64,000 nucleotides of DNA from an alpha proteobacterium BAL199 (GTDB lineage Bacteria > Pseudomonadota > Alphaproteobacteria > Thalassobaculales > Thalassobaculaceae), in the NCBI GenBank assembly GCA_000171835.1, contig ABHC01000011.1, positions 1 through 64,000 on the forward strand, read 5' to 3'. The notes under the pieces were generated by a model. That model searched no databases. It was not told the DNA's origin and worked only from the letters and a program-made list of their open reading frames with translations. Made by a program: the position numbers and the translations under genes. This document shows, one piece after another, positions 1-64,000 of the stretch; the first letter of the stretch is position 1; each line of letters begins with the position of its first letter.

Positions 1-279
1 CCGTCGCTTGGCCAATCGTTTCAGCACCCCGATGTCGCCAGCGATCAACGCTTCCTTCTTGGCTCGGCTCCAACCCTTGATTTGGCGTTCAACCGAGAAT
101 GCCTCGGCATGCAGTGCGAACTCGGCGCACCACACCATCTCGACTGGTAGCCGGGAGGCCGTGTAGCCCTTCACCGCGCCAGAATTGTGGATGGCCAGAC
201 GCTCGTCCGGAGGCCGACGGGTGAAGCCAACGTAGTAACTGCCGTCGCGGCAAAGCAGAATGTAGACAAAGGCAGGCAT
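1..279 (-). CDS. GIY-YIG nuclease superfamily protein, 3' end outside window
   Basis: The reading frame starts MPAFVYILLC and continues with SYYVGFT, the split GIY-YIG signature (Y-I-L then Y-V-G), and stays open for 93 codons to the window edge, so the C-terminus is missing. The R-x5-H-N-S-G stretch and the later E-R-Q-I-K-G-W are typical of the small stand-alone GIY-YIG proteins (YhbQ/UPF0213 type, about 90-100 aa). These resemble the catalytic module of UvrC; most have no proven substrate. It is probably nearly complete here, and a DNA nuclease role is family inference only. Confidence 0.8.
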   Translation of the reverse strand, partial: MPAFVYILLCRDGSYYVGFTRRPPDERLAIHNSGAVKGYTASRLPVEMVWCAEFALHAEAFSVERQIKGWSRAKKEALIAGDIGVLKRLAKRR

Positions 280-392
280 ACCTCAGCTATGGCAGACGGT
301 GGTGCGTCCTTCGTGGCCCGGCTGTGCCGGGCGCCTCAGGACGACAGAAGGTTGTCGGGGATTGCCCGCTCCCCTCTATTGAGGTGAGAGCG

Positions 393-1418
393 TCAGCGCC
401 CGGTCAGCTTGGCCTTGAATCCGGGGTGGTCGAGCACGGCGCGATTGACCACGTTGGACGGTGCCCGGCCGGCCTTCACATCGGCGATGGCGCTGCGGTT
501 GACGTCGCCCATGGTGGCGAACATCTGGTCGGTCCAACCGAGGGAATGCGGGGCGGTCAGCACGCTGTCGAGGCGCAGGATCGGCTCGTCGGCGGCCGGC
601 GGCTCCGGATCGAACACGTCGATGGCGGCGCCGGCGATCCGGCCGGTCACCAAGGCATCGTACAGCGCCTTCTGGTCGACCACCGGGCCGCGGCTGGTGT
701 TCACCAGATAGGCGGTCGGCTTCATCCGCGCGATCATCTTGGCCGAGCCGATCGCCTTGGTCTCGGCGTTCAGCGGGCAGTTGAACGTGACCACGTCGCT
801 CTGCTCGAACACCGCCTCCAGCGACACCGGCTCGATGCCGAGTTCCGCCAGTTTGGCGGCGTCGGCGTAGGGATCATGGGCGATCATGCGGACGTCGAAC
901 GCCTTCAGCAGCTTGAACATCTCGGCGCCGATGTTGCCAACCCCGACCGAGCCGATGGTGCGGCCGACCAGCCCCATGCCGTGGTTGTCGATCCGGGCCG
1001 GCCAGCCGAGCGTGCCGGTGCGCGCGATCCGGTCCTTGGCGACGAGCTTGTGGGTCAACGCCAGGATGAAGCACACCTGGGCGCTCGCCATCGGTCGGCG
1101 GACCGCGTCCGGGGTGATGGTCAGGGCCACGTCGTGAGCGGTGCAGGCATCGGTGTCGATGGTGTCGTAGCCGACACCCATGCGTGCGATCAGGGCGAGG
1201 CGGCCGTCAGTTGGAAAGCTGTGGGCCACCATCCGCTCGCCCAACAACACGATCGCGTCGAACCCGGCCACCTGCTCGGCGCTGAGCACCGCAGCCTTGG
1301 CCAGCGGCACCAGTTCCGCACCGTCGGCGGCCAAGGGCGACAGATCGTAACTCGGGAAGGTCGGCTTGCCGTCGGCGCGGGTGAAGTCGGCGCTCAGGCC
1401 GACGCGGAAGGCGGTCAT
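393..1418 (-). CDS. D-isomer-specific 2-hydroxyacid dehydrogenase (NAD-binding)
   Basis: 341 aa. A Rossmann glycine motif GVGNIG lies at residues 159-164, and the family catalytic triad is visible as R243 (NTSRGP), E272 (DPEP) and H291 (PHSLGW). Such enzymes reduce 2-oxo acids to D-2-hydroxyacids, or the reverse, with NAD(P)H in the cytoplasm; the substrate cannot be read from sequence. The start MTAFRV is preferred over an upstream ATG because GAGGGAG sits just before it. It is divergent from the PRISE-like SDR gene with about 180 bp between them. Confidence 0.9.
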   Translation of the reverse strand: MTAFRVGLSADFTRADGKPTFPSYDLSPLAADGAELVPLAKAAVLSAEQVAGFDAIVLLGERMVAHSFPTDGRLALIARMGVGYDTIDTDACTAHDVALTITPDAVRRPMASAQVCFILALTHKLVAKDRIARTGTLGWPARIDNHGMGLVGRTIGSVGVGNIGAEMFKLLKAFDVRMIAHDPYADAAKLAELGIEPVSLEAVFEQSDVVTFNCPLNAETKAIGSAKMIARMKPTAYLVNTSRGPVVDQKALYDALVTGRIAGAAIDVFDPEPPAADEPILRLDSVLTAPHSLGWTDQMFATMGDVNRSAIADVKAGRAPSNVVNRAVLDHPGFKAKLTGR

Positions 1419-1601
1419 GTCGGGGCTCCCTCGGGATGGTCCTTGGCTGCGAGCATACACCGCATGGCAGCCCTGTCAGGACGGTCTTGCGGTCAATGAG
1501 GGGCATCGACCGTGCTGTGGAATGCCTGCCGTTCCGGCCGGGGCGTTGATCGGCGGCCGCACTGCGACCAGGATGCGCCGCATCGGACACCGGAGGATGA
1601 C

Positions 1602-2654
1602 ATGGCGAAGAACAAGGCCGTCGTGGTCGGCGCGCTCGGCGTGATCGGCCGCAAGCTGATCGAACACCTGGGCACGCTCGGCGACTGGGAGATTGTCGGC
1701 CTCAGCCGCCGCTCGCCGGATTTCAAGAGCGCGGCGTCATACATCTCGGTCGACCTGCTCGACCGGGCCGACGCCGAGGCCAAGCTCTCGGGTCTCTCCG
1801 ACGTCACCCACATCTTCTACTGCGCGTTTCAGGCCCGGCCGACCTGGGCCGAGCACGGCGCGCCGAATCTGGCGATGCTGGTGAACTCGGTCGAGCCGGT
1901 CGCCAAGGCATCGAAGCGGTTGCGCCACGTCCATCTGGTTCAGGGCAACAAGATCTACGGCTCGCACCTTGGGCCGTTCAAGACCCCGGCGCGCGAGGAA
2001 GACCCGCCGCACATGCTGCCCAACTTCTACTGGGACCAGGAGAACTGGCTGCGGGTCAACCAGAAGACCGCCTCGTGGACCTGGTCGGCGCTGCGCCCGC
2101 AGACGGTGTGCGGCTTCGCGCTCGGCAACCCGATGAACATCACCACCTGCATCGCCGTGTACGCCACGATCTCCAAGGAACTCGGCCTGCCGCTGCGCTT
2201 CCCCGGTAAGCCGGGCGCTTTCAACGCTGTCTACCAGGTGTGCGACAGCCAGCATCTGGCCAACGCTATGACCTGGTGCGGCACCGACGAGCGTGCCGCC
2301 AACGAGGTGTTCAACGTCACCAACGGCGACTTCTTCCGCTGGAAGAACGTGTGGCCGCAGTTCGCCCGGTTCTTCGACATGGAGGTCGGCGACATCCAGA
2401 CCATCAAGCTGTCCGAGTTCATGGCCGACAAGGCGCCGCTCTGGGACAGCATCGTCGAGAAGCACGGGCTGCAGCGCATCCCCTACGACCAGATCGCGGC
2501 GTGGCCGTTTGCCGACTACGTGTTCGGCACCGATTGGGACGTGATGACCGATACCCTGAAGCTGCGGCTGCACGGCTTCCAGGACTGCCTGCGCACCGAC
2601 GCCATGTTCGACCGGATCTTCCAGGAGTTCCGTGACATGAAGGTGATCCCGTAA
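1602..2654 (+). CDS. SDR-family NAD(P)-dependent reductase, PRISE (progesterone 5-beta-reductase/iridoid synthase)-like
   Basis: 350 aa. The N-terminus VVVGALGVIGRKLIEHL is an extended-SDR nucleotide-binding loop with G10, G13 and G16. The usual YxxxK pair is replaced by the PRISE arrangement: K117 in QGNKIYG and Y143 in NFYWDQENW (NFYYxxED in plant enzymes). PRISE enzymes reduce C=C bonds of enones; the natural bacterial substrate is unknown. A GGAGG lies 5-6 nt before the ATG. The next gene is a VOC-fold protein 51 bp downstream on the same strand, so the two could be cotranscribed. Confidence 0.85.
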   Translation: MAKNKAVVVGALGVIGRKLIEHLGTLGDWEIVGLSRRSPDFKSAASYISVDLLDRADAEAKLSGLSDVTHIFYCAFQARPTWAEHGAPNLAMLVNSVEPVAKASKRLRHVHLVQGNKIYGSHLGPFKTPAREEDPPHMLPNFYWDQENWLRVNQKTASWTWSALRPQTVCGFALGNPMNITTCIAVYATISKELGLPLRFPGKPGAFNAVYQVCDSQHLANAMTWCGTDERAANEVFNVTNGDFFRWKNVWPQFARFFDMEVGDIQTIKLSEFMADKAPLWDSIVEKHGLQRIPYDQIAAWPFADYVFGTDWDVMTDTLKLRLHGFQDCLRTDAMFDRIFQEFRDMKVIP

Positions 2655-2705
2655 CCGGGTCGGCGTCCCATATAGGGATGGTGTTCACTGTCGCGGAGAC
2701 GAACG

Positions 2706-3116
2706 ATGCCTGAACTTCCGTACCGCCTCGGCGGTGTCGATCATGTGGTGGTCCGCGCGAAGAACATCGACGCCATGCTCGGCTTCTACCGCGACGTGCT
2801 GGGTTGTCCGGTCGCCAAGCACAACGAGCCGCTCGGCCTGTGGCACCTGGATGCCGGCGGCTCGATGATCGATCTGGTCGACATGAACGGCAAGCTGGGC
2901 GCGGCCGGCGGCCCGCCGCCGGGTCCGGGCCGCAACGTCGACCACATAGCCATCAAGGTCGAGCGGTTCGATGCCGAGGCCATCCGGGCACACTTCGCCG
3001 CCCACGGCATCGAGGCGGAAGCCCCGGCCAACCGTTTCGGGGCCGAGGGCGAGGGGCCGTCGATCTACCTGCGCGACCCGGAAGGCAACGGCGTGGAGCT
3101 GAAGGGTCGGGGCTGA
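2706..3116 (+). CDS. VOC-superfamily (glyoxalase/dioxygenase fold) protein
   Basis: 136 aa, the length of a single-chain VOC protein with two beta-alpha-beta3 modules. Likely metal ligands are H13 (GGVDHVVV), H80 (NVDHIAI) and E131 (GVELKG) at the usual places; FYRDVLG after the first histidine and RDPEGNGVEL at the end are family hallmarks. Members include glyoxalase I, epimerases and extradiol dioxygenases. The exact reaction cannot be assigned. It follows the PRISE-like reductase, with GCGGAGAC before the ATG. Confidence 0.85.
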   Translation: MPELPYRLGGVDHVVVRAKNIDAMLGFYRDVLGCPVAKHNEPLGLWHLDAGGSMIDLVDMNGKLGAAGGPPPGPGRNVDHIAIKVERFDAEAIRAHFAAHGIEAEAPANRFGAEGEGPSIYLRDPEGNGVELKGRG

Positions 3117-3143
3117 GGCTCAGCCGGACCCATATTCTGTCAG

Positions 3144-3180
3144 CCTGAGGTGCGAGCAGAGCGAGCCGCGAAGGGCGGGA
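3144..3180. repeat. Putative interspersed intergenic repeat (CCTGAGGTGCGAGC...GCGAAGG type)
   Basis: Between the convergent VOC and FtrA-like genes lies a stretch beginning CCTGAGGTGCGAGC and ending CGAAGGGCGG. It resembles short palindromic repeats scattered between genes of many alphaproteobacteria (typical form: CCTGAGGTGCGAGC followed by GCGAGCCTCGAAGG). Only one copy is seen here, and the family assignment is from memory of that pattern. Confidence 0.4.
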
Positions 3181-3208
3181 GAAGATGGAATCGGACCGCT
3201 CCTAATTC

Positions 3209-4180
3209 CTACCGGGCGAACTGCCGGCGGTAGGCGGTCGGGCTGATGCCCAGGCGGGTGCGGAAGTGGTGGCGCAGGCCGTCGGCGGTGCCGAAGCCGC
3301 ATTCGGTCGCCACCCGCTCCACGCCGAAACCTGTGGTCTCCAGCAGGTCGGCGGCGTGGCGGACCCGTTCGCCGATCAACCATTCGCCGGGTGACGATCC
3401 GGTAGCTGCTTCGAACCGACGGATGAAGCTGCGCCGGCTCATCGCGGCCTCGCCGGCCATCCGCTCGATGGTGATGCGCTCGCCCAGGCGACTCCGAGCC
3501 CAATCGAACAGATGGGCGAACCGGGTGTTCTCGCGATCCGCCACCGGGCGGTCGATGAACTGGGCCTGGCCTCCCTCACGGTGCGGCGGCAGGACGAGCC
3601 GCCGGCCGACGTCGTTGGCGATGCGCGGGCCGAAGTCGCGGCGCACGAGATGCAAGCACAGGTCGAGGCCGGCCGAGCTGCCGGCGGAGGTGAACACGCC
3701 GTCGGCCTCGGTGTAGAGCACGCTCGCGTCGACCTGGACCCTGGGGAACCGAGCCGCCAGTTGCTCAGCGTAGCGCCAATGGGTGGTGGCGCGCTTGCCG
3801 TCAAGCAGACCGGTTGCCGCCAGCACCGCAGCACCCGAACAGACCGACACCAGCCGGCTGCCACGGGCGTGGGCGGTCCGCAATGTGTCGAGCAGGTCGT
3901 CCGGCACCGCTGCGTCGATGCCGCGCCAGCCGGGAATCAGGATCGTCGCCGCTGCGCCAAGGGCGGCCAAGTCGCCATCGGCCTCGACCCGGAACCCGCC
4001 GGTCGCTCGCAGCGGACCGGGGCGCTCGGCGCAGACCTGAAACCGGTACCAATCCTCGCCCATCTCCGGGCGCGGCAGGCCGAATACCTCGACCACCTGC
4101 CCGAACTCGAAGGTGCACAGCCCGTCATAGGCCAGGACAGCGACGCTGTGTGGGTTTGAATGGATTGGCATGATATTCAC
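3209..4180 (-). CDS. AraC-family transcriptional regulator with DJ-1/PfpI N-terminal domain (GlxA/FtrA type)
   Basis: 323 aa. Residues about 10-190 form a class I glutamine amidotransferase-like (DJ-1/PfpI) domain with the nucleophile-elbow-like SVCSGAAVLA; residues about 215-320 form two AraC helix-turn-helix units (MSRRSFIRRFEAATG and FGTADGLRHHFR). FtrA/GlxA-type regulators sense small molecules through the first domain. The gene is divergent from a rhodanese gene, which it probably controls; FtrA-like regulators are often found beside such genes. ATG choice: NIMPIHS start, with an alternative at M4. Confidence 0.88.
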   Translation of the reverse strand: MNIMPIHSNPHSVAVLAYDGLCTFEFGQVVEVFGLPRPEMGEDWYRFQVCAERPGPLRATGGFRVEADGDLAALGAAATILIPGWRGIDAAVPDDLLDTLRTAHARGSRLVSVCSGAAVLAATGLLDGKRATTHWRYAEQLAARFPRVQVDASVLYTEADGVFTSAGSSAGLDLCLHLVRRDFGPRIANDVGRRLVLPPHREGGQAQFIDRPVADRENTRFAHLFDWARSRLGERITIERMAGEAAMSRRSFIRRFEAATGSSPGEWLIGERVRHAADLLETTGFGVERVATECGFGTADGLRHHFRTRLGISPTAYRRQFAR

Positions 4181-4264
4181 GGTACATGGCTTAAGTGCCG
4201 GTTTCCAGAGACCCGGTACGACCCGATGCTATCGGTCAGTCCAACGTCTTTCGGAGATCCAGCG

Positions 4265-4681
4265 ATGACCACCGCTGTCACCCAGGTTCCACCGGCACCC
4301 TCCGCCGCCGCGCTTGCCCACTTCGAGGCGCTGATGGGGTTCGAGACCGATTGCTGGGACGTCCACCACAGCCTGACCACCAGCGATGCGCCGGACTTCG
4401 TGCTGCTGGACGTTCGCTCTCCTGCCCTGTTCGCCGCCGGCCATGTTCCGAGCGCGGTCAACCTGCCGCACGGTAAGATGATCGAACGCAACATGGCGAA
4501 GTGGCCAGCCGACACCCTGTTCGTCGTCTACTGCGCCGGCCCGCACTGCAACGGCGCCTGCAAGGCGGCGATCCGGCTCGCCCGGCTCGGCCGGCCGGTC
4601 AAGCTGATGATCGGCGGCGTGGAGGGTTGGAAGGACGAGGGGTTCGATCTGGCGGTCGAGCCGGTGGCGGTGCCAGCCTGA
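4265..4681 (+). CDS. Rhodanese-like sulfurtransferase
   Basis: 138 aa single rhodanese domain. The substrate-binding DVRSPALFAAGHVPSAVNLP and the active-site loop with C90 (VVYCAGPHCNGA) are intact. C90 is the predicted persulfide-forming nucleophile; the CAGPHCNGAC loop has extra cysteines (C95, C99). ATG at 4265 is chosen over an earlier start because of GGAGATCC ahead of it. It lies divergent to the FtrA-like regulator, its likely controller. Confidence 0.88.
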   Translation: MTTAVTQVPPAPSAAALAHFEALMGFETDCWDVHHSLTTSDAPDFVLLDVRSPALFAAGHVPSAVNLPHGKMIERNMAKWPADTLFVVYCAGPHCNGACKAAIRLARLGRPVKLMIGGVEGWKDEGFDLAVEPVAVPA

Positions 4682-4778
4682 TACGTCGGAATCGAGATCG
4701 TCGAAGGGCCTCGATGCCCCCTTCCGCCGGAGACGGCGTCTCCGCATACTCCCGTCAAAACCAACAGGAGGATGCGCC

Positions 4779-5975
4779 GTGAAGGTCACCGCGATCGAGA
4801 CGATCCGGCTCGAGGAGTTCCCGAACCTGCTGTGGGTGCACGTCGAGACCGATGAAGGGCTGGTCGGGCTGGGCGAGACCTTCTACGGCGCGGCATCGGC
4901 CGAGGCGCATGTCCACGGCATCATCGCGCCCTATCTGCTGGGCAAGGATCCGTTGCAGATCGAGCGGCACCAAGCGCACCTGATCGGCTATGTCGGGTTC
5001 TCCGGTGCCAGCGCCGAGCAGCGCGGACGATCGGCGGTCGACATCGCGCTGTGGGACCTCTGGGGCAAGGCGACCGGCCAGCCGATCCACCAGTTGCTCG
5101 GCGGTGCGGTGCGCGACGACATCCGGGTCTACAACACCTGCGCCGGCTACCAGTACGTCCGCAACAAGCCCGTGCAGGGTACCGCCAATTTCGGCCTGGG
5201 GGGCGAGGCGGGGCCGTATGAGGACCTGGACGGTTTCCTGAACCGCGCCGACGAGGTCGCCCACTCGCTGCTGGAGATGGGCATCACTGCCATGAAGATC
5301 TGGCCGTTCGACTACGCTGCCGAAGCATCGTCGGGCGCTTATATCTCGGCGGCCGACCTGAAGAAGTCACTGGAGCCGTTCGAGAAGATCCGCAAGGCGG
5401 TCGGGGGCAAGATGGACATCATGGCCGAGCTGCATTCCATGTGGAACCGGCCGTCGGCGGTGAAGATCGCCCGCGCGCTGGAGCCGATCGAGCCGTTGTG
5501 GGTCGAGGATCCGGTGTTCATGGATCATCTGGATTCGCTGGGCGAGGTTGCCCGCTCCACCCGCTCGCCGATCGCGGTCGGCGAGACCCGCGGCGGCAAG
5601 GCCGACTTCCGGTCGCTGGTCGAGCTTGGCGAGTTGTCGCTGATCATTGCCGACCTGACCTGGTGCGGCGGTCTCACCGAGGGCCGCAAGATCGCTACCC
5701 TGGCCGACGCCTGGCATTTGCCGGTGGCGTTCCACGACTGCACCGGCCCGGTGGCGCTGACCGCCTCGACCCATCTGGCGCTGCACACCCGCAACTGCTT
5801 CATCCAGGAGATGGTGCGGGCATTTTATTATGGCTGGTACGGGGAGTTGGTGACGACGCTACCGCCGGTCGAGCGCGGGATGATCCAGGCGCCCCCGGGT
5901 CCGGGTCTCGGCCTCGAACTGCTGCCCGATGTGATCAAACGCAAGGACGCGTCGGTGCGCCGCAGTACTGTGTAG
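4779..5975 (+). CDS. Enolase-superfamily enzyme (mandelate racemase/muconate lactonizing family)
   Basis: 398 aa with an N-terminal MR_MLE cap (1-120, ending in the SAVDIALWDLWGKATGQP signature) and a C-terminal barrel. Barrel residues seen: K in TAMKIWPFD, metal-ligand acids in MAELHSMWN, VEDPVF and AVGETRGG, and the general-base histidine in AFHDCTGPVAL. This pattern fits acid-sugar dehydratases or racemases that abstract a proton alpha to a carboxylate. The GTG start has AGGAGGA 7 nt upstream. No catabolic partners are adjacent, so the substrate is unassigned. Confidence 0.85.
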   Translation: MKVTAIETIRLEEFPNLLWVHVETDEGLVGLGETFYGAASAEAHVHGIIAPYLLGKDPLQIERHQAHLIGYVGFSGASAEQRGRSAVDIALWDLWGKATGQPIHQLLGGAVRDDIRVYNTCAGYQYVRNKPVQGTANFGLGGEAGPYEDLDGFLNRADEVAHSLLEMGITAMKIWPFDYAAEASSGAYISAADLKKSLEPFEKIRKAVGGKMDIMAELHSMWNRPSAVKIARALEPIEPLWVEDPVFMDHLDSLGEVARSTRSPIAVGETRGGKADFRSLVELGELSLIIADLTWCGGLTEGRKIATLADAWHLPVAFHDCTGPVALTASTHLALHTRNCFIQEMVRAFYYGWYGELVTTLPPVERGMIQAPPGPGLGLELLPDVIKRKDASVRRSTV

Positions 5976-5996
5976 CGGCGTCTCGTGTCGACGGGA

Positions 5997-6428
5997 TTAT
6001 CCCAGCGCCAGTGCCGCGATGTCCTGTTTCAGCAGTCGGGCGAGCCGTTCGAATTCGGTGCGCTCGGCCGTTGTGATGTCGCCGTCGCAGGTGATGATGG
6101 CGTGGGCCGTGCGCAGCAGCGTGCGCGCCTTGTCTGGTACATTGGCAAAGGCCTGGACGCGGGCTTCGAGGTTGCGGACCGCCGCTGGGTGATCGGTTCG
6201 CAGGGCGTGGACATCCTCGTCCAGGATTTCCATGGCCTCCGACAGATCGAACACATCAAACACCGGAATCTCCGACAGCAACTCCTCGGCCCGGTATTTC
6301 TCGGCGATGCCATACTCGTCGTCGGCCATGGCTGCGAGCGCGGCAACGGCCATGACAGCCTCCAGGAAGCCCCGGTTCTGAAACCGTCCGACCTCCCGGC
6401 GTATTGCGTCCAGAAACGATTCCGCCAC
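5997..6428 (-). CDS. TerB-like (tellurite-resistance/DUF533-type) helical protein
   Basis: 143 aa, all helical by composition. Two TerB-like helices with acidic loops are visible: AALAAMADDEYGIAEKY (about 31-47) and TAHAIITCDGDITTAERTEF (about 104-124), the pattern of the TerB fold thought to bind metal ions near membranes. No other ter genes are nearby, so tellurite resistance is not implied. It is 17 nt downstream of the PAS kinase on the same strand and may be cotranscribed with it. Confidence 0.6.
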   Translation of the reverse strand: MAESFLDAIRREVGRFQNRGFLEAVMAVAALAAMADDEYGIAEKYRAEELLSEIPVFDVFDLSEAMEILDEDVHALRTDHPAAVRNLEARVQAFANVPDKARTLLRTAHAIITCDGDITTAERTEFERLARLLKQDIAALALG

Positions 6429-6445
6429 CGCTCCCTATCCCAAAC

Positions 6446-8632
6446 CTAGACCGCGACCCGGCGCCGGACCGGGCCTCCCGCTTCGATCAACCGGTCGGAA
6501 GCCAAGGTGATGGTCACCGTGCTGCCCTCGTGAACGGTACTCTCGAACACGATGCTGCCACCATGAGCTTCAACGAGGTTCTTGGTGATGTACAGCCCGA
6601 GCCCGGTGCCATGATGCCGACGGGCGTGCACATTCTCAAGCTGACGGAACGGCTCGAACAGTTCGACCACGCGATTCGCCTCGACGCCGATGCCGGTGTC
6701 GCGCACGACCATCCGAAGCCGGCCGCCAGCGTCGCGTTCGGCCGTCAGGGTGACCGCGCCGCCAGACTCCGTGAACTTGACGGCGTTGGAGAGTAGGTTG
6801 ATCAGGATCTGCTTGAACGCGCGACGGTCGCCGTGAATGCCGAGACCAGGGTCGACCGTCGCCATGGCCAGCCGCAGGCCATCCGCCTCGGCTTTCTGAC
6901 GGATCATCCGGTCGCACTCATCGATCAGGCTGGCCAGGCCGAACGGCTTTTCGTCCAGCACCAGGCGGCCGGCCTCGATCCGCGAGACGTCGAGCAGGTC
7001 GTTGATGACCGCCAGCAGGTGCGCCCCGCTCTCATGGATGTACCCGGCGTACTCGCCCTGAACATCGCTGTTGGACGCGATCTGGCCGGACTTGATGATT
7101 TCGGCGAACCCGATGATGGCGTTGAGCGGCGTGCGCAACTCGTGGCTCATGGTCGCCAGAAACGCCATCTTGGCCCGGTTGGCGAGCTGCGCCTGCTCCA
7201 CCGCCTTGACCAGCGCGTCCTCGCGGCGCTTCAACTCGCTGATGTCGGTGGCGGTCAGCAGTGTGCCGCCATCGGGGGTGCGTTGCTCCCGGATCAGCAG
7301 CCACCGGTCTCCCCTGAAGATCTCGACCGTATACGGCAGGTTGCGTCGGACCTCGAGCCGCTCCTGAAGCCACGCGTCCTCGCGGCCTACTGCGGCCGGC
7401 ACTTCACCTGCCTCGATCCCGGCGCGGATGTAGTCTTCGTAGCTGATGCCAGGAACGAGGGTTGATCCCGACTTTCCCGACTGGTCTCGGTACGCCTGAT
7501 TGCACATGACCAACCGGTCGTCGCGATCCCAGAACGCGAGGCCTTCCGAACGCGCATCGAGCGCCTGGGCCAGTTGCGTGTTGGTTGCCCGAACCCGCTG
7601 CTCCGCCGTTATCAGGTCGGTCAGGTCCTTGCCGACGCCGCGGTAGCCTTGGAACAGGCCCTGTTCGTCGAAGACCGGGACACCGCTGATCGACAGGCAA
7701 CGCCTCCTTCCGTCCGCACCGATGCGATAGAACCGGAAGTCCTTGAACGGCTCCCGCCGCTGCAGGGTTGCCTCGTGGGCTGCCCACTCTTCGTCGCTAA
7801 CTCCGCGCGGTTGGGTCTCGCTGCGGGTCTTGCCGTAGTGATTTTCCGGGGTAAGCGATGAATGCTGCCAGACCGACGGAGACAGGTACGTGAAACGCAG
7901 GCCGGCGTCCTGCTCCCAGAACCAGTCCGACGACACGCTGGCGAAGTCGCTCAGACGCTGACTGGCGTGCTCGACGTCCGCTCGGGCACGCTGCGCCTGA
8001 TCGATCGCCTCGAGCGCTTGGGCGTGCCGTCGGCGCAGGGCGGCGACGATCAGCAACAGCGCCAGTGCAACGCCGTATCCGTGGACCGCTGTGAACCAGA
8101 GCGGATCTGTGCTGCTGTGCCAGCCGATCGTCGCCGATAGCAGTTCCTGTGCGGCCCAGATCACTAGGACGACGGCCATGGTTCTGCGCAGGACGCGCTC
8201 ATCGGGCGCGGTGTCCCGCCACAGCGACCAGGCTGTCACACCAAGGACAAGGCCGAAGAACAGATTGAGTGGTAGATGGATCAGCGATTCTGATAACTGC
8301 AGCGCGGTCCCGGCGGTTGCCCACAGCACCGCAATACCGGTGCCGACCACCAGGAGGCGCAGCGGACGGGTAACGTCAAGCCAGATCAGAATGCCGATCG
8401 TCAGCAACCCGACATGGCCGATCGACAGGGCCTCTGCTGCGGTGTCGGGCAGAGTTCCGTGTGCGGGACTGTCGATTAGGATGATCGACCGCACCGCGTC
8501 AAAGGCAAAGGAGGCGGACCAAAGGCCCCAGATCCGGTTGTTTCGCTCGACCACGGCGAGATACGCCATCACAGCGGCAAGCAGACCAGCACCAGTGGCT
8601 GCAGAAATCAGGGCGGCCGGAACCCACATCAA
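6446..8632 (-). CDS. Membrane-bound PAS-PAS histidine kinase
   Basis: 728 aa. Residues 1-200 hold about seven hydrophobic segments (sensor membrane domain of MASE-like layout), then a PAS at about 225-345 ([18 protein letters not shown]), a PAS_7-type domain at about 350-468, a dimerisation domain with phospho-acceptor H497 ([10 protein letters not shown]), and an HATPase with N-box ([11 protein letters not shown]), G1 (RDTGIGV), F-box (LFEPFRQ) and G2 (GTGLGLYI). No receiver domain is attached and no response regulator is adjacent, so it is an orphan kinase. GGAGG precedes the start. Confidence 0.9.
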
Positions 8633-8691
8633 CCAACACCTCCGGAAACACGATTCCCGGCAATGAGATCACATGAGTGGTTAAGTTTGGG

Positions 8692-9264
8692 TTACGGACG
8701 TCTCGATTGCCGCGCTTTCCATTCGTCGGCCAGCAACGCGTAGACGATCTCGTCGGTCCACTCGCCCTTGACGATCTCGTTCTGCCGGAAGTGCGCCTCG
8801 TGGCGCATTCCTAGTTTCTCCATGACCTTGGTCGACGCGGTGTTGCGTCCGTCGCAACGACCGATGATGCGGTGCAACTCCAACTCCTCGAACCCCAGCC
8901 GCAGCATGACTTCCGCGGATTCACGCGCAAAGCCGTTGCCGTGGTGATCTGGATGCAGCACGAAGCCGGTCTCGTCCTGGCGGTTATCGCGGCTGAGCCA
9001 GACAAGGTTCACGTCACCAATCAGAACTTCAGTGTCTCGCCGCTCTACCGCCAGAATCAGCTTGTCGCCCTCGCGGTGGATGACGTTCTGGCGAACGCGT
9101 TCGGATAGCGCCGTCTGAACGGCGTCGCGCGTTCGTGCGCCCCAGTACAGGAACTGCGTCACATCATCCCGGGATTGAATCCCGAGCAGGGCGTCGAGAT
9201 CGTCAGGACGAAACGGGCGAAGCCGAAGGCGCGCGGTATCGATCGGATAGGTCGGGCGTAACAT
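8692..9264 (-). CDS. GNAT-family N-acetyltransferase (RimJ/RimL type)
   Basis: 190 aa. It opens with the RimJ-like PIDTARLRLRPFRPDDLDAL, has the acetyl-CoA pyrophosphate-binding region around GFVLHPDHHGNGFARESAEV and the downstream IIGRCDGRNTASTKVMEKLGM that forms the C-terminal half of the fold. Such enzymes acetylate protein N-termini or small amines in the cytoplasm; the target is not readable. It precedes the PAS kinase on the same strand with only 59 bp between. Confidence 0.88.
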   Translation of the reverse strand: MLRPTYPIDTARLRLRPFRPDDLDALLGIQSRDDVTQFLYWGARTRDAVQTALSERVRQNVIHREGDKLILAVERRDTEVLIGDVNLVWLSRDNRQDETGFVLHPDHHGNGFARESAEVMLRLGFEELELHRIIGRCDGRNTASTKVMEKLGMRHEAHFRQNEIVKGEWTDEIVYALLADEWKARQSRRP

Positions 9265-9471
9265 CGACGGTTTTGCTCCGGATGTTGGAAAATGGCGGGC
9301 TCGGGACTGCCGCTAGACGGCTCCAGCGCCTTTTGGAGTCTTTGTTCGTTTGGATCCGCTGTCGTTCGTCGTGATCACTGTACGATTGCGACACCACACG
9401 GTACGTTAACCGTCGGCTGCGGGGCAGGGGGACGGGCAGCAAAGTAATAATTGGTGGTTCCGGAGCCCGAA

Positions 9472-10923
9472 ATGGATAGTCTCACCAAGAATCCGGCCGA
9501 CGTTCCAGTCAAGGATTCGTCACAACTATACCGCGACCTTTGTTTGGATGAAGCGATGCTGAAAGGCAATGATATCCTCTCAGCGTTACCGGCAGCGGTC
9601 TACACCACCGACGCGTCCGGGTTGATAACATTTTACAATCCGGCGGCTGTCGAGCTTTGGGGCATCGAGCCGGTCCTCGGCGACAGCACGTTCTGCGGCT
9701 CCTGGAAATTGTACTGGGCTGATGGCCGTCCGATGCGGCACGACGAGTGTCCGATGGCGCTGGCGCTGAAGGAGCGCCGGGCGATCAAGGGTGCCGAGGC
9801 AGTTGCCGAGCGTCCGGACGGGACGCGGGTGCCGTTTCTCGCCTACCCGACCCCGCTGTTCGACTCCGACGGGTCCCTCTCCGGGGCGGTGAATACGCTG
9901 GTGGACATCACGTCCCGCAAAAGCAATGAAGAGGCAGCCCAACGTCTGGCGGCGATCATCGAGTTTTCCGATGACGCGATCCTGGCGACCGACCTTGAGG
10001 GCACGATTACCAATTGGAACAGAGGCGCTGAACGGCTGTTCGGCTACACCACCGGCGAGGTGGTCGGCCGGCCAGTCACGATGTTGCTTCCCCCCGACCG
10101 GCAGGACGAGGAGCCGGCGATCCTGGCCCGCATTCGTCGGGGCGAGCACATCGAGCACTACGAGACTGTTCGCCAACCCAGGGACGGCAGTCTCGTTGAT
10201 ATCTCCCTGACGGTCTCGCCGGTGAAGAACGCCGCCGGCACGGTCGTCGGCATGTCCAAGATCGCTCGAGACATTACGGATCGGCGCCGGGCCCAGGATC
10301 AGCAACGGCTGCTGCTCAGCGAAATGAACCATCGGGTCAAGAACCTCCTGGTGTTGGCCAGCAGCGTGGTCAGCTTGAGCGCGCGGTCGGCAAAGTCGGT
10401 GACCGAGCTGGCTTCGGATGTTCGTGAGCGGCTGGTTGCACTCGCCCGAGCGCACCAGTTGACGTTGCCACGAACGTCCGACCTCGCGCTGCAGGCCGAG
10501 CAGGCCACGACGCTGCACGCGCTGATCCAGACGATCACATCGCCTTTCGTTCTGCCGGCCGAAGGCGCAGATGCTCGGGTCAGGGTCAGTGGGTCCGACG
10601 TTCCCGTGGCGGCAGGTGGACCGGTGACCAGTATCGCGTTGCTGTTGCACGAGTTCGTGACCAATGCGGCCAAGTACGGGGCATTGTCGACGCCTGAAGG
10701 GCGGGTCGATATCAATAGCAGCGAAGAGGGCGATCAGGTCGTTCTGACGTGGACGGAGAGCGGTGGGCCAGCGGTCGACCGGGGGGACGATGCAGAGGGA
10801 TTCGGCGGCGTTCTCGCGCGCGCAACCGTGAAAGGTCAGTTGGAGGGTACGATCTCGCGAGAATGGAGGCCGAACGGCTTATTCATTCGACTCTCGGTCA
10901 CGCGCCGTCGCCTGAAGGCGTGA
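9472..10923 (+). CDS. HWE-family PAS-PAS histidine kinase
   Basis: 483 aa, soluble. PAS domains lie at about 33-145 and 155-270, followed by an HWE/HisKA_2 phospho-acceptor region with H287 (EMNHRVKNLL), an N-box HEFVTNAAKYGAL and the WTESGGP tryptophan that names HWE kinases. ATG 9472 is chosen because GGAG sits 6 nt before it; an upstream TTG in frame lacks a site. HWE kinases often feed the alphaproteobacterial general stress response. The next gene is a single-domain response regulator 184 bp away, the probable partner. Confidence 0.9.
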   Translation: MDSLTKNPADVPVKDSSQLYRDLCLDEAMLKGNDILSALPAAVYTTDASGLITFYNPAAVELWGIEPVLGDSTFCGSWKLYWADGRPMRHDECPMALALKERRAIKGAEAVAERPDGTRVPFLAYPTPLFDSDGSLSGAVNTLVDITSRKSNEEAAQRLAAIIEFSDDAILATDLEGTITNWNRGAERLFGYTTGEVVGRPVTMLLPPDRQDEEPAILARIRRGEHIEHYETVRQPRDGSLVDISLTVSPVKNAAGTVVGMSKIARDITDRRRAQDQQRLLLSEMNHRVKNLLVLASSVVSLSARSAKSVTELASDVRERLVALARAHQLTLPRTSDLALQAEQATTLHALIQTITSPFVLPAEGADARVRVSGSDVPVAAGGPVTSIALLLHEFVTNAAKYGALSTPEGRVDINSSEEGDQVVLTWTESGGPAVDRGDDAEGFGGVLARATVKGQLEGTISREWRPNGLFIRLSVTRRRLKA

Positions 10924-11006
10924 CGGTCGCGGAGAAGCGAGCGGGTTGATCAGCATTGGTCTGCGCTCAGCGAGGACCACAACTCCATGCTTCGGAAAGA
11001 GTATAG

Positions 11007-11031
11007 GGAACCCGCGCCGGCGGCAGGCGTT
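11007..11031 (+). promoter_or_regulatory. Candidate EcfG-type (general stress sigma factor) promoter, GGAAC-N16-CGTT
   Basis: GGAAC at 11007-11011 and CGTT at 11028-11031 are separated by exactly 16 nt, matching the published EcfG consensus GGAAC-N16/17-CGTT. It lies 77 bp upstream of the response regulator start, in a gap otherwise without features. Position, spacing and neighbourhood (HWE kinase) agree; no experimental support is available here. Confidence 0.65.
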
Positions 11032-11107
11032 TCATTTTCTAGCGGTTTCGTCAATAAATCTGCTAAAATTGCTTAAATGCTGGTCGCCGAAAAAAGGGTA
11101 TGACGTC

Positions 11108-11482
11108 ATGGTCGGCAAGCGTCGGGTTCTGGTGATCGAAGACGAGTATCTGACGGCGATGGACCTGACCGAGACCCTGGAGGAGTTGGGGTTTGATGTC
11201 TGCGGCATTGCACGCACCGAAGACGAGGCCGTCGAAGTGGCCGCTTTGGAGCATCCTGACCTGATCACTGCGGATGTGCGACTGCTTGACGGCGACGGTA
11301 TTACCGCAGTCCGCCGCATTACCGCCGCCTCGCCTGTTCCGGTTGTGTATATCTCCAGCAGCGATGCCGATCTGAATGAACGGGCGCCCCAGGCGATCCG
11401 AGTCGGCAAACCGTTCAACGCAGCGATGATTTCCCAGGCAATCGAGACCGCGCTGCGCGCCGCGCCGAGAGCCAACCGCTAA
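11108..11482 (+). CDS. Single-domain response regulator (receiver only)
   Basis: 124 aa, one CheY-like domain. The acidic pair E11/D12, phospho-acceptor D56 (LITADVRLL), the switch serines in VVYISSSD and K101 (VGKPF) are all present. There is no output domain, so it acts as a phosphate shuttle or sink or through protein contact. It follows an HWE kinase and an EcfG-type promoter, which suggests membership of the general stress response phosphorelay. The ATG overlaps a TGACGTCA palindrome (11101-11108); ribosome binding is weak (AAAAAGGG). Confidence 0.88.
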   Translation: MVGKRRVLVIEDEYLTAMDLTETLEELGFDVCGIARTEDEAVEVAALEHPDLITADVRLLDGDGITAVRRITAASPVPVVYISSSDADLNERAPQAIRVGKPFNAAMISQAIETALRAAPRANR

Positions 11483-11520
11483 GTTCGGGACTACTGCCGC
11501 AGAATTTACGAAGAATTTGG

Positions 11521-11570
11521 TGGAGCCGAGGAGGATCGAACTCCCGACCTTCGCATTGCGAACGCGACGC
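11521..11570. repeat. Left attachment site (attL): 3' fragment of tRNA-Ala
   Basis: From TGGAGCCGAGG to GCGAACGCGACGC this matches the tRNA-Ala 3' half (positions 19100-19149) base for base. Identity stops after 11570, where the tRNA continues CTCTCCC but this copy continues AAGAAGCC. It covers the acceptor, T arm, variable loop and anticodon arm, as expected when a tyrosine integrase uses a tRNA 3' end as attB. Confidence 0.9.
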
Positions 11571-11660
11571 AAGAAGCCAGAACTCTGTTGGATTTTAATG
11601 GGTTGCACTACGCATCCCTAGGCGCTGGCACAGTGTTGTCACAGTGTCAGGTGAAACGTC

Positions 11661-12668
11661 ATGGCTACCATCCGTAAGCGGGGCTTGCGCTATCAGGCGA
11701 TGATCCGCCGGAACGAACACGCGCCAATTTCACGAACCTTTGCCAATCGAGCCGACGCTCAGCTATGGGCACGCGGCATTGAACGCGAGATGGATCTGGG
11801 CACCTTCCGCACGAACGATGGCGTGCCCGCCGACATATCGCTGAAGGAACTTCTGGCCCGCTACGTGTCTGAGGTCACGCCCCGCAAGAAAGGTCACGTG
11901 CAGGAAGCTTACCGGATCAGCCGACTGATGCTGTCCGATCTGGCTGCCAGGAACCTCAAGGATCTGTCGCCAGCCCATCTCGCTCGGTTTCGGGATGAAC
12001 GGCTGAAGTCTGGAACCGAGGCTGCACGGTACGATCTGGTTCTCATCCAGGGGGTGATCAACACGGCTATGCGGGAATGGGGGCTGGATCTTCAACAGAA
12101 CCCGGTAACACGCGTGACGAAGCCCAAGCCCGTTCGTGCGAGGGAACGGCGGCTGACGGACTCCGAGTTGACGAGCATCGTGGAACGGGCGCACGGACGG
12201 TGTGGCGGGGTTCTGCTGCCAACCATCCTGCTGGCTATCGAGACCGGCATGAGGCGTAGCGAGCTACTCAGCATGACCTGGGCGAACGTAGCGCTTTCTG
12301 CTGGGGCCGTGACGCTGCCGGATTCAAAGAACGGTAAGCCACGGTCGGTTCCGCTCACGAACGAAGCCATACAGATACTCGGCGACCTGCCACGCGAGGC
12401 AGATGCTGTGCTGCCGATCTCCGCGAATGCCCTGGCGCTGGGATGGAAGCGGCTGATGCGGACCTGCGCGATTGCTGATCTTCGGTTCCATGACCTACGG
12501 CACGAAGCTATCAGCCGGTTCTTCGAGATGGGTTTGAACGTGCCTGAGGTCGCGCTGATCAGCGGACATAGGACGCCAAGCCAGCTTTTCCGGTACACGA
12601 ACCTTAAGGCGGATCTGGTGGGGGAAAAGTTGCGGCGGGTGCCCGTGGCGATGCCACAGGCGGCGTAG
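11661..12668 (+). CDS. Tyrosine recombinase/phage-type integrase of the island
   Basis: 335 aa. An N-terminal arm-binding part (RKRGLRYQAMIRR) and core-binding SAM-like domain (about 60-155) precede the catalytic domain with the R of IETGMRRSELL, H-x-x-R in HDLRHEAISRF, the later histidine in ISGHRTPSQ and the Y of LFRYTNL. All five canonical residues are visible. It sits next to attL and reads inward, the normal place for a tRNA-targeting integrase. Integration into the tRNA-Ala 3' end is inferred from the flanking repeats. Confidence 0.93.
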   Translation: MATIRKRGLRYQAMIRRNEHAPISRTFANRADAQLWARGIEREMDLGTFRTNDGVPADISLKELLARYVSEVTPRKKGHVQEAYRISRLMLSDLAARNLKDLSPAHLARFRDERLKSGTEAARYDLVLIQGVINTAMREWGLDLQQNPVTRVTKPKPVRARERRLTDSELTSIVERAHGRCGGVLLPTILLAIETGMRRSELLSMTWANVALSAGAVTLPDSKNGKPRSVPLTNEAIQILGDLPREADAVLPISANALALGWKRLMRTCAIADLRFHDLRHEAISRFFEMGLNVPEVALISGHRTPSQLFRYTNLKADLVGEKLRRVPVAMPQAA

Positions 12669-13038
12669 CGTTCGATTGACAGATCTGGTGGCGCGGCTGG
12701 TCGGGACATTGACCGGAGAGTTAGGGGACAGATTGCTACTAGATATATAGAGCCGTTTGTCCCCTAACTTCTGAAGCGTGTAGTTCCGTCGTCACGATTA
12801 GTTGGCTCAGGGGGCTGGCTGATGCGCGAACTCTGAGGTGACCCCTGAAAGCCGCTCAGTGCAGAGTGTTACCGGGGCCAGGGCGATCCTATGGCGCTGC
12901 GCGATTGCATCCCAGGTCGGCACCATTGGATCATTCGAACTACCCAGGAATCCAGCTTATACTGTTTCATTAGGCTTCGAGCGGCAAGACAGCTATCCGG
13001 AACACGAGCGATCGACGGCCCGGCAAGCCTAGTATTCA
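12669..13038. other. Intergenic stretch of the island with no gene seen
   Basis: 370 bp between the integrase and the convergent sulfotransferase gene. No frame has convincing codon usage or a ribosome site. The only structure found is the inverted repeat at 12719-12769. Confidence 0.6.
12719..12769. repeat. 12-bp perfect inverted repeat with 27-bp AT-rich centre
   Basis: AGTTAGGGGACA (12719-12730) pairs with TGTCCCCTAACT (12758-12769). The centre contains ACTAGATATATAG. It lies 50 bp after the integrase stop. The loop is long for a terminator; it might be a recombination-directionality or replication site. Function is unknown. Confidence 0.55.
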
Positions 13039-14100
13039 CTAGGCGTCATCAATGCGGCCGAAGTCAATATCTGGATGCAGCATATAAAGTGATCTAACCA
13101 GTCGCCGCAGATCATCGGGGATTTCTTTGCCACGCCCGCTTCGGCCGATATTGAAGCGTGTCGCAGGTCGATGCTGTGGATCGAGTGCGCGCGCCACAGC
13201 GCCCGCCACTGTTTCCCCGGATATGTTGCGTCCCGCGCCAACGATGGCCTGCGATGTTGCGTCCTCAGGGTCAGTCCTGATCGTTTGGTAGTCGATAAAG
13301 CAGGCGGGGACACCTCTGCTGGAAGCGCGTGACCATGTTGCGAAGAAATCGACGTAATGGAAGGCCATGCGAAGCACCGCAGCAGACTGAAGATCCGCAG
13401 TATCACGCCCAGGAAGATCAGGTGAACCGCTAAGGTGATCGGCGTAGCTGCGCAAGGCATCGAATATATTGCGGACCGTGATTATGGGACGAATACCCAT
13501 TATTTTTATATACGTAAGCACGCGGGCGTTGGCGGACAGGTGTGAGTGAGCCACGATGTCCGGCCCGGACACTCGTAGGAGGCTGGTCAAGTCAAAGCCT
13601 GTACCAGTTCCATCGTTCATATTGTGTGCTCCGCGCACGCGGTAGCCAAGTGCTTCACCGAGACAATGGGATATGAAGGTGCTCGCGCTCTTGGGCATGC
13701 CGCACACGAGAATCGGCGGTTTGTTCAGATCGATTGGCGGCACGAACGTAATTGCTTTCAGCGCAGCGCGTCGCCTGTGAAGAGACACGTCCATTTCACG
13801 TACGAACCGACGTTCGAAAATATGTAGATCGGCCGCCCTCGCTCGCGGCGGCGCTTCTGTATGGAAATAGAAGAGATAATACCTACTATTGAGCAGGAAT
13901 TGCCGGTCTTCGAATAAATGTTGGGTCTCCCGCCTTGGGGTCCCGGCGCACACGAGGGTCAGCGCGTAAGCAGTGTCCGACATGTCGCGCCTGCCAGAGA
14001 TGTGCGCCAATCGGCTCACCTCCAGATATAGCCTAGCGTCGCTAGGCCGATTGAGCACAGCCGCCTGAGCCTGCGATAATCTCAAACCAGAATTGAGCAT
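13039..14100 (-). CDS. Sulfotransferase-family protein with TPR-like N-terminus (island cargo)
   Basis: 353 aa. The PAPS 5'-phosphosulfate loop is at about 132-150 (LVCGMPKSASTFISHCLG) and the 3'-phosphate-binding motif is RNIFDALRSYADH at about 215. The first 60 residues (SDARLYLEVSRLAHISGRRD) look like part of a TPR. Sulfotransferases of this type modify carbohydrates, lipids or peptides; as cargo it may alter surface glycans. It has no strong ribosome site, and codon use is more AT-rich than in neighbouring chromosome genes, consistent with acquired DNA. No partner gene is present. Confidence 0.75.
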   Translation of the reverse strand: MLNSGLRLSQAQAAVLNRPSDARLYLEVSRLAHISGRRDMSDTAYALTLVCAGTPRRETQHLFEDRQFLLNSRYYLFYFHTEAPPRARAADLHIFERRFVREMDVSLHRRRAALKAITFVPPIDLNKPPILVCGMPKSASTFISHCLGEALGYRVRGAHNMNDGTGTGFDLTSLLRVSGPDIVAHSHLSANARVLTYIKIMGIRPIITVRNIFDALRSYADHLSGSPDLPGRDTADLQSAAVLRMAFHYVDFFATWSRASSRGVPACFIDYQTIRTDPEDATSQAIVGAGRNISGETVAGAVARALDPQHRPATRFNIGRSGRGKEIPDDLRRLVRSLYMLHPDIDFGRIDDA

Positions 14101-14343
14101 TTCTCAAGTTATTGTACATATTCTAGATTGTCTACCTTGGACCGATCTCCATATGCAGAGCGGAGTTCGCGCCGCTATCTGTTGCCTTCGCCAAACCCTC
14201 TTGAGGCAGCCTAAAAGATTGTAAAACATAACATTCTGGCTGCAGATGGTGAGTCCCATTGGGGCTCTCGATTCGTGCTCAGTGAATTAATCTCAGATTA
14301 TAAATTTAACGATCTAAAAAATGGTCCTGAATCTGGAGGGTTC
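14101..14343. other. AT-rich gap upstream of the sulfotransferase gene
   Basis: No gene is seen. The stretch is clearly richer in A+T than the chromosome and probably carries the sulfotransferase promoter. It ends with GTTC at 14340-14343, directly at the inferred IS91 boundary, where composition switches abruptly to GC-rich. Confidence 0.55.
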
Positions 14344-14345
14344 TG

Positions 14346-14394
14346 TGAGGTCGCGCGACCGGGAGGCAGCCGTCGGGCTCGGTGCGCGACCTCA
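14346..14394. repeat. 11-bp perfect hairpin at the inferred oriIS end of the IS91 element
   Basis: TGAGGTCGCGC (14346-14356) pairs with GCGCGACCTCA (14384-14394). It is 287 bp beyond the transposase stop and 3 bp inside the GTTC (GAAC on the other strand) target. IS91-type origin ends carry such a subterminal hairpin next to the target tetranucleotide. Confidence 0.6.
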
Positions 14395-14680
14395 TTGAAG
14401 CCGGATTGAGCGAACCCGCGGGATGGCGGAACGGGCTATGGGGATTGTGTTGCCAGCGCCTGGCCCGGGAGGCCGAGGCGCGCGATGGGATTGCGGGTTG
14501 GACGGTCGCGCCGGACGATGACGGCGGTGATTTGCGGTGGGACGTCGTGGTCGTGGACGCTGCGCCGCCGATGACGACCTTGCCCGGACCGCTCGCCGTT
14601 GCAGCAGGACGCAGCGTCCATGCAGGCGCATGGAGCGCCCGGAGCAGCATCGGGTCGTATGAGGTGGCGTGACGGGCCGG

Positions 14681-15868
14681 TCATGATGTGTCGTTCCAGA
14701 AGGACGGCCGCGCAGGCGGTGATCGCCACGACCCCGGCAGGATGGCGCGGCTTATCGCGGTGCTGCCGCAGCACGGGCAGCAGTGGTTGCGATCTGTGAC
14801 AGCCGCGTCTTCGGTCGGCGATGGATCCGGTTTGGGCGCCGGTGCGGCGAGCAGCGTGCGGCAGAGCGCCAGCTTGTCGGCGCGATGACCGTTGGCGAGG
14901 AAGCCGTAGTGGCGGATGCGGTGGAAGCCGTCGGGCAGGGTGTGCAGCAGGAAGCGGCGGATGAACTCGTCGGCGTCGAGGGTCATGACCTTTGCCTTGC
15001 CGTGATGGCGGTAGTCGCGCCAACGGAAGGCGACCTGGCGGTCGGTGACGTCGAGCAGCCGCGAGTTGGCGATCGCGACCCGGTGGGTGTAGCGACCGAG
15101 ATAGGCCAGGACCTGGGCGGGGCCGCCGAACGGCGGCTTGGCGTAGACCACCCACTCTACGCCCCGCAGCTCACGCAGCCGGCGGGTGAAGGCGGCGGGC
15201 TCGGCGAGCCCGGCGAGGTCGCCGAAGAAGCCCAGTCCGCCGGCCTCGAAGGCGGCCTGCAACTCGGCCAGGAACAGCCGCCGGAACACCCGGGACAGCA
15301 CCCGCACCGGCAGGAAGAACCCGGGCCGGCACGCCACCCAACGCGTGCCGTCGAGCGACGGGCCGCCGCCCGGCACGACGCAATGGACGTGCGGGTGATG
15401 GTGGAGGGTCTGGCCCCAGGTGTGCAGCACCGCGACGACGCCGAGCTCGGCGCCGAGGTGGCGGGGATCGGCAGCGACCACGCGCAACGTCTCGGCCGCC
15501 GCCCGGAACAGGATGGCGTAGACAGCCGCCTTGTTCTGGAAGGCGATCTCCGCGGCTGCCGGCGGCATGGTGAAGACGACGTGGAAATATCCCACCGGCA
15601 GCAGCTCGGCCTGACGGGCGGCGAGCCACTCGGCACGCGCCTGGCCCTGGCACTTCGGGCAGTGCCGGTTGCGGCAGGAGTTGTAGGCGTGACGGACGGT
15701 GCCGCAGTCCCGACACTGCTCGACATGGCCGCCGAGTGCCGCGGTGCGGCACAGCTCGACGGCGCTCATCACCCGCCGCTCGACCCGGCCCAGGTGACCG
15801 TCATGCGCGCGGCGATAGGCATCGCCGTGCCGGCGGAACACGTCCGCCAACTCCAGACCCGGAGGCAT
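14681..15868 (-). CDS. IS91-family transposase (HUH, Y2)
   Basis: 395 aa. N-terminal zinc-binding part CRDCGTVRHAYNSCRNRHC-PKC (about 48-72), HUH motif HHHPHVHCVVPGGG (about 155-168) that holds the divalent metal, and a two-tyrosine motif LAYLGRYTHR (about 255-264) whose tyrosines cut and join single strands in rolling-circle transposition. All three parts are intact and the length is normal, so it may be active. A tyrosine recombinase gene lies 9 nt upstream on the same strand. Confidence 0.93.
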   Translation of the reverse strand: MPPGLELADVFRRHGDAYRRAHDGHLGRVERRVMSAVELCRTAALGGHVEQCRDCGTVRHAYNSCRNRHCPKCQGQARAEWLAARQAELLPVGYFHVVFTMPPAAAEIAFQNKAAVYAILFRAAAETLRVVAADPRHLGAELGVVAVLHTWGQTLHHHPHVHCVVPGGGPSLDGTRWVACRPGFFLPVRVLSRVFRRLFLAELQAAFEAGGLGFFGDLAGLAEPAAFTRRLRELRGVEWVVYAKPPFGGPAQVLAYLGRYTHRVAIANSRLLDVTDRQVAFRWRDYRHHGKAKVMTLDADEFIRRFLLHTLPDGFHRIRHYGFLANGHRADKLALCRTLLAAPAPKPDPSPTEDAAVTDRNHCCPCCGSTAISRAILPGSWRSPPARPSFWNDTS

Positions 15869-15877
15869 GACGCCCGG

Positions 15878-16738
15878 TCAGGCGGGAGGCACCACCTCCA
15901 GCGCCAGCCGGTCGAGCGGGCTCTCGGTCCGCCGGATCAGCCCGTTCGAGACCTGCGTGTAGCGTGCCGTGGTCGACAGGTTGGCGTGCCCGAGCAGGAC
16001 CTGGATGATGCGGATGTCGGTGCCGCTCTCCAGCAGGTGGGTGGCGAAGCTGTGCCGCAGGGTGTGCACCGTCACCCGCTTGTCCAACCCCGCAGCAGCA
16101 CGAGCCGATCGGCAGGCGGCGTGCAGCACCTGGACGTCGATCGGCTTGCTCGCCTCGCGACCGGGGAACAGCCAGTGCTCGGGACGCGCCAGCCGCCAAT
16201 AGGTTCGCAGAATGCCGAGCAACTGCGCCGACAACATGACGTAGCGGTCCTTGCCACCCTTGCCGTGCTCGACCCGGATCACCATCCGCCCGCTGTCGAC
16301 GTCGCCGACCCGCAGAGCGACCACTTCCGACACCCGCAACCCAGCCGCGTAGGCCGTCGTCAGCGCCGCCCGGCTCTTCAGGCTCGCAACCGCCTCCAGG
16401 AACCGCACCACCTCGTCGGCGCTCAGCACCACCGGCAGATTGCGCGGTTCGCGTGCGTAGGGAATGCGCTCCGGGATCTCCCCGTGCCCGAGCGTCACGC
16501 CGTAGAAGAACCGCAACGCACAGACCGTCTGGTTCAGCGCTGCCCACGAGATCCCGGTCGACACCAGGTGGACCTGGAAGGCACGCACATCCTCCAGACC
16601 CAGACGGTCCGGCGATCGGTCGAAATACCGGCTGAACTTCGATACTGCAAGGACATAGGATCGTTGCGTCGCCGGCGACAGATTACGGACCGTCATGTCC
16701 TCGATCATGCGACGGCGTAGAGGGCTCAACTCGGCCAT
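15878..16738 (-). CDS. Tyrosine recombinase associated with the IS91 element
   Basis: 286 aa, XerC/D-like: core-binding domain 5-90 and catalytic domain 105-275. Catalytic residues: R in YAAGLRVSEV, the K of the beta hairpin in VEHGKGGKDRY, H-x-L-R-H (HTLRHSFATHLL), H in LLGHANLSTT and Y in ARYTQV. ATG 16738 has AGGAGC 4-5 nt ahead, so it is preferred over an earlier start. It is distinct in sequence from the island integrase at 11.7 kb, so the element carries two tyrosine recombinases of separate origin. Confidence 0.92.
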   Translation of the reverse strand: MAELSPLRRRMIEDMTVRNLSPATQRSYVLAVSKFSRYFDRSPDRLGLEDVRAFQVHLVSTGISWAALNQTVCALRFFYGVTLGHGEIPERIPYAREPRNLPVVLSADEVVRFLEAVASLKSRAALTTAYAAGLRVSEVVALRVGDVDSGRMVIRVEHGKGGKDRYVMLSAQLLGILRTYWRLARPEHWLFPGREASKPIDVQVLHAACRSARAAAGLDKRVTVHTLRHSFATHLLESGTDIRIIQVLLGHANLSTTARYTQVSNGLIRRTESPLDRLALEVVPPA

Positions 16739-16910
16739 CGGGGTGCTCCTGTCTGGTGATGAGGCTGCTTGCAACCGCCATCATTCCAGACAGGGGACCT
16801 CCACGGGTCACCGCCCCCTACTTCCCGCGACAGCGGGTTCGTTCAATCGCCTATGAAGCCCGCTCCTCCTGGAATTGGTCCATCCTGACGTCTTGGATAG
16901 AGGATCTGAT

Positions 16911-16998
16911 ATGGCGATGGCGCGCTGCAAACTGGAGGAGATCGTAGGCAAACTGCGGCGGGCGGACGCCCTGCACAGCCAGCGCATGTCGATAGCGT
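16911..16998 (+). pseudogene. N-terminal remnant of an IS3-family transposase OrfA
   Basis: The frame from ATG 16911 reads MAMARCKLEEIVGKLRRAD and then ALHSQRMSIAYSIQ before similarity ends. It resembles the start of IS3-family (IS407/IS511-type) OrfA proteins, typically K-P-E-E-I-V-x-K-L-R followed by an S-I-A-x-A-I-R stretch. The helix-turn-helix and all later parts are gone. It lies between the IS91 end and the polymerase-like gene, marking an older insertion. Confidence 0.6.
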
Positions 16999-17011
16999 AT
17001 TCAATTCAACG

Positions 17012-18424
17012 TCAGCCACCTCCATCCAATATGCTCGGCTTCCGCTCAATGCCAATCTTCCATCCTTGGAACTGCCGCCCGTACGCAGCCTGCATGGCGT
17101 CCCGGAGTGCCTTCTCATGGCAGAACTGGACGATGAAGCTGTCATGGATCGGCAGGCACGTGATGCCCTGATCCAGCATCGTCAGAAGAACATCCTCGGC
17201 TATGTCGGAGTCGATTCGCTGTAACCGGACGCCAGCCCCGCTGCCAAGGCTGTCGCTGATCTGAGGGTGGCGCTCACGGACGGCTGATACCGCGTCATCC
17301 CAGGACATACCTGTGTCGGTCACCATCCTGCGGGTGTCCTGACTGAAGTGGGATCTGCCGTTCACTAGAGCGTTGAAGAGTTTCTTGGCCACATCACGCG
17401 GCAAGCCATCAATCGCGTACGGATCACCATCAACGTCCAGTCCGCGCTGGTGGTACAGCATGGTCGGATGCAGGGAGGCGTAATCCAGTTCGATGGATGG
17501 AATGTCCGAGATGTAGATGAACTTCCGATACTCGCGGGGAACCCCCTGCCACCAGCCGCCGACAAGCCGGCCACCATCCGTGAACGACCCGTTGTTGAAC
17601 ACCCGATGCAGATGGTTCTGCGTGCAGAGAAGCGGACCCCGCTCGCCCTTTTGCGCCATGCGTTCGGCACATTTCCAGAAAGCATTCTCACCCGGCAACA
17701 GGCTGGCCCCACAGTCCCGCAGCTTCGCGTTGATGCGCTTCAGGTTCTCCCGCATTCGGATCGTGTCGGGGGTGTCGGGATACTCGATCTGAGGCTCTGT
17801 ATCGGCATTAATGCCGAGCCTCTTGTTGCGCCTCACAAGCTTCTTGTCGCGTCTCAGAATGATGGTCTCGGCATTCGGGGCCCGCCCTATGACGATTTCC
17901 TCGAAGTCCTCCGTATCGAACATCTCGATGAGCTTCGGAGTGGCTGCAATTCGAGTTGTGCGGCCTTTGCCTGTTACGCGAGTGTAGCTCCATCGCCGCG
18001 TGACCTGAATCAGCCCGAGAGCGGACAACCCCTCATATGCGGCTATGTAAGGACGGTATGTCAGATACAGGTTGGCATACCGCGAACCAGACCTGAACGT
18101 GCCCTTGGCGAGTGAAATGGCTAGGTCTTGCCCGCTCAGGTATGCCCGATAGAGGTTCAGCACGAAAAGCCGGACAGCCGTTCGGAACCTATCGTGCTCG
18201 GCAGGTGTGCGCGTGCGTTTTCGCAGACCGTTAGAGCGACTGTAAGCATCTATGGATTTGACTAGCAGGGATACGACAGGTCGTATCTGATCAAAAATCG
18301 TATGGCTGTGTATATCGAATCGGATTGAGTTATCATTAGATGAATTAACTAAGGAAATACTCTTCTTATTCCACTCTTTATCACTCTCTTTCTCATTACT
18401 AGGGGCAGTTAAATCCAGGGACAT
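17012..18424 (-). CDS. Polymerase-palm-like protein with winged-helix N-terminus; family unresolved
   Basis: 470 aa from ATG 18424 (AAAGGATG upstream; a TTG 5 codons earlier is possible). The first 65 residues are polar and AT-rich; about 75-170 look like a winged-helix DNA-binding domain ending in a K-G-R-T-T-R beta wing. The C-terminal half has ELDYASLHPTMLY (acid D314, as in polymerase motif A), a basic helix RDVAKKLFNALVNG (R343, K347, like motif B) and LPIHDSFIVQ (H427, D428, like motif C of family A and T7-type RNA polymerases). Motif A resembles family B (DxxSLYP), motif C family A. Similar proteins occur unannotated in other islands. A replication or primer-extension role for the element is inference. 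Confidence 0.55.
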   Translation of the reverse strand: MSLDLTAPSNEKESDKEWNKKSISLVNSSNDNSIRFDIHSHTIFDQIRPVVSLLVKSIDAYSRSNGLRKRTRTPAEHDRFRTAVRLFVLNLYRAYLSGQDLAISLAKGTFRSGSRYANLYLTYRPYIAAYEGLSALGLIQVTRRWSYTRVTGKGRTTRIAATPKLIEMFDTEDFEEIVIGRAPNAETIILRRDKKLVRRNKRLGINADTEPQIEYPDTPDTIRMRENLKRINAKLRDCGASLLPGENAFWKCAERMAQKGERGPLLCTQNHLHRVFNNGSFTDGGRLVGGWWQGVPREYRKFIYISDIPSIELDYASLHPTMLYHQRGLDVDGDPYAIDGLPRDVAKKLFNALVNGRSHFSQDTRRMVTDTGMSWDDAVSAVRERHPQISDSLGSGAGVRLQRIDSDIAEDVLLTMLDQGITCLPIHDSFIVQFCHEKALRDAMQAAYGRQFQGWKIGIERKPSILDGGG

Positions 18425-19096
18425 CTGGCATCCTTTCAAGTTCGTTACATGGGCGGCATTCCAATCTGGATGATTAGAGACAGCTAATTCGACTTACGCG
18501 CAGGAACGAGTCGTCCGCGCTCCTAGAGACCGGAGCCCGAACCACCATGCCCGCATTTTCGGGGATCAAGCCGTTCGCGTATTGCTAGCGGCTCGCAGTC
18601 GGTCAGATATGGAATCAGCGATTCAGACTTCAAGCCCACGCCCGAACATAAACAATTTGAGAACTCAGGAGCCTTCCGCGTCACGTTCAGCAGCTAGCGC
18701 CAGCATCCGTGCGAACACCCCTGCCGAACCTCGCCAAACCCTGCACGCACGCAGCCCGCATCTATGCCAGCCCCCTCAGCAAGCCCGCAGGACGCCTACA
18801 GCACAGGATGCCCTCTGTAGCCGCCTGTAAGCCCCCCCTGACGGGCATGGCTTTGTTGCCGAACTCCAACCAGCTAATTCCCGGCAGAGGCCATATATGA
18901 GCTACCTAGGGGGGTGGAGTGGCCCATGCGTACCCCCGTGCCGCACGAAGTGAACGGACGCTCACCTATGTTGGCAACGGGTGGCCGGGAGCGGGCTTGG
19001 GCACACTCCTGTCACAGTGGGCACAGCAGAACGGCTCGTATCAGCCCGCAAGGCAGGCTACAATCCTGCTGTCAGTGCCGGAAAACCTGGAGAAAT
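18425..19096. other. Island right-end intergenic region, no gene seen
   Basis: 672 bp between the polymerase-like gene and the tRNA. The first 70 bp upstream of that gene are AT-rich and should hold its promoter. The rest shows several short frames without ribosome sites or family features. A replication origin or excision site of the element could lie here, but no iterons were found by eye. Confidence 0.5.
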
Positions 19097-19172
<76 letters not shown>

Positions 19173-19276
19173 ACCGACTGGGCGGGTCGGCCGAGGCCGC
19201 CCGTCATGTGATCGGGGTTATATGAACTTCATCGGTTCGGTTCAAGAGGCAGGATCGCGTTGGCCGTCTGTCCCGC

Positions 19277-20410
19277 TCAGACGGTCAGGGAAGCGGGTGG
19301 GAATTCCAGGCGCGCGCGGGTGCCACGGCCGAGCTCGGAATCCAGAACCAACCGTCCGCCATGCAGTTCGATCAGGGTTTTCACCAGGGGCAGCCCGAGG
19401 CCGGCGCCTGTCAGGCGGCGCGAGCGAACCTCGTCGTTCTGGGAGAACGGCTGTACTGCCGCCGCGATCTGCTCCTCGGACATGCCAGGACCGTCGTCGA
19501 CGATGATCACGCTCAGCGCGTTGTTCGGGCGGCGCTCGACGGTCAGCGTCACGGTCGAACCTGCGGGCGACACTTTGACGGCATTCGACAGCAGGTGAAT
19601 GATCATCCGGCGCAGCGACGCCACTTCGGCGCGCAGCGGCGGCAGGTCGGTCGGCACCGCGTCGACCAGCGTCACCTGACGGGGGCGGGCGAACGGCTCG
19701 GTGATCCGCAGGCACGTTGCGGTGATCGACTCAAGGCGGATCAGGTCCATCGGAAGGGCGGCTTCGTTGCCGCCGAGGCGGGTCAGGTCGAGGATGTCGT
19801 TGATCATCCGCAGCAGTTGTTCGCCGCTGGTCCGGATCAGGCCGGCATACTCGCCGAGGGTTTCCGGCTGCATGGTTCCGCCGGACCGCTCGAGAAGCTC
19901 GGCGAAGCCGATCACCGCGTTCAGCGGGGTGCGTAACTCATGGCTCATCAGGGCCAGGAAGTCGGCCTTGGCACGGCTTGCCAGTTCGGTGGATTCCTTG
20001 GAGCGCCGCATCTCCAGCTCGGCTTCCCGCTGGGCGCTGATGTCGCGCCACAGGCCGGCTATCCCGCCGTTCGGCAACGGCACCTTGCGGGCTTCGATCC
20101 AGCGGCCGTTTTTGAGCTGGTAGACCTGTTGGGTGTAGGGGGTTCGGTGACGCTGAACTTCGGCGTCGATGTATGCCTCAAGGTCAGAGTAGCCCAGGCT
20201 TTGAACGCGATCGTGGTGCAGGCCGAATCGGGTCAGCGCCTCGCGGTATGTCAGGCCGGGCTTCAGGTCTTCCTCGGGGAACATGGTCTCGTAATACGGG
20301 CTGACGGCCACGACCCGATCGTCGCGATCATAAATCGCTACCGCCACGTCGATCGACGCCAGCGCGTTGAAGATCAGATCGAGCGGCAATGTCTTGTCAG
20401 ACCGAACCAT
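19277..20410 (-). CDS. Soluble PAS_7-type histidine kinase
   Basis: 377 aa from ATG 20410 (GAGG 6 nt upstream; in-frame ATGs at 20416 and 20422). PAS_7 domain about 15-125 (AVAIYDRDDRVVAVSPYYETMF), HisKA with H157 ([16 protein letters not shown]), HATPase with HLLSNAVKVSP, DDGPGMS and GAGLGLPLV. No membrane segment and no receiver. It resembles the kinases at 6.4-8.6 and 31.0-33.0 kb in its PAS_7 and H-box sequence. Its partner regulator is not in the window. Confidence 0.9.
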   Translation of the reverse strand: MVRSDKTLPLDLIFNALASIDVAVAIYDRDDRVVAVSPYYETMFPEEDLKPGLTYREALTRFGLHHDRVQSLGYSDLEAYIDAEVQRHRTPYTQQVYQLKNGRWIEARKVPLPNGGIAGLWRDISAQREAELEMRRSKESTELASRAKADFLALMSHELRTPLNAVIGFAELLERSGGTMQPETLGEYAGLIRTSGEQLLRMINDILDLTRLGGNEAALPMDLIRLESITATCLRITEPFARPRQVTLVDAVPTDLPPLRAEVASLRRMIIHLLSNAVKVSPAGSTVTLTVERRPNNALSVIIVDDGPGMSEEQIAAAVQPFSQNDEVRSRRLTGAGLGLPLVKTLIELHGGRLVLDSELGRGTRARLEFPPASLTV

Positions 20411-20784
20411 GGGCATCCTCATTGCATTCGAGATTATCGAAAACGAGAGGAATGGCCAGCAAAACATTAGGAATGCTACATGAATCCAGAATACCTACTG
20501 TTTGAAGAAAACCCTGGGTTGTTCAGTTGGGTTGTTCGGCCACCGACAATCGCGGGCATTGGCCCGTGCTGGCGGCACTGCAGACTTCCGCGCTCTGGCC
20601 GCTCCGTGAGGTGTTTTCGGGCGGCTCCGACCCGCAAACTACACCGGTAGCGCGAGCAAGTAGCCGCCGGTCCGGATCACAGCCGAAGTGTCGCCGACAG
20701 TGGGTGTACAGTGACGCCGCCCGCGCTTGCCGTCGCCGCCGGCCCTGGTTAGGGTGCGGCGCACACGACGGGAGGGCGACTGCG
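20411..20784. other. Divergent intergenic region between PAS kinase and yggT
   Basis: 374 bp that must contain both promoters. No convincing gene, repeat or operator was seen; the GGGAGGG at about 20770 is the ribosome site for yggT. Confidence 0.5.
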
Positions 20785-21072
20785 ATGGACTCGGTTCTCT
20801 GGCTGATCAAGCAGGTGGTGCAGCTTTATACCTATTTGCTGTTCGCCTACATCGTGATCGACCTGCTGGTAAAATTCGGCGTGGTGAACGCCTACAACCG
20901 CGTCGTCTACGTGGCGATGGACTTCCTGTCGCGCATCACCGAGCCGTTGCTGCGCCCGATCCGCAACCTGATGCCCAGTCTCGGCGGCATCGATATCTCG
21001 CCGGTGATCCTGGTGCTTGCCTTGCAGTTCGGCGTCCGCCTGCTGGAAGAGCTGGCAATCCGTATGAGCTGA
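20785..21072 (+). CDS. YggT-family membrane protein
   Basis: 95 aa with two hydrophobic segments (about 5-27 and 68-92) separated by the family loop RITEPLLRPIRNLMPSLGGIDISP, the YggT signature. YggT proteins are inner-membrane proteins of uncertain role; in several bacteria they are linked to osmotic tolerance or cell division. It starts a run yggT-DUF167-folD with short gaps or overlap, which suggests one operon. GGGAGGG precedes the ATG. Confidence 0.92.
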   Translation: MDSVLWLIKQVVQLYTYLLFAYIVIDLLVKFGVVNAYNRVVYVAMDFLSRITEPLLRPIRNLMPSLGGIDISPVILVLALQFGVRLLEELAIRMS

Positions 21073-21098
21073 CCGGGCTCCGTCAACAAGGCGCTGCC

Positions 21099-21437
21099 GT
21101 GTCGGTCATCACGCCGTTCCAGGCCGGACCCGGCGGTGTGCGGGCCGCTGTCAAGGTCACACCGAAGGCCGCGGCTGATCGCATTCGCGGTGTCGTTCAG
21201 GACGAAGCCGGCGTCGCGTGGCTGCAAGTCTCGGTGACCGCGGTGCCCGAGGATGGCCGCGCCAACAAGGCGGTGACCGCCCTGCTGGCAAAACGCTGGC
21301 GGGTGCCGAAATCGTCGATCGAGATCGTCCAGGGGACGACCGAACGGCGCAAGGTCCTGCTGGTGCGCAGTGACGACACGGCGGCGCTGACGGCCCGTCT
21401 TCAAACATGGCTGACCAGCGAGGGAACGAGCGCATGA
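21099..21437 (+). CDS. DUF167/YggU-family protein
   Basis: 112 aa. The family pattern is clear: [12 protein letters not shown], then [22 protein letters not shown] and the later [19 protein letters not shown] start at 21099, 26 nt after yggT. Function is unknown in the family. The stop overlaps the folD start by ATGA, indicating translational coupling. Confidence 0.92.
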
Positions 21438-22330
21438 GCACGGGCGGGATCATTGACGGCAAGGCATTCGCAGCAGGGCTGCGCAGCCGGGTAGGACAGG
21501 CGGTCGACGGCCTGATTCGTGAGCATGGCCTGAAGCCGGGCCTGGCCGTGGTTCTGGTCGGCGACGATCCGGCCAGCCGGGTCTATGTGCGCAACAAGGC
21601 GGCCCAGACGGTTGAAGCCGGCATGAACTCGATCGAGCACCGGCTGCCGGACGACACCACCCAGGAAACCCTGCTGGCGCTGATCGGCGAACTGAACGCC
21701 GACGAGGCGGTCGACGGCATCCTGGTCCAATTGCCGCTGCCCGGCCAGATCGATGCGCAGGCGGTGCTGGACGCCATCGATCCGGCGAAGGACGTCGACG
21801 GCTTCCACGTGATCAATGCCGGTCGCCTGGCGACCGGCGGAGCCGCCCTGGTGCCGTGCACGCCGCTCGGCTGTCTGCTGCTGCTGAAGGATCGGCTGGG
21901 CGATCTGTCCGGCTTGCACGCCGTGGTCGTCGGACGCTCCAACATCGTCGGCAAGCCGATGGCGCAACTGCTGCTGGGTGCCAACTGCACGGTGACCGTC
22001 GCGCATTCGCGGACCCGCGACCTGCCCGCCATGTGCCGGCAGGCCGACATCCTGGTGGCGGCGGTCGGCCGGCCCGAAATGGTGCGCGGCGACTGGGTCA
22101 AGCCGGGGGCGACGGTGATCGACGTCGGCATCAACCGGGTACCGGCACCGGATAAGGGCGAAGGCAAGACCAGGCTGGTCGGCGACGTGGCGTTTGCCGA
22201 GGCGGCGGCGGTGGCGGGTGCCATCACCCCGGTGCCCGGCGGCGTCGGCCCGATGACGATTGCGGTCCTGCTGCGCAACACCGTCGAGGCGGCCTGCCGC
22301 CGGCGCGGCATCGCGGTGCCGACGCTCTAA
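21434..22330 (+). CDS. folD: Bifunctional methylenetetrahydrofolate dehydrogenase/methenyltetrahydrofolate cyclohydrolase
   Basis: 298 aa, usual length. It interconverts 5,10-methylene-, methenyl- and 10-formyl-tetrahydrofolate using NADP in the cytoplasm. Motifs: YVRNKAAQ with the catalytic lysine, [16 protein letters not shown], the NADP-binding [15 protein letters not shown] and the C-terminal [12 protein letters not shown]. It begins inside the DUF167 stop (ATGA), the last gene of that operon. A second folate gene, 5-formyl-THF cyclo-ligase, lies far away at 57.8 kb. Confidence 0.97.
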
Positions 22331-22331
22331 G

Positions 22332-22814
22332 CTAAGGGGTCGTCCTGTCGCGGCTCCTCGGATCGTCGACCCGTAGCGCTGCGTAGATGTGACCGGTCCG
22401 GGCGTCGGCCCGCCAGGGCCGGGCACGCCGCAGCGGGATCTCCCATGCCGGATCGCCGGGATCGATCGGCGTGACGATCGTCTGGTTGCGACCGGCCCGG
22501 CAGCGCGCGAGTTCACGGCCATCGGGGCCGAACATCCGGCCGGTATAGTCTACGCTCGCGTCCACCGGGATGCTGTAGCTGAGCCACATCGTGTTCGCCG
22601 CAGCGTGGGCCTGGGCCAGGACGCCGTCCATCGGTTTGCGGGAGTAGGACGAGAGCAGCATGACCTGGACGCCGAGTCCGGCGGCCTCGATGAACAGTTC
22701 GGGGAACTTGACCTCGATGCAGATGGCACAGCCGAACCGGATGCCATCGACATCGAAGGTGCAGGGCTCGACCGGGCACTGCACCGTCGCGACGGCAACG
22801 CCGGACGAGGGCAT
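22332..22814 (-). pseudogene. Truncated carbon-nitrogen hydrolase (nitrilase superfamily)
   Basis: 160 aa matching only the C-terminal part of a C-N hydrolase, normally 260-290 aa. The cysteine elbow GCAICIEVKFPELF is present and the rest of the fold follows (SYSIPVDASVDYTGR), but the N-terminal segments with the catalytic glutamate and lysine are absent. Its ATG lies 3 nt after the stop of the DUF3253 gene, so it could be translated by coupling, yet the product lacks two triad residues. Likely a deletion remnant. Confidence 0.7.
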
Positions 22815-22817
22815 CGG

Positions 22818-23147
22818 TCAGCCGTTGGTGTCGGTCGGCAGCGCCAGCCGGATGACACCGCGGGCGGCCCGGATGTGGACCGGCTTGCCCTTGCGCAGCA
22901 CCGCGATCCGGCCGCGGTCCTGAAGCGCGGCGGCGGCGGCGCGGATGCGCCGGATCAGCACGCGCCAGGGCACCACGTCGCTCGGGCTGCCGCCCAGGGC
23001 TCGGGCTACAATCGCCGGGTCGATCGACTTGCCGGGGCCGGCCGCCGTGCAGGCGTCCAAGATCGCCTTGCCGACATCGTCGAGCGCCGAAGCCTCGTCG
23101 TCGTCGTTCGCGGCGGAAGGGTTGGTATTCTGGGGTTCACGTGCCAT
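22818..23147 (-). CDS. DUF3253-domain protein
   Basis: 109 aa. Acidic N-terminus, then a winged-helix-like DUF3253 core: AILDACTAAGPGKSIDPAIVARALG, then WRVLIRRIRAAAAALQDRGR and IAVLRKGKPVH. Such small proteins may bind nucleic acid; no function is established. It is divergent from the NnrU gene with only 40 bp between start codons, and lies directly before the truncated nitrilase. Confidence 0.75.
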   Translation of the reverse strand: MAREPQNTNPSAANDDDEASALDDVGKAILDACTAAGPGKSIDPAIVARALGGSPSDVVPWRVLIRRIRAAAAALQDRGRIAVLRKGKPVHIRAARGVIRLALPTDTNG

Positions 23148-23187
23148 ATCGGCACTGTACGCGAAAGTCGGGGGGAACCACACCGCG

Positions 23188-23880
23188 ATGCTCGGCACCA
23201 TCGATGCTTTGTTCATCGGGCTGGCCGCGTTCGTCGGCGGGCATTTCGTCCTGTCGTCGCCGCCGTTGCGCGACCCGCTGGTCCGGCGCCTGGGCGAGGA
23301 GCGGTTTCGTGTCCTGTACGCCTCGGCGGCGTTGGCCGCCTTGCTGTGGACCATACTGGCCTACGAGGCGGCCCCGTTCATCGAGGTCTGGCTGCCGCCG
23401 TGGTGGACATACTGGATCCCCAATCTGGCGATGCCGTTGGCCGCCATTCTGCTGGTGGCCGGGGTGACCACCCGCAACCCGACCGCGGTTGGCGGCGAGA
23501 GCGCGCTGGACGACCCGAACGCGGTGCGCGGCGTGCTGACCATCACCCGCCATCCGTTCCTGAACGCCGTCGGCCTGTGGGCGCTGACCCATCTGACGAC
23601 CAATGGCGACCTTGCCTCAATGGCGCTGTTCGGCGGCATGGCGCTGCTGGCCTATGCCGGGATGCCGGCGCTCGACGCCAAGATGCAGCGCCGCCTGAAA
23701 TCCACCTGGGGGCCGATGGCGTTGACCACCTCGTGCGTTCCGTTCCTGGCGGCATTGCAGGGCCGGGTGCGGATCGACTGGTCGGGCATCGGGCTGTGGC
23801 GGCTGGCCCTCGGCCTGGTGCTGTGGGCCGCGCTGTACGGCCTGCATCCGTTCTACACTGGCGTGTGGCCGCATCCCTGA
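23188..23880 (+). CDS. NnrU-family membrane protein
   Basis: 230 aa with about six membrane segments (MLGTIDALFIGLAAFVGGHF first). The HPLFNAVG-like ITRHPFLNAVGLWALTHL block with conserved H residues is the NnrU/Z-ISO family core, implicated in haem-dependent isomerase (Z-ISO) and in denitrification in some alphaproteobacteria. No denitrification genes are in the window. GGGGGAA precedes the ATG. Confidence 0.88.
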   Translation: MLGTIDALFIGLAAFVGGHFVLSSPPLRDPLVRRLGEERFRVLYASAALAALLWTILAYEAAPFIEVWLPPWWTYWIPNLAMPLAAILLVAGVTTRNPTAVGGESALDDPNAVRGVLTITRHPFLNAVGLWALTHLTTNGDLASMALFGGMALLAYAGMPALDAKMQRRLKSTWGPMALTTSCVPFLAALQGRVRIDWSGIGLWRLALGLVLWAALYGLHPFYTGVWPHP

Positions 23881-24018
23881 CCGATAGGCTGGACCGAATT
23901 TGATCGGAATTCCAGAGGGCTGCCGGATACCGGGTGGATTTCAGCTCTCCGCGGCGGTGCCGCTGCGGCTGGGATGGCGGCAGGCAAAGCAGTGCTCGGA
24001 ATCATCCCGAGGCCGTCA

Positions 24019-24047
24019 TCCCGGACGCGCTTCAGCGCGATCCGGGA
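24019..24047. repeat. Palindromic intergenic repeat (TCCCGGA-CGCGC hairpin)
   Basis: TCCCGGACGCGC (24019-24030), TTCA loop, GCGCG-A-TCCGGGA (24035-24047). It lies between the convergent NnrU and argG genes, flanked by GTCA and CCCATGATG. Similar GTCATCCCGGAC...GTCCGGGACCC hairpins are abundant intergenic repeats in alphaproteobacteria. It could also serve as a bidirectional terminator, although there is no T run. Confidence 0.7.
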
Positions 24048-24084
24048 CCCATGATGCACGGGCGCGTCGGCGGAACCCGCCGTC

Positions 24085-25299
<1,215 letters not shown>

Positions 25300-25442
25300 G
25301 GTGCCCTCGCAGTGACGCTGATCACCGGGCACCCCAACCGGGCCCCGGACGGGCGCGGAGTATAGGGAGCGCGGCGCGCGGGGCAAGGGAGAAGGGGTGG
25401 CTCCGGCACACCAACTGCATCGCCGGGCCGGCGGTCCCGGAA

Positions 25443-25471
25443 TTGACGATTGGCAATAATTGCCAATATCC
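25443..25471 (+). promoter_or_regulatory. Probable promoter/operator of the ParDE pair
   Basis: A perfect inverted repeat ATTGGCAA-TAA-TTGCCAAT (25449-25467) lies 33 bp before the antitoxin ATG. A TTGACG (25443-25448) and ATATCC (25466-25471) at 17-nt spacing could be -35 and -10, so the palindrome sits inside the promoter, as expected for ParD autoregulation. Confidence 0.6.
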
Positions 25472-25499
25472 TTGGCCGTCCCTTTCGGAGGATCGCGGC

Positions 25500-25787
25500 A
25501 TGCCGACCCGCAACGTCAACCTGACTGATGAACTCGACCGTCTCGTTGACGACGAAGTGCGCTCGGGGCGGTTCCAGAACGCCAGCGAAGTGGTGCGCGC
25601 CGGGCTGAGGATGTTCGAGCAGCAGCGGGACGAGCAGGTGGCACGGCTCGCGCTCCTGCACCGGATGCTCGACGAGGCCGACCAGGGTGAATCCGTGGGG
25701 ATCGACGGCATCGAAGACTTTGTTGACGACGTGATGGCCGAACTGGACGCCGAGAACCCGACGGCTCCGGCCGACCGGCGTGGTTAG
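25500..25787 (+). CDS. ParD-like antitoxin (type II, ribbon-helix-helix)
   Basis: 95 aa. N-terminal [20 protein letters not shown] followed by [19 protein letters not shown], typical of ParD. The acidic C-terminal tail ([15 protein letters not shown]) would wrap the toxin. GGAGG 9 nt before the ATG. The coding end overlaps the toxin start by 8 nt. It likely represses its own promoter through the palindrome just upstream. Confidence 0.88.
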
Positions 25788-26145
25788 GCTGACTCGGTCG
25801 GCGGCGTTCCTCGACGACCTGAAAAACACACTCAGGACTAGCGAGGAGAGTTGGGGCCGCGACGGGCGCGTCCGCTACGCTCTACTGGTGACGCGGGCGC
25901 TTAACGACCTTGCCGGCGATCCCAGCCGCAACGGGGTGCGCGAGGTTTCGGGGCGGCCGGGTGTGTTCGGATACCACCTTCGGCACAGCCGGGACGCGGT
26001 GCCGACTGGTCATCGGATCGGTCGGCCGCGCCACGTCGTGTTTTTCCAACTCGGCGATGACCAGCAGGTCGTTCGGCTGTTGCGGTTGCTCCACGACCGG
26101 ATGCTGCCGAGCCTGTGGATGGCGTCCGGCGACGACGTTCTCTGA
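25780..26145 (+). CDS. ParE/RelE-superfamily toxin
   Basis: 121 aa from GTG 25780, translationally coupled to the antitoxin. The ParE/RelE-like pattern is [13 protein letters not shown] at the start, VREVSGRPGVFGYHLRH in the middle and RPRHVVFFQLGDDQQVVRLLRLLHDRM near the end. ParE toxins poison DNA gyrase, RelE toxins cut mRNA; which applies cannot be told. The pair appears intact. Confidence 0.82.
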   Translation: MVRLTRSAAFLDDLKNTLRTSEESWGRDGRVRYALLVTRALNDLAGDPSRNGVREVSGRPGVFGYHLRHSRDAVPTGHRIGRPRHVVFFQLGDDQQVVRLLRLLHDRMLPSLWMASGDDVL

Positions 26146-26277
26146 ATTCAACCGATCGTCAAGTATCCCCCCATTGCAGGCCGCCTCGATCCTAACCTAG
26201 GCTTCGATCTGCCGGGCCGTTCGGGCCGGCGCGATCTTGGATTTCAGCCTTCCCGTGAATTCATCCGACCGGGGACG

Positions 26278-26308
26278 GCTCGTGCGGCGGCGAGGTTGCC
26301 GCACGAGC
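26278..26308. terminator. 11-bp perfect hairpin downstream of ParDE
   Basis: GCTCGTGCGGC (26278-26288) and GCCGCACGAGC (26298-26308) around a 9-nt loop, 133 bp after the toxin stop and 89 bp before the next gene. No U-run follows, so it is either a weak terminator or a regulatory or repeat structure ahead of the propeller protein gene. Confidence 0.4.
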
Positions 26309-26396
26309 GGTCGTCGTGATCGGATCCGCTACAGCGAGTACCGTTCCGTCAGTTCTGCCCAACCTCCGATCCACCCGCCCCCTCCCCAATCCACGG

Positions 26397-29300
26397 ATGC
26401 CCCCGATGCCGACCGCCAGCGCCGCTGCCCCGCTTCCCGCCGTCGCCTCGACCAACCCCGCCCTCGATGCGCTGAACTGGCGCTGCATCGGCCCGTCGCG
26501 CGGCGGCCGGGTGGTGGCGGTCGCCGGCGATGCCAACGATCCGATGACCTTCTACTTCGGGGCGTGCGCCGGCGGGGTGTGGAAGACCGTCGACGGCGGG
26601 GTGTACTGGCGCTGCGTGACCGATGGCTACCTGACCAGCGCCACCATCGGCGCGCTGGCGGTGGCGCGCTCGGACAGCAACGTGGTGTATGCCGGCACCG
26701 GCGAGACCACGATCCGGCTGGACGTGTCGTTCGGCGACGGCATGTACCGCTCGACCGACGCCGGGCGGACCTGGAAGCACATCGGCCTGAAGGAGACCCG
26801 GCACATCGGCCGGGTGCTGGTGCACCCGCGCGATCCGAACCTGGTCTATGTGGCGGCCCTGGGCGACGCCTTCGGCGCCAACCCGGAACGCGGGGTCTAC
26901 CGTTCCAAGGACGGCGGCGAGACCTGGGAGCATGTGCTGGAGCGCGGTTCGGACGCCGGCTGCGTCGACATGTCGATGGACCCGAACAACCCCCGCATCC
27001 TGTTCGCGGCGTTCTGGCAGGCGCGCCGCAACTTCTGGAACCTGTCGAGCGGCGGGCCGGGCAGCGGGCTGTTCCGCTCCACCGATGGCGGCGACACCTG
27101 GGAACCGGTGACCGGCGGCGGCTTCCCCGACGGCATGCTCGGCAAGGTCGGCGTGTCGGTGTCGGAGGCCAAGGCCGGGCGGGTGTTCGCGCTGGTCGAG
27201 GCCGAGGGCGACAAGATCGGGCTGTACCGCTCCGACGACTACGGCAAGTCCTGGACCCAGGTGTGCCGCAACCGCGACCTGATGCACCGGCCCTGGTACT
27301 ACACCCACGTGTTCGCCTGTCCGGACCAGGCCGACACGGTGTACGTCACCAATCTGCAGATGTGGAAGTCGACCGACGGCGGCGTCAGCTTCAAGGAGAT
27401 CACCACCCCGCACGGCGACAACCACGATCTGTGGATCGACCCGGCCAACCCGCGCCGCATGGTCGAGGGCAATGACGGCGGGGCCTGCGTGTCGTTCAAC
27501 GGCGGGGAGTCCTGGTCGTCGATCTACAACCAGAACACCGCCCAGTTCTACCGCATGGACATCGACAACCAGCACCCCTACCGGGTGTACGCGACCCAGC
27601 AGGACAACACCTCGATCAGCGTGCCGAGCGCGTCCGAATGGGGCGTGATCACGCTGGCCGACGCCACCTACCCCGGCACCGGCGAGAGCGGGTTCGTCGC
27701 GGTTCATCCCGAGGACGCCAACATCGTCTATGTCGGGGCCATCGGCTCCAGCCCGGGTGGCGCCGGGGCGCTGCAGCGCTACGACCACCGCACCCGGCAG
27801 GTCCAACTGGTCAACGTCTGGCCCGAGGAGTCGACCGGCATCGCGCCGCGCGACCTGAAGTACCGGTTCGCCTGGACCTTCCCGATCCTGTTCTCGCCGC
27901 ACGACAGCAACACGCTGTACGTCGGCGGCAACCACGTGTTCCGCACCCGCAACGAGGGGACCAGCTGGGACTGCATCTCGCCGGACCTCAGCCTGAACGA
28001 CATAGCCCGCCAGGACTATTCCGGCGGCACCCTGACCCGCGACAGCGCCGGGGCGGAAACCCATGCGTCCTGCGCCTGCGTGCACGAGTCGAAGCACCGC
28101 AAGGGCGAGCTGTGGGCCAGCACCGACGACGGGCTGGTCCATGTCAGCCGCAACGACGGCGGCTCGTGGCAGAACGTCACCCCCCCGGATATGCCGGAAC
28201 TGGCCTATGTCGGCAGCGTGGAAGTCTCGGCCCACGACGCCGACACGGTCTATGTTTCGGCGACCCGCTACAAGCTGGCCGACTACAAGCCGTATCTGTT
28301 CCGCAGCACCGACAGCGGCAAGACCTGGCAGTCGATCAACGGAGACCTACCGGGCGACGAGATCACCCGGGTTCTGCGCGCCGACACCGAGCGGGCCGGC
28401 CTGCTGTTCACCGGCACCGAAACCGGGGTGTTCTTCAGCCTGGACGACGGCGCCCGCTGGACCCGCATGGGCGGCGGCTTCCCGGTGGTGCCGGTTTATG
28501 ACCTGAAGCTCAAGGACGCCGATCTGGTGGCCGCGACCCACGGCCGGTCGTTCTGGATCCTCGACGACATCACCCCGCTGCGCGCCATAGCGGCGGCCAA
28601 GGCGACCAAGCTGTTCACTCCGCGCACCACGATCCGGCAGCGGCTGGCCTGGAGCGCGGGGCGCGGCAACCTGAGCGGCATCAGCTACGGCCCGGCGTTC
28701 GGCATCAACGGCAGCACCCATCTGGTCGAAGGGTTCGAGGGCGCGCGCATCCGTCATCACCTGGACGTCGGCGAGAACCCGCCGGCCGGTGCGATCATCT
28801 ATTACCAGCTGGCCGAGAATGCCGACGCTCCGGTACGCCTGACGATCCGGGATTCCGGTGGTGGCGAGGTGGTCAGCTTCAGCAGCGCCGACAAGGATGC
28901 GCCGCACCAGCGCCGACCCGGTACCAAGGCCGGCCTGAACCGGTTCGTCTGGGATCTGCGGTACGCGGCACCGGAGAAGCTCGACCCGGCGCTCAGCGGC
29001 CTGAAGGTCAAGCCGTTCGCCGGCGACGGCGACGGCCAGCCCGGCCCAACAGCGGTACCCGGTTCCTACACGGTCGAACTGGAGGTCGGCGGAGTGACCC
29101 AGAAAGCAGAGTTCGAGGTCGTCCCCGATCCGCGCCTGAAGGTCACCGAGGACGAATTCACCGAGCAGTTCGCCCTCCTGCAGGCGCTCAGCGACAGCCT
29201 GTCGGAGCTGAACAGCGCGGTGAACAACCTGCGCTGCCTGAAGCGCCAGCTTGCCGACCTCGGCGGTCGTCTGGGCGACGACCACGCGGCGCTGCGCGAG

Positions 29301-29603
29301 CAGGCCGACGCTCTGACCAAGGGCCTCGGTGCCGTCGAGGGCGTACTGGTCGATGTGCACCGGGAGTCGCCGCGCGACGTGCTGCGCCACCCGGCCGGCC
29401 TCAACGACACCTTGGTCGACCTGATCAGCGTGGCTGCGATCGCCGACGCCGCCCCGACCTCTCAGGCCCACGAGGTTTCGGCTGAGATCATGGCCAGGGT
29501 CGAGGCCCAGATCGACGCGTACAACGATCTGATCGCCAAGGACGTACCGGCCCTGAACAAGGCACTGACTGCTGCCGGAATCGGCGTTCTGGGCACCGCG
29601 TAA
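26397..29603 (+). CDS. Giant BNR/Asp-box (VPS10/sortilin-like) beta-propeller protein
   Basis: 1068 aa. At least nine Asp-box (S-x-D-x-G-x-T-W) copies mark propeller blades between about 70 and 700, for example STDAGRTWKHI, SKDGGETWEHV, STDGGDTWEPV, SDDYGKSWTQV, STDSGKTWQSI and SLDDGARWTRM. The last 350 residues have an immunoglobulin-like region and a helical C-terminus. Similar proteins are annotated as glycosyl hydrolase or sortilin-like, without proven activity. The N-terminus (MPPMPTASAAAPLPAVAS) is not a convincing signal peptide. A second in-frame ATG is at 26406. A small membrane protein gene follows 27 nt later. Confidence 0.85.
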   Translation: MPPMPTASAAAPLPAVASTNPALDALNWRCIGPSRGGRVVAVAGDANDPMTFYFGACAGGVWKTVDGGVYWRCVTDGYLTSATIGALAVARSDSNVVYAGTGETTIRLDVSFGDGMYRSTDAGRTWKHIGLKETRHIGRVLVHPRDPNLVYVAALGDAFGANPERGVYRSKDGGETWEHVLERGSDAGCVDMSMDPNNPRILFAAFWQARRNFWNLSSGGPGSGLFRSTDGGDTWEPVTGGGFPDGMLGKVGVSVSEAKAGRVFALVEAEGDKIGLYRSDDYGKSWTQVCRNRDLMHRPWYYTHVFACPDQADTVYVTNLQMWKSTDGGVSFKEITTPHGDNHDLWIDPANPRRMVEGNDGGACVSFNGGESWSSIYNQNTAQFYRMDIDNQHPYRVYATQQDNTSISVPSASEWGVITLADATYPGTGESGFVAVHPEDANIVYVGAIGSSPGGAGALQRYDHRTRQVQLVNVWPEESTGIAPRDLKYRFAWTFPILFSPHDSNTLYVGGNHVFRTRNEGTSWDCISPDLSLNDIARQDYSGGTLTRDSAGAETHASCACVHESKHRKGELWASTDDGLVHVSRNDGGSWQNVTPPDMPELAYVGSVEVSAHDADTVYVSATRYKLADYKPYLFRSTDSGKTWQSINGDLPGDEITRVLRADTERAGLLFTGTETGVFFSLDDGARWTRMGGGFPVVPVYDLKLKDADLVAATHGRSFWILDDITPLRAIAAAKATKLFTPRTTIRQRLAWSAGRGNLSGISYGPAFGINGSTHLVEGFEGARIRHHLDVGENPPAGAIIYYQLAENADAPVRLTIRDSGGGEVVSFSSADKDAPHQRRPGTKAGLNRFVWDLRYAAPEKLDPALSGLKVKPFAGDGDGQPGPTAVPGSYTVELEVGGVTQKAEFEVVPDPRLKVTEDEFTEQFALLQALSDSLSELNSAVNNLRCLKRQLADLGGRLGDDHAALREQADALTKGLGAVEGVLVDVHRESPRDVLRHPAGLNDTLVDLISVAAIADAAPTSQAHEVSAEIMARVEAQIDAYNDLIAKDVPALNKALTAAGIGVLGTA

Positions 29604-29630
29604 CACCACCACCAACCGCAGGAGGACATC

Positions 29631-29780
29631 ATGGACTTCATCGAACAGCTCTTCGGCATTTCCCCCGACGGCGGCGACGGCTCAACCGAGGCGATGTACA
29701 TCGTCGCCCTGGCGGCGATCGTGCTGCTGTTCACCGCCCGCCCGCTGCTGCGCAAGCTGGCTGCCCGCCGCCACGACTGA
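29631..29780 (+). CDS. Small single-pass membrane protein (49 aa) behind the propeller gene
   Basis: Codes for MDFIEQLFGISPDGGDGSTE, one hydrophobic helix (AMYIVALAAIVLLFTA), then a basic tail RPLLRKLAARRHD. AGGAGGA stands 4-5 nt before the ATG, one of the best ribosome sites in the window, and the codons use the local GC-rich third positions. The charge pattern predicts the C-terminus in the cytoplasm. It is 27 nt downstream of the propeller gene and 42 nt before the MFS gene, so probably cotranscribed. No family recognised. Confidence 0.7.
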   Translation: MDFIEQLFGISPDGGDGSTEAMYIVALAAIVLLFTARPLLRKLAARRHD

Positions 29781-29822
29781 CGGGGCCGCGGTTCTCGCCG
29801 CTCCATGGATTGACGAACACTC

Positions 29823-31025
29823 ATGCTGAAGCAACCGAAGGGCTTCTGGAGCCTGTTCGGCACGGACGTGATCGTGCGCACCGGTTACCAGATGGGCAAG
29901 ACGCCGGTGCTGCCGATGTTCGCCGCCGCCGTTGGCGCCGGTGAGCTGATGATCGGCACGATCGTCGCGGTGTCCACGATGACCGGAATGGTCTCCAAGC
30001 CGCTGATCGGCGCGCTATCGGATCGCTGGGGCCGCAAGCTGTGGTTCTTCGCGGCGCTGATCCTGTTTTCGGGCACGCCGTTCCTCTATCAGCTGGTGGA
30101 CACGCCGGAGCAGTTGCTGGCGCTTCGGTTGTTCCACGGCAGCGCCACGGCGATCTTCGGTCCGATCACCCTGGCCCTGGTCGCGGAGATGGAGCGTACC
30201 GGGCGCGCCACCCGGCTCGGCTGGTTCGGGCTGGCGCGCGAGTTCGGCTATCTGCTGGCGCCGACCATTGCGGGATGGATGCTGCTGACGTTCGAGGATC
30301 CGGCCAACCTGTTCACGGTAATCGGCCTGTTTAGTTGTCTCGCCTTTCTGCCGTCGGCCTTCGTGCGGTTCAACGAAACCCCGATCCAGGCGCAGCGGGC
30401 GAGCCGTCCAAGCATCCTGCGACAGCTCGCGTCCGGGTTCGCTCACACCGCGACCCGGGTCGAGATGTGGTTTGCCGGCTCACTGGAGATGACGGTGTAT
30501 TCCGTCACCTATGGCCTGAAGGCGTTCCTGCCGTTGTTCGCGATCCAGGAGGCCGGGTACGGCGTGCTGGCAGCCGGCGTGTTCTTCACCGTCCAGGAAG
30601 CGGCCCACATCGCCTCGCGACCGGTTGGCGGCTGGTTCGGCGACCGGGTTGGTTATCTGGCGGGCATTGCCGCCGGGATGATCCTGATCGCTGTGGCGCT
30701 GCTGTGGTTGCCGACCGTGTCGACCACCTCGGAGCTGTTCACGGTTGCGGCGTTGAGCGGGATCGGCCAGGGGCTGATCTTCCCCTCCACGCTCGCGATG
30801 GTCGGTAACGCGGTCAATTCGGGACATCTGGGTCTGGGAATGGGCGTGTACGGCACGCTGAAGAACCTCGGCAAGGTCGCGGGGCCACTGGTGGCCGGAG
30901 GATTGCTGGAGGTGCTGCCCTATGCGACGTTGTTCCGGGGATTGGCGGGCTTCGCCCTGCTGGCTGCCATCGTCGTGCTGCTGGCGCACCGTCACCGCCG
31001 CCGTCTGGTCGCGCAGCGCCCCTAG
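29823..31025 (+). CDS. MFS transporter
   Basis: 400 aa with 12 predicted membrane helices. The loop 2-3 signature is GALSDRWGRKLW; the halves are linked by an ARG-rich cytoplasmic segment (FNETPIQAQRASRPSILRQ). Drug/sugar-efflux-like members look similar, but the substrate is not readable. It lies after the propeller and small membrane protein genes on the same strand and converges with a PAS kinase 6 nt away. Confidence 0.88.
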   Translation: MLKQPKGFWSLFGTDVIVRTGYQMGKTPVLPMFAAAVGAGELMIGTIVAVSTMTGMVSKPLIGALSDRWGRKLWFFAALILFSGTPFLYQLVDTPEQLLALRLFHGSATAIFGPITLALVAEMERTGRATRLGWFGLAREFGYLLAPTIAGWMLLTFEDPANLFTVIGLFSCLAFLPSAFVRFNETPIQAQRASRPSILRQLASGFAHTATRVEMWFAGSLEMTVYSVTYGLKAFLPLFAIQEAGYGVLAAGVFFTVQEAAHIASRPVGGWFGDRVGYLAGIAAGMILIAVALLWLPTVSTTSELFTVAALSGIGQGLIFPSTLAMVGNAVNSGHLGLGMGVYGTLKNLGKVAGPLVAGGLLEVLPYATLFRGLAGFALLAAIVVLLAHRHRRRLVAQRP

Positions 31026-31031
31026 GCTGGG

Positions 31032-33047
31032 TCAGGCCGGCAGCCGGACCGTAACCGTGGTGCCGATCCCGATCTGGCTCTCGAGCGTCAGTGTTCCGCT
31101 GTGCAGTTCGACCAGCGCGTTGGAGAGCGCCAACCCAAGTCCGGTGCCTTCGCGGCCACGGCGGTCGGCGCCGTCGATCTGCTCGAACGGTCGCAGCAGC
31201 CGCGGCAGCTCCTCTTCCGGAATGCCGATACCGTTGTCGGCGACGTACATGGCCACGCCGTCGTCGTGGACCCGCACGCCAAGGCGAACCCGTCCACCTG
31301 CCGGCGTGAAGGTGATGGCATTGGCCAGCAGGTTGATCAGCACCTGCTTGATCGCACGGACGTCGACGTTCACGACCAAGGCCGGGTCGGGCAGCTCGAC
31401 CTGCAGGACCAGGTCGGCTTCGGCCGCGCGCCCGCGCATCATGCGGCCGACCGCGCCGATGATCGATGCCAGCGCCTCCTTCTCCTTGTGCAAGCGGTAC
31501 TTGCCGGCCTCGATCTTCGACATGTCGAGGATGTCGTTGATCAGGCTGAGCAGGTGATGCCCGCTGGCGTGGATGTCGTCGGCGTATTCCTTGTAGCGCT
31601 TGGCGCCGAGCGGGCCGAACGCCTCGGTCTTCAGGATCTCGGAGAAGCCCAGAACTGCGTTCAGCGGCGTGCGCAACTCGTGGCTCATGTTCGCCAGGAA
31701 TTGCGACTTGGTCCGGCTGGCCGCCTCTGCACGCTCCTTCTCGCGGGTCAGCATGTCGGTCATGCGCGCCAGATGCTCGGCGTGCTGTTCAGCGTCGGCG
31801 CGGGCGGCGTGGAGCGCCTGGACCTGCGCCTCCAGGGTTTGTTCCTTGACCTTCAAATCAGTGGCGTCAGTCGCGGTGATGACGACACCGCCATCCGCAG
31901 TCAGCCGCTCGCGGATCAGGAAGATCCGACCGTCGGCGGAACGCCGCTCCAACTCGGTGAACGACCCACGTGGCAACGCCAAACGCTCGGCAGCGGTGAC
32001 CGGCCGGCCGTCGATATGCATCGTGCTAGCGGAGGTCTTGGTGACCGTTAATACCGTCTCCTCCAGCGTCATTCCGACCCGGAAGGTAACGGCCGGCGAG
32101 AACAGCTCGAACGACTGGTTCCAGATGACCAGGCGCTCCTCCCGGTCGAACAGCGCAACCGCCTGTTCGGTGGCGTCGACGGTATCGCGCAGTAACCGCC
32201 GGCTGCGCTCAAGCTCGGTGATCTCGGTGGCGACATTGACGGAGCCGCCGTCGTCCATCCGGCGCTCGCGGATCAGGAAGACCCGTCCGTCCTTCTGGGT
32301 AATCTGGATCGGCTCGCCATCGGCGTTGCGGTGACGCACGAGCCGCCACTGGATGAACGCCTCGATCGTGTCGAACCCGACATTGGCCGGATCCGCGCCG
32401 ATCGATACCTGGCGCAGCAGGTCTTCGAACCGCCGTCCGGGCAGAAGCCTTGCATCGCCTAGTCCCGACATACTTGCCCAGGTCTGATTGCACAGGACTA
32501 GCCGCGAGCTGGAATCGAACACCGCGAACGGGTCGGGGCTGGCGTCCAGAGCATCGATCAGGCGCCGCTCGGCGCGCCGTGCCCGTTGCTCCAACTCGCG
32601 CATACGGATCTCATCGGCACGACGGTCCGTGACGTCCCGCGCGTAAATGGCCAGTCCACCGGCAAACGCCGTTACCTTGATTGACATCACGCTCGGCTGG
32701 CCGTCGATGCGCAGGGCCAGATCGAAGGCGTCCGGAATGCCGCTGTCCAGCACGCGCAGCAGCCGATCGGCGGCGCCCGGGATCGGCCAAGCGGTGATCG
32801 CCGGCAGGAACGACGTACCGATCAGGGTATCGGAGGGTTTGCCCAGCAGCTGCTCGGCCCCGGCGTTGACCACCGTCCACACCAAGTCGACTGTCTTGCC
32901 GTCGCCGCCCAACACCGGGCGCAACGCCATCAGCCCTTGGAAAGCACTGTCCAGGAGCGCCTGCAACAGCTCGCGGTCCGGCGATGACGAATCCGACACC
33001 AGGTCGAGGGTGATTGGCTTGGGCATGGTTAAACCGGTCGATCCCAT
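31032..33047 (-). CDS. Soluble multi-PAS histidine kinase
   Basis: 671 aa: PAS at about 27-145, two PAS_7-type repeats at about 160-280 and 288-398 (each with a VLCNQTW or VIWNQSF motif and an IRERR/IRERL strand), a coiled coil 400-445, HisKA with H456 ([16 protein letters not shown]), HATPase with INLLANAITFTPAG, ADNGIGIP and GTGLGLAL. No membrane segment, no receiver. An alternative ATG is 7 codons in (33026); neither has a clear ribosome site. Third orphan PAS_7 kinase in the window. Confidence 0.9.
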   Translation of the reverse strand: MGSTGLTMPKPITLDLVSDSSSPDRELLQALLDSAFQGLMALRPVLGGDGKTVDLVWTVVNAGAEQLLGKPSDTLIGTSFLPAITAWPIPGAADRLLRVLDSGIPDAFDLALRIDGQPSVMSIKVTAFAGGLAIYARDVTDRRADEIRMRELEQRARRAERRLIDALDASPDPFAVFDSSSRLVLCNQTWASMSGLGDARLLPGRRFEDLLRQVSIGADPANVGFDTIEAFIQWRLVRHRNADGEPIQITQKDGRVFLIRERRMDDGGSVNVATEITELERSRRLLRDTVDATEQAVALFDREERLVIWNQSFELFSPAVTFRVGMTLEETVLTVTKTSASTMHIDGRPVTAAERLALPRGSFTELERRSADGRIFLIRERLTADGGVVITATDATDLKVKEQTLEAQVQALHAARADAEQHAEHLARMTDMLTREKERAEAASRTKSQFLANMSHELRTPLNAVLGFSEILKTEAFGPLGAKRYKEYADDIHASGHHLLSLINDILDMSKIEAGKYRLHKEKEALASIIGAVGRMMRGRAAEADLVLQVELPDPALVVNVDVRAIKQVLINLLANAITFTPAGGRVRLGVRVHDDGVAMYVADNGIGIPEEELPRLLRPFEQIDGADRRGREGTGLGLALSNALVELHSGTLTLESQIGIGTTVTVRLPA

Positions 33048-33111
33048 AAGGAGATCAAAGTGGCATAGCCGGGTTAACGGCCCGTAAAGAGGCCGAGGTT
33101 GCCCGAATCGC

Positions 33112-33429
33112 TCAAAGTGTCAGTGGTTTCGGGGCGTCCGGCTCGGTCTTTTCCGGCTTCGGCGGCGAAGTGTCGTCTTGGGTTGGGGAGTGCCGCCGGA
33201 TGATGATGTCGCCGTTCGGCATGACCTCCGGCGGTTGGTAGCTCTGGAGTTGATCCATCAGCATACGCAGGCCGTCAACGATTGCTGCCGCACCTTCCTG
33301 CAGCCGTTCGGTCGGGCTGGGCGGTTTCTGTCCGTCGCTCTGCGCGAGCGCACCGGTTGTCGAGGCACAGACCAGCAGGATCGCGGCAACGGAAGCGGTG
33401 AAGCGGCTCATCGTCAAAAAATCAGCCAT
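33112..33429 (-). CDS. Small exported hypothetical protein
   Basis: 105 aa. Signal peptide: basic MSRF then ASVAAILLVCASTTGALAQ with cleavage expected after ALA. The mature part contains PTERLQEGAAAIVDGLRMLM and a conserved-looking PPEVMPNGDIIIRR, then a proline- and lysine-rich tail. Proteins with the MPNGDIIIRR block occur in other alphaproteobacteria without known role. An alternative ATG is at 33411. It lies 21 bp downstream of the YbbP-like permease on the same strand. Confidence 0.65.
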   Translation of the reverse strand: MADFLTMSRFTASVAAILLVCASTTGALAQSDGQKPPSPTERLQEGAAAIVDGLRMLMDQLQSYQPPEVMPNGDIIIRRHSPTQDDTSPPKPEKTEPDAPKPLTL

Positions 33430-33450
33430 GAATACGGCGGCATCATGGCC

Positions 33451-35985
33451 TCATTCATTGCGCAGCAGCGGTGCCGGCTTCTGGCCCAGGGCCTGCCAAG
33501 TGCCGGCAAAGCCAAATGCCAAGGTGATCGTGGTCGCAATCGTGGCGACGACGGCAACCACCTCCGGCGCCAGGACGAAGTCGGCCCGCATCACCTGGGT
33601 TACGACGACGAAGGCTGCCGCCGAACCAACTACCGCCGCGATCGCCGCGGTGACCAGACCGAGGATGCCGTACTCCAGCGCGTAGGCCTTCAGGATGCGC
33701 GCCCGGGTCGCGCCCAGGACTTTCAGGATGACCGCGTCGCGCACCCGTCCGGCGTGACCGGCGGCTATCGCGCCGGCCAGGACCAGCGTGCCAGCCAGTA
33801 GGGTGACGGCAGCCGTGGCGCGGACCGCTGTCGATACCGCCCGCAGGATGCGGTCGGCGGCTTCGATGGCGTCCTTCACCCGGATGGCCGTCACATTCGG
33901 CAGGGCGTCAGTCACTTGGCGCTGCACCGCCGCCTCTGCCTTCGGGTCGTCGACCCGCACGGTGGCAATAACCGAGTGCGGGGCCGCCTCCAAGGTTCCA
34001 GGTGCGAACACGAAGATGAAGTTCATCGACATCGACGACCAGTCGATCCGGCGCAGGTTGGCGATGGTCGCGGTGATCGGGCGGCCGAGCACGTTCAGCG
34101 TGATGGTGTCGCCGATCCCGACGCCAAAGTCGCCGGCAATCCGGGCATCGAAGGAGATCAGCGGCGGTCCGGCGTAGTCCGGTGCCCACCATTCGCCGGC
34201 GACAACCTCGGACCCGTCAGGCGGGGTCGCGGAGTAGGTCAGGCCACGATCGCCGCGCAGGGCCCACGCCGAGTCCGGATCGACGGTCAAAGTCTCGGCG
34301 TCCACGCCGTTCACCTGGGCGATCCGACCGCGCACCATCGGTGTGGTCCGAACCTCGGACACAGATGGAATACCGTCGACGATCGCTTGGAACCGATCGG
34401 TCTGGTCCGGCTGGATGTCGATGAAGAAGAACGCCGGCGCCTGTTCCGGAATGCGCTCGGTGACTTGCCGCACCAGATTTGCCTGGATCAACGCCACCGC
34501 GATCAGAACCGTCAGGCCCAGGCCCAACGCCAGCACGACGCCGGGAGTCGGGGCACCCGGTCGGTGCAGGTTGGCGAGGGCAATCCTCAGCTCCGGGTCG
34601 CGCGGCCGCCCGGCGCGGCGTGCCGCGGCCATCACCAAGGAGGCCGCCCCCAGGAACAGCCCGAACGCGCCGATCGATCCAGCGATAAACCACGCGGCGA
34701 ACGCCCGGTCTGGGGTGGTGGCGACTGCCAGCACCGCTAACAATGCGACGGCCGCCGCGGTCGCAATCATGAACGCGACGCGCGGCCGGCCCGCAAGCGG
34801 GGCGACCACGGCGCGGAACAGCGCGGCGGCCTTGACCTGTCCTGCCCGGCCCAGCGGCCACAGTGAAAATGCCAGCGCGGTCAGAAGCCCATAGAGCGCC
34901 GCTATAAGAAGCGGCGCGGGGTAGATCCGGATCGGCAAATCGAACGGCAGCATCGATCCGGCCAAGGCTGACGCCGCCAGTGGCGCGGCTGCTCCGACGA
35001 CCAGACCGGCCATGGTTCCGACACTTGCCAGGATCAGCACGACGAGCAGATAGATGCGGAACACCAGTGCGCTCGGCGCGCCGAGGCATTTGAGGGTCGC
35101 AATGGTCTCGGTCTTGCCGTCCAGGTAGGTCTTCACCGCCATCGCCACGCCGACACCACCGACCAGCAGCGCGGTCAGGCCAACCAGGCTGAGGAACAAG
35201 GTGGTCCGGTCGACAAAGGTGTCGAATCCGGGAGCGGCGTTCTCCAGCGACCGGGTGCGCCAGCCGGCATCGGGGAACCGGCTGTCGAGTTCCTGCAGCC
35301 ATGCCTCGCGATTGGTCCCGGGACGAAGGACCACCCGGTAGTGGTAACGGATCAGCGATCCCACCTGCACCAGCCCGGTCGCCGGCAGGGCCGCCTCGGC
35401 CAGCATCAGGCGTGGACCGAAGCTCGCGAAGTTGACGATGCGGTCGGGTTCGCGCACCAGGGTCGCCCGCAGTTCCAGCGTGGCGTCGCCGACCTTCAGG
35501 CGGTCGCCGACGGCCAGGTCAAGCCGAGTAGCCAGCGACTCCTCGACAACTGTGCCGAACAGGCCGTCGCGTTCCGCCAGAGCCGCATCCAGACCGATAG
35601 CCGGTGCCAATTCGACCGCGCCGATCAGCGGATAGGTGTTGTCGATGGCCTTCAGCTCGATCAGCGAACGGGCGTCGCCGTCCGTGCGCCGCGCCATGGC
35701 GCGCATCGACACGATCTCCGACAGTCGGCCGGACTGGGCGAGGAAGTCGCGTTGCGCGCCGTCGGCGGGACGATGCACCAGGCGCAGATCGACATCGCCA
35801 CCGAGCAACCGGCGGGCATCGCCCTCCAGGCCGGCCATCATGGCCGAGGAGACCGACCCGACCGCGGCGATGGCCGCCACGCCGAGGGCGAGGCAGGCCA
35901 GAAAGATCCGGAAGCCCTTGATACCGGTGCGAAGCTCGCGACGGGCAAACCGCAGCGGCAGTGCGAAGGATAACGGCAAAGCCAT
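33451..35985 (-). CDS. ABC transporter permease, FtsX/YbbP type
   Basis: 844 aa, ten predicted membrane helices: one at the N-terminus (about 20-45), a large periplasmic domain, the first FtsX triplet (about 260-400), further helices, a second periplasmic domain and a second FtsX triplet at the C-terminus (about 720-835). This duplicated layout is that of YbbP. Partner ATPase YbbA-like protein is 5 nt upstream. The pair resembles LolCDE-type mechanotransmitters rather than a classic importer; in many bacteria ybbAP stands next to tesA, as here. Confidence 0.9.
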   Translation of the reverse strand: MALPLSFALPLRFARRELRTGIKGFRIFLACLALGVAAIAAVGSVSSAMMAGLEGDARRLLGGDVDLRLVHRPADGAQRDFLAQSGRLSEIVSMRAMARRTDGDARSLIELKAIDNTYPLIGAVELAPAIGLDAALAERDGLFGTVVEESLATRLDLAVGDRLKVGDATLELRATLVREPDRIVNFASFGPRLMLAEAALPATGLVQVGSLIRYHYRVVLRPGTNREAWLQELDSRFPDAGWRTRSLENAAPGFDTFVDRTTLFLSLVGLTALLVGGVGVAMAVKTYLDGKTETIATLKCLGAPSALVFRIYLLVVLILASVGTMAGLVVGAAAPLAASALAGSMLPFDLPIRIYPAPLLIAALYGLLTALAFSLWPLGRAGQVKAAALFRAVVAPLAGRPRVAFMIATAAAVALLAVLAVATTPDRAFAAWFIAGSIGAFGLFLGAASLVMAAARRAGRPRDPELRIALANLHRPGAPTPGVVLALGLGLTVLIAVALIQANLVRQVTERIPEQAPAFFFIDIQPDQTDRFQAIVDGIPSVSEVRTTPMVRGRIAQVNGVDAETLTVDPDSAWALRGDRGLTYSATPPDGSEVVAGEWWAPDYAGPPLISFDARIAGDFGVGIGDTITLNVLGRPITATIANLRRIDWSSMSMNFIFVFAPGTLEAAPHSVIATVRVDDPKAEAAVQRQVTDALPNVTAIRVKDAIEAADRILRAVSTAVRATAAVTLLAGTLVLAGAIAAGHAGRVRDAVILKVLGATRARILKAYALEYGILGLVTAAIAAVVGSAAAFVVVTQVMRADFVLAPEVVAVVATIATTITLAFGFAGTWQALGQKPAPLLRNE

Positions 35986-35990
35986 GGCGG

Positions 35991-36710
<720 letters not shown>

Positions 36711-36711
36711 C

Positions 36712-37413
36712 GTGTCGCGTTCCTTCGCGGTCACCGCAAGCCGGGCATCAGGCGGATATGGTCCCTGGTTCCGCTCGGTCAACGCCTGGGTTGCCCTGGT
36801 GTTGTTTATACTGACCATTGCGGCGCCGTCAGCGCGGGCCGAGCCAATCACGATACTCGGCTTCGGGGATTCGCTGATGGCTGGCTATGGCCTGTCGCGA
36901 GGCTCGAGCTTTCCGGCTCAGCTGGAGGCGGCACTTCGCCAGCGCGGTCACGACGTTCGCGTTATCAACGCCGGGGTGTCCGGGGATACCAGCGCCGGAG
37001 GCAAGGCGCGGCTGGGATGGTCACTGGCCGAGAAGCCGGACGCCGCGATCGTCGAGCTCGGCGCCAACGACGGCCTGCGCGGTCTGTCGTCGGAGGCCAT
37101 GCGCGGCAACCTGGATGCGATCCTGTCGGAACTCCGGTCACATCGCGTTCCGGTCCTCCTGGCCGGGATGCAGGCCCCGCCGAATCTGGGGCGCGAGTAC
37201 GCCGATGCCTTCCGCCGAGTCTATGCTGACCTTGCCGCTGCGCATGGTGTGATCTTCTACCCGTTCTTTCTCGACGGCGTAGCAGCGGACCGATCCCTGA
37301 ATCAGGACGACGGCATGCACCCGAGCGCGGAAGGCGTGGCGGTGGTTGTCGACCGCATCCTGCCGAAGGTTGAGGAACTGATCGTCCGAGTAAAGTCTCA
37401 GCGCGCCGGCTGA
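36712..37413 (+). CDS. tesA: TesA-like GDSL arylesterase/lysophospholipase, exported
   Basis: 233 aa from GTG 36712 with GGGAG 9 nt ahead. Signal peptide NAWVALVLFILTIAAPSARA then mature EPITILGFGDSLMAGYG. SGNH residues: S in GDSL, G in NAGVSGDTS, N in GANDGLRG, and D/H in DDGMHPSAEG. TesA hydrolyses acyl esters and thioesters in the periplasm. It is back to back with the YbbA/YbbP transporter, the same arrangement as in E. coli. Its end overlaps the convergent DedA gene by 16 nt. Confidence 0.9.
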   Translation: MSRSFAVTASRASGGYGPWFRSVNAWVALVLFILTIAAPSARAEPITILGFGDSLMAGYGLSRGSSFPAQLEAALRQRGHDVRVINAGVSGDTSAGGKARLGWSLAEKPDAAIVELGANDGLRGLSSEAMRGNLDAILSELRSHRVPVLLAGMQAPPNLGREYADAFRRVYADLAAAHGVIFYPFFLDGVAADRSLNQDDGMHPSAEGVAVVVDRILPKVEELIVRVKSQRAG

Positions 37414-38012
37414 TCGGGACCGGGTTTGAAGGTGATGACGCGCCAGAGATAACCGAGGAACAACGCCGCGACGATCAGCTTGGCGCTCGGGTCGATCCAC
37501 GCCGCGACGGCGCCGTGCTGGCTTCCCAGCACGAACCCAACGGTGGCCAGAAATCCCGTCCACACAACGGTGCCTACGCCCGAGTACAGCAAGAACCGGC
37601 TGGTTGGCATCCGGGCGATCCCGGCCGGCACGGATATCAGGGTTCTCACGGCCGGAACGAGGCGACCAACCAGAACGGCCTTGCCGCCGTGCCGATCGAA
37701 CCACCGAGCGGCCCGTTCTACGTCATCGGGCGAGACGGTCAGCCAGCGACCGTGGCGGCCGGCCCATCCGGCCAGTCGCTCTGCCCCGATCCAGTGACCG
37801 ATGCCGTACCACAGCCAGGCGCCAGCCAGGGACCCGGCCGAACCCGACAGGATCGCCAGCGGCAGGCTCATCTCGCCGCGGCTGGCCGCGAACCCGGCGA
37901 GCGGCATCACCACCTCCGATGGGATCGGCGGGAACATGTTCTCCAGGAACATCAGGGCCGCAACCGCCGGGTAGCCGCCTTGCGCAGCCCAGTCGGTCAG
38001 CGCACCGAGCAT
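37398..38012 (-). CDS. DedA-family membrane protein
   Basis: 204 aa, four to five hydrophobic segments. DedA hallmarks: FLENMFPPIPSEVVMPLAGF near the N-terminus and GRLVPAVRTLISVPAGIARMP in the middle with essential arginines. DedA proteins act in membrane lipid transport (undecaprenyl phosphate or phospholipid flipping). The downstream end overlaps tesA on the other strand. Confidence 0.92.
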   Translation of the reverse strand: MLGALTDWAAQGGYPAVAALMFLENMFPPIPSEVVMPLAGFAASRGEMSLPLAILSGSAGSLAGAWLWYGIGHWIGAERLAGWAGRHGRWLTVSPDDVERAARWFDRHGGKAVLVGRLVPAVRTLISVPAGIARMPTSRFLLYSGVGTVVWTGFLATVGFVLGSQHGAVAAWIDPSAKLIVAALFLGYLWRVITFKPGPDQPAR

Positions 38013-38071
38013 GGGGGTGCCAGCCTATGGTTCATCAGATGGCAACGGGCGAGAGCGCGTCTCGCTCCATA

Positions 38072-38845
38072 TCAGACGGCGACGCTCATTGCGCCGTCGA
38101 CCGACAGGATGTGGCCACTGACGAAGTTGGCCGCCGGGCTCATCAGGAAGACCGCGGCACCGCCGAGTTCGTCGGGCTGTGCCCAGCGGCCGAGCGGGGT
38201 GCGGCCTTCGACCCAGGAGTTGAATTCCTTGTTCTCGATCAAGGCGGTGTTCATCTCGGTCGCAACATAGCCGGGCGCGATGGCGTTCACCCGGACCGCC
38301 CTGCCGCCGAGTTCGACCGCCATGGCACGGGTCAGGGCGCGCAGGCCTTCCTTGGCGGCGATATACGCCGGAACGGTTGGCCGGGTGATCGAGCCGAGCA
38401 TCGAAACAGTGTTGATGATCGAGCCGCCACCGTTTGGCACCATACGCTTGGCCGCTTCCCGGCCGAGCATGAAGCAGGACGTCAGGTTGGTCTCGACGAC
38501 CCGTCGGAAGTCGTCGGTCGGAAAGTCGAGGACCGGCACCCGGTGCTGCACACCGGCGTTGGCGATCAGGCCGTAGAGAGTACCGTGACGGCTACCGATC
38601 CGATCGAGGGCGGCGATGGCCGCCGCTTCGTCGGTCACATCAAACGCCTCGCCTTCCGCATCGTGCCCGGCGGCGGTCAACTCCTTGACCTTTTCGGCCA
38701 GGGTCGCCGGATCGCGGCCGTTCAGCACGACCCGGGCGCCGTGTTCGGCGCAGGCCTTGGCCATGGCGAATCCGATGCCGCGCGAGGCGCCGGTGATCAG
38801 GATGGTGCGGCCGGTGAGGTCGAACAGCGCGGTGGTGATCGGCAT
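38072..38845 (-). CDS. SDR-family oxidoreductase (gluconate 5-dehydrogenase-like)
   Basis: 257 aa classical SDR: TGASRGIG cofactor loop (residues 18-25), NAG in LIANAGVQH, catalytic S in INTVSMLGS, YIAAK (Y and K), and the PGYVATEMN loop. Most like gluconate 5-dehydrogenase or 3-oxoacyl reductase relatives. ATG 38845 has GGAGG 4-5 nt upstream. Sits between the DedA and EamA genes on the same strand. Confidence 0.9.
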   Translation of the reverse strand: MPITTALFDLTGRTILITGASRGIGFAMAKACAEHGARVVLNGRDPATLAEKVKELTAAGHDAEGEAFDVTDEAAAIAALDRIGSRHGTLYGLIANAGVQHRVPVLDFPTDDFRRVVETNLTSCFMLGREAAKRMVPNGGGSIINTVSMLGSITRPTVPAYIAAKEGLRALTRAMAVELGGRAVRVNAIAPGYVATEMNTALIENKEFNSWVEGRTPLGRWAQPDELGGAAVFLMSPAANFVSGHILSVDGAMSVAV

Positions 38846-38914
38846 GGAGCCTCCGGGGAGCAAGGGCGAGAACGACGGATACTTGGGTCAGGGTAGGAGG
38901 CGCGGTCCCGACGC

Positions 38915-39751
38915 TCAAGCGCCGGTCTTGCGGACCCGCTCGCGGTGGAAGACGTACAGGCCGCTGGCGATCACCACGGCGGCGCCGACCACGGTCCACT
39001 CGTCCGGCAGATGGCCGAACACCAGAAACCCGGATGTGGTCATCCACAGGATGCCGGTGTAGCTGAACGGCGCCAGCAGCGATGCCGGCGCGTAGCGGTG
39101 CGCGATGATGAGCAGCCAATGGCCGATGCCGCCGAACAGCCCCATGGCGCAGAGCAGCACCCAGGCCAAGGGGCCGGATGGCGTTTCCCAGATGAACGGC
39201 AGCAGCGGCAGCAGGATGATCGCGCCAAACAGTGGCGAGTACAGCGAGGTGGTGTCGGAATGGTCGCGTGCCGCCAGCTTGCGGGTGGTGATCTGGTACA
39301 GCGCCACCGACACCGCGTTGAACAGCGACAGCCCGATTGCCCAATGCAGGGTGGCACCGGTCGGACGGACGATGATCAACACGCCGACGAAGCCCACTGC
39401 GATGGCGGTCCAGCGCCGCCAGCCTACCTGCTCGCTGAGCATCGGTACCGACAGGGCGGCTACCAGAAGCGGCACCGTGAACATGATCGAGGCAGTGGTC
39501 GCGAGGTGCAGGTAGCGCAACGCGAAGAAGTTGAAGACGGTCGACAGGAACAGGAACACCGACCGCAGGATCTGCAGCTTCAGATTGGAGGAGGCCAGGA
39601 CGCGGGTGCCCTTGCGCGGCAACAGGATGGCGGCGACCAGGACGGCATGCCCGACGAAGCGCGCCCAGACGATCTGCAGGCTGCCCATCTCCTGGGCCAG
39701 CAGCTTGGCCGAGGTGTCGAGGAAGGTGAACAGCAGGAACGCCACGCACAT
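38915..39751 (-). CDS. EamA/DMT-family transporter
   Basis: 278 aa from the first ATG, ten predicted membrane helices in two EamA repeats (first FLLFTFLDTSAKLLAQ, second starting near IGLSLFNAVSVALYQ). Probable metabolite or amino-acid exporter; substrate unknown. The ATG has no ribosome site, whereas an in-frame CTG at 39805 is preceded by GGGAGG at 5 nt and adds LSDTGYLDDTRRTRGILL, so the true start may be that CTG. Confidence 0.88.
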   Translation of the reverse strand: MCVAFLLFTFLDTSAKLLAQEMGSLQIVWARFVGHAVLVAAILLPRKGTRVLASSNLKLQILRSVFLFLSTVFNFFALRYLHLATTASIMFTVPLLVAALSVPMLSEQVGWRRWTAIAVGFVGVLIIVRPTGATLHWAIGLSLFNAVSVALYQITTRKLAARDHSDTTSLYSPLFGAIILLPLLPFIWETPSGPLAWVLLCAMGLFGGIGHWLLIIAHRYAPASLLAPFSYTGILWMTTSGFLVFGHLPDEWTVVGAAVVIASGLYVFHRERVRKTGA

Positions 39752-39921
39752 CAGCAGGATGCCGCGCGTGCGTCGGGTGTCGTCGAGATAGCCGGTGTCG
39801 GACAGGGCCGCCTCCCGCGGCGAGGTGTGCGGCAGTCTTAAACCAGCGACCGCTAGTCGTCGACACGATCAAGCCGCCTCAATCGGAATGGTTGTGATAG
39901 GGTGCCCTGAATGCACCGGAG

Positions 39922-40488
39922 GTGACCTTGGGCGAGGCAGGCGACACGCTGCAGGCGCTGGACATGACCGAAGAGCGTTCTCGGCAGTTTGCGGATTACT
40001 GGCTCTCGTTGCCCAAGACCGGCCTGATTCCGATGCGCAGGACGTTCATGCCGGAGAATGTTCCGCGCATCCTGCCGAACATCGTCATCCACGAACTGAT
40101 CTCGCCCGAACTCATTCGCATCCGCCTCGCCGGCTCGGCGGTCGTCGAGGACTACGGCCAGGAGATCGCCGGCCGCAACTATCTGGACTTCGTCGAACCA
40201 CCGCGCCGGTCGAAGGCCTCGCGCGCCATCCACGTGATCTGCGAACAGCCGGCCGGAATGCTGGTGCAGTTGAAGTCAGTCACCCGCTCGGGTCGGGTCA
40301 TGACGCGGGAATCGATCGCCTTCCCGATGCGGGGTGACGACGGCGTCGCAAGCTACATCTATTTCTGCTCCAGCCCGGCCCGAGAGCGGGCGCGTGTCGC
40401 ACCGGAATCCGACCAGCTTCAGGTCATGAACGTCCTGAATCGAACCTACATCGACATCGGTGCCGGTCTGCCCGACTACCGGGATTGA
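39922..40488 (+). CDS. PAS_5-type (stand-alone) sensor-domain protein
   Basis: 188 aa from GTG 39922; a TTG at 39928 fits the GGAGG better, and an ATG is at 39964. The core is the PAS_5 pattern of Rhodospirillales proteins: YWLSLPKTGLIPMRRTFMPE, then PNIVIHELISPELIRIRLAGS and GRNYLDFVEPPRR. It has no output domain. Ligand and role are unknown; these proteins are numerous in related genomes. It converges with the fumarase genes 4 nt away. Confidence 0.75.
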   Translation: MTLGEAGDTLQALDMTEERSRQFADYWLSLPKTGLIPMRRTFMPENVPRILPNIVIHELISPELIRIRLAGSAVVEDYGQEIAGRNYLDFVEPPRRSKASRAIHVICEQPAGMLVQLKSVTRSGRVMTRESIAFPMRGDDGVASYIYFCSSPARERARVAPESDQLQVMNVLNRTYIDIGAGLPDYRD

Positions 40489-40492
40489 CGCC

Positions 40493-41176
40493 TTACCCGA
40501 TCAGTTCGTCCCGCCGGTCGTCGGTCTCGCCGAAGCGGGCCAAGCTCGGCGCCTTCAGGCCTTCGTAGACCCGGGCCAGTCCCTGGTTGATTACCTTGTT
40601 GTTGCGCTCGAACAGCGAGTTGCCGTCCAGGTCGCTCTCGACCAGCAGAGGGCCGAACTTCTCGACCTCAAACACCCACATGGCCTGGGCGATGCCGAGA
40701 TCGTCGATCCAGTGGGCGTCGCGCACCTTCTTGATGCCGCGGCCCAGCAGGGCGCCGGTGCCGTAGCCGACGGTGGTGAGATACACAGCGCCGGCCGGCA
40801 CGAACACGTCGCGGTAGTCCTGCTCGCTCATCCCGCCCTTGCCGACGATCACCTTGGCGCCCGACACCTCGAACCATTTCGGCAGCCACTTGGAAAACCG
40901 GAAGCTGGCGGTGGCGGTGACCGCGCCGACGTTGAAGCTGCCGTCGGGGTTGCGCGACGCGGCCGGCGAGCAGTGGAAGTTCACATTGGTCAGGGCCTTC
41001 AGGTCGACCGGCGGGGCCATGCCGTCCTGCAGCACCCGTTTGTAGACGCTCTCGCGGCCGGTGTAGATCAACCCGTCCAGGTAGACCACGTCGCCGAGTT
41101 CGAGCTTCCGCAGGTCCTCGTGCCGGACCGGCGTGGTCAGCCGGACTTCTTTAAGCTTTCCGCTGGGGTCTGCCAT
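40493..41176 (-). CDS. Class I fumarate hydratase/tartrate dehydratase beta subunit
   Basis: 227 aa corresponding to the C-terminal swivelling domain: LGDVVYLDGLIYTGRESVYKR, NVNFHCSPA, VIVGKGGMS and the AVYLTTVGYG stretch. It completes the [4Fe-4S] active site of the alpha subunit. The start lies inside the alpha gene with a 40-nt overlap, so the two are translated together. Substrate (fumarate/malate or tartrate) cannot be told. Confidence 0.9.
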   Translation of the reverse strand: MADPSGKLKEVRLTTPVRHEDLRKLELGDVVYLDGLIYTGRESVYKRVLQDGMAPPVDLKALTNVNFHCSPAASRNPDGSFNVGAVTATASFRFSKWLPKWFEVSGAKVIVGKGGMSEQDYRDVFVPAGAVYLTTVGYGTGALLGRGIKKVRDAHWIDDLGIAQAMWVFEVEKFGPLLVESDLDGNSLFERNNKVINQGLARVYEGLKAPSLARFGETDDRRDELIG

Positions 41177-42117
41177 TCGACCGTGTCCCGTCGCAAATAA
41201 GGGGTGAACCATTCCGGGTCGGTGCGGTACTCGATCCGCCCGTCCGGGTGCAGCCGCGCGGTCGCCCGTCGCGACGACAGGCAGAAGCAGTGCACGCTCA
41301 TCGGCATGCCGCCGGTGTGGGTGTAACCGACCTCAATGTGGCAATCGACCACCATGGACGAGCCGACGAAGCCCATGGCCCCCATGCCGATCGAGTTGCC
41401 GAGGATCTTCAGTTCCTCCTCCAGCGCCGCGATTTCCGGGTCCGGGTTGCGGTCGCCCACCACCCGCAGGCAGGCGGCCTGCTTGCCGAGCACCATCGAG
41501 GTGTCCTTCGACCCGCCGAGACCGATGCCGACGATCGCCGGCTGGCAGGCCAGTCCGCGCTTGCCGAACGCCACCAGAGTGTCGAGGAAGAACCGCTTGA
41601 TGCCGTCGATGCCGTCGGCCGGGAACAGCATGCGGTAATCGGTACCGAACAGCCCGCCCTTGTGCACCGTGGTGACGTCGATCCAGTCGGCGTCCGGCTC
41701 GAAGCTGTACTCGATCTCCGGGGCGTTGATGCCGACGTTGTTGTTGTTGTCCTGGCGCGACAGCGGGTGCACCCGGTTCGGGCGCAGCGGCACGTCCTGG
41801 GTGGCGCGCGCGGTCGCCCGTCGGATGCGGCGCTCCATCTCGATCGGGCCGCCTTCGATCCGGGCCTCGTTGCCGATCTTGATGTAGTAGCGCGGCACGC
41901 CGGTGTCGGCGCACATCGGCCGGCGGTCGGCCTTGGCGGCCTCCCAGTTCTCCAGCATGGCGCGCAACACGAAGGCCGACAGGTCGCCGGACTCGGTGTT
42001 GGCCATGGCCTGGATGCCGTGCAGGTAGTCGTCCGGAATCTCGATCCCGGCCTTGCTCATCACGGTGTGTGCGGCTTCCTCGATCCGTTCGGCCGCGATC
42101 ATCGCTGCGTGGGGCAT
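41137..42117 (-). CDS. Class I fumarate hydratase/tartrate dehydratase alpha subunit
   Basis: 326 aa. Cluster cysteines are apparent in PMCADTGVPRYYIKIG, GLACQPAIVGIGLGG and VVDCHIEVGYTHTGGMP; the RPNRVHPLSRQDNNNNVG stretch belongs to the active site. It dehydrates malate to fumarate, or acts on tartrate, with a [4Fe-4S] cluster. GAGGG lies 10 nt upstream of ATG 42117. The beta subunit gene overlaps its end. Confidence 0.9.
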   Translation of the reverse strand: MPHAAMIAAERIEEAAHTVMSKAGIEIPDDYLHGIQAMANTESGDLSAFVLRAMLENWEAAKADRRPMCADTGVPRYYIKIGNEARIEGGPIEMERRIRRATARATQDVPLRPNRVHPLSRQDNNNNVGINAPEIEYSFEPDADWIDVTTVHKGGLFGTDYRMLFPADGIDGIKRFFLDTLVAFGKRGLACQPAIVGIGLGGSKDTSMVLGKQAACLRVVGDRNPDPEIAALEEELKILGNSIGMGAMGFVGSSMVVDCHIEVGYTHTGGMPMSVHCFCLSSRRATARLHPDGRIEYRTDPEWFTPYLRRDTVEWQTPAESLKKSG

Positions 42118-42256
42118 TGGCTGTCGCCCTCTGGTGCGTTTCCTCAAGCGGCAGCCTAGCGGGTCCGGCCAACGGGTGAAAGGTATGGGCGGGCGGTTGA
42201 TTGACGCTGATCCGTGTGTGATAGGGTCATATGATGACTGGATGGAGGAGTACCGG

Positions 42257-43255
42257 ATGACGCGGGTGAAGTGGGGAGTTCTGGGGGCCGCGAAGATCGG
42301 CCTCGACCGGGTGATTCCGGGGATGCTGAAGGCGGCCAACGTCGAGGTGGCGGCGATCGCGTCGCGCGACCTGGCGAAGGCCCGGGCGGCGGCCGACCGG
42401 CTCGGTATTCCCACCGCCTACGGCTCCTACGAGGAACTGTTGGCCGATCCCGAGATCCAGGTGATCTACAACCCGTTGCCGAACAACCTGCACGTCGAGT
42501 GGACGCTGCGCGCCACCCAGGCCGGCAAGCACGTGCTGTCGGAAAAGCCGATGGGCATGAACGCGGCTGACGCCGAGGCGCTGCGCGGCTGCCCTAAGGA
42601 CCGGTTGGTCATGGAGGCGTTCATGGTGCGCTTCCATCCGCAATGGATCCGGGCGCGCGAGATCGTGCGTTCCGGCAGGTTGGGCCAGATCCGCACCCTG
42701 CAGATGCTGTTCGCCTACAACAACCCGGACCCGGCCAACATCCGCAATAAGCTGGAGACCGGCGGCGGCGCGCTGATGGACATTGGCTGCTACCCGATGG
42801 TCGGCGGCCGTTTCCTGCTGGATGCCGACCCGCAGCGCGTCATCGCCTTGATCGATCGCGATCCGACCTTCGGGACCGACCGGCTCAGCAGCGCCATCCT
42901 CGACTTCGGTCAGGGCCGGCACATGACTTTTGCTGTGTCGACCCAGGCGAACCGCTACCAACGCCTGCAGGTGCTCGGCACCGACGCGCGGTTGGAAATC
43001 GTCATCCCGGTAAACGCGCCGCAGGGCGAGGAAACCCGCATCCTGTTGGACGACGGCAGCGCACCGGACGGCTCGTCGGCGATCGTCGAGACCATCGCCG
43101 CGTCGGACCAGTACACCCTGCAGGCCGAGGCGTTCAGCCGGGCCGTGCTGGGTGAGGAAGCGCTGGTCTGGGGCGTCGAGGACTCAATCCTGAACATGCG
43201 GATACTCGATGCGCTGTTCCGCTCCGAGACCAGCGGGAAGTGGGAGACGCCTTAA
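42257..43255 (+). CDS. Gfo/Idh/MocA-family oxidoreductase
   Basis: 332 aa. Rossmann loop GVLGAAKIGLDRVIPG, the LSEKPMGMN motif with the catalytic lysine and the GGGALMDIGCYPMVGGRF segment of the substrate domain. NAD(P)-dependent sugar or cyclitol dehydrogenase type; substrate unknown. GGAGGAG stands 6 nt before ATG 42257. Divergent from the fumarase pair with 139 bp between. Confidence 0.92.
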   Translation: MTRVKWGVLGAAKIGLDRVIPGMLKAANVEVAAIASRDLAKARAAADRLGIPTAYGSYEELLADPEIQVIYNPLPNNLHVEWTLRATQAGKHVLSEKPMGMNAADAEALRGCPKDRLVMEAFMVRFHPQWIRAREIVRSGRLGQIRTLQMLFAYNNPDPANIRNKLETGGGALMDIGCYPMVGGRFLLDADPQRVIALIDRDPTFGTDRLSSAILDFGQGRHMTFAVSTQANRYQRLQVLGTDARLEIVIPVNAPQGEETRILLDDGSAPDGSSAIVETIAASDQYTLQAEAFSRAVLGEEALVWGVEDSILNMRILDALFRSETSGKWETP

Positions 43256-43268
43256 CCCCCGGGCCGCC

Positions 43269-44567
43269 TCAGTCCCCTGCGCCGCCCGGCTTGGAGCGGA
43301 CCAGCACCCTGTGGGTCAGGCGGCGCAGCGCGAACCAGATGGCCGCTACCACCAGCGGCAGGGACAGGGCCGTGGCGACGCTCGGGTCGACCCCGCCGAG
43401 TTGCCCGGCTTTGGCCAGCCCGTCGAGCGCGACCTTTACCAGGCTGAGGGTGTAGTAGCTGACGGCGACCACCGACAGGCCTTCGACCGTGCGCTGCAGG
43501 GCCAGCGCCTGGGCCGAGCGGCGGTTCATCGACTCCAGCAGATCGCGGTTCTGCGCCTCCAGCCGGACCTCGATGCCGGTGCGCAGCAGGCTGGACAATC
43601 GGTTGGCGCGCCGGGACAGCGCCTCCTGGCGGGTGGCCACGGAGAAGCAGGTCCGCATCGCCGGCGACAGCCGCCGCATCAGGTAGCCGAACAGGTTGAT
43701 GTAGCCGTCGACGGCGGCCGGCTGCAGGTCGCGCAGCCGGTTCTCGACGATCTCGGCATAGGCGGTGCTGGCGCCGTAGCGGTAGTTCGAGGCGGCGACT
43801 ACGTCCTCCAACTCGGCCGACAGCCCCGACAGGCGTTCCAGCAGCGTCTCGTCGCTGTCCTGTCGGTTGCCGTGGGCTAGGGTTCCGGCGACGTCGGCGA
43901 GGCCGCGCTCGATCTCCTCCAGCCGCGGGCTGGCCGACCGGGCGATCGGCAGCGACAGCATGGCGAAGCGGGCATAGGTGACCAGTTCCAGCACCCGCTG
44001 GACCAACTGGCCCAGCAGCATCGGCTCGAACTCGCCGGCGCGCAGGATCAGCCGCTCGAACCCGTCATCGTGGGTGCGCAGATCGCCGTACAGGATGGCT
44101 CGGCTATCGGCCAGAGTGCTGCCGAACACCGGGTTGCCGTCGAACCACCGCGACAGCCGGTTGGTGTCGAGTTCCTCACCGTCGTCGGTAACGGTCAGGT
44201 GGACGGCGACCATCACCTCGCCGAACAGTTCGTCCACCCACTCCTTGGGCGTCAGGCCGAACACCGTCTCGGCGAACGGATGCTCGACCGGTTCCTCGCG
44301 CAGCAGGGTGTAAGTCGAGAACTCGGTGTGCCGCTCCCACTTCACCACGAACGGGCCGAGATCGACGGTGAAGTGCTTGGCGCTGGCCGCCGGCTCAGCC
44401 TTCCCGAAGCGCCGGCACAGGGACGCGAACTGGACCTGGTCGCGCTCGCCGCCGCGTTCGCCGGTGGCGATCGCCAGATGCGAGATCCGCAACGGCGCCG
44501 CCATCGGCCGGAACGGCCGGTCGTGCAGTTCGAGGGTCAGCGCCTCGCGTTCGGAATGAAATTTCAT
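43269..44567 (-). CDS. DUF3422-family membrane-anchored protein
   Basis: 432 aa. The DUF3422 pattern is clear: FHSEREALTLELHDRPFRP at the start, KWERHTEFSTYTLLR, then GDLRTHDDGFERLIL. A long helical region (320-370, SRRANRLSSLLRTGIEVRLE) is followed by two membrane helices at the C-terminus and a short basic tail, so the bulk is cytoplasmic. Function unknown; it resembles CorA-type topology in having two terminal helices, which is only suggestive. Confidence 0.88.
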   Translation of the reverse strand: MKFHSEREALTLELHDRPFRPMAAPLRISHLAIATGERGGERDQVQFASLCRRFGKAEPAASAKHFTVDLGPFVVKWERHTEFSTYTLLREEPVEHPFAETVFGLTPKEWVDELFGEVMVAVHLTVTDDGEELDTNRLSRWFDGNPVFGSTLADSRAILYGDLRTHDDGFERLILRAGEFEPMLLGQLVQRVLELVTYARFAMLSLPIARSASPRLEEIERGLADVAGTLAHGNRQDSDETLLERLSGLSAELEDVVAASNYRYGASTAYAEIVENRLRDLQPAAVDGYINLFGYLMRRLSPAMRTCFSVATRQEALSRRANRLSSLLRTGIEVRLEAQNRDLLESMNRRSAQALALQRTVEGLSVVAVSYYTLSLVKVALDGLAKAGQLGGVDPSVATALSLPLVVAAIWFALRRLTHRVLVRSKPGGAGD

Positions 44568-44652
44568 GCCCTACCCGCCCATAGCCCACAGCAGTGTGGC
44601 GTTCGGACAGCCGCTTGGAAATCCCGCACGATCCGGCCGGCGCCGGGATGCT

Positions 44653-46164
44653 TCAGAAGCGTGGGCTGCGCACCTTGAAGGCGACGACCAGCAAGCGCGT
44701 TGCGAGCGCGCCCAGGACGGTGACGAGGATGCTGATCCGCAGCAGCGCCGCATCCTCCTCGGTCAGGAGGTAGAGGACGGCCAGCGAGAGCAGAAATCCC
44801 CAGACGACGCAGACCTCGGCGTAGAACGAGGTGCGCAGTGCCGGGTTGTTGTAACCCACGCGCAGGATGTCGCGCAGGATGCCGCCGCCGGCACCGCTGA
44901 TCGCCGCGCAGAGCGGCCCCCAGAGCCACAGCGGCTCGGCGCCGGCGCGCACCGCGATGACGACGCCGAGGACCGTAAAGGCGGCAAGGCCGATCGCATC
45001 GGTCAGTTCCAGCAGAGTGTGGAAGCTCAGAAAGCGCGGCCAGCGGCCGGCGCCGAAGAGGCGGGCGACGAGCTTGTGCGCGGGCGCTTCCAGTCGGTCA
45101 TGCAGGGCGTAGAGAACGTAGGCGGCGGCAACGGTGGCGGCGACCAGTGTCAGCGGGAGCGGGCTGGCCACGATGCCGATCGGCTCCCGCCCGACCAGCA
45201 GGTCGCGGAGCACGCCACCGCCGACCGCGGGCAGCGCCGCGAGAACGAAGGCGCCCAACAGGGAGAAGCCCTCGGCTCGGGCGATCAGCACGCCGGACAG
45301 CGCGAAGGCGATGGTGCCGATGATGTCGAACCAGGAAAACCAGACCGTCGCCACGGCGAAGGCCAGCAGTGTCGGTCGTACCGCGCTGCGCTGCAGTTCA
45401 GCCACGGTGCCGTCCGCCTGCAGTTCCTGCAAGGCCCGGTCGATCGACGCGATCGTCGCCGCGTCGACAGTGGCCGTGTTGAACAGGATCTGCAGCCGTG
45501 TTTCGCTCAGGAAGATGCGCTGGTGTTCGATAAAAGTCTCGCCCGGCCGCCGCTGCGTCAGCGCTACCATCAGCTCAAGGCGTGGGGCGAGAACGCACGT
45601 CGTTTCGCCCGCCAGCAGGGTCTCTACCAAGTCGAGGTTGCTCTCGACCCAACGAACGTGGCCTCGGTCGTGGCCTTCGGCGAGCAGGGCGTCGGGATCG
45701 GAGCCGTAGCTCTTGCCGGCGCTCACCGCAATTCGCCAATCGCGGGCAACGGCCTCCTTCAGGGCCGCCACGCCCTCGGCGGGGAGCGGCTTGAGGTGCG
45801 GATTACACACCAGCACATCGTTGCGCACGCCGTACGGATGCGAGAGTTGGGCGCCTTCCGCCGGACCGTCACCCCGCCGTGCGGGCAATGCGAAATCGAG
45901 CCTGCCCGACGCGAACGCCGCCGCAACGTCGGCCGGGTCCATGCGCTGCAGCGAGAAGTCCAACCGCGCCCGCTGACCGATCGCCTCCAGCAGGCGCAGA
46001 TCGAAACTCCCGCCGACCGGGCTCGACGCATTGACACGGCCGACCAACTCGTGGCTGTCGGCCAACCAAGCGCCGTGCAGGACGGTGTGACGCTTGTTCT
46101 CGTCGGCCCAAGCCAAGCCGCCCGCCTGCAGCAGGCAGGTGGCACCGGCCGAGCGCGGCGCCAA
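44653..46164 (-). CDS. Fusion of a periplasmic solute-binding domain to a TRIC/UPF0126 membrane channel
   Basis: 503 aa from TTG 46164. Residues 1-20 look like a weak signal peptide; about 28-260 form a SBP_bac_3-like (amino-acid-binding) domain (SFDLRLLEAIGQRARLDF, ALPARRGDG). About 277-495 form a TRIC-type channel with two repeats, FDIIGTIAFALSGVLIAR and TDAIGLAAFTVLGVVIAV, each with a GGGxLRD motif (GGGVLRDLL and GGGILRDIL). TRIC proteins such as YicG are cation or glycine channels. The fusion suggests ligand control of a channel. The start is uncertain. Confidence 0.8.
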   Translation of the reverse strand: MAPRSAGATCLLQAGGLAWADENKRHTVLHGAWLADSHELVGRVNASSPVGGSFDLRLLEAIGQRARLDFSLQRMDPADVAAAFASGRLDFALPARRGDGPAEGAQLSHPYGVRNDVLVCNPHLKPLPAEGVAALKEAVARDWRIAVSAGKSYGSDPDALLAEGHDRGHVRWVESNLDLVETLLAGETTCVLAPRLELMVALTQRRPGETFIEHQRIFLSETRLQILFNTATVDAATIASIDRALQELQADGTVAELQRSAVRPTLLAFAVATVWFSWFDIIGTIAFALSGVLIARAEGFSLLGAFVLAALPAVGGGVLRDLLVGREPIGIVASPLPLTLVAATVAAAYVLYALHDRLEAPAHKLVARLFGAGRWPRFLSFHTLLELTDAIGLAAFTVLGVVIAVRAGAEPLWLWGPLCAAISGAGGGILRDILRVGYNNPALRTSFYAEVCVVWGFLLSLAVLYLLTEEDAALLRISILVTVLGALATRLLVVAFKVRSPRF

Positions 46165-46302
46165 AACCCCGCGTTCCCCTGCGGTGGTCGGCAGTGCAGA
46201 GGTCCGTCGGCATCGTCTTCCGTCCGTGGGTTGTCCGGAGGAGCAGTATAGCCGCCGATGCCGCCGTCGCCAGACGGATGCCGCCTGATCGAGCCTTGGC
46301 GA

Positions 46303-46541
46303 TCAGCCCATCTTGTTCCGCAACGGGTACAGCGTCGGCGGCGCCAGGCGGAACGGGAAGCGGGTAATCTCCAGCGCGGCCGGGCCCGGCGCGTCGACGT
46401 CGATCATCACTGGGCAGAGCGCAGTGAAGGCGGCGCGGAAATGATTCTTGGCCTTGACGCACAGCACCGCGAGTTCGGCGATCTCGATGCCGTGCAACGC
46501 GAAGAAGGCGGGATCGTGCGCTGAGCCGCAGGCCGTCGTCA
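46303..46541 (-). pseudogene. C-terminal remnant of an M81 (MlrC-like) metallopeptidase gene
   Basis: The frame reads inwards from the IS6 end as TTACGSAHDPAFFALHGIEI, then AELAVLCVKAKNHFRAAF, and a stretch containing IDVDAPGPAALEITRFPFR, matching the C-terminal domain of MlrC-type proteins. About 400 N-terminal residues, including the zinc site, are missing. The break coincides exactly with the end of IS6 copy 1 at 46542, so the gene was cut by that element or by a rearrangement through it. Confidence 0.7.
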
Positions 46542-47357
46542 GGTGTTGTCACGTTAACGTGCCTGAGGTTGCGGGTTCAATGATCCGGGCGTAGGCGGTG
46601 TCGATGCAAACAGAGAAAATCAGCTACAAGCGCCACCGCTTTCCGCCTCAGATCATTTCTCATGTTGTCTGGCTCTACGCCCGGTTCAACTTGAGCCTGC
46701 GCGAGGTCGAGGAGCTTATGCTGGAACGTGGTGTGGACGTTTCGTATGAGACGATCCGGCGCTGGACCGTCAAGTTCGGTCCCCGGATCGCCCACGTTCT
46801 GCGGCGACGGCAGCCTCGCCCTGGTGATGTTTGGCATCTGGACGAAGTCGTCGTGAAGATCGCGGGCCGGTCATACTGGCTGTGGCGCGCCGTCGACCAA
46901 CACGGTGTCGTTCTTGAGGAAATCTTACAATCGAAGCGAGACAAGCGCGCTGCAAAGCGGCTTTTGATCAAGCTGATGAAACGTTGGGGCTTCGTGCCCA
47001 AAAGGATCATTACGGACAAACTGCGCTCATATGGGGCCGCCAAGCGCGAGGTCGCGCCTGGCCTTGATCATTGGTCACACAAGGGGCTCAATAACCGCGC
47101 CGAGAACAGCCACTTGCCCTTCCGAAAACGAGAGCGGGTGATGCAAGGCTTCCGATCACCGGGTGGATTACAACGCTTCGTGTCTATGCAATCCGCAACC
47201 CGCAATCGTTACTCTGTCCCAGCCCGCCGTCGTTCCGCCCTCACCATTCGCTACCATCGGCTCGAAGCGTTCGAAGCTTGGAAATCCGCGGCACATGCCG
47301 CTTGATCAACGACCGGCATGCCAACTTGCTAACTCGACGAGTTAACGTGACAACACC
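46542..47357 (+). mobile_element. IS6-family insertion sequence, copy 1
   Basis: 816 bp bounded by 17-bp terminal inverted repeats GGTGTTGTCACGTTAAC (46542-46558 and, inverted, 47341-47357), with one transposase gene. Copy 2 at 49627-50442 has the same length and ends in the opposite orientation. Flanking octamers CGTCGTCA (left) and GGTGGCGT (right) do not match, so no target duplication remains. Confidence 0.9.
46604..47305 (+). CDS. IS6-family (IS26-like) DDE transposase, copy 1
   Basis: 233 aa. N-terminal HTH with FNLSLREVEELMLERG and VSYETIRRW, DDE catalytic residues D (WHLDEVVVKI), D (IITDKLRSYGAA) and E (NNRAENSHLPFRKRER). IS6-family transposases move by cointegrate formation and promote deletions and inversions nearby. 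Length and motifs are intact. A GTG two codons earlier is also possible. Confidence 0.93.
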   Translation: MQTEKISYKRHRFPPQIISHVVWLYARFNLSLREVEELMLERGVDVSYETIRRWTVKFGPRIAHVLRRRQPRPGDVWHLDEVVVKIAGRSYWLWRAVDQHGVVLEEILQSKRDKRAAKRLLIKLMKRWGFVPKRIITDKLRSYGAAKREVAPGLDHWSHKGLNNRAENSHLPFRKRERVMQGFRSPGGLQRFVSMQSATRNRYSVPARRRSALTIRYHRLEAFEAWKSAAHAA

Positions 47358-47954
47358 GGTGGCGTCGGTGGAGGCGGCGGTCCCCAGGACCGGGACGCCC
47401 ACCAGGTCGGCGTAGATGCCTGACGTGGCGACGGGGGCCAGGTCCGCTGGCTGCACTGCGGTATCGGCCTTCGCGCCCTGGGCGGCACCGGCGAATGCCT
47501 CGACGTTCTGCGCCGCCGCCGTGCCCAATGCCGGCCGCCCCGTCAGGTCTGAATAGACGCCCGTCCGCGCGACCTGCGGGAGTGCCGTTATCAGACCCTG
47601 AGCCTGCTGGAACGTCACCGGCATCAACGCCGCAGTCGCGTTGCCGTGAAGCGTGAGCGGGCCGGTCAGCGTGCCGCCAGCCAGCGGAACAGCGCCGATA
47701 TCGCCAGCGCTGCCGGGGATCGTCGGCCGGTGCTGAAGGTGGAAGTAGGACCCGGACAGGGCGACCTGGGCCAACTGTGTCAGGCGCACCGCATCGGCCG
47801 GCAATGCGATGCCGGCAGCGAGCGCCGCCTCCAACGCCTCCAACTGATCCTGCAGGGCCTCGAGTTCCGCCTTGATGGTTGCGAACTGGCGGCGCAGGCG
47901 CGCGGTATCGGCGTTGCCGGTTCTCGGCACCGTGGGGTCAACGGCACTGGCCAA
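47358..47954 (-). pseudogene. Phage tail-fibre-like protein, 3' end cut by IS6
   Basis: About 199 residues remain. A coiled coil (FATIKAELEALQDQLEALE) is followed by repeat-like segments typical of tail fibres: SGSYFHLQHRPTIPGSAG, GVYSDLTGRPALGTAAAQN and GIYADLVGVPVLGTAAS, each with (G/S)xYxDL-x-G/R-P. The frame runs into IS6 copy 1 at 47357 and continues there as unrelated residues, so the receptor-binding end is lost. TTG start 3 nt after the upstream gene. Confidence 0.7.
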
Positions 47955-47957
47955 GGG

Positions 47958-49109
47958 TCAGTCATCCCATTCGGTGGTGTTGCCGTCCCATTGGGTATGG
48001 TCGTAGTCCCAGACGGTCTGCAGCACCGTGTTGCCCTGTTGGGTGTAGTAAGTGAGTTCGTCCGGCCCGAAGCGCCGGGTGGAGTCGCGAAGCACGGTTC
48101 CGTCGCGCGGGTGGGATCTCATGGCGGAGCCGTAGACCGGTCCGTCGAGTGGTCGGCCGCCGGCCCAGGCATCGGGGTCCGGGTAGACGAGGAACCCCGG
48201 TATCTCGGGCCACGCTCCGCGGGTATCGTCGAGCCTGAGCGCCAGCATCCGCGGCTGCGGTTCCAGGGCGTCGGCGAAGCCCCTTCGCATGGCACCGGAG
48301 AACCGGACCGAGCCGTCGCGCCAGACACCCTGGACGCGTCGTCCTTCCAGTCCCAGACCGACATCCAGTCTGATCGTGATCCGAGCGGTCCCAAAACTGA
48401 GCCCCACCCACTGCACGGCACCAGTCCGAGATGCAATATCGCCATAGCGCCGCACACCGTCGTGCAGGTCACGGGCCGGCGAAGCGCGCCGATGTGTCCC
48501 GTCGCGGAACCCGGGACGCCGGCTGGTCAGAGCGAACCCGGCTCGAAGCCTCGGCGAGGCCGTCGCGGTCGTCGTGCGATTCTCCGTCAGCGTCGCCCGC
48601 AGTTCGAGGCTGCGCAGGTGCGAGCGGGCGTTCTTCCAAACGTCGATCGCGATACGGGCGAGCCGTGCGACTTCCGGGTCGAACCCCTTGTCGTTGCCGA
48701 GGTCCAGGGTGACGGAGAACAGCGCCCAGCGGCGACCGACATTGTAGTCGTCCGAGCCGTCACGTCGGACCGTGGCGTCGTGGCGAAGAACCGCCTGGCC
48801 TTCCTGGACCGTGGCGTCCCGGAACCCGGCACTCACCAGGCCCCGCCGGACAGCGTAGGGCGTGCCCTTGTAGCGGTGCAGTTCCACTGCGGCGGCGACC
48901 ATCGAGCGGCGTTCCGCCTCAGTTGTCGCCAGAGCCCATTCCTCGCCGATCGACAACGACCAAGCCAGCCAAGGCAGCAGATGCGCCGGGATGGTCCTCG
49001 GGTTCCAGAGATCACGGTTCGGCACCGGTATGTCCGACAGGCGGGCCAGAGAGAGGGCGAGGGCCTGCTCGGCCGCACTTGCGTTCGACGGCAGCAGGGA
49101 CGCTGTCAT
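47958..49109 (-). CDS. Phage tail protein I (P2 gpI-like) with a long C-terminal extension
   Basis: 383 aa. Residues 1-170 match gpI: LLPSNASAAEQALALSLARL, PVPNRDLWNPRTIPAHLLPWLAWSLS split as PVPNRDLWNPRTIPAHLLPW and LAWSLSIGEEW, then YKGTPYAVRRGLVSAGF. The extra 200 residues, ending QWDGNTTEWDD, are not typical of the family and may be a second baseplate or tip module. The gene is entire but its neighbours on both sides are cut, so it is likely stranded. ATG overlaps the gpJ stop (ATGA). Confidence 0.8.
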   Translation of the reverse strand: MTASLLPSNASAAEQALALSLARLSDIPVPNRDLWNPRTIPAHLLPWLAWSLSIGEEWALATTEAERRSMVAAAVELHRYKGTPYAVRRGLVSAGFRDATVQEGQAVLRHDATVRRDGSDDYNVGRRWALFSVTLDLGNDKGFDPEVARLARIAIDVWKNARSHLRSLELRATLTENRTTTATASPRLRAGFALTSRRPGFRDGTHRRASPARDLHDGVRRYGDIASRTGAVQWVGLSFGTARITIRLDVGLGLEGRRVQGVWRDGSVRFSGAMRRGFADALEPQPRMLALRLDDTRGAWPEIPGFLVYPDPDAWAGGRPLDGPVYGSAMRSHPRDGTVLRDSTRRFGPDELTYYTQQGNTVLQTVWDYDHTQWDGNTTEWDD

Positions 49110-49626
49110 CGCGCGTCATCCACCGTGACCGTGATGTCGATGCCCGTGCAGTACGGGGCCTCGTCCTCGGCCACGATCAGATCGGTCGTTGGTTCCAGAA
49201 GAGCCACCGTGCGGCACCCGGGCTGGTGCAGTGCCGCCAGCAGGCCCGACACCGCAACCTCCGCCCCGATCGCATGGCGGTCCGCAACATAAGCCGACGC
49301 CCCAGCCAGGGCCTCGGCGCGAACCAGATCGGGATCCGGGCCCGATCGAACGCGCAGCTCCGCCGCGACCGCATAGGGGATCACGGTCGCCGACACCACG
49401 CTGACGCTGTCGGTGAGCGGCCGCACCTTGTCGGCCGATACCGCGGAACGGATCGTCGCGATCAGACCTGCATCGGCAGAGCCGTCCCCGAGCGTCGACA
49501 GGATGGTCACGCGAACCAGTCCCGGCGCGGGGCTGGACACCGATACATCTTTGACCATGGAGGACGCCGACAGCGTGTGGAACCGATAGGCCTGCCGTGA
49601 CCCAGCTGTCGGATAGCCCTCGAGGG
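49106..49626 (-). pseudogene. Baseplate assembly protein J-like, N-terminus cut by IS6
   Basis: From the edge of IS6 copy 2 the frame reads EGYPTAGSRQAYRFHTLSAS then SMVKDVSVSSPAPGLVRV, the centre of gpJ, and continues to a normal C-terminus (ITVTVDDAR). About half the protein is missing. Order J-I-fibre matches P2-like tail operons. An internal ATG (49558) could start a useless fragment. Confidence 0.78.
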
Positions 49627-50442
49627 GGTGTTGTCACGTTAACTCGTCGAGTTAGCAAGTTGGCATGCCGGTCGTTGATCAAGCGGCATGTGCCGCGGAT
49701 TTCCAAGCTTCGAACGCTTCGAGCCGATGGTAGCGAATGGTGAGGGCGGAACGACGGCGGGCTGGGACAGAGTAACGATTGCGGGTTGCGGATTGCATAG
49801 ACACGAAGCGTTGTAATCCACCCGGTGATCGGAAGCCTTGCATCACCCGCTCTCGTTTTCGGAAGGGCAAGTGGCTGTTCTCGGCGCGGTTATTGAGCCC
49901 CTTGTGTGACCAATGATCAAGGCCAGGCGCGACCTCGCGCTTGGCGGCCCCATATGAGCGCAGTTTGTCCGTAATGATCCTTTTGGGCACGAAGCCCCAA
50001 CGTTTCATCAGCTTGATCAAAAGCCGCTTTGCAGCGCGCTTGTCTCGCTTCGATTGTAAGATTTCCTCAAGAACGACACCGTGTTGGTCGACGGCGCGCC
50101 ACAGCCAGTATGACCGGCCCGCGATCTTCACGACGACTTCGTCCAGATGCCAAACATCACCAGGGCGAGGCTGCCGTCGCCGCAGAACGTGGGCGATCCG
50201 GGGACCGAACTTGACGGTCCAGCGCCGGATCGTCTCATACGAAACGTCCACACCACGTTCCAGCATAAGCTCCTCGACCTCGCGCAGGCTCAAGTTGAAC
50301 CGGGCGTAGAGCCAGACAACATGAGAAATGATCTGAGGCGGAAAGCGGTGGCGCTTGTAGCTGATTTTCTCTGTTTGCATCGACACCGCCTACGCCCGGA
50401 TCATTGAACCCGCAACCTCAGGCACGTTAACGTGACAACACC
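49627..50442 (-). mobile_element. IS6-family insertion sequence, copy 2 (inverted)
   Basis: 816 bp with the same 17-bp ends (49627-49643 and 50426-50442) and the same transposase in opposite orientation to copy 1. The octamers outside the ends are CTCGAGGG (left) and GTCGCTGC (right); neither matches each other or the flanks of copy 1, directly or inverted. Confidence 0.9.
49679..50380 (-). CDS. IS6-family (IS26-like) DDE transposase, copy 2
   Basis: Residue-for-residue the same as copy 1 as far as read, with the same D-D-E residues (WHLDEVV, IITDKLR, NRAENSH). Identity also holds in the non-coding margins and silent positions, which implies a very recent duplication. Confidence 0.93.
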   Translation of the reverse strand: MQTEKISYKRHRFPPQIISHVVWLYARFNLSLREVEELMLERGVDVSYETIRRWTVKFGPRIAHVLRRRQPRPGDVWHLDEVVVKIAGRSYWLWRAVDQHGVVLEEILQSKRDKRAAKRLLIKLMKRWGFVPKRIITDKLRSYGAAKREVAPGLDHWSHKGLNNRAENSHLPFRKRERVMQGFRSPGGLQRFVSMQSATRNRYSVPARRRSALTIRYHRLEAFEAWKSAAHAA

Positions 50443-51190
50443 GTCGCTGCCCTACGGCCTCGACCTGAACAACCAGATCAACGTCGACAAATCGGCGACC
50501 CGCATCGTGGCGACGCTGGAGAACGTCACCACCAACGAGTTGCGCGAACTTGATCGGGAGGCCACCGCCTGGTTCCAGCAGAACCTACCGTCGGCGGCCG
50601 AAACCTCGGCTTCCGGTCCGTTCGTCATGTTCGCCTACATCGCCAAGCGCAACATCGACGGCATGCTGACCGGAACCTTCGTGGCGTTCGTGTTGATCTC
50701 ACTGTGCCTGACCTTCGCCCTGCGCAGCATCAAGCTCGGGGCGATAAGCTTGATTCCGAATCTGGTGCCGGCGTTCATGGCCTTCGGAGTCTGGGCGGTG
50801 CTGGTCGGCGAGATCGGCTTGGCGTCCTCGGTGGTGACCGCCACCAGCTTGGGCATCATCGTCGATGCGACCGTGCACTTCCTGTCGAAGTACCAGCGGG
50901 CTCAGCGCACCAACGGGGCCAGCCCGGAGGAGGCGGTGAGATACGCGTTTTCGACCGTCGGGCCCGCCCTGTGGGTCACCACCGCGATCCTGATTGCCGG
51001 ATTCGCCGTGCTGTCGCTGTCGACCTTCAAGATCAACTCATCCCTTGGGCAATTGACCGCGCTGACCTTGTTCATGGCGATCATCGTCGACTTCCTGCTG
51101 TTGCCGAGCCTGCTGCTGACGTTTGCGGGCAAGGACGAGCGGCGAGGCGAGGCCTCCTCCCTTAAACCCGTCAATCAAGCTGCGGAGTGA
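50443..51190 (+). pseudogene. C-terminal remnant of an MMPL/RND-family transporter
   Basis: About 248 residues from the IS6 edge: LPYGLDLNNQINVDKSATRI, then the second RND helix bundle with AYIAKRNIDGMLTGTFVAF, LIPNLVPAFMAFGVW and DATVHFLSKYQRA, and the end FLLLPSLLLTF. Full RND/MMPL proteins are about 780-850 aa, so over two thirds, including the first bundle and first periplasmic domain, is gone. It is followed 4 nt later by a LolA-like gene, the usual partner. Confidence 0.8.
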
Positions 51191-51194
51191 TCCG

Positions 51195-51995
51195 ATGAAC
51201 CGTTTTGCCGCGACGCTCGCCGTCGTCAGCCTGGCCTTGTCCGCGGCTGCCGGACCGGCGTTCGCCGAAACCGAGGAGGAGAAGGGCCGCTGGATCGCCG
51301 AGCAGGCCGACCAGCGCGACCTCGGCTGGGGCGACAGCGAGGTTCGCCTGACCATGACCCTGCGAAACCGCGAAGGGGAGACCAGCACGCGCAGCCTCAG
51401 TCTGAGTTCGCTGGAGATCACCGATCCGAAACTGGGGGACCGCAGCCTGACGGTGTTCCACGAGCCACGGGACATCGAGGGGACGGCCTTCCTGTCGCAC
51501 ACCCAGATCCTCGAACCGGACGATCAGTGGCTGTACCTGCCGGCCCTGAAGCGGGTGAAGCGGATCTCGTCCAAGAACAAGTCCGGCCCGTTCGTCGGCT
51601 CCGAGTTCGCCTATGAGGATCTGGTGAGCCAGGAGGTCGAGCGCTACACCTACAAATACCTGCGCGACGAGGCGTGCGGGCCGCTGACGTGCTACGTGTC
51701 CGAGCGGTTCCCGGTCTATGAGCACTCCGGCTACACCAAGCAGGTCGTCTGGATCGACCGCGCCGAGTTCCAGCCGCGCAAGATCGAGTTCTACGACCGC
51801 AAGGGCGATCTGCTGAAGACCCTCGATCTGGTGGAATACCGACAGTATCTCGGGACCTACTGGCGCGCCCACCGGCTGGAAATGGAGAACCACCAGACCG
51901 GTAAGTCCACGACCCTGACCTTCGCCGACTACAGTTTCAAACTGGGCCTGAGCGAAGGTGACTTCGAGAAGAGCCGGCTCGAACGTGTGCGTTGA
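51195..51995 (+). CDS. Outer-membrane lipoprotein-sorting (LolA-like) periplasmic protein
   Basis: 266 aa. Signal peptide MNRFAATLAVVSLALSAAAG then AFA, mature ETEEEKG. The core ILEPDDQWLYLPALKRVKRI, FVGSEFAYEDLVSQEVERYT and VVWIDRAEFQPRKIEFYDRKG is the LolA-like family that accompanies MMPL transporters and probably carries lipid or lipoprotein across the periplasm. The gene itself is intact, but its RND partner is truncated and the downstream beta-barrel gene is interrupted, so it may be non-functional in practice. Confidence 0.82.
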   Translation: MNRFAATLAVVSLALSAAAGPAFAETEEEKGRWIAEQADQRDLGWGDSEVRLTMTLRNREGETSTRSLSLSSLEITDPKLGDRSLTVFHEPRDIEGTAFLSHTQILEPDDQWLYLPALKRVKRISSKNKSGPFVGSEFAYEDLVSQEVERYTYKYLRDEACGPLTCYVSERFPVYEHSGYTKQVVWIDRAEFQPRKIEFYDRKGDLLKTLDLVEYRQYLGTYWRAHRLEMENHQTGKSTTLTFADYSFKLGLSEGDFEKSRLERVR

Positions 51996-53229
51996 CGTGC
52001 GGCCGATCGTAACCACCAAGCGCGCCGGTCGTCTGGTCGCTGCGGCCGTTGCGGCGGCCGCGGTGCTGCCGTCCCTGGTAGCGGCCGGCGAGTGGCGGCT
52101 GTCGGGTTCGGCCCAGGTCGAGACCCGGCTGTTCCCGACCTCACCGGCGTTCTCGGAGCAGGAGGATGCAACGGTTTCGCCGTCGGTCGCGGTCGAGCCG
52201 GAGGTGACCTACGACTGGAATGGCGGCGCCGACCGCCTGACCGTGATCCCGTTCTACCGGATCGACGCGCATGACGAGCGGCGGACCCATGGCGACCTGC
52301 GCGAGGCCAACTGGCTGCACATCGGCGACGGCTACGATCTGGTCGTCGGGTTCGACAAGGTGTTCTGGGGCGTTGCCGAGTCCCGTCATCTGGTCGACAT
52401 CATCAACCAGACCGATCTGGTCGAGGACATCGACCAGGAGGACAAGCTGGGCCAGCCGATGGTCCAGGTCCAGGTCGACACCGACTACGGGGTGTTCCGC
52501 GGCTTCACCATGCCGGTGTTCCGGGAGCGGACGCTTCCGGGTGATGATGGGAGACTGCGCGGCTCCCTGCCGATCGCCGACGACCCGGTCTACCAGTCGG
52601 ACGCCGGGCAGTACCATCCGGACTTCGCGGTGCGGTGGTCGAAGACCTTCGGCGATTTTGACGTGGGTGTGTCGCATTTCCGCGGTACCAGCCGCGAGCC
52701 GCGCCTGTTGCCGGCGTTCCGCAGCGGCCGCACCGAACTCGTTCCATACTACGACCTGATCGACCAGACCGGTATCGACGTGCAGTACACTACCGGTGCC
52801 TGGCTGTAGAAGTTCGAGGGCATCGGCCGGTCCGGCCATGGCGACTACTTCCTCGCCAGCGTGGCGGGCTTCGAATACACGCTGTACCAGATCGCCGAGA
52901 CCGACACCGACCTCGGCCTGCTGGCCGAGTACCTCTATGACGGGCGAGATGAGGGCGGCGACGCTCCGCCAACGGCGTTCCAGAACGACGTGTTCGTCGG
53001 CGCCCGGCTGACTCTGAACGACGAACCGGACACCACGTTCCTGGCCGGCGCCATCGTGGATGTCGAGGACCAGTCGACCCTGCTGTCGTTGGAAGCCAGC
53101 CGGCGGATAGGCAGCGACATGAAAGTCGAACTGGAGGCCAGGCTGTTCCCCGAGCTGGCGTCGACCAACGGGCTCTACGGCGTGCGTCGCGACAACACGA
53201 TCACTCTGCGGCTCAATCGGTATTTCTGA
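51985..53229 (+). pseudogene. Exported beta-barrel-like protein interrupted by an in-frame TAG
   Basis: The frame opens near GTG 51985 or 51997, has a signal peptide (LVAAAVAAAAVLPSLVAA, then GEWRLSG) and a long beta-rich body rich in W/Y/D (WLHIGDGYDLVVGFDKVFWG). At 52807-52809 a TAG follows GAWL; the same frame then continues with KFEGIGRSGHGDYFLASVAG to the end LRLNRYF, a typical barrel C-terminus ending in F. A single G-to-A change of TGG would explain it. With the RND remnant and LolA-like gene it forms one decayed operon. Confidence 0.75.
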
Positions 53230-53386
53230 CCGTCGGGTCAACATTCGTGACTTCCCGGTCCCTCGGTCGCTCGGTATGCTCGCGCGGACGAACCGGGGGT
53301 TCTGCAATGCCGGACAGTTTCGTACGCGCGACGCACGCGCCGTCTGACGATCGAGGCGCCGGAACGTGGCGATAAGGTCGGATTTG

Positions 53387-54265
53387 ATGACCCGCTTCCG
53401 GGAAGGGCGGACCGTTCCGGTCCTGACCGTCCTCGCGGCGCTGGTGGTCCTTTGGTACGGTTTCGCGATCTACCTGAATGCCGCCTGGCAGCTTGACCTG
53501 TACGCCAAGGCCAAGACCGACTGGACGGTGTCCGATCTGGTTGCCGACACGCTGAGCCAGGACCGGCCGGTGCTGCCAGCCGCCCATCAGGTGTTCGTCG
53601 AAATCTGGAACACCACGGTCGAAAAGCCGATCACCTCCAAGCGCAGCCTGTTCTACCACGGCTGGATCACCCTTTCGGCGACCCTGCTGGGCTTTGCCAT
53701 CGGCACGGGCCTCGGCGTGACGCTGGCGGTGTTCATCATCCACAACCGCGCGGTCGACCGATCGCTGATGCCGTGGGTGGTGGCCAGCCAGACCATCCCG
53801 ATCCTGGCGATCGCGCCGATGATCATCGTGGTGCTGAATGCCGTCGGGCTGTCGGGTCTGCTGCCCAAGGCCCTGATTTCGGCCTATCTCAGCTTCTTTC
53901 CGGTGGTCGTCGGCATGGTCACGGGGCTGCGCAGTCCCGAGACCCAACTGCTCGACCTGATGCGCACCTACAACGCCAGCGCCTGGCAGACCTTCTGGAA
54001 GCTGCGCTGGCCGAGTTCGGTGCCCTATCTGTTCACCTCGATGAAGGTGGCGGTGGCGATCAGCCTGGTGGGGGCGATCGTCGGCGAGTTGCCGACCGGC
54101 GCGGTCGCCGGGCTGGGCGCCCGCCTGCTGGCCGGTTCTTACTACGGGCAGACCATCCAGATCTGGTCGGCGCTGTTCGCGGCGGCGGCGTTGGCCGCCG
54201 TTCTGGTGATCCTGGTGGGCATCGCCAACCGCCTCGTCCTCAAGCGCATGGGGATGGCCCAGTGA
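53387..54265 (+). CDS. ABC transporter permease 1 (NitT/TauT/THI type)
   Basis: 292 aa from ATG 53387; a GTG at 53366 is also possible. About six membrane helices and the BPD_transp_1 EAA loop around LMRTYNASAWQTFWKLRWPS. A long N-terminal part (40-100) lies before the conserved core. It overlaps the second permease by 4 nt. The substrate-binding protein belongs to the NMT1/THI5 group, so pyrimidine, riboflavin or related compounds are candidates; none is proven. Confidence 0.85.
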   Translation: MTRFREGRTVPVLTVLAALVVLWYGFAIYLNAAWQLDLYAKAKTDWTVSDLVADTLSQDRPVLPAAHQVFVEIWNTTVEKPITSKRSLFYHGWITLSATLLGFAIGTGLGVTLAVFIIHNRAVDRSLMPWVVASQTIPILAIAPMIIVVLNAVGLSGLLPKALISAYLSFFPVVVGMVTGLRSPETQLLDLMRTYNASAWQTFWKLRWPSSVPYLFTSMKVAVAISLVGAIVGELPTGAVAGLGARLLAGSYYGQTIQIWSALFAAAALAAVLVILVGIANRLVLKRMGMAQ

Positions 54266-55362
54266 CCCGGATCCAGAGCGCGCTCGCGACACTGCTCGGC
54301 GTTGGGTGTCTAGCTGGACTGGCGCTTCCGGTGTCGAGCATGGGAAGCCCGGTTCTGGATGCTCCGGCGGTGGCGCTGTTTGCGGTGTGCGGGGCCGCTT
54401 CGCTGGTCCGGTTCCGGATTGCCCTGCCGTTCTGGATTGACGGCCTGATCTCGGTGCTGGGGGCGGTGACCCTGTTGGCCGCATTGCCGGAGATCGAGCG
54501 GGCTGGCATCGGCTATTGGATGCTGTTGCTGGCGGCCTGGGCGTCGGCCTGGCTGTTCGTGGAACGGTTGCTCGACCTCGGCCCGATCGTCCGGCAGGAC
54601 CGGTTCGTGCGGCTGCTGGTCCCGATCTGTTTCGGGGTGTGGATTCTGGTGGTGTGGGAAGCGGTGGTGCGCGGTGCCGGCATCCCTTCGGTGTTGCTGC
54701 CGCCGCCGTCGGCGATCGGGGTGCGCTTGCTGTCGTCGGGCGCGGTGCTGTGGGCGGACTTCCGCCAGACCTTTCTGCAGGCGGTGCTGATCGGCTACAC
54801 GCTGGGGTGCGGTTCGGCTTTTCTGTGCGCCATCGCGATCGACCGCAGCCCGTTCCTGCAACGTGGCCTGTTGCCGCTCGGCAACTTCGTGTCCGCCCTG
54901 CCGATCATCGGCATCGCGCCGATCCTGGTGATGTGGTTCGGCTTCGACTGGCCGTCGAAGGCTGCGGTCGTGGTGGTGATGACATTCTTCCCGATGCTGG
55001 TGAACACGGTGGCCGGGCTGGCGGCCAGCGGGTCGATGGAGCGCGACCTGATGCGCACCTACGCGGCCGGGTACTGGCAGACACTGTTCAAGCTGCGGCT
55101 GCCGGCGGCGGCGCCGTTCATCTTCAACGCGCTGAAGATCAACTCTACCCTGGCGCTGATCGGTGCCATCGTGGCGGAATTCTTCGGCACTCCGACCGTC
55201 GGCATGGGCTTCCGGATTTCGACCGAAGTCGGGCGGATGAACATCGACATGGTATGGGCGGAGATCGCGGTCGCTGCGGTCGCCGGCTCGACGTTCTACG
55301 GCGTGGTCACTCTGGTCGAACGGGCGACCACGTTCTGGCATCCCTCGGTCCGCCGTGGCTAG
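54262..55362 (+). CDS. ABC transporter permease 2 with extra N-terminal membrane region
   Basis: 366 aa from GTG 54262, overlapping permease 1. The C-terminal 260 residues are a normal BPD_transp_1 permease with EAA loop DLMRTYAAGYWQTLFKLRLP and the INSTLALIGAIVAEFFG helix. Before it are about four additional hydrophobic segments (residues 5-100) with no family assigned by eye. Such a fusion is unusual and could anchor or regulate the complex. Confidence 0.85.
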   Translation: MTRIQSALATLLGVGCLAGLALPVSSMGSPVLDAPAVALFAVCGAASLVRFRIALPFWIDGLISVLGAVTLLAALPEIERAGIGYWMLLLAAWASAWLFVERLLDLGPIVRQDRFVRLLVPICFGVWILVVWEAVVRGAGIPSVLLPPPSAIGVRLLSSGAVLWADFRQTFLQAVLIGYTLGCGSAFLCAIAIDRSPFLQRGLLPLGNFVSALPIIGIAPILVMWFGFDWPSKAAVVVVMTFFPMLVNTVAGLAASGSMERDLMRTYAAGYWQTLFKLRLPAAAPFIFNALKINSTLALIGAIVAEFFGTPTVGMGFRISTEVGRMNIDMVWAEIAVAAVAGSTFYGVVTLVERATTFWHPSVRRG

Positions 55363-55396
55363 AGGGTCGACGACCAATAACAAGGAGGGACAGGGT

Positions 55397-56386
55397 ATGA
55401 AGAGGCTTCTGACGTCACTGCTGACGGGCGCGGTCGTGCTGATGGCCGGCCACGCCCAGGCAGCCGACAAGGTCACGCTGCAGCTGAAATGGGTCACCCA
55501 GGCCCAGTTTGCCGGCTACTACGTGGCCAAAGACAAGGGGTTCTACAAAGAGGAAGGCCTCGAGGTCGAGATCAAGCCGGGCGGCCCGGACATCGCTCCG
55601 GCCCAGGTGCTGGCCGGCGGCGGCGCCGACGTGGTGCTGGACTGGATGCCGTCGGCGCTCGCCACCCGCGAGAAGGGTGTGCCGATGGTCAACATCGCCC
55701 AGCCGTTCAAGACCTCGGGCATGATGCTGACCTGCCGCAAGGAAACCGGGATCACCTCACCGAAGGAGTTCCCGGGCAAGACCCTCGGCGTGTGGTTCTT
55801 CGGCAACGAGTACCCGTTCCTGTCGTGGATGAGCCAGCTCGGCATCCCGACCGACGGCAGCGCCAAGGGTGTGACGGTCTTGAAGCAGGGCTTCAACGTC
55901 GACCCGCTGCTGCAGAAACAGGCCGACTGCATCTCGACCATGACCTACAACGAATATTGGCAGGTCATCGACGCCGGCATCCCGGCGAGCGACCTGGTGG
56001 TGTTCAAGTACCAGGACCAGGGTGTGGCCACGCTTGAGGACGGCATCTACGTGCTCGAGGACAAGCTGAAGGACGCGGCCTTCGCCGACAAGATGGTGCG
56101 GTTCGTACGCGCCTCGATGAAGGGCTGGAAGTGGGCTGAGGCCAATTCCGACGCCGCCGCGATGATCGTGCTCGAGAATGACGCCAGCGGTGCCCAGACC
56201 GAGAAGCATCAGAAGCGGATGATGGGCGAGATCGCCAAGCTGACCGCCGGCTCGAACGGCGCTCTGGACAAGGCCGACTACGAGCGGACGGTGGCGACCC
56301 TGATGAAGGGCGGCTCCGACCCGGTGATCACCAAGACGCCGTCGGGCGCCTGGACCAGCGTCATCACCGACAAGGCTCTGAAGTAA
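55397..56386 (+). CDS. ABC transporter substrate-binding protein (NMT1/THI5-like)
   Basis: 329 aa. Signal peptide MKRLLTSLLTGAVVLMAGHA then QA, mature ADKVTLQLKWVTQAQFAGYY. The N-terminal QLKWVTQAQFAGYYVAKDKG and GGPDIAPAQVLAGGGADVVL match the NMT1/THI5 group, which binds pyrimidines, thiamine precursors, riboflavin or similar nitrogen compounds. AAGGAGG 8-9 nt upstream. Follows the two permeases; no ATPase gene is adjacent. A terminator-like hairpin follows. Confidence 0.9.
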   Translation: MKRLLTSLLTGAVVLMAGHAQAADKVTLQLKWVTQAQFAGYYVAKDKGFYKEEGLEVEIKPGGPDIAPAQVLAGGGADVVLDWMPSALATREKGVPMVNIAQPFKTSGMMLTCRKETGITSPKEFPGKTLGVWFFGNEYPFLSWMSQLGIPTDGSAKGVTVLKQGFNVDPLLQKQADCISTMTYNEYWQVIDAGIPASDLVVFKYQDQGVATLEDGIYVLEDKLKDAAFADKMVRFVRASMKGWKWAEANSDAAAMIVLENDASGAQTEKHQKRMMGEIAKLTAGSNGALDKADYERTVATLMKGGSDPVITKTPSGAWTSVITDKALK

Positions 56387-56414
56387 CCGTCAGCGGTATC
56401 GACGAAGCATCGGT

Positions 56415-56438
56415 GAAGGGGCGGGCAACCGCCCCTTC
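56415..56438 (+). terminator. Hairpin terminator after the ABC transporter operon
   Basis: GAAGGGGCGG (56415-56424), GCAA tetraloop, CCGCCCCTTC (56429-56438), 28 nt after the binding-protein stop and 22 nt before the end of the convergent LysR gene. No strong T run follows, but it could work in both directions. Confidence 0.65.
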
Positions 56439-56460
56439 TGCCGTTGTAGGAGGTGCCGGG

Positions 56461-57312
56461 CTAGCCTTCACCCCTGGCCCGCTGCGCAAGCGCGGTCAGC
56501 GCCGCCAGCATCGGGTCGATGATGCCGTGGTCGCGCTCGACCGGGCAGACCAGCCAGGCGGGCAGGACGAATTCCGACGCGTCGTTCACCCGGTGCAGGA
56601 TCCCGCGTTCGATCAGCGGTTGGACGATGCGCCATGGAAAGTAGCCCGAGCCGCCGTGTTCCAACAGGTAGCGCAGACCAAGCCAGCCGACGTTGACCGC
56701 AAGCGGCGGCCCGGCGAAGTCAGGGTAGCGGGCGCTGTGCTGGGCGTAGAACTCCGGTCCCCAGTCGACATAGACGTAATCCCCGCCCAGCGGCTCCGAC
56801 CCGGCCGAGGCGACCAGCACCAGGCGTTCGTCCATCAGCGCCGTCAGTTCCAGGTTCGGGCGACGCTGCGGTGCGTACATCACCGCGATGTCGATCCGCC
56901 CGTCGATCAGTCCCTGCATCAGGTCGGGCTCGAACCCGACCTCCGCACGGATCGAGATGTCGGGTGAGCCGTGGCGCAGCGCGCCGAGCCAGTCGAGCAG
57001 AAAGCCGTCCCACAGGCCGATCCTTGCGCCGACCACCACGCTGGCGCGGAACCCTCTGGGAACGCCGACTTCATGGCGGGCCTGCTCGACCGTGCGCACC
57101 AGCAGGGCCGCATGCTTCTGGAACCGCCGGCCGGCATCGGTGAGCGCGGCGCCGGCCTTGTTGCGGGTGAACAACGGCGTGCCGAGCTGGTCTTCGAGGG
57201 TTCGGATGCGGGCGCTGACCGTCGACTGGGTCACGTGGATGCGCTCAGCCGCCGCCACGAAGCTGCCGGTGCCGATCACAGCCAGGAAGGTGCGGGCGAG
57301 TTCGGTGTCCAT
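56461..57312 (-). CDS. LysR-family transcriptional regulator
   Basis: 283 aa. N-terminal winged helix ARTFLAVIGTGSFVAAAERI and HVTQSTVSARIRTLEDQLG, then a LysR effector domain with FEPDLMQGLIDGRIDIAVMY and the later LRYLLEHGGSGYFP. Divergent from a small gene at 57457 with a dyad at 57394-57413 between them, the likely binding site. It converges with the ABC operon, which it might control. Confidence 0.9.
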   Translation of the reverse strand: MDTELARTFLAVIGTGSFVAAAERIHVTQSTVSARIRTLEDQLGTPLFTRNKAGAALTDAGRRFQKHAALLVRTVEQARHEVGVPRGFRASVVVGARIGLWDGFLLDWLGALRHGSPDISIRAEVGFEPDLMQGLIDGRIDIAVMYAPQRRPNLELTALMDERLVLVASAGSEPLGGDYVYVDWGPEFYAQHSARYPDFAGPPLAVNVGWLGLRYLLEHGGSGYFPWRIVQPLIERGILHRVNDASEFVLPAWLVCPVERDHGIIDPMLAALTALAQRARGEG

Positions 57313-57393
57313 CGTGTTGCAATTTAGTATCGATTATTTCGATTTTAACAGCCAATTAAATTCGTTTCTCACTTCGATGGACTCTCCCCATAC

Positions 57394-57413
57394 TTGACTG
57401 AGAGGCCAGTCAA
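57394..57413. promoter_or_regulatory. Inverted repeat in the LysR divergent region, likely operator
   Basis: TTGACTG-AGAGGC-CAGTCAA: perfect 7-bp arms with a 6-bp centre. It is 81 bp from the LysR start and 43 bp from the start of the small divergent gene. LysR regulators bind such interrupted palindromes, though the classic T-N11-A form is not exact. Confidence 0.5.
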
Positions 57414-57456
57414 CCGCATCCCTCGGGGTTGGTGGCCGTAGGATCGGGAGGTTGCA

Positions 57457-57756
57457 ATGCGCGCGGACGTGCCGCCCCTGGAAGTGATGCGCCACAATTT
57501 CTGGCTCGGGACCCCCTATGGGATGGAGGATCCGCGGATGCGGCGGGTGACCGAATGCGTCGGCGTCCTGCGCCCGACCATCCAGGCGCTCAGCCAGCGT
57601 TCCGGCGACCGTTGCCTGATGTGGGCGCTGATCGCCATCACCGTCCACATGGCGGTCGAGGCGGGCGAGGCCGAGGTGATTGCCGCGGCGTTTCAGTCCA
57701 GCGCCCAGCTTCTGGAACTGAACGCTGAAGGCGATGCGCTGGGCGCCGGCCTTTAG
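57457..57756 (+). CDS. Hypothetical helical protein (99 aa)
   Basis: Not recognised. Good GGAGG 5-6 nt upstream. Sequence MRADVPPLEVMRHNFWLGTP, then a helical RVTECVGVLRPTIQALSQRS and a hydrophobic helix MWALIAITVHMAVEAGEAEV. No signal peptide. It is the first of three close genes (hypothetical, cyclo-ligase, PAS protein) on the same strand and lies divergent to LysR. Confidence 0.65.
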   Translation: MRADVPPLEVMRHNFWLGTPYGMEDPRMRRVTECVGVLRPTIQALSQRSGDRCLMWALIAITVHMAVEAGEAEVIAAAFQSSAQLLELNAEGDALGAGL

Positions 57757-57786
57757 CGCATGACGGGCATTCATGGAGGAAAGTAA

Positions 57787-58470
57787 TTGGACCAGGAGAC
57801 CGACCGCAACTGCCCTGCTTCGCCGCCCTGCTTTGCTCACGAGCTGGAATTGACGGACAGTGGCTACATGGCGGTCGACCGTGACGCGGCGGTAACGGTG
57901 GCGCGCTGGCGCAAGGCCGAGCGTGAACGGTTGATCGCGGTCCGCCTTGCCGTTTCTGCGGATGACCGGAACCAGGTTGCCGAGGCGGTGGGAGTCGAAC
58001 TCAGCCGACTGGTTGGAACCAACCGCGGCACGATGATCAGCCTGTATTGGCCGTTCCGGGGCGAACTCGATCTGCGCGGTTGGATGCGCACGGAGATCGA
58101 ACGCGGGATGCGGATCGCGCTGCCGGTGGTCGAGCGCAAGGCTCATCCATTGACGTTTCGCGAATGGACGCCCGGCTGCCAGATGGGCCGGGGCGTCTGG
58201 AACATCCCGATCCCGGCCGACGGACCGCCGGTCACACCCGATGTCGTCATCGCACCGCTGGTCGGCTTCGACCATGACTGTTACCGGCTTGGCTATGGCG
58301 GCGGATTCTTCGACCGCACCCTGGCAGCGCTGTCGCAGCGTCCTCTGGCGATCGGTGTCGGCCATCCGTCGGCCGCGATCGCAACGATCTACCCGCAGCC
58401 CTATGACGTCCCGATGGATGTCATCGTAACCGGATCCGGAAAAACGACCCGGCGGGGCTGCGGGCAATGA
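57787..58470 (+). CDS. 5-formyltetrahydrofolate cyclo-ligase
   Basis: 227 aa from TTG 57787 (AGGAAAG 6-7 nt upstream); a later start at MAVDRD would remove a non-conserved 25-residue lead. Converts 5-formyl-THF to 5,10-methenyl-THF with ATP. Family motifs: WRKAERERL, ISLYWPFRGELDLRG, DVVIAPLVGFDHDCYRLG and LGYGGGFFDRTLA. The start codon choice is unusual. The stop overlaps the ATG of a PAS-domain gene. Confidence 0.9.
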   Translation: MDQETDRNCPASPPCFAHELELTDSGYMAVDRDAAVTVARWRKAERERLIAVRLAVSADDRNQVAEAVGVELSRLVGTNRGTMISLYWPFRGELDLRGWMRTEIERGMRIALPVVERKAHPLTFREWTPGCQMGRGVWNIPIPADGPPVTPDVVIAPLVGFDHDCYRLGYGGGFFDRTLAALSQRPLAIGVGHPSAAIATIYPQPYDVPMDVIVTGSGKTTRRGCGQ

Positions 58471-58925
58471 ATCTTGAGAATCTTGGCCATGCGCTGGTCC
58501 GAGGCCTTCCCGATGGGCTCATCGTCTCCGACGCCAAGGGCATCATCCGGTTCTGGAATGCCGGAGCGGAACGGATCTTCGGGTTCACCGTTGCCGAGGC
58601 TATGGGCCAGCCGCTCGACATCATCATCCCCCGGCGCCTTCAGGCCCGGCACCAGGTCGGCTACGACGCGACCATGCGGACTGGGACCACGAAATACGGC
58701 GCCGGCGAGTTGTTGGCGGTCCCGGCAATCTGCAAGGACGGCCGGCCGATCTCGATCCAGTTCTCGATCCTGCCGCTGCCGGATGACCGCGGCGGCCTGG
58801 ACGGCATCGCTGCAATCGTGCGCGACGTCACGGCGGAATTCGAGGAGCGCAAGGCATTGCGGCGGGCGTTGAAGGACGCCCTGAACACCGGACCGGTAGT
58901 GAGCGTGCTGGATGGCGCGGCCTAA
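58467..58925 (+). CDS. Single PAS-domain protein coupled to the cyclo-ligase
   Basis: 152 aa. One PAS fold (about 8-125): ALVRGLPDGLIVSDAKGIIR, FWNAGAERIFGFTVAEAMGQ, PLDIIIPRRLQARH and a PAC-like end IAAIVRDVTAEFEERKAL. No kinase or output domain. It begins within the cyclo-ligase stop codon (ATGA), so both are translated in concert. A one-carbon- or redox-sensing role is only a guess. Its stop overlaps the convergent GST stop. Confidence 0.85.
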   Translation: MNLENLGHALVRGLPDGLIVSDAKGIIRFWNAGAERIFGFTVAEAMGQPLDIIIPRRLQARHQVGYDATMRTGTTKYGAGELLAVPAICKDGRPISIQFSILPLPDDRGGLDGIAAIVRDVTAEFEERKALRRALKDALNTGPVVSVLDGAA

Positions 58926-59548
58926 CGGGCGAACGCGTAGGCTCCGCCCTTCTCCAGAGCCCGTCGGTAGGCCGGGCGGGCATGGATGCGCTCCAGAAAG
59001 GCCCAGAGATTCGGCCGTGAGGCGTTGAGCCCGGCGCGCGAGACCGCGATCTCCAGCGGAAAGCTCATCATCACGTCGGCGGCGGTGAACTCGGGACCCG
59101 CGAACCACGGGTCGGCGCTCAGTTCCGCTTCCTGATAGTCGAGGTGGGTGGTCAGTTGCCGCTCGACGAACGGCCGCGCCGGTCGGCCCAGCCAGCCGAG
59201 CCGGTTGAGGATCAGCTTCAACAACAGCGGCGGCATGGCGGAACCCTCGGCATAATGCAGCCAGTAGCGGTAGCGCCAGTGCAACTCGGCGCTGGGATCC
59301 GGCGCCAGATGCGGGCCGTAGCGGCTGACCAGATAGTCGACGATCAGCCCGGTCTCGGCCAGCACCCGTCCGTCGTCCTCGATCAACGGTGACTTGCCGA
59401 GCGGATGCACCCGCTTCAGCGCGTCCGGCGCCAGCATCGTCTTCGGATCGCGGGCATAGGCGACGATCTCGTAGGGCAGCCCGAGTTCCTCCAGCAGCCA
59501 GAGGACGCGTTGCGAGCGTGAGTTGTTCAGGTGATGGACGCGGATCAT
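58922..59548 (-). CDS. Glutathione S-transferase family protein
   Basis: 208 aa. Thioredoxin-like N-terminal domain MIRVHHLNNSRSQRVLWLLE, with HPLGKSPLIEDDG (cis-proline) and LAETGLIVDYL; all-helical C-terminal domain with FTAADVMMSFPLEIA. Conjugates or reduces small electrophiles with glutathione, most like the small Gtt1/Gst3-type proteins. Divergent from the YciI/ECF42 cluster, sharing a region with a 16-bp palindrome. Confidence 0.92.
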   Translation of the reverse strand: MIRVHHLNNSRSQRVLWLLEELGLPYEIVAYARDPKTMLAPDALKRVHPLGKSPLIEDDGRVLAETGLIVDYLVSRYGPHLAPDPSAELHWRYRYWLHYAEGSAMPPLLLKLILNRLGWLGRPARPFVERQLTTHLDYQEAELSADPWFAGPEFTAADVMMSFPLEIAVSRAGLNASRPNLWAFLERIHARPAYRRALEKGGAYAFAR

Positions 59549-59639
59549 CGGCCAGGCTCCGGATTGGGTATCTGACGGTACCTTTCCCAAAGTGGTTTGG
59601 CGAACTCCGACACCAAAGGCTATGCCGTCTTTGCCAACG

Positions 59640-59675
59640 CCGACAGCGCGTCGAATTTTTTCGACGCGCTGTCGG
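59640..59675. repeat. 16-bp perfect palindrome in the GST/YciI divergent region
   Basis: CCGACAGCGCGTCGAA (59640-59655), TTTT, TTCGACGCGCTGTCGG (59660-59675). It is the strongest hairpin noticed in the window. It lies 47 bp before the YciI start and 91 bp from the GST start, so it could be an operator or a structured leader. Its right arm ends in TGTCGG, the putative -35 of the sigma-factor promoter. Confidence 0.75.
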
Positions 59676-59696
59676 ATCCGGCGGTACTCGTTCGTC
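59670..59696 (+). promoter_or_regulatory. Putative ECF-type promoter of the YciI-ECF42 cluster
   Basis: TGTCGG (59670-59675) and CGTC (59693-59696) are separated by 17 nt, close to the TGTCGA/CGTC-like elements reported for ECF42 sigma factors from memory of that literature. It is about 27 bp upstream of the YciI start. Autoregulation by the sigma factor encoded downstream is the usual pattern. Confidence 0.4.
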
Positions 59697-59722
59697 CTTA
59701 GGCGAAACGAGGAGCGATGATC

Positions 59723-60088
59723 ATGCTGTACGCCATTCTCTGCTACGACTCCGAGGAGGCGGTCGCTTCCTGGTCCAAGGAGCAGCACGCCGGTGTCATG
59801 GCGCGGCTCGGCGCCGTTCAGGACAAGCTGCGCCAGCAGGGCCGCCTCGGTCCTGCGGCGAGCCTGGTGCCGACGACGGCCGCCGTGACCATCCGCAAGA
59901 GCCAGGAAGCCCTGGTGCTCGACGGCCCATTCGCCGAGACCAAGGAGCAGTTGCTGGGGTTCTTCATCGTCGACTACGCGTCGCTGGACGAGGCGGTTGA
60001 GACCGCGCAGGAACTGGCGCGGGCCAACGGTTTGGGCGGGTCCTACGAACTGCGTCCGGTCTCCGTGCTCCAGCCCGGCGGGCTCTGA
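59723..60088 (+). CDS. YciI/DGPF-family protein (ECF42 partner)
   Basis: 121 aa from ATG 59723; a GGAG 8 nt upstream supports it over the ATG at 59717. YCII-like ferredoxin fold with the diagnostic DGPF motif (LVLDGPFAETKEQLLGFF) that gives these ECF42 partners their name, followed by a helical end. DGPF proteins are encoded beside ECF42 sigma factors and are thought to be their regulon. The sigma factor begins 2 nt after the stop. Confidence 0.9.
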   Translation: MLYAILCYDSEEAVASWSKEQHAGVMARLGAVQDKLRQQGRLGPAASLVPTTAAVTIRKSQEALVLDGPFAETKEQLLGFFIVDYASLDEAVETAQELARANGLGGSYELRPVSVLQPGGL

Positions 60089-60089
60089 C

Positions 60090-61352
60090 GTGAACGAGAT
60101 CGCCTGGATCGACACCGCGCTGGCTGCGGCCCGCCCTCAGGCGATCGGCGCGCTGCTGCGCTATTTCAGGAACCTGGACACCGCCGAGGAGGCGTTCCAG
60201 GAAGCCTGCCTGCGGGCACTGCGCACCTGGCCGAGCAACGGTCCGCCACGCGACGCGGCGGCGTGGCTGATCATGGTCGGGCGCAACGCCGGGATCGACG
60301 ACGCCCGGCGGCGCAGCCGGACCCAAGCGCTGCCGCCGGATGACGTCATCTCCGACCTGGACGATGCCGAGGCTGGCCTGGCCGAGCGCCTGGACGGCGC
60401 CAACTACCGCGACGACATCCTGCGGTTGCTGTTCGTGTGCTGCCATCCTGACCTTCCGGCGACCCAGCAGATCGCGCTGGCCCTGCGCATCGTCTCGGGG
60501 CTGTCGGTGAAGGAGCTCGCGCGCGCCTTCCTGGTCGGCGAGAGCGCGATGGAGCAGCGCATTACCCGGGCCAAGGCTCGCGTCGCCGGCGCCGGCGTTC
60601 CGTTCGAAACGCCGGGCGCGGTCGAGCGTGCCGAACGGCTCGGCGTCGTGGCCGCCATGCTCTACCTGTTGTTCAACGAAGGCTATTCGGCCAGCGGCGG
60701 CGAGGCGCATGTGCGGTCCGCGCTGTGCGACGAGGCCATCCGACTGGCACGGCTGCTGCTGCGTTTGTTTCCGGCTGAGCCCGAGATCATGGGGCTGGTG
60801 GCGCTCCTGCTGCTGCAGCACGCGCGCACGGCTGCGCGGCTCGATGCCGACGATTGCATCGTGCTGCTGGAAGATCAGGACCGGCGGCTGTGGAATGGCG
60901 AGATGATCACCGAGGGGCTGGGCCTGATCGACAAGGCAATGCGTCACCGCCGATCGGGGCCCTATCAGGTGCAGGCGGCCATCGCGGCGCTGCACGCCCG
61001 CGCCGCCCGACCCGAGGACACCGACTGGACGCAGATCGAGCGGCTGTACGCCACGCTCGAGCGGATGCAGCCATCGCCGGTCGTCACGCTGAACCGGGCG
61101 GTCGCGGTCGCCAAGGTGCAGGGACCCGAGGCGGCGCTGGCCCTGATCGAGCCATTGGCCGATCCGCTTGCCGGCTACTTCCTGTTCTTTGGGGTTCGGG
61201 GCGCCCTGCTCCAGCAACTCGGCCGGACGGACGAAGCCCGGGAGGCGTTCAACCGGGCCATCGCGCTGGCCAACACACCGGCCGAGGCGGCACACATCCG
61301 CCTGCACATCGACCGTCTGCTCACGGACAGGAGGTCGGACGGTGATGCCTAG
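60090..61352 (+). CDS. ECF42-type RNA polymerase sigma factor with long C-terminal extension
   Basis: 420 aa from GTG 60090. Sigma region 2 about 10-75 (YFRNLDTAEEAFQEACLRAL, WLIMVGRNAGIDDARRR), region 4 about 105-165 (LALRIVSGLSVKELARAF, VGESAMEQRITRAK), then a DUF6596-like domain (YLLFNEGYSASGG) and a TPR-like C-terminal tail (GYFLFFGVRGALLQQLGR). The extension is characteristic of ECF42 and needed for activity there; no anti-sigma factor is known for the group. It follows its DGPF partner directly. Confidence 0.92.
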   Translation: MNEIAWIDTALAAARPQAIGALLRYFRNLDTAEEAFQEACLRALRTWPSNGPPRDAAAWLIMVGRNAGIDDARRRSRTQALPPDDVISDLDDAEAGLAERLDGANYRDDILRLLFVCCHPDLPATQQIALALRIVSGLSVKELARAFLVGESAMEQRITRAKARVAGAGVPFETPGAVERAERLGVVAAMLYLLFNEGYSASGGEAHVRSALCDEAIRLARLLLRLFPAEPEIMGLVALLLLQHARTAARLDADDCIVLLEDQDRRLWNGEMITEGLGLIDKAMRHRRSGPYQVQAAIAALHARAARPEDTDWTQIERLYATLERMQPSPVVTLNRAVAVAKVQGPEAALALIEPLADPLAGYFLFFGVRGALLQQLGRTDEAREAFNRAIALANTPAEAAHIRLHIDRLLTDRRSDGDA

Positions 61353-61420
61353 CCTCCAGACTAAGCAGCGCTTCGTCGCAAGACCGCCGGTCCCGCGACC
61401 AGACCGATAGGAGGGAACCC

Positions 61421-61960
61421 GTGTTCAAGATCATCTTAGGCAGCGCGGCCGTCGTGATCGTTGTTGCCGTCGCCGTCGTCCTGATTCTCGCCGCCCGCAA
61501 ACCCGATGTGTTCCGGATCGAGCGGACCGCCAGCATCAAGGCGGCGCCGGAAGCCATCTTCCCGTTCATTAACGACTTCCACCGCTGGGGCGCGTGGTCG
61601 CCCTGGGAGGTGAAGGATCCGGCGATGACCCGCACCTTCAGCGGCCCCGATAGCGGAACAGGCTCTGCCTACGCCTGGGAAGGCAACAAGGACGTCGGCA
61701 AGGGGCGGATGCAGATCACCGAGGCCGTGGCGCCGTCCCGGATTGCGCTCGACCTGGACTTCGAAAAGCCGTTCGAGGCCCACAACAAGGTCGAGTTCAC
61801 GCTGGTGGAAAGCGCCGGAACCACCACCGTCACCTGGGTCATGCACGGGCCGACACCGTTCTTCAGCAAGATCTTCCACGTGTTCATGGATATGGACAAG
61901 CTGGTCGGTGCCGACTTCGAGGCGGGTCTGGCCAAGCTGCGGGCGGCGGCCGGGGGCTGA
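61421..61960 (+). CDS. SRPBCC (polyketide cyclase-like) protein with N-terminal membrane anchor
   Basis: 179 aa from GTG 61421 (AGGAGGG 5-6 nt upstream). Residues 4-25 form a hydrophobic helix (ILGSAAVVIVVAVAVVLILA), then an SRPBCC fold with SIKAAPEAIFPFINDFHRW, AWSPWEVKDP and VTWVMHGPTPFFSKI. Members bind lipids or other hydrophobic ligands. It stands 68 bp after the ECF42 gene on the same strand, a common third member of such clusters. Confidence 0.85.
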   Translation: MFKIILGSAAVVIVVAVAVVLILAARKPDVFRIERTASIKAAPEAIFPFINDFHRWGAWSPWEVKDPAMTRTFSGPDSGTGSAYAWEGNKDVGKGRMQITEAVAPSRIALDLDFEKPFEAHNKVEFTLVESAGTTTVTWVMHGPTPFFSKIFHVFMDMDKLVGADFEAGLAKLRAAAGG

Positions 61961-61983
61961 CCGTGATGGGGTGGGCTCGGCCC

Positions 61984-62787
61984 CTAGCCGGCCAGCCTCT
62001 GTTCGAACAGCATGCCGAACTCGGGTTGCGGGTCGTCGATCCCGGCGAGGCGAAGGCAGTGCCAGGCCATCACCAGGTTGCTGGACAGCAGCGGCTTGCC
62101 GGACACCGCCTCGGCGGCCCGGGCGATCGGGGCGACCTGCAGGCTGGTGCAGGAGATGAACACCCCGTCGACGTCGGGGTGGGCGGCAGCCGCGATGGCG
62201 GCGTCACGGATCGAGTCGGTGGAGATCCGCGCCGCCTCCCGGTCGTCGGTGCGCAGGAAGGTGCCCATCGCCGTCACCGCCACGCCGCGACCCTCGAAAT
62301 AAACCCTCAGGTTGGCGTTGATCGCCTGGCTGTAGGGGGTGAGCAGCGCGATCCGGCGCATGCCCAAGGTCTTGAACGCGGCGAAGGCAGCGGTTACCGG
62401 GTTGGTGAACTTGGCCTCCGGGCGGACCTTGCGCAGTTCGGCGAAAACGCCGTCCTCGCCGATCTCCATCGACGCCGAGGTGCAGCCGAACGCCACCACA
62501 TCGAGCGGAACGCCTGGCAGGATCAGGTCGGCCGCCGGGGCCAGCCGGGCCTGCATGGCGCGCAGGGTCTGCGGCGTGATGTCGTTGTCGTTCAGGATCC
62601 GGCTTTCGTAGAGGGCCACACCCTCATGGCGGAAGATCTGCCGGAACTCGTGCTCGACGGTCTGGTCGGTCGCCAACACCACCAGGCCGATGGCGGCCCG
62701 GCTGTAGATGCCCGGGTCCAGGGTCGAGGGCAGGACGCCGAGATCAATGCAATCCGGCTTGGTGGCAACGACGGTGCTGTTCATCAC
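61984..62787 (-). CDS. Asp/Glu racemase-superfamily protein (maleate isomerase/EutA-like)
   Basis: 267 aa. Paired catalytic cysteines in VVAFGCTSASM and VFISCTSLQV, the TPYSQAINANLR segment and the LLSSNLVMAW end match the maleate isomerase/arylmalonate decarboxylase/EutA branch. Isomerases, racemases and decarboxylases all occur in it. It lies 31 bp downstream of a D-amino-acid-dehydrogenase-like gene on the same strand, so amino-acid or ectoine-type catabolism is a reasonable guess. Confidence 0.82.
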   Translation of the reverse strand: MMNSTVVATKPDCIDLGVLPSTLDPGIYSRAAIGLVVLATDQTVEHEFRQIFRHEGVALYESRILNDNDITPQTLRAMQARLAPAADLILPGVPLDVVAFGCTSASMEIGEDGVFAELRKVRPEAKFTNPVTAAFAAFKTLGMRRIALLTPYSQAINANLRVYFEGRGVAVTAMGTFLRTDDREAARISTDSIRDAAIAAAAHPDVDGVFISCTSLQVAPIARAAEAVSGKPLLSSNLVMAWHCLRLAGIDDPQPEFGMLFEQRLAG

Positions 62788-62818
62788 ATTCCTCCGGCAG
62801 TTTCCGGCTCGTAGTGCG

Positions 62819-64000
62819 TTACATCATCATGCCGTCGAGCGGGATCTCGGTCGGCTTGCCGCCGATCAGGTCGGCGGTGACGCGCGCGGCGGCGTGGGAC
62901 ATGGTCCAACCCATGTGGCCGTGTCCGCTGTTGAACCACAGATTGCGGTGCTTCTTCCGCCCGAACCGCGGGGTGCCTTCCGGCGTCATCGGGCGCAGGC
63001 CGGCCCAGCCCTCGGCGCGCTCGAAATCGGCGCCGTCGGGGTAGAGGTCGCGCACCACGCCCAGCATGAAGTCGAAGTCCTGCGGCTTGTGGCTGGTGTC
63101 GTAGCCGGCGAATTCGGCGGTGGCGGTGACCCGGACCCGATCGCCGAAGCTGGAGATGGCGACCAGATTGTCCTCGTCGACCGAAGCGACGGTCGGCGGA
63201 GCGGCGTGGTTGCCGACCGGAATGGTCAGCGAGTAGCCCTTGATCGGATAGACTGGCAGCGACACCCCTAGCTGGCGGGCGAATATCGGGGCGTGGTTGC
63301 CGAGTGCCAGGACGTAGGCGTCGGCGGTCAGCCGGCCCTTCGAAGTCTCGACCCCCAGGATGGCGTCGCCATCGGCGTCGATCCGCAGGATCTCCATGCC
63401 CAAATGGAATTCCGCCCCGCGCTTGATGCATTCCGCCGCCAGGGCGCGGGTGAACTTGTTGCAGTCGCCGGTCTCGTCGGTCGGGCAGTAGATGCCGCCG
63501 GCCACCTTGTCGCGGGCGGCGGCGAGCGAGGGTTCGACGCGAATGACGGCGTCGCGGTCCAGCACCTGGGTTTCCTGGCCGTCGTCGGACAGGAGCTGCA
63601 TGTGCTTGACCCCGGCGGCAAGCCGTTCCTCCGAGCGGTAGAAATACAGGATGCCGCGGGTGTTGCGGTCGTAGTCGATCTCGGCGTCGGCCAGGGTCTC
63701 GTGCAGCAGGCGCTGCGAGTACAGGCAGAGCTGGTGCTTGCGCAGGGTGTTGGTGCGCGCCCTCTCGGCGGTGCACTGCGCCAGGAACTTCAGCGACCAG
63801 CTCCACAGCCGCGGGTCGGCGGACGGCCGGAACCGCAGCGCCTGGTCCTTCAGGACCAGCGATTTCAGCAGGATCATCGGCGCGCGCGGCGACGACCACA
63901 CGAAGGAATGGCCGGGCGCGATCATCCCGGCGTTGCCCCAACTGGTCTCCTCGGCGACGCCGGAGCGCCGCTCGATCAGCACGACCTCATGGCCGTCCTT
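62819..64000 (-). CDS. D-amino-acid dehydrogenase-like FAD oxidoreductase (N-terminus beyond window)
   Basis: Partial: 394 codons are present, and the frame is open to the window edge (KDGHEVVLIERRSGVAEETS), so only the first 15-25 residues with the GxGxxG FAD loop are missing. DAO-family features: SWGNAGMI, the LALGNHAPIFARQLG and PIKGYSLTIP segments, and the C-terminal GWAGLRPMTPEGTPRFGR then NSGHGHMGWTMS. DadA-type enzymes deaminate D-amino acids at the membrane. Its downstream neighbour is a racemase-superfamily gene, which suggests a D-amino-acid pathway. Confidence 0.92.
   Translation of the reverse strand, partial: KDGHEVVLIERRSGVAEETSWGNAGMIAPGHSFVWSSPRAPMILLKSLVLKDQALRFRPSADPRLWSWSLKFLAQCTAERARTNTLRKHQLCLYSQRLLHETLADAEIDYDRNTRGILYFYRSEERLAAGVKHMQLLSDDGQETQVLDRDAVIRVEPSLAAARDKVAGGIYCPTDETGDCNKFTRALAAECIKRGAEFHLGMEILRIDADGDAILGVETSKGRLTADAYVLALGNHAPIFARQLGVSLPVYPIKGYSLTIPVGNHAAPPTVASVDEDNLVAISSFGDRVRVTATAEFAGYDTSHKPQDFDFMLGVVRDLYPDGADFERAEGWAGLRPMTPEGTPRFGRKKHRNLWFNSGHGHMGWTMSHAAARVTADLIGGKPTEIPLDGMMM

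Follow-up and report, generated by a model that had tools for sequence, protein, structure and literature searches.

A compact superfamily-A polymerase of the TV-Pol/divPolA2 group with a putative role in initiating replication of a small tRNA-Ala(CGC) integrative element in alpha proteobacterium BAL199

A 470-aa protein encoded in a small element integrated at tRNA-Ala(CGC) of alpha proteobacterium BAL199 was identified, from its modelled fold and conserved residues, as a superfamily-A polymerase of the TV-Pol/divPolA2 group, which is predicted to be catalytically competent and is reasonably likely to initiate replication of the element. The stretch of DNA analysed (64,000 nt, contig ABHC01000011.1; hereinafter referred to as the window) contained the whole element, and the polymerase gene was its only recognisable nucleic-acid-synthesis gene. 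Dozens of related elements with the same layout were found in marine bacteria, and these are probably minimal elements copied by their own polymerase.

The element was 7.6 kb in size with exact ends (Table 1), marked by a 54-bp direct repeat that consisted of 53 nt of the tRNA-Ala(CGC) 3' end plus one base. Two congeneric genomes had an intact tRNA-Ala(CGC) beside an orthologous kinase gene and no element. In the congener G385, the 54-bp site ran into 8 bp of the left flank, followed by an orthologue of the acetyltransferase gene located at 8692-9264 in the window. Integration was evident from this anatomy, i.e., the repeats bracketing the integrase and polymerase genes, the integrase itself and the empty sites in congeners, and the tRNA-integrated element with an integrase that a preliminary description of the window had recognised from the sequence was confirmed. 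A PAS sensor kinase and response regulator pair (9451-11482), located between the acetyltransferase gene and the attachment site, was missing there in G385 and may be a separate insertion. Elsewhere in the window, two overlapping small ORFs (25443-26145) beside an argG-like gene resembled, by eye, a ParD/ParE-type toxin-antitoxin pair.

The genome contained five near-identical full copies of the IS91-family insertion, counting the one in the element, and one partial copy. The polymerase gene was single-copy in this genome, and its G+C content was 55.8% (65.6% for the window). No iterons were found in the 656-bp stretch upstream of the polymerase gene (single-strand fold z, -1.4), and neither an OB-fold SSB partner nor a D5-like helicase was detected by Pfam in the window element.

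Table 1. Features of the tRNA-Ala(CGC) element and its target in the window.
Feature	Position	Strand	Evidence and remarks
tRNA-distal attachment repeat, 54 bp	11517..11570		Exact copy of tRNA-Ala(CGC) 3' part; direct repeat with 19096-19149
Tyrosine integrase, 335 aa	11661..12668	+	Pfam PF00589 E 1.1e-20; PHROG integrase E 4.6e-51
Inverted repeat, 19 nt, 13-nt loop, 84% complementary	12719..12769		Directly behind integrase; terminator or other site
Probable cargo gene, 353 aa	13039..14100	-	Very weak sulfotransferase resemblance, PF13469 E 0.043, below cut-off; G+C 56.1%
IS91-family insertion (Y2 transposase and adjacent tyrosine recombinase)	14681..16774	-	NF033538 E 5e-133; inside element, not core
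Polymerase ORF, 470 aa	17012-18424	-	ATG start; N-terminal domain ~31-210, hairpin R286, motif A D314, fingers R343/K347, motif C H427-D428
Stretch without recognised gene, 656 bp	18440..19095		Upstream of the polymerase ORF, up to the tRNA; may be an origin or promoter region
tRNA-proximal attachment repeat, 54 bp	19096..19149		Inside tRNA-Ala
tRNA-Ala(CGC), integration target, still intact	19097..19172	-	ARAGORN; Rfam RF00005

The polymerase ORF, for which a TTG at 18439 provides an alternative upstream in-frame start (475 aa), contained ELDYASLHPTMLY (D314), RDVAKKLFNALVNG (R343/K347) and LPIHDSFIVQ (H427/D428), a three-motif match far beyond chance. When 25 divergent homologues (18-33% identity) were aligned, G285, R286, R300, D314, K347 and D428 were invariant, and E312, D334, Y336, R343 and H427 were at least 90% conserved. 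In a larger alignment of 98 members, R286 and E312 were retained in 98/98, D314 in 97/98 and D334 in 90/98; for R343 (93/96), K347 (96/96) and D428 (94/95), the denominators are the members with letters at that column. The motif residues of the preliminary description (D314, R343, K347, H427 and D428) were therefore real, in the order given there, and nearly invariant across ~100 homologues; D314 and D428, whose conservation in homologues it had proposed to check, were conserved in both alignments. R343 and K347 were separated by the spacing of the Pol I RxxxK pair (four residues), and we take them to be the O-helix R-x3-K, i.e., R754/K758 of Pol I and R627/K631 of T7 RNAP. Judging from these residues, the conserved set is that of superfamily A, with the TGR-hairpin Arg, the motif A Asp, the O-helix R-x3-K and the motif C H-D.

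Profile-profile comparison with ten alphaproteobacterial Pol I sequences placed GGR on TGR, Q on NLQNIP and motif A on DYSQIE (E 0.0037, probability 8.8%), and comparison with T7, SP6 and KASIA RNA polymerases placed motif C on IHDSF (E 0.013, probability 3.3%); both used shallow profiles and are weak alone. The polymerase had no Pfam match above the cut-off, with PF00476 (DNA_pol_A) giving none at E up to 1, and a PF00476 search of this genome retrieved the host Pol I only. No match was obtained in NCBIfam, and nothing meaningful among PDB sequences. A phage family of unknown function, phrog_4756, matched the polymerase over its full length (E 7.3e-40), and the phage RNA polymerase family left a trace around motif C (E 0.46).

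The AlphaFold2 model of the protein, built from a natural alignment, had a mean pLDDT of 84.3 and a pTM of 0.84. Foldseek against the PDB gave 52 chains at E up to 1e-3, and all 50 listed were Pol I-type polymerases. With VIA-align, yeast mitochondrial RNAP ranked top (Z 13.3; 3.8 A over 247 residues), followed by apicoplast DNA polymerase (13.0), T7 DNAP (12.3) and T7 RNAP (12.2). These Z differences are about the tie margin of the tool, and the modelled structure is thus compatible with DNA and RNA synthesis alike. In the model, hairpin R286 was located on a strand (284-289) and R343 began a helix (343-354) in the fingers, and two helices (219-236 and 248-258), which may be the counterpart of the thumb of two antiparallel helices in TV-Pols, preceded the hairpin. 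By this model, the protein is a superfamily-A (Pol I/T7-RNA-polymerase-like) polymerase, and the palm that structure prediction and Foldseek had been proposed to look for was present. The preliminary description had seen mixed family motifs, reading motif A (D-x-x-S-L-x-P) as family B; this reading was rejected because of the superfamily-A fold and the fingers RxxxK, and the layout is instead a plain superfamily-A one. The likeness to family B at D+5 concerns the steric-gate position, which is common to many polymerases. Matches to archaeo-eukaryotic primases or reverse transcriptases were found neither in Pfam and NCBIfam nor among the Foldseek matches listed, and these identities were dismissed.

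The N-terminal domain alone (residues 31-212) was modelled with a pLDDT of 84.9 as helices plus a beta-hairpin. Its best Foldseek match was a plasmid Rep-DNA complex (5kbj, E 0.05), with MarR/PadR regulators further down, and its best VIA-align match was to eS19-type ribosomal proteins (Z 7.2); the N-terminal region of T7 RNAP gave Z 6.1 over 108 residues. Of the fusion of a compact polymerase to a winged helix that had been put forward, the polymerase part was upheld by the superfamily-A fold and the conserved catalytic residues, and the winged helix is plausible from weak structural resemblance that is suggestive only.

Two positions near the active site pointed to a variant of the Pol I arrangement. 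The residue at D314+5 (H319) was His in 94/98 members and that at R343+12 (N355) was Asn in 95/98; these presumably correspond to Pol I E710 and to Pol I Y766/T7 RNAP Y639, respectively. Some Vibrio phage members had Glu at D+5 together with FDE in motif C, and two of these had Tyr at R+12, which supports the assignment of these residues to the Pol I slots and suggests that H is coupled to HDS and E to DE. The variant may reflect changed sugar selection, and H319, N355 and HDS in the window protein would point, without settling it, to a primase or to RNA-primer synthesis rather than to DNA synthesis in bulk.

A homologue of the polymerase was present in 25 of the 385 alphaproteobacterial species sampled (~6.5%, own genome counted), and a phylum-wide profile search detected the polymerase in 24/398 genomes, all but one of which were Alphaproteobacteria. 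Scans of IMG/VR and of genome contigs with the single protein yielded no relatives; the alignment of homologues of the window protein (A1) was too divergent as a scan query, and 237 relatives, mostly in Rhodobacterales, SAR116 and Rhodospirillales hosts, were recovered with a tighter alignment. Several homologues had in-frame stops (e.g., loci L005 and L010, with a TGA between motifs B and C in the latter), which suggests decaying integrated copies.

We compared 103 homologous loci from species genomes, plasmids and named assemblies (237 relatives there, 79 loci kept). Four loci had been fetched twice, leaving 99 distinct ones. The polymerase was bracketed by tRNA-derived direct repeats of 17-77 bp in 38/103 loci, with no duplicate among the 38, and a recombinase lay inside 36 of these. 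None of 20 control stretches taken from these genomes had tRNA-derived repeats, and one had a tyrosine integrase; the loci themselves had been selected for containing the polymerase. A tRNA was present in 66/103 loci and 5/20 control stretches. The recurrence of integrase and tRNA with homologues, which the preliminary description had proposed to survey, was thereby established. The repeats derived from tRNAs for Val, Gly, Leu, Gln, Thr, Ser, Asn, Ala, Arg, Glu and Cys, and the bracketed elements were ~5-17 kb (median span, 9.3 kb); the 2.4-kb locus without a recombinase (L074) is the doubtful one of the 38. Among loci with a full-length polymerase, 50/60 encoded a tyrosine integrase and 51/60 a tyrosine or serine recombinase (controls, 1/20). 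In 27/35 elements, the integrase was no more than 1 kb away from one of the ends.

In 31 of 37 elements examined, no P-loop (Walker-A) protein was encoded besides the recombinase and the polymerase, and hence a helicase is not part of the element kit. The cargo was variable, including DNA methyltransferases, restriction and HNH nucleases, a caspase-like peptidase, OLD-like ATPases and RTX proteins; no capsid, terminase or packaging genes were among the top cargo families. The polymerase and integrase genes were nearly the sole genes of the smallest bounded elements, L122 (4.9 kb) and L137 (5.5 kb). Nearly the only cargo of L122, a tRNA-Gly element, was a caspase-domain peptidase (7449-8510; Peptidase_C14, E 7e-11), which is a candidate defence effector. 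Four SAR116 tRNA-Val elements (L070, L078, L086 and L087) had a common small-gene group beside the polymerase, one gene of which showed weak YdjM membrane-protein similarity. The polymerase gene had an RNase HI gene as its direct neighbour on the same strand in three genomes that are unrelated (L034:10681-11175, L040:10816-11334 and L048:10616-11095), hinting at RNA-DNA hybrid processing; its presence in just 3/103 loci ruled out a constant partnership. A fixed association of the polymerase with this integrase clade was likewise discarded: ~6/28 integrase relatives (E up to 1e-40) were within 10 kb of a polymerase match, and none of 20 re-examined integrase loci contained a polymerase. Since the clade is not tied to the polymerase, the latter could be cargo in some elements.

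Polymerase relatives were also found in 225 phage records by tblastn (Rheinheimera 115, Vibrio 89, others), and the phage copies had ~21-31% identity to the window protein. The family thus extends to Vibrio, Aeromonas, Shewanella, Rheinheimera and ICP1 phages. Over most of its length, the A1 profile matched AUR84708, the divPolA2 structural representative, for which the gene coordinates agreed, and the Barba18A gene (E 1.4e-36 and 9.8e-44, respectively). The divergent ICP1 member, annotated as hypothetical (Vibrio phage ICP1_2006_C 52387-54048; L221:2014-3675), gave a profile E of 4.2e-39. On these sequence matches, divPolA2 and the chromosomal genes are judged to be one family. The phage members formed a supported clade with 5 phages (0.96) and not with 11. 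Chromosomal copies were nearly all in alphaproteobacterial hosts, and the phage copies came from phages of gammaproteobacterial hosts. KASIA encoded a family protein in addition to a Pol I, an ssRNAP, a primase and a helicase of its own, which agrees with the published view that divPolA2 is not the phage replicase (PMC11348598). The phages carry a regular DNA polymerase alongside it, with paralogues, which argues for an accessory role there.

The preliminary description had also suggested an undescribed element type, which is not supported: the prediction of mobile elements that combine a TV-Pol with lambda-type integrases dates from 2008 (PMC2579912), and the phage branch was named divPolA2 in 2024 (PMC11348598). 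In that 2008 study, Iyer, Abhiman and Aravind defined TV-Pols by an Arg in the hairpin, a pair of Asp in the palm, an Asp and an RxxxK motif in the fingers, and a thumb of two helices; they placed many near lambda integrases, resolvases or transposases, and predicted prim-pol activity (PMC2579912). The window family is compared with TV-Pol by features, rather than by the sequences of named members. It shares the compact superfamily-A polymerase with an invariant hairpin Arg (R286), two palm Asp, and the fingers Asp (D334) plus RxxxK. Common to both are also the mobile-element setting, with lambda-type integrases, resolvases and transposases by restriction-modification genes, the prominence of alphaproteobacterial hosts, and an extra N-terminal domain, which in TV-Pols is found in a subset. 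The delimited elements differ in having no D5-type helicase and in integrating at tRNA genes with tRNA-derived ends, which are absent from the 2008 main text (PMC2579912), and the N-terminal domain, predicted to be all-helical in 2008, contained a beta-hairpin in our model. The Microcystis phage Ma-LMM01 TV-Pol gave no profile match. A structural match to the virophage replication protein of Zamilon (V6BPG7, E 6e-5) was detected.

With divPolA2 of Caudoviricetes, as presented in its section of the 2024 paper (PMC11348598), the window protein has in common the Pol A palm without an exonuclease, an unrelated N-terminal globular domain and mitochondrial RNAP among the top structural matches, in addition to its homology to AUR84708 and Barba18A. 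In contrast, divPolA2 is phage-encoded beside a regular DNA polymerase, and the active site of AUR84708 is Pol-I-like (E at D+5, FDE), whereas the window protein has H and HDS. That section makes no link to chromosomal elements or to TV-Pol. The CcPol-MP/PolA-SSB primases of SCCmec and other Bacillota elements likewise occur on mobile elements of the chromosome as an A-family polymerase accompanied by a site-specific recombinase, but keep the Pol I exonuclease domain wholly or in part and come with an OB-fold SSB, a D5-like helicase and mostly serine recombinases (PMC7581432, PMC10061031); the window family has another N-terminal domain, mostly tyrosine integrases and no helicase. CcPol, which is counted among TV-Pols, has been experimentally proven to extend primers alone and to prime DNA de novo with MP (PMC7581432). 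Pipolins resemble the window element in tRNA integration, a tyrosine recombinase and an own polymerase proposed to be self-priming (PMC7385651), but their polymerase is of family B (piPolB); the window element is not a pipolin, because its polymerase has a superfamily-A fold and motifs. T7-like single-subunit and mitochondrial RNA polymerases share the fold superfamily (Z ~12-13) and an HDSF-type motif C, whereas the window protein is about half their size, has no recognised promoter-specificity elements and carries His, not Gly, at D+5. The family as such is thus known. The delimited helicase-poor tRNA elements, the chromosomal-phage link and the division of the family into members with an RNAP-like active site (H, HDS) and members with a Pol-I-like one (E, FDE) were not found described in the open-licence literature searched.

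In the course of events that we favour, the integrase would excise the element as a circle at the tRNA repeat, and the polymerase would prime, and probably also extend, synthesis on the circle. The host helicase and replisome would then finish replication, and the copies would let the element persist or move, with the circle re-integrating at a tRNA 3' end. Of the self-replicating or self-repairing element suggested earlier, the element and its compact polymerase were borne out; for replication, we infer an initiating role of the polymerase from its being the sole nucleic-acid-synthesis gene and from the CcPol precedent. The lack of an encoded helicase and of iterons upstream of the gene speaks against a role in replication. 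In the main rival explanation, possible though rather unlikely, the protein is a single-subunit RNA polymerase that transcribes element genes or makes an RNA primer or R-loop at an element origin for extension by a host DNA polymerase. T7 RNAP-class polymerases open DNA without a helicase, and the top structural match, tied with Pol I, is a mitochondrial RNAP. Motif C is HDS(F) as in T7 RNAP, and ~95% of the 98 members have H319/N355 where Pol I has its sugar-gate pair E710/Y766, with a phage subset keeping E with FDE. The bulky His at D+5 does not fit, however, as ssRNAPs have Gly there, and no promoter specificity element was identified. The resemblance of the N-terminal domain to that of T7 RNAP would favour this explanation but is within the range of unrelated folds, and the adjacent RNase HI genes, which would do the same, are confined to the three loci noted above. 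A primase using ribonucleotides would fit the initiating polymerase and the RNA polymerase alike.

In another explanation, the polymerase would be cargo that serves in repair or against phages, and unrelated integrative elements would carry it along with restriction-modification and other defence genes. The methyltransferases, restriction enzymes and HNH nucleases in the same elements would agree with this, as would the caspase-like peptidase and the OLD-like ATPases. The integrase clade often lacks a polymerase, and phages carry the family, with paralogues, beside their own DNA polymerase. We regard this as improbable, as L122 and L137 hold little beyond polymerase and integrase, and these two genes recur where the others vary. 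Least probable, with only a slight chance, is a satellite with a helper phage, whose polymerase would have been acquired from a phage and would replicate the satellite during infection. The size and the tRNA integration are like those of phage-inducible islands, and the family is common to the phages listed above; nevertheless, packaging and structural genes are missing from the top cargo families, the hosts of chromosomal and phage copies belong to different classes, and the phage copies are distant from the window protein.

The polymerase as initiator of its own element's replication may be extended to a bolder and more doubtful proposal, namely that widespread 5-15 kb tRNA-integrating elements replicate with a single helicase-independent superfamily-A enzyme, switched from a Pol-I-like (E, DE) to an RNA-polymerase-like (H, HDS) active site, that RNA-primes its own element. 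If true, bacteria would have one more type of primase next to DnaG and AEP, and the enzyme would be an extant intermediate form linking Pol I with the T7-type RNA polymerases. By 2020, no TV-Pol outside SCCmec was known as biochemically characterised (PMC7581432). The locus described here is a small environmental case whose ends are known exactly and for which relatives have empty sites; it is joined by 37 further loci with tRNA-derived ends, and it makes priming without a helicase by such polymerases directly testable. It also joins the TV-Pol, divPolA2 and integrative-island literatures, whose link on this point was not found in the open-licence literature searched, and the active-site switch may bear on the divergence of RNA polymerase and Pol I.
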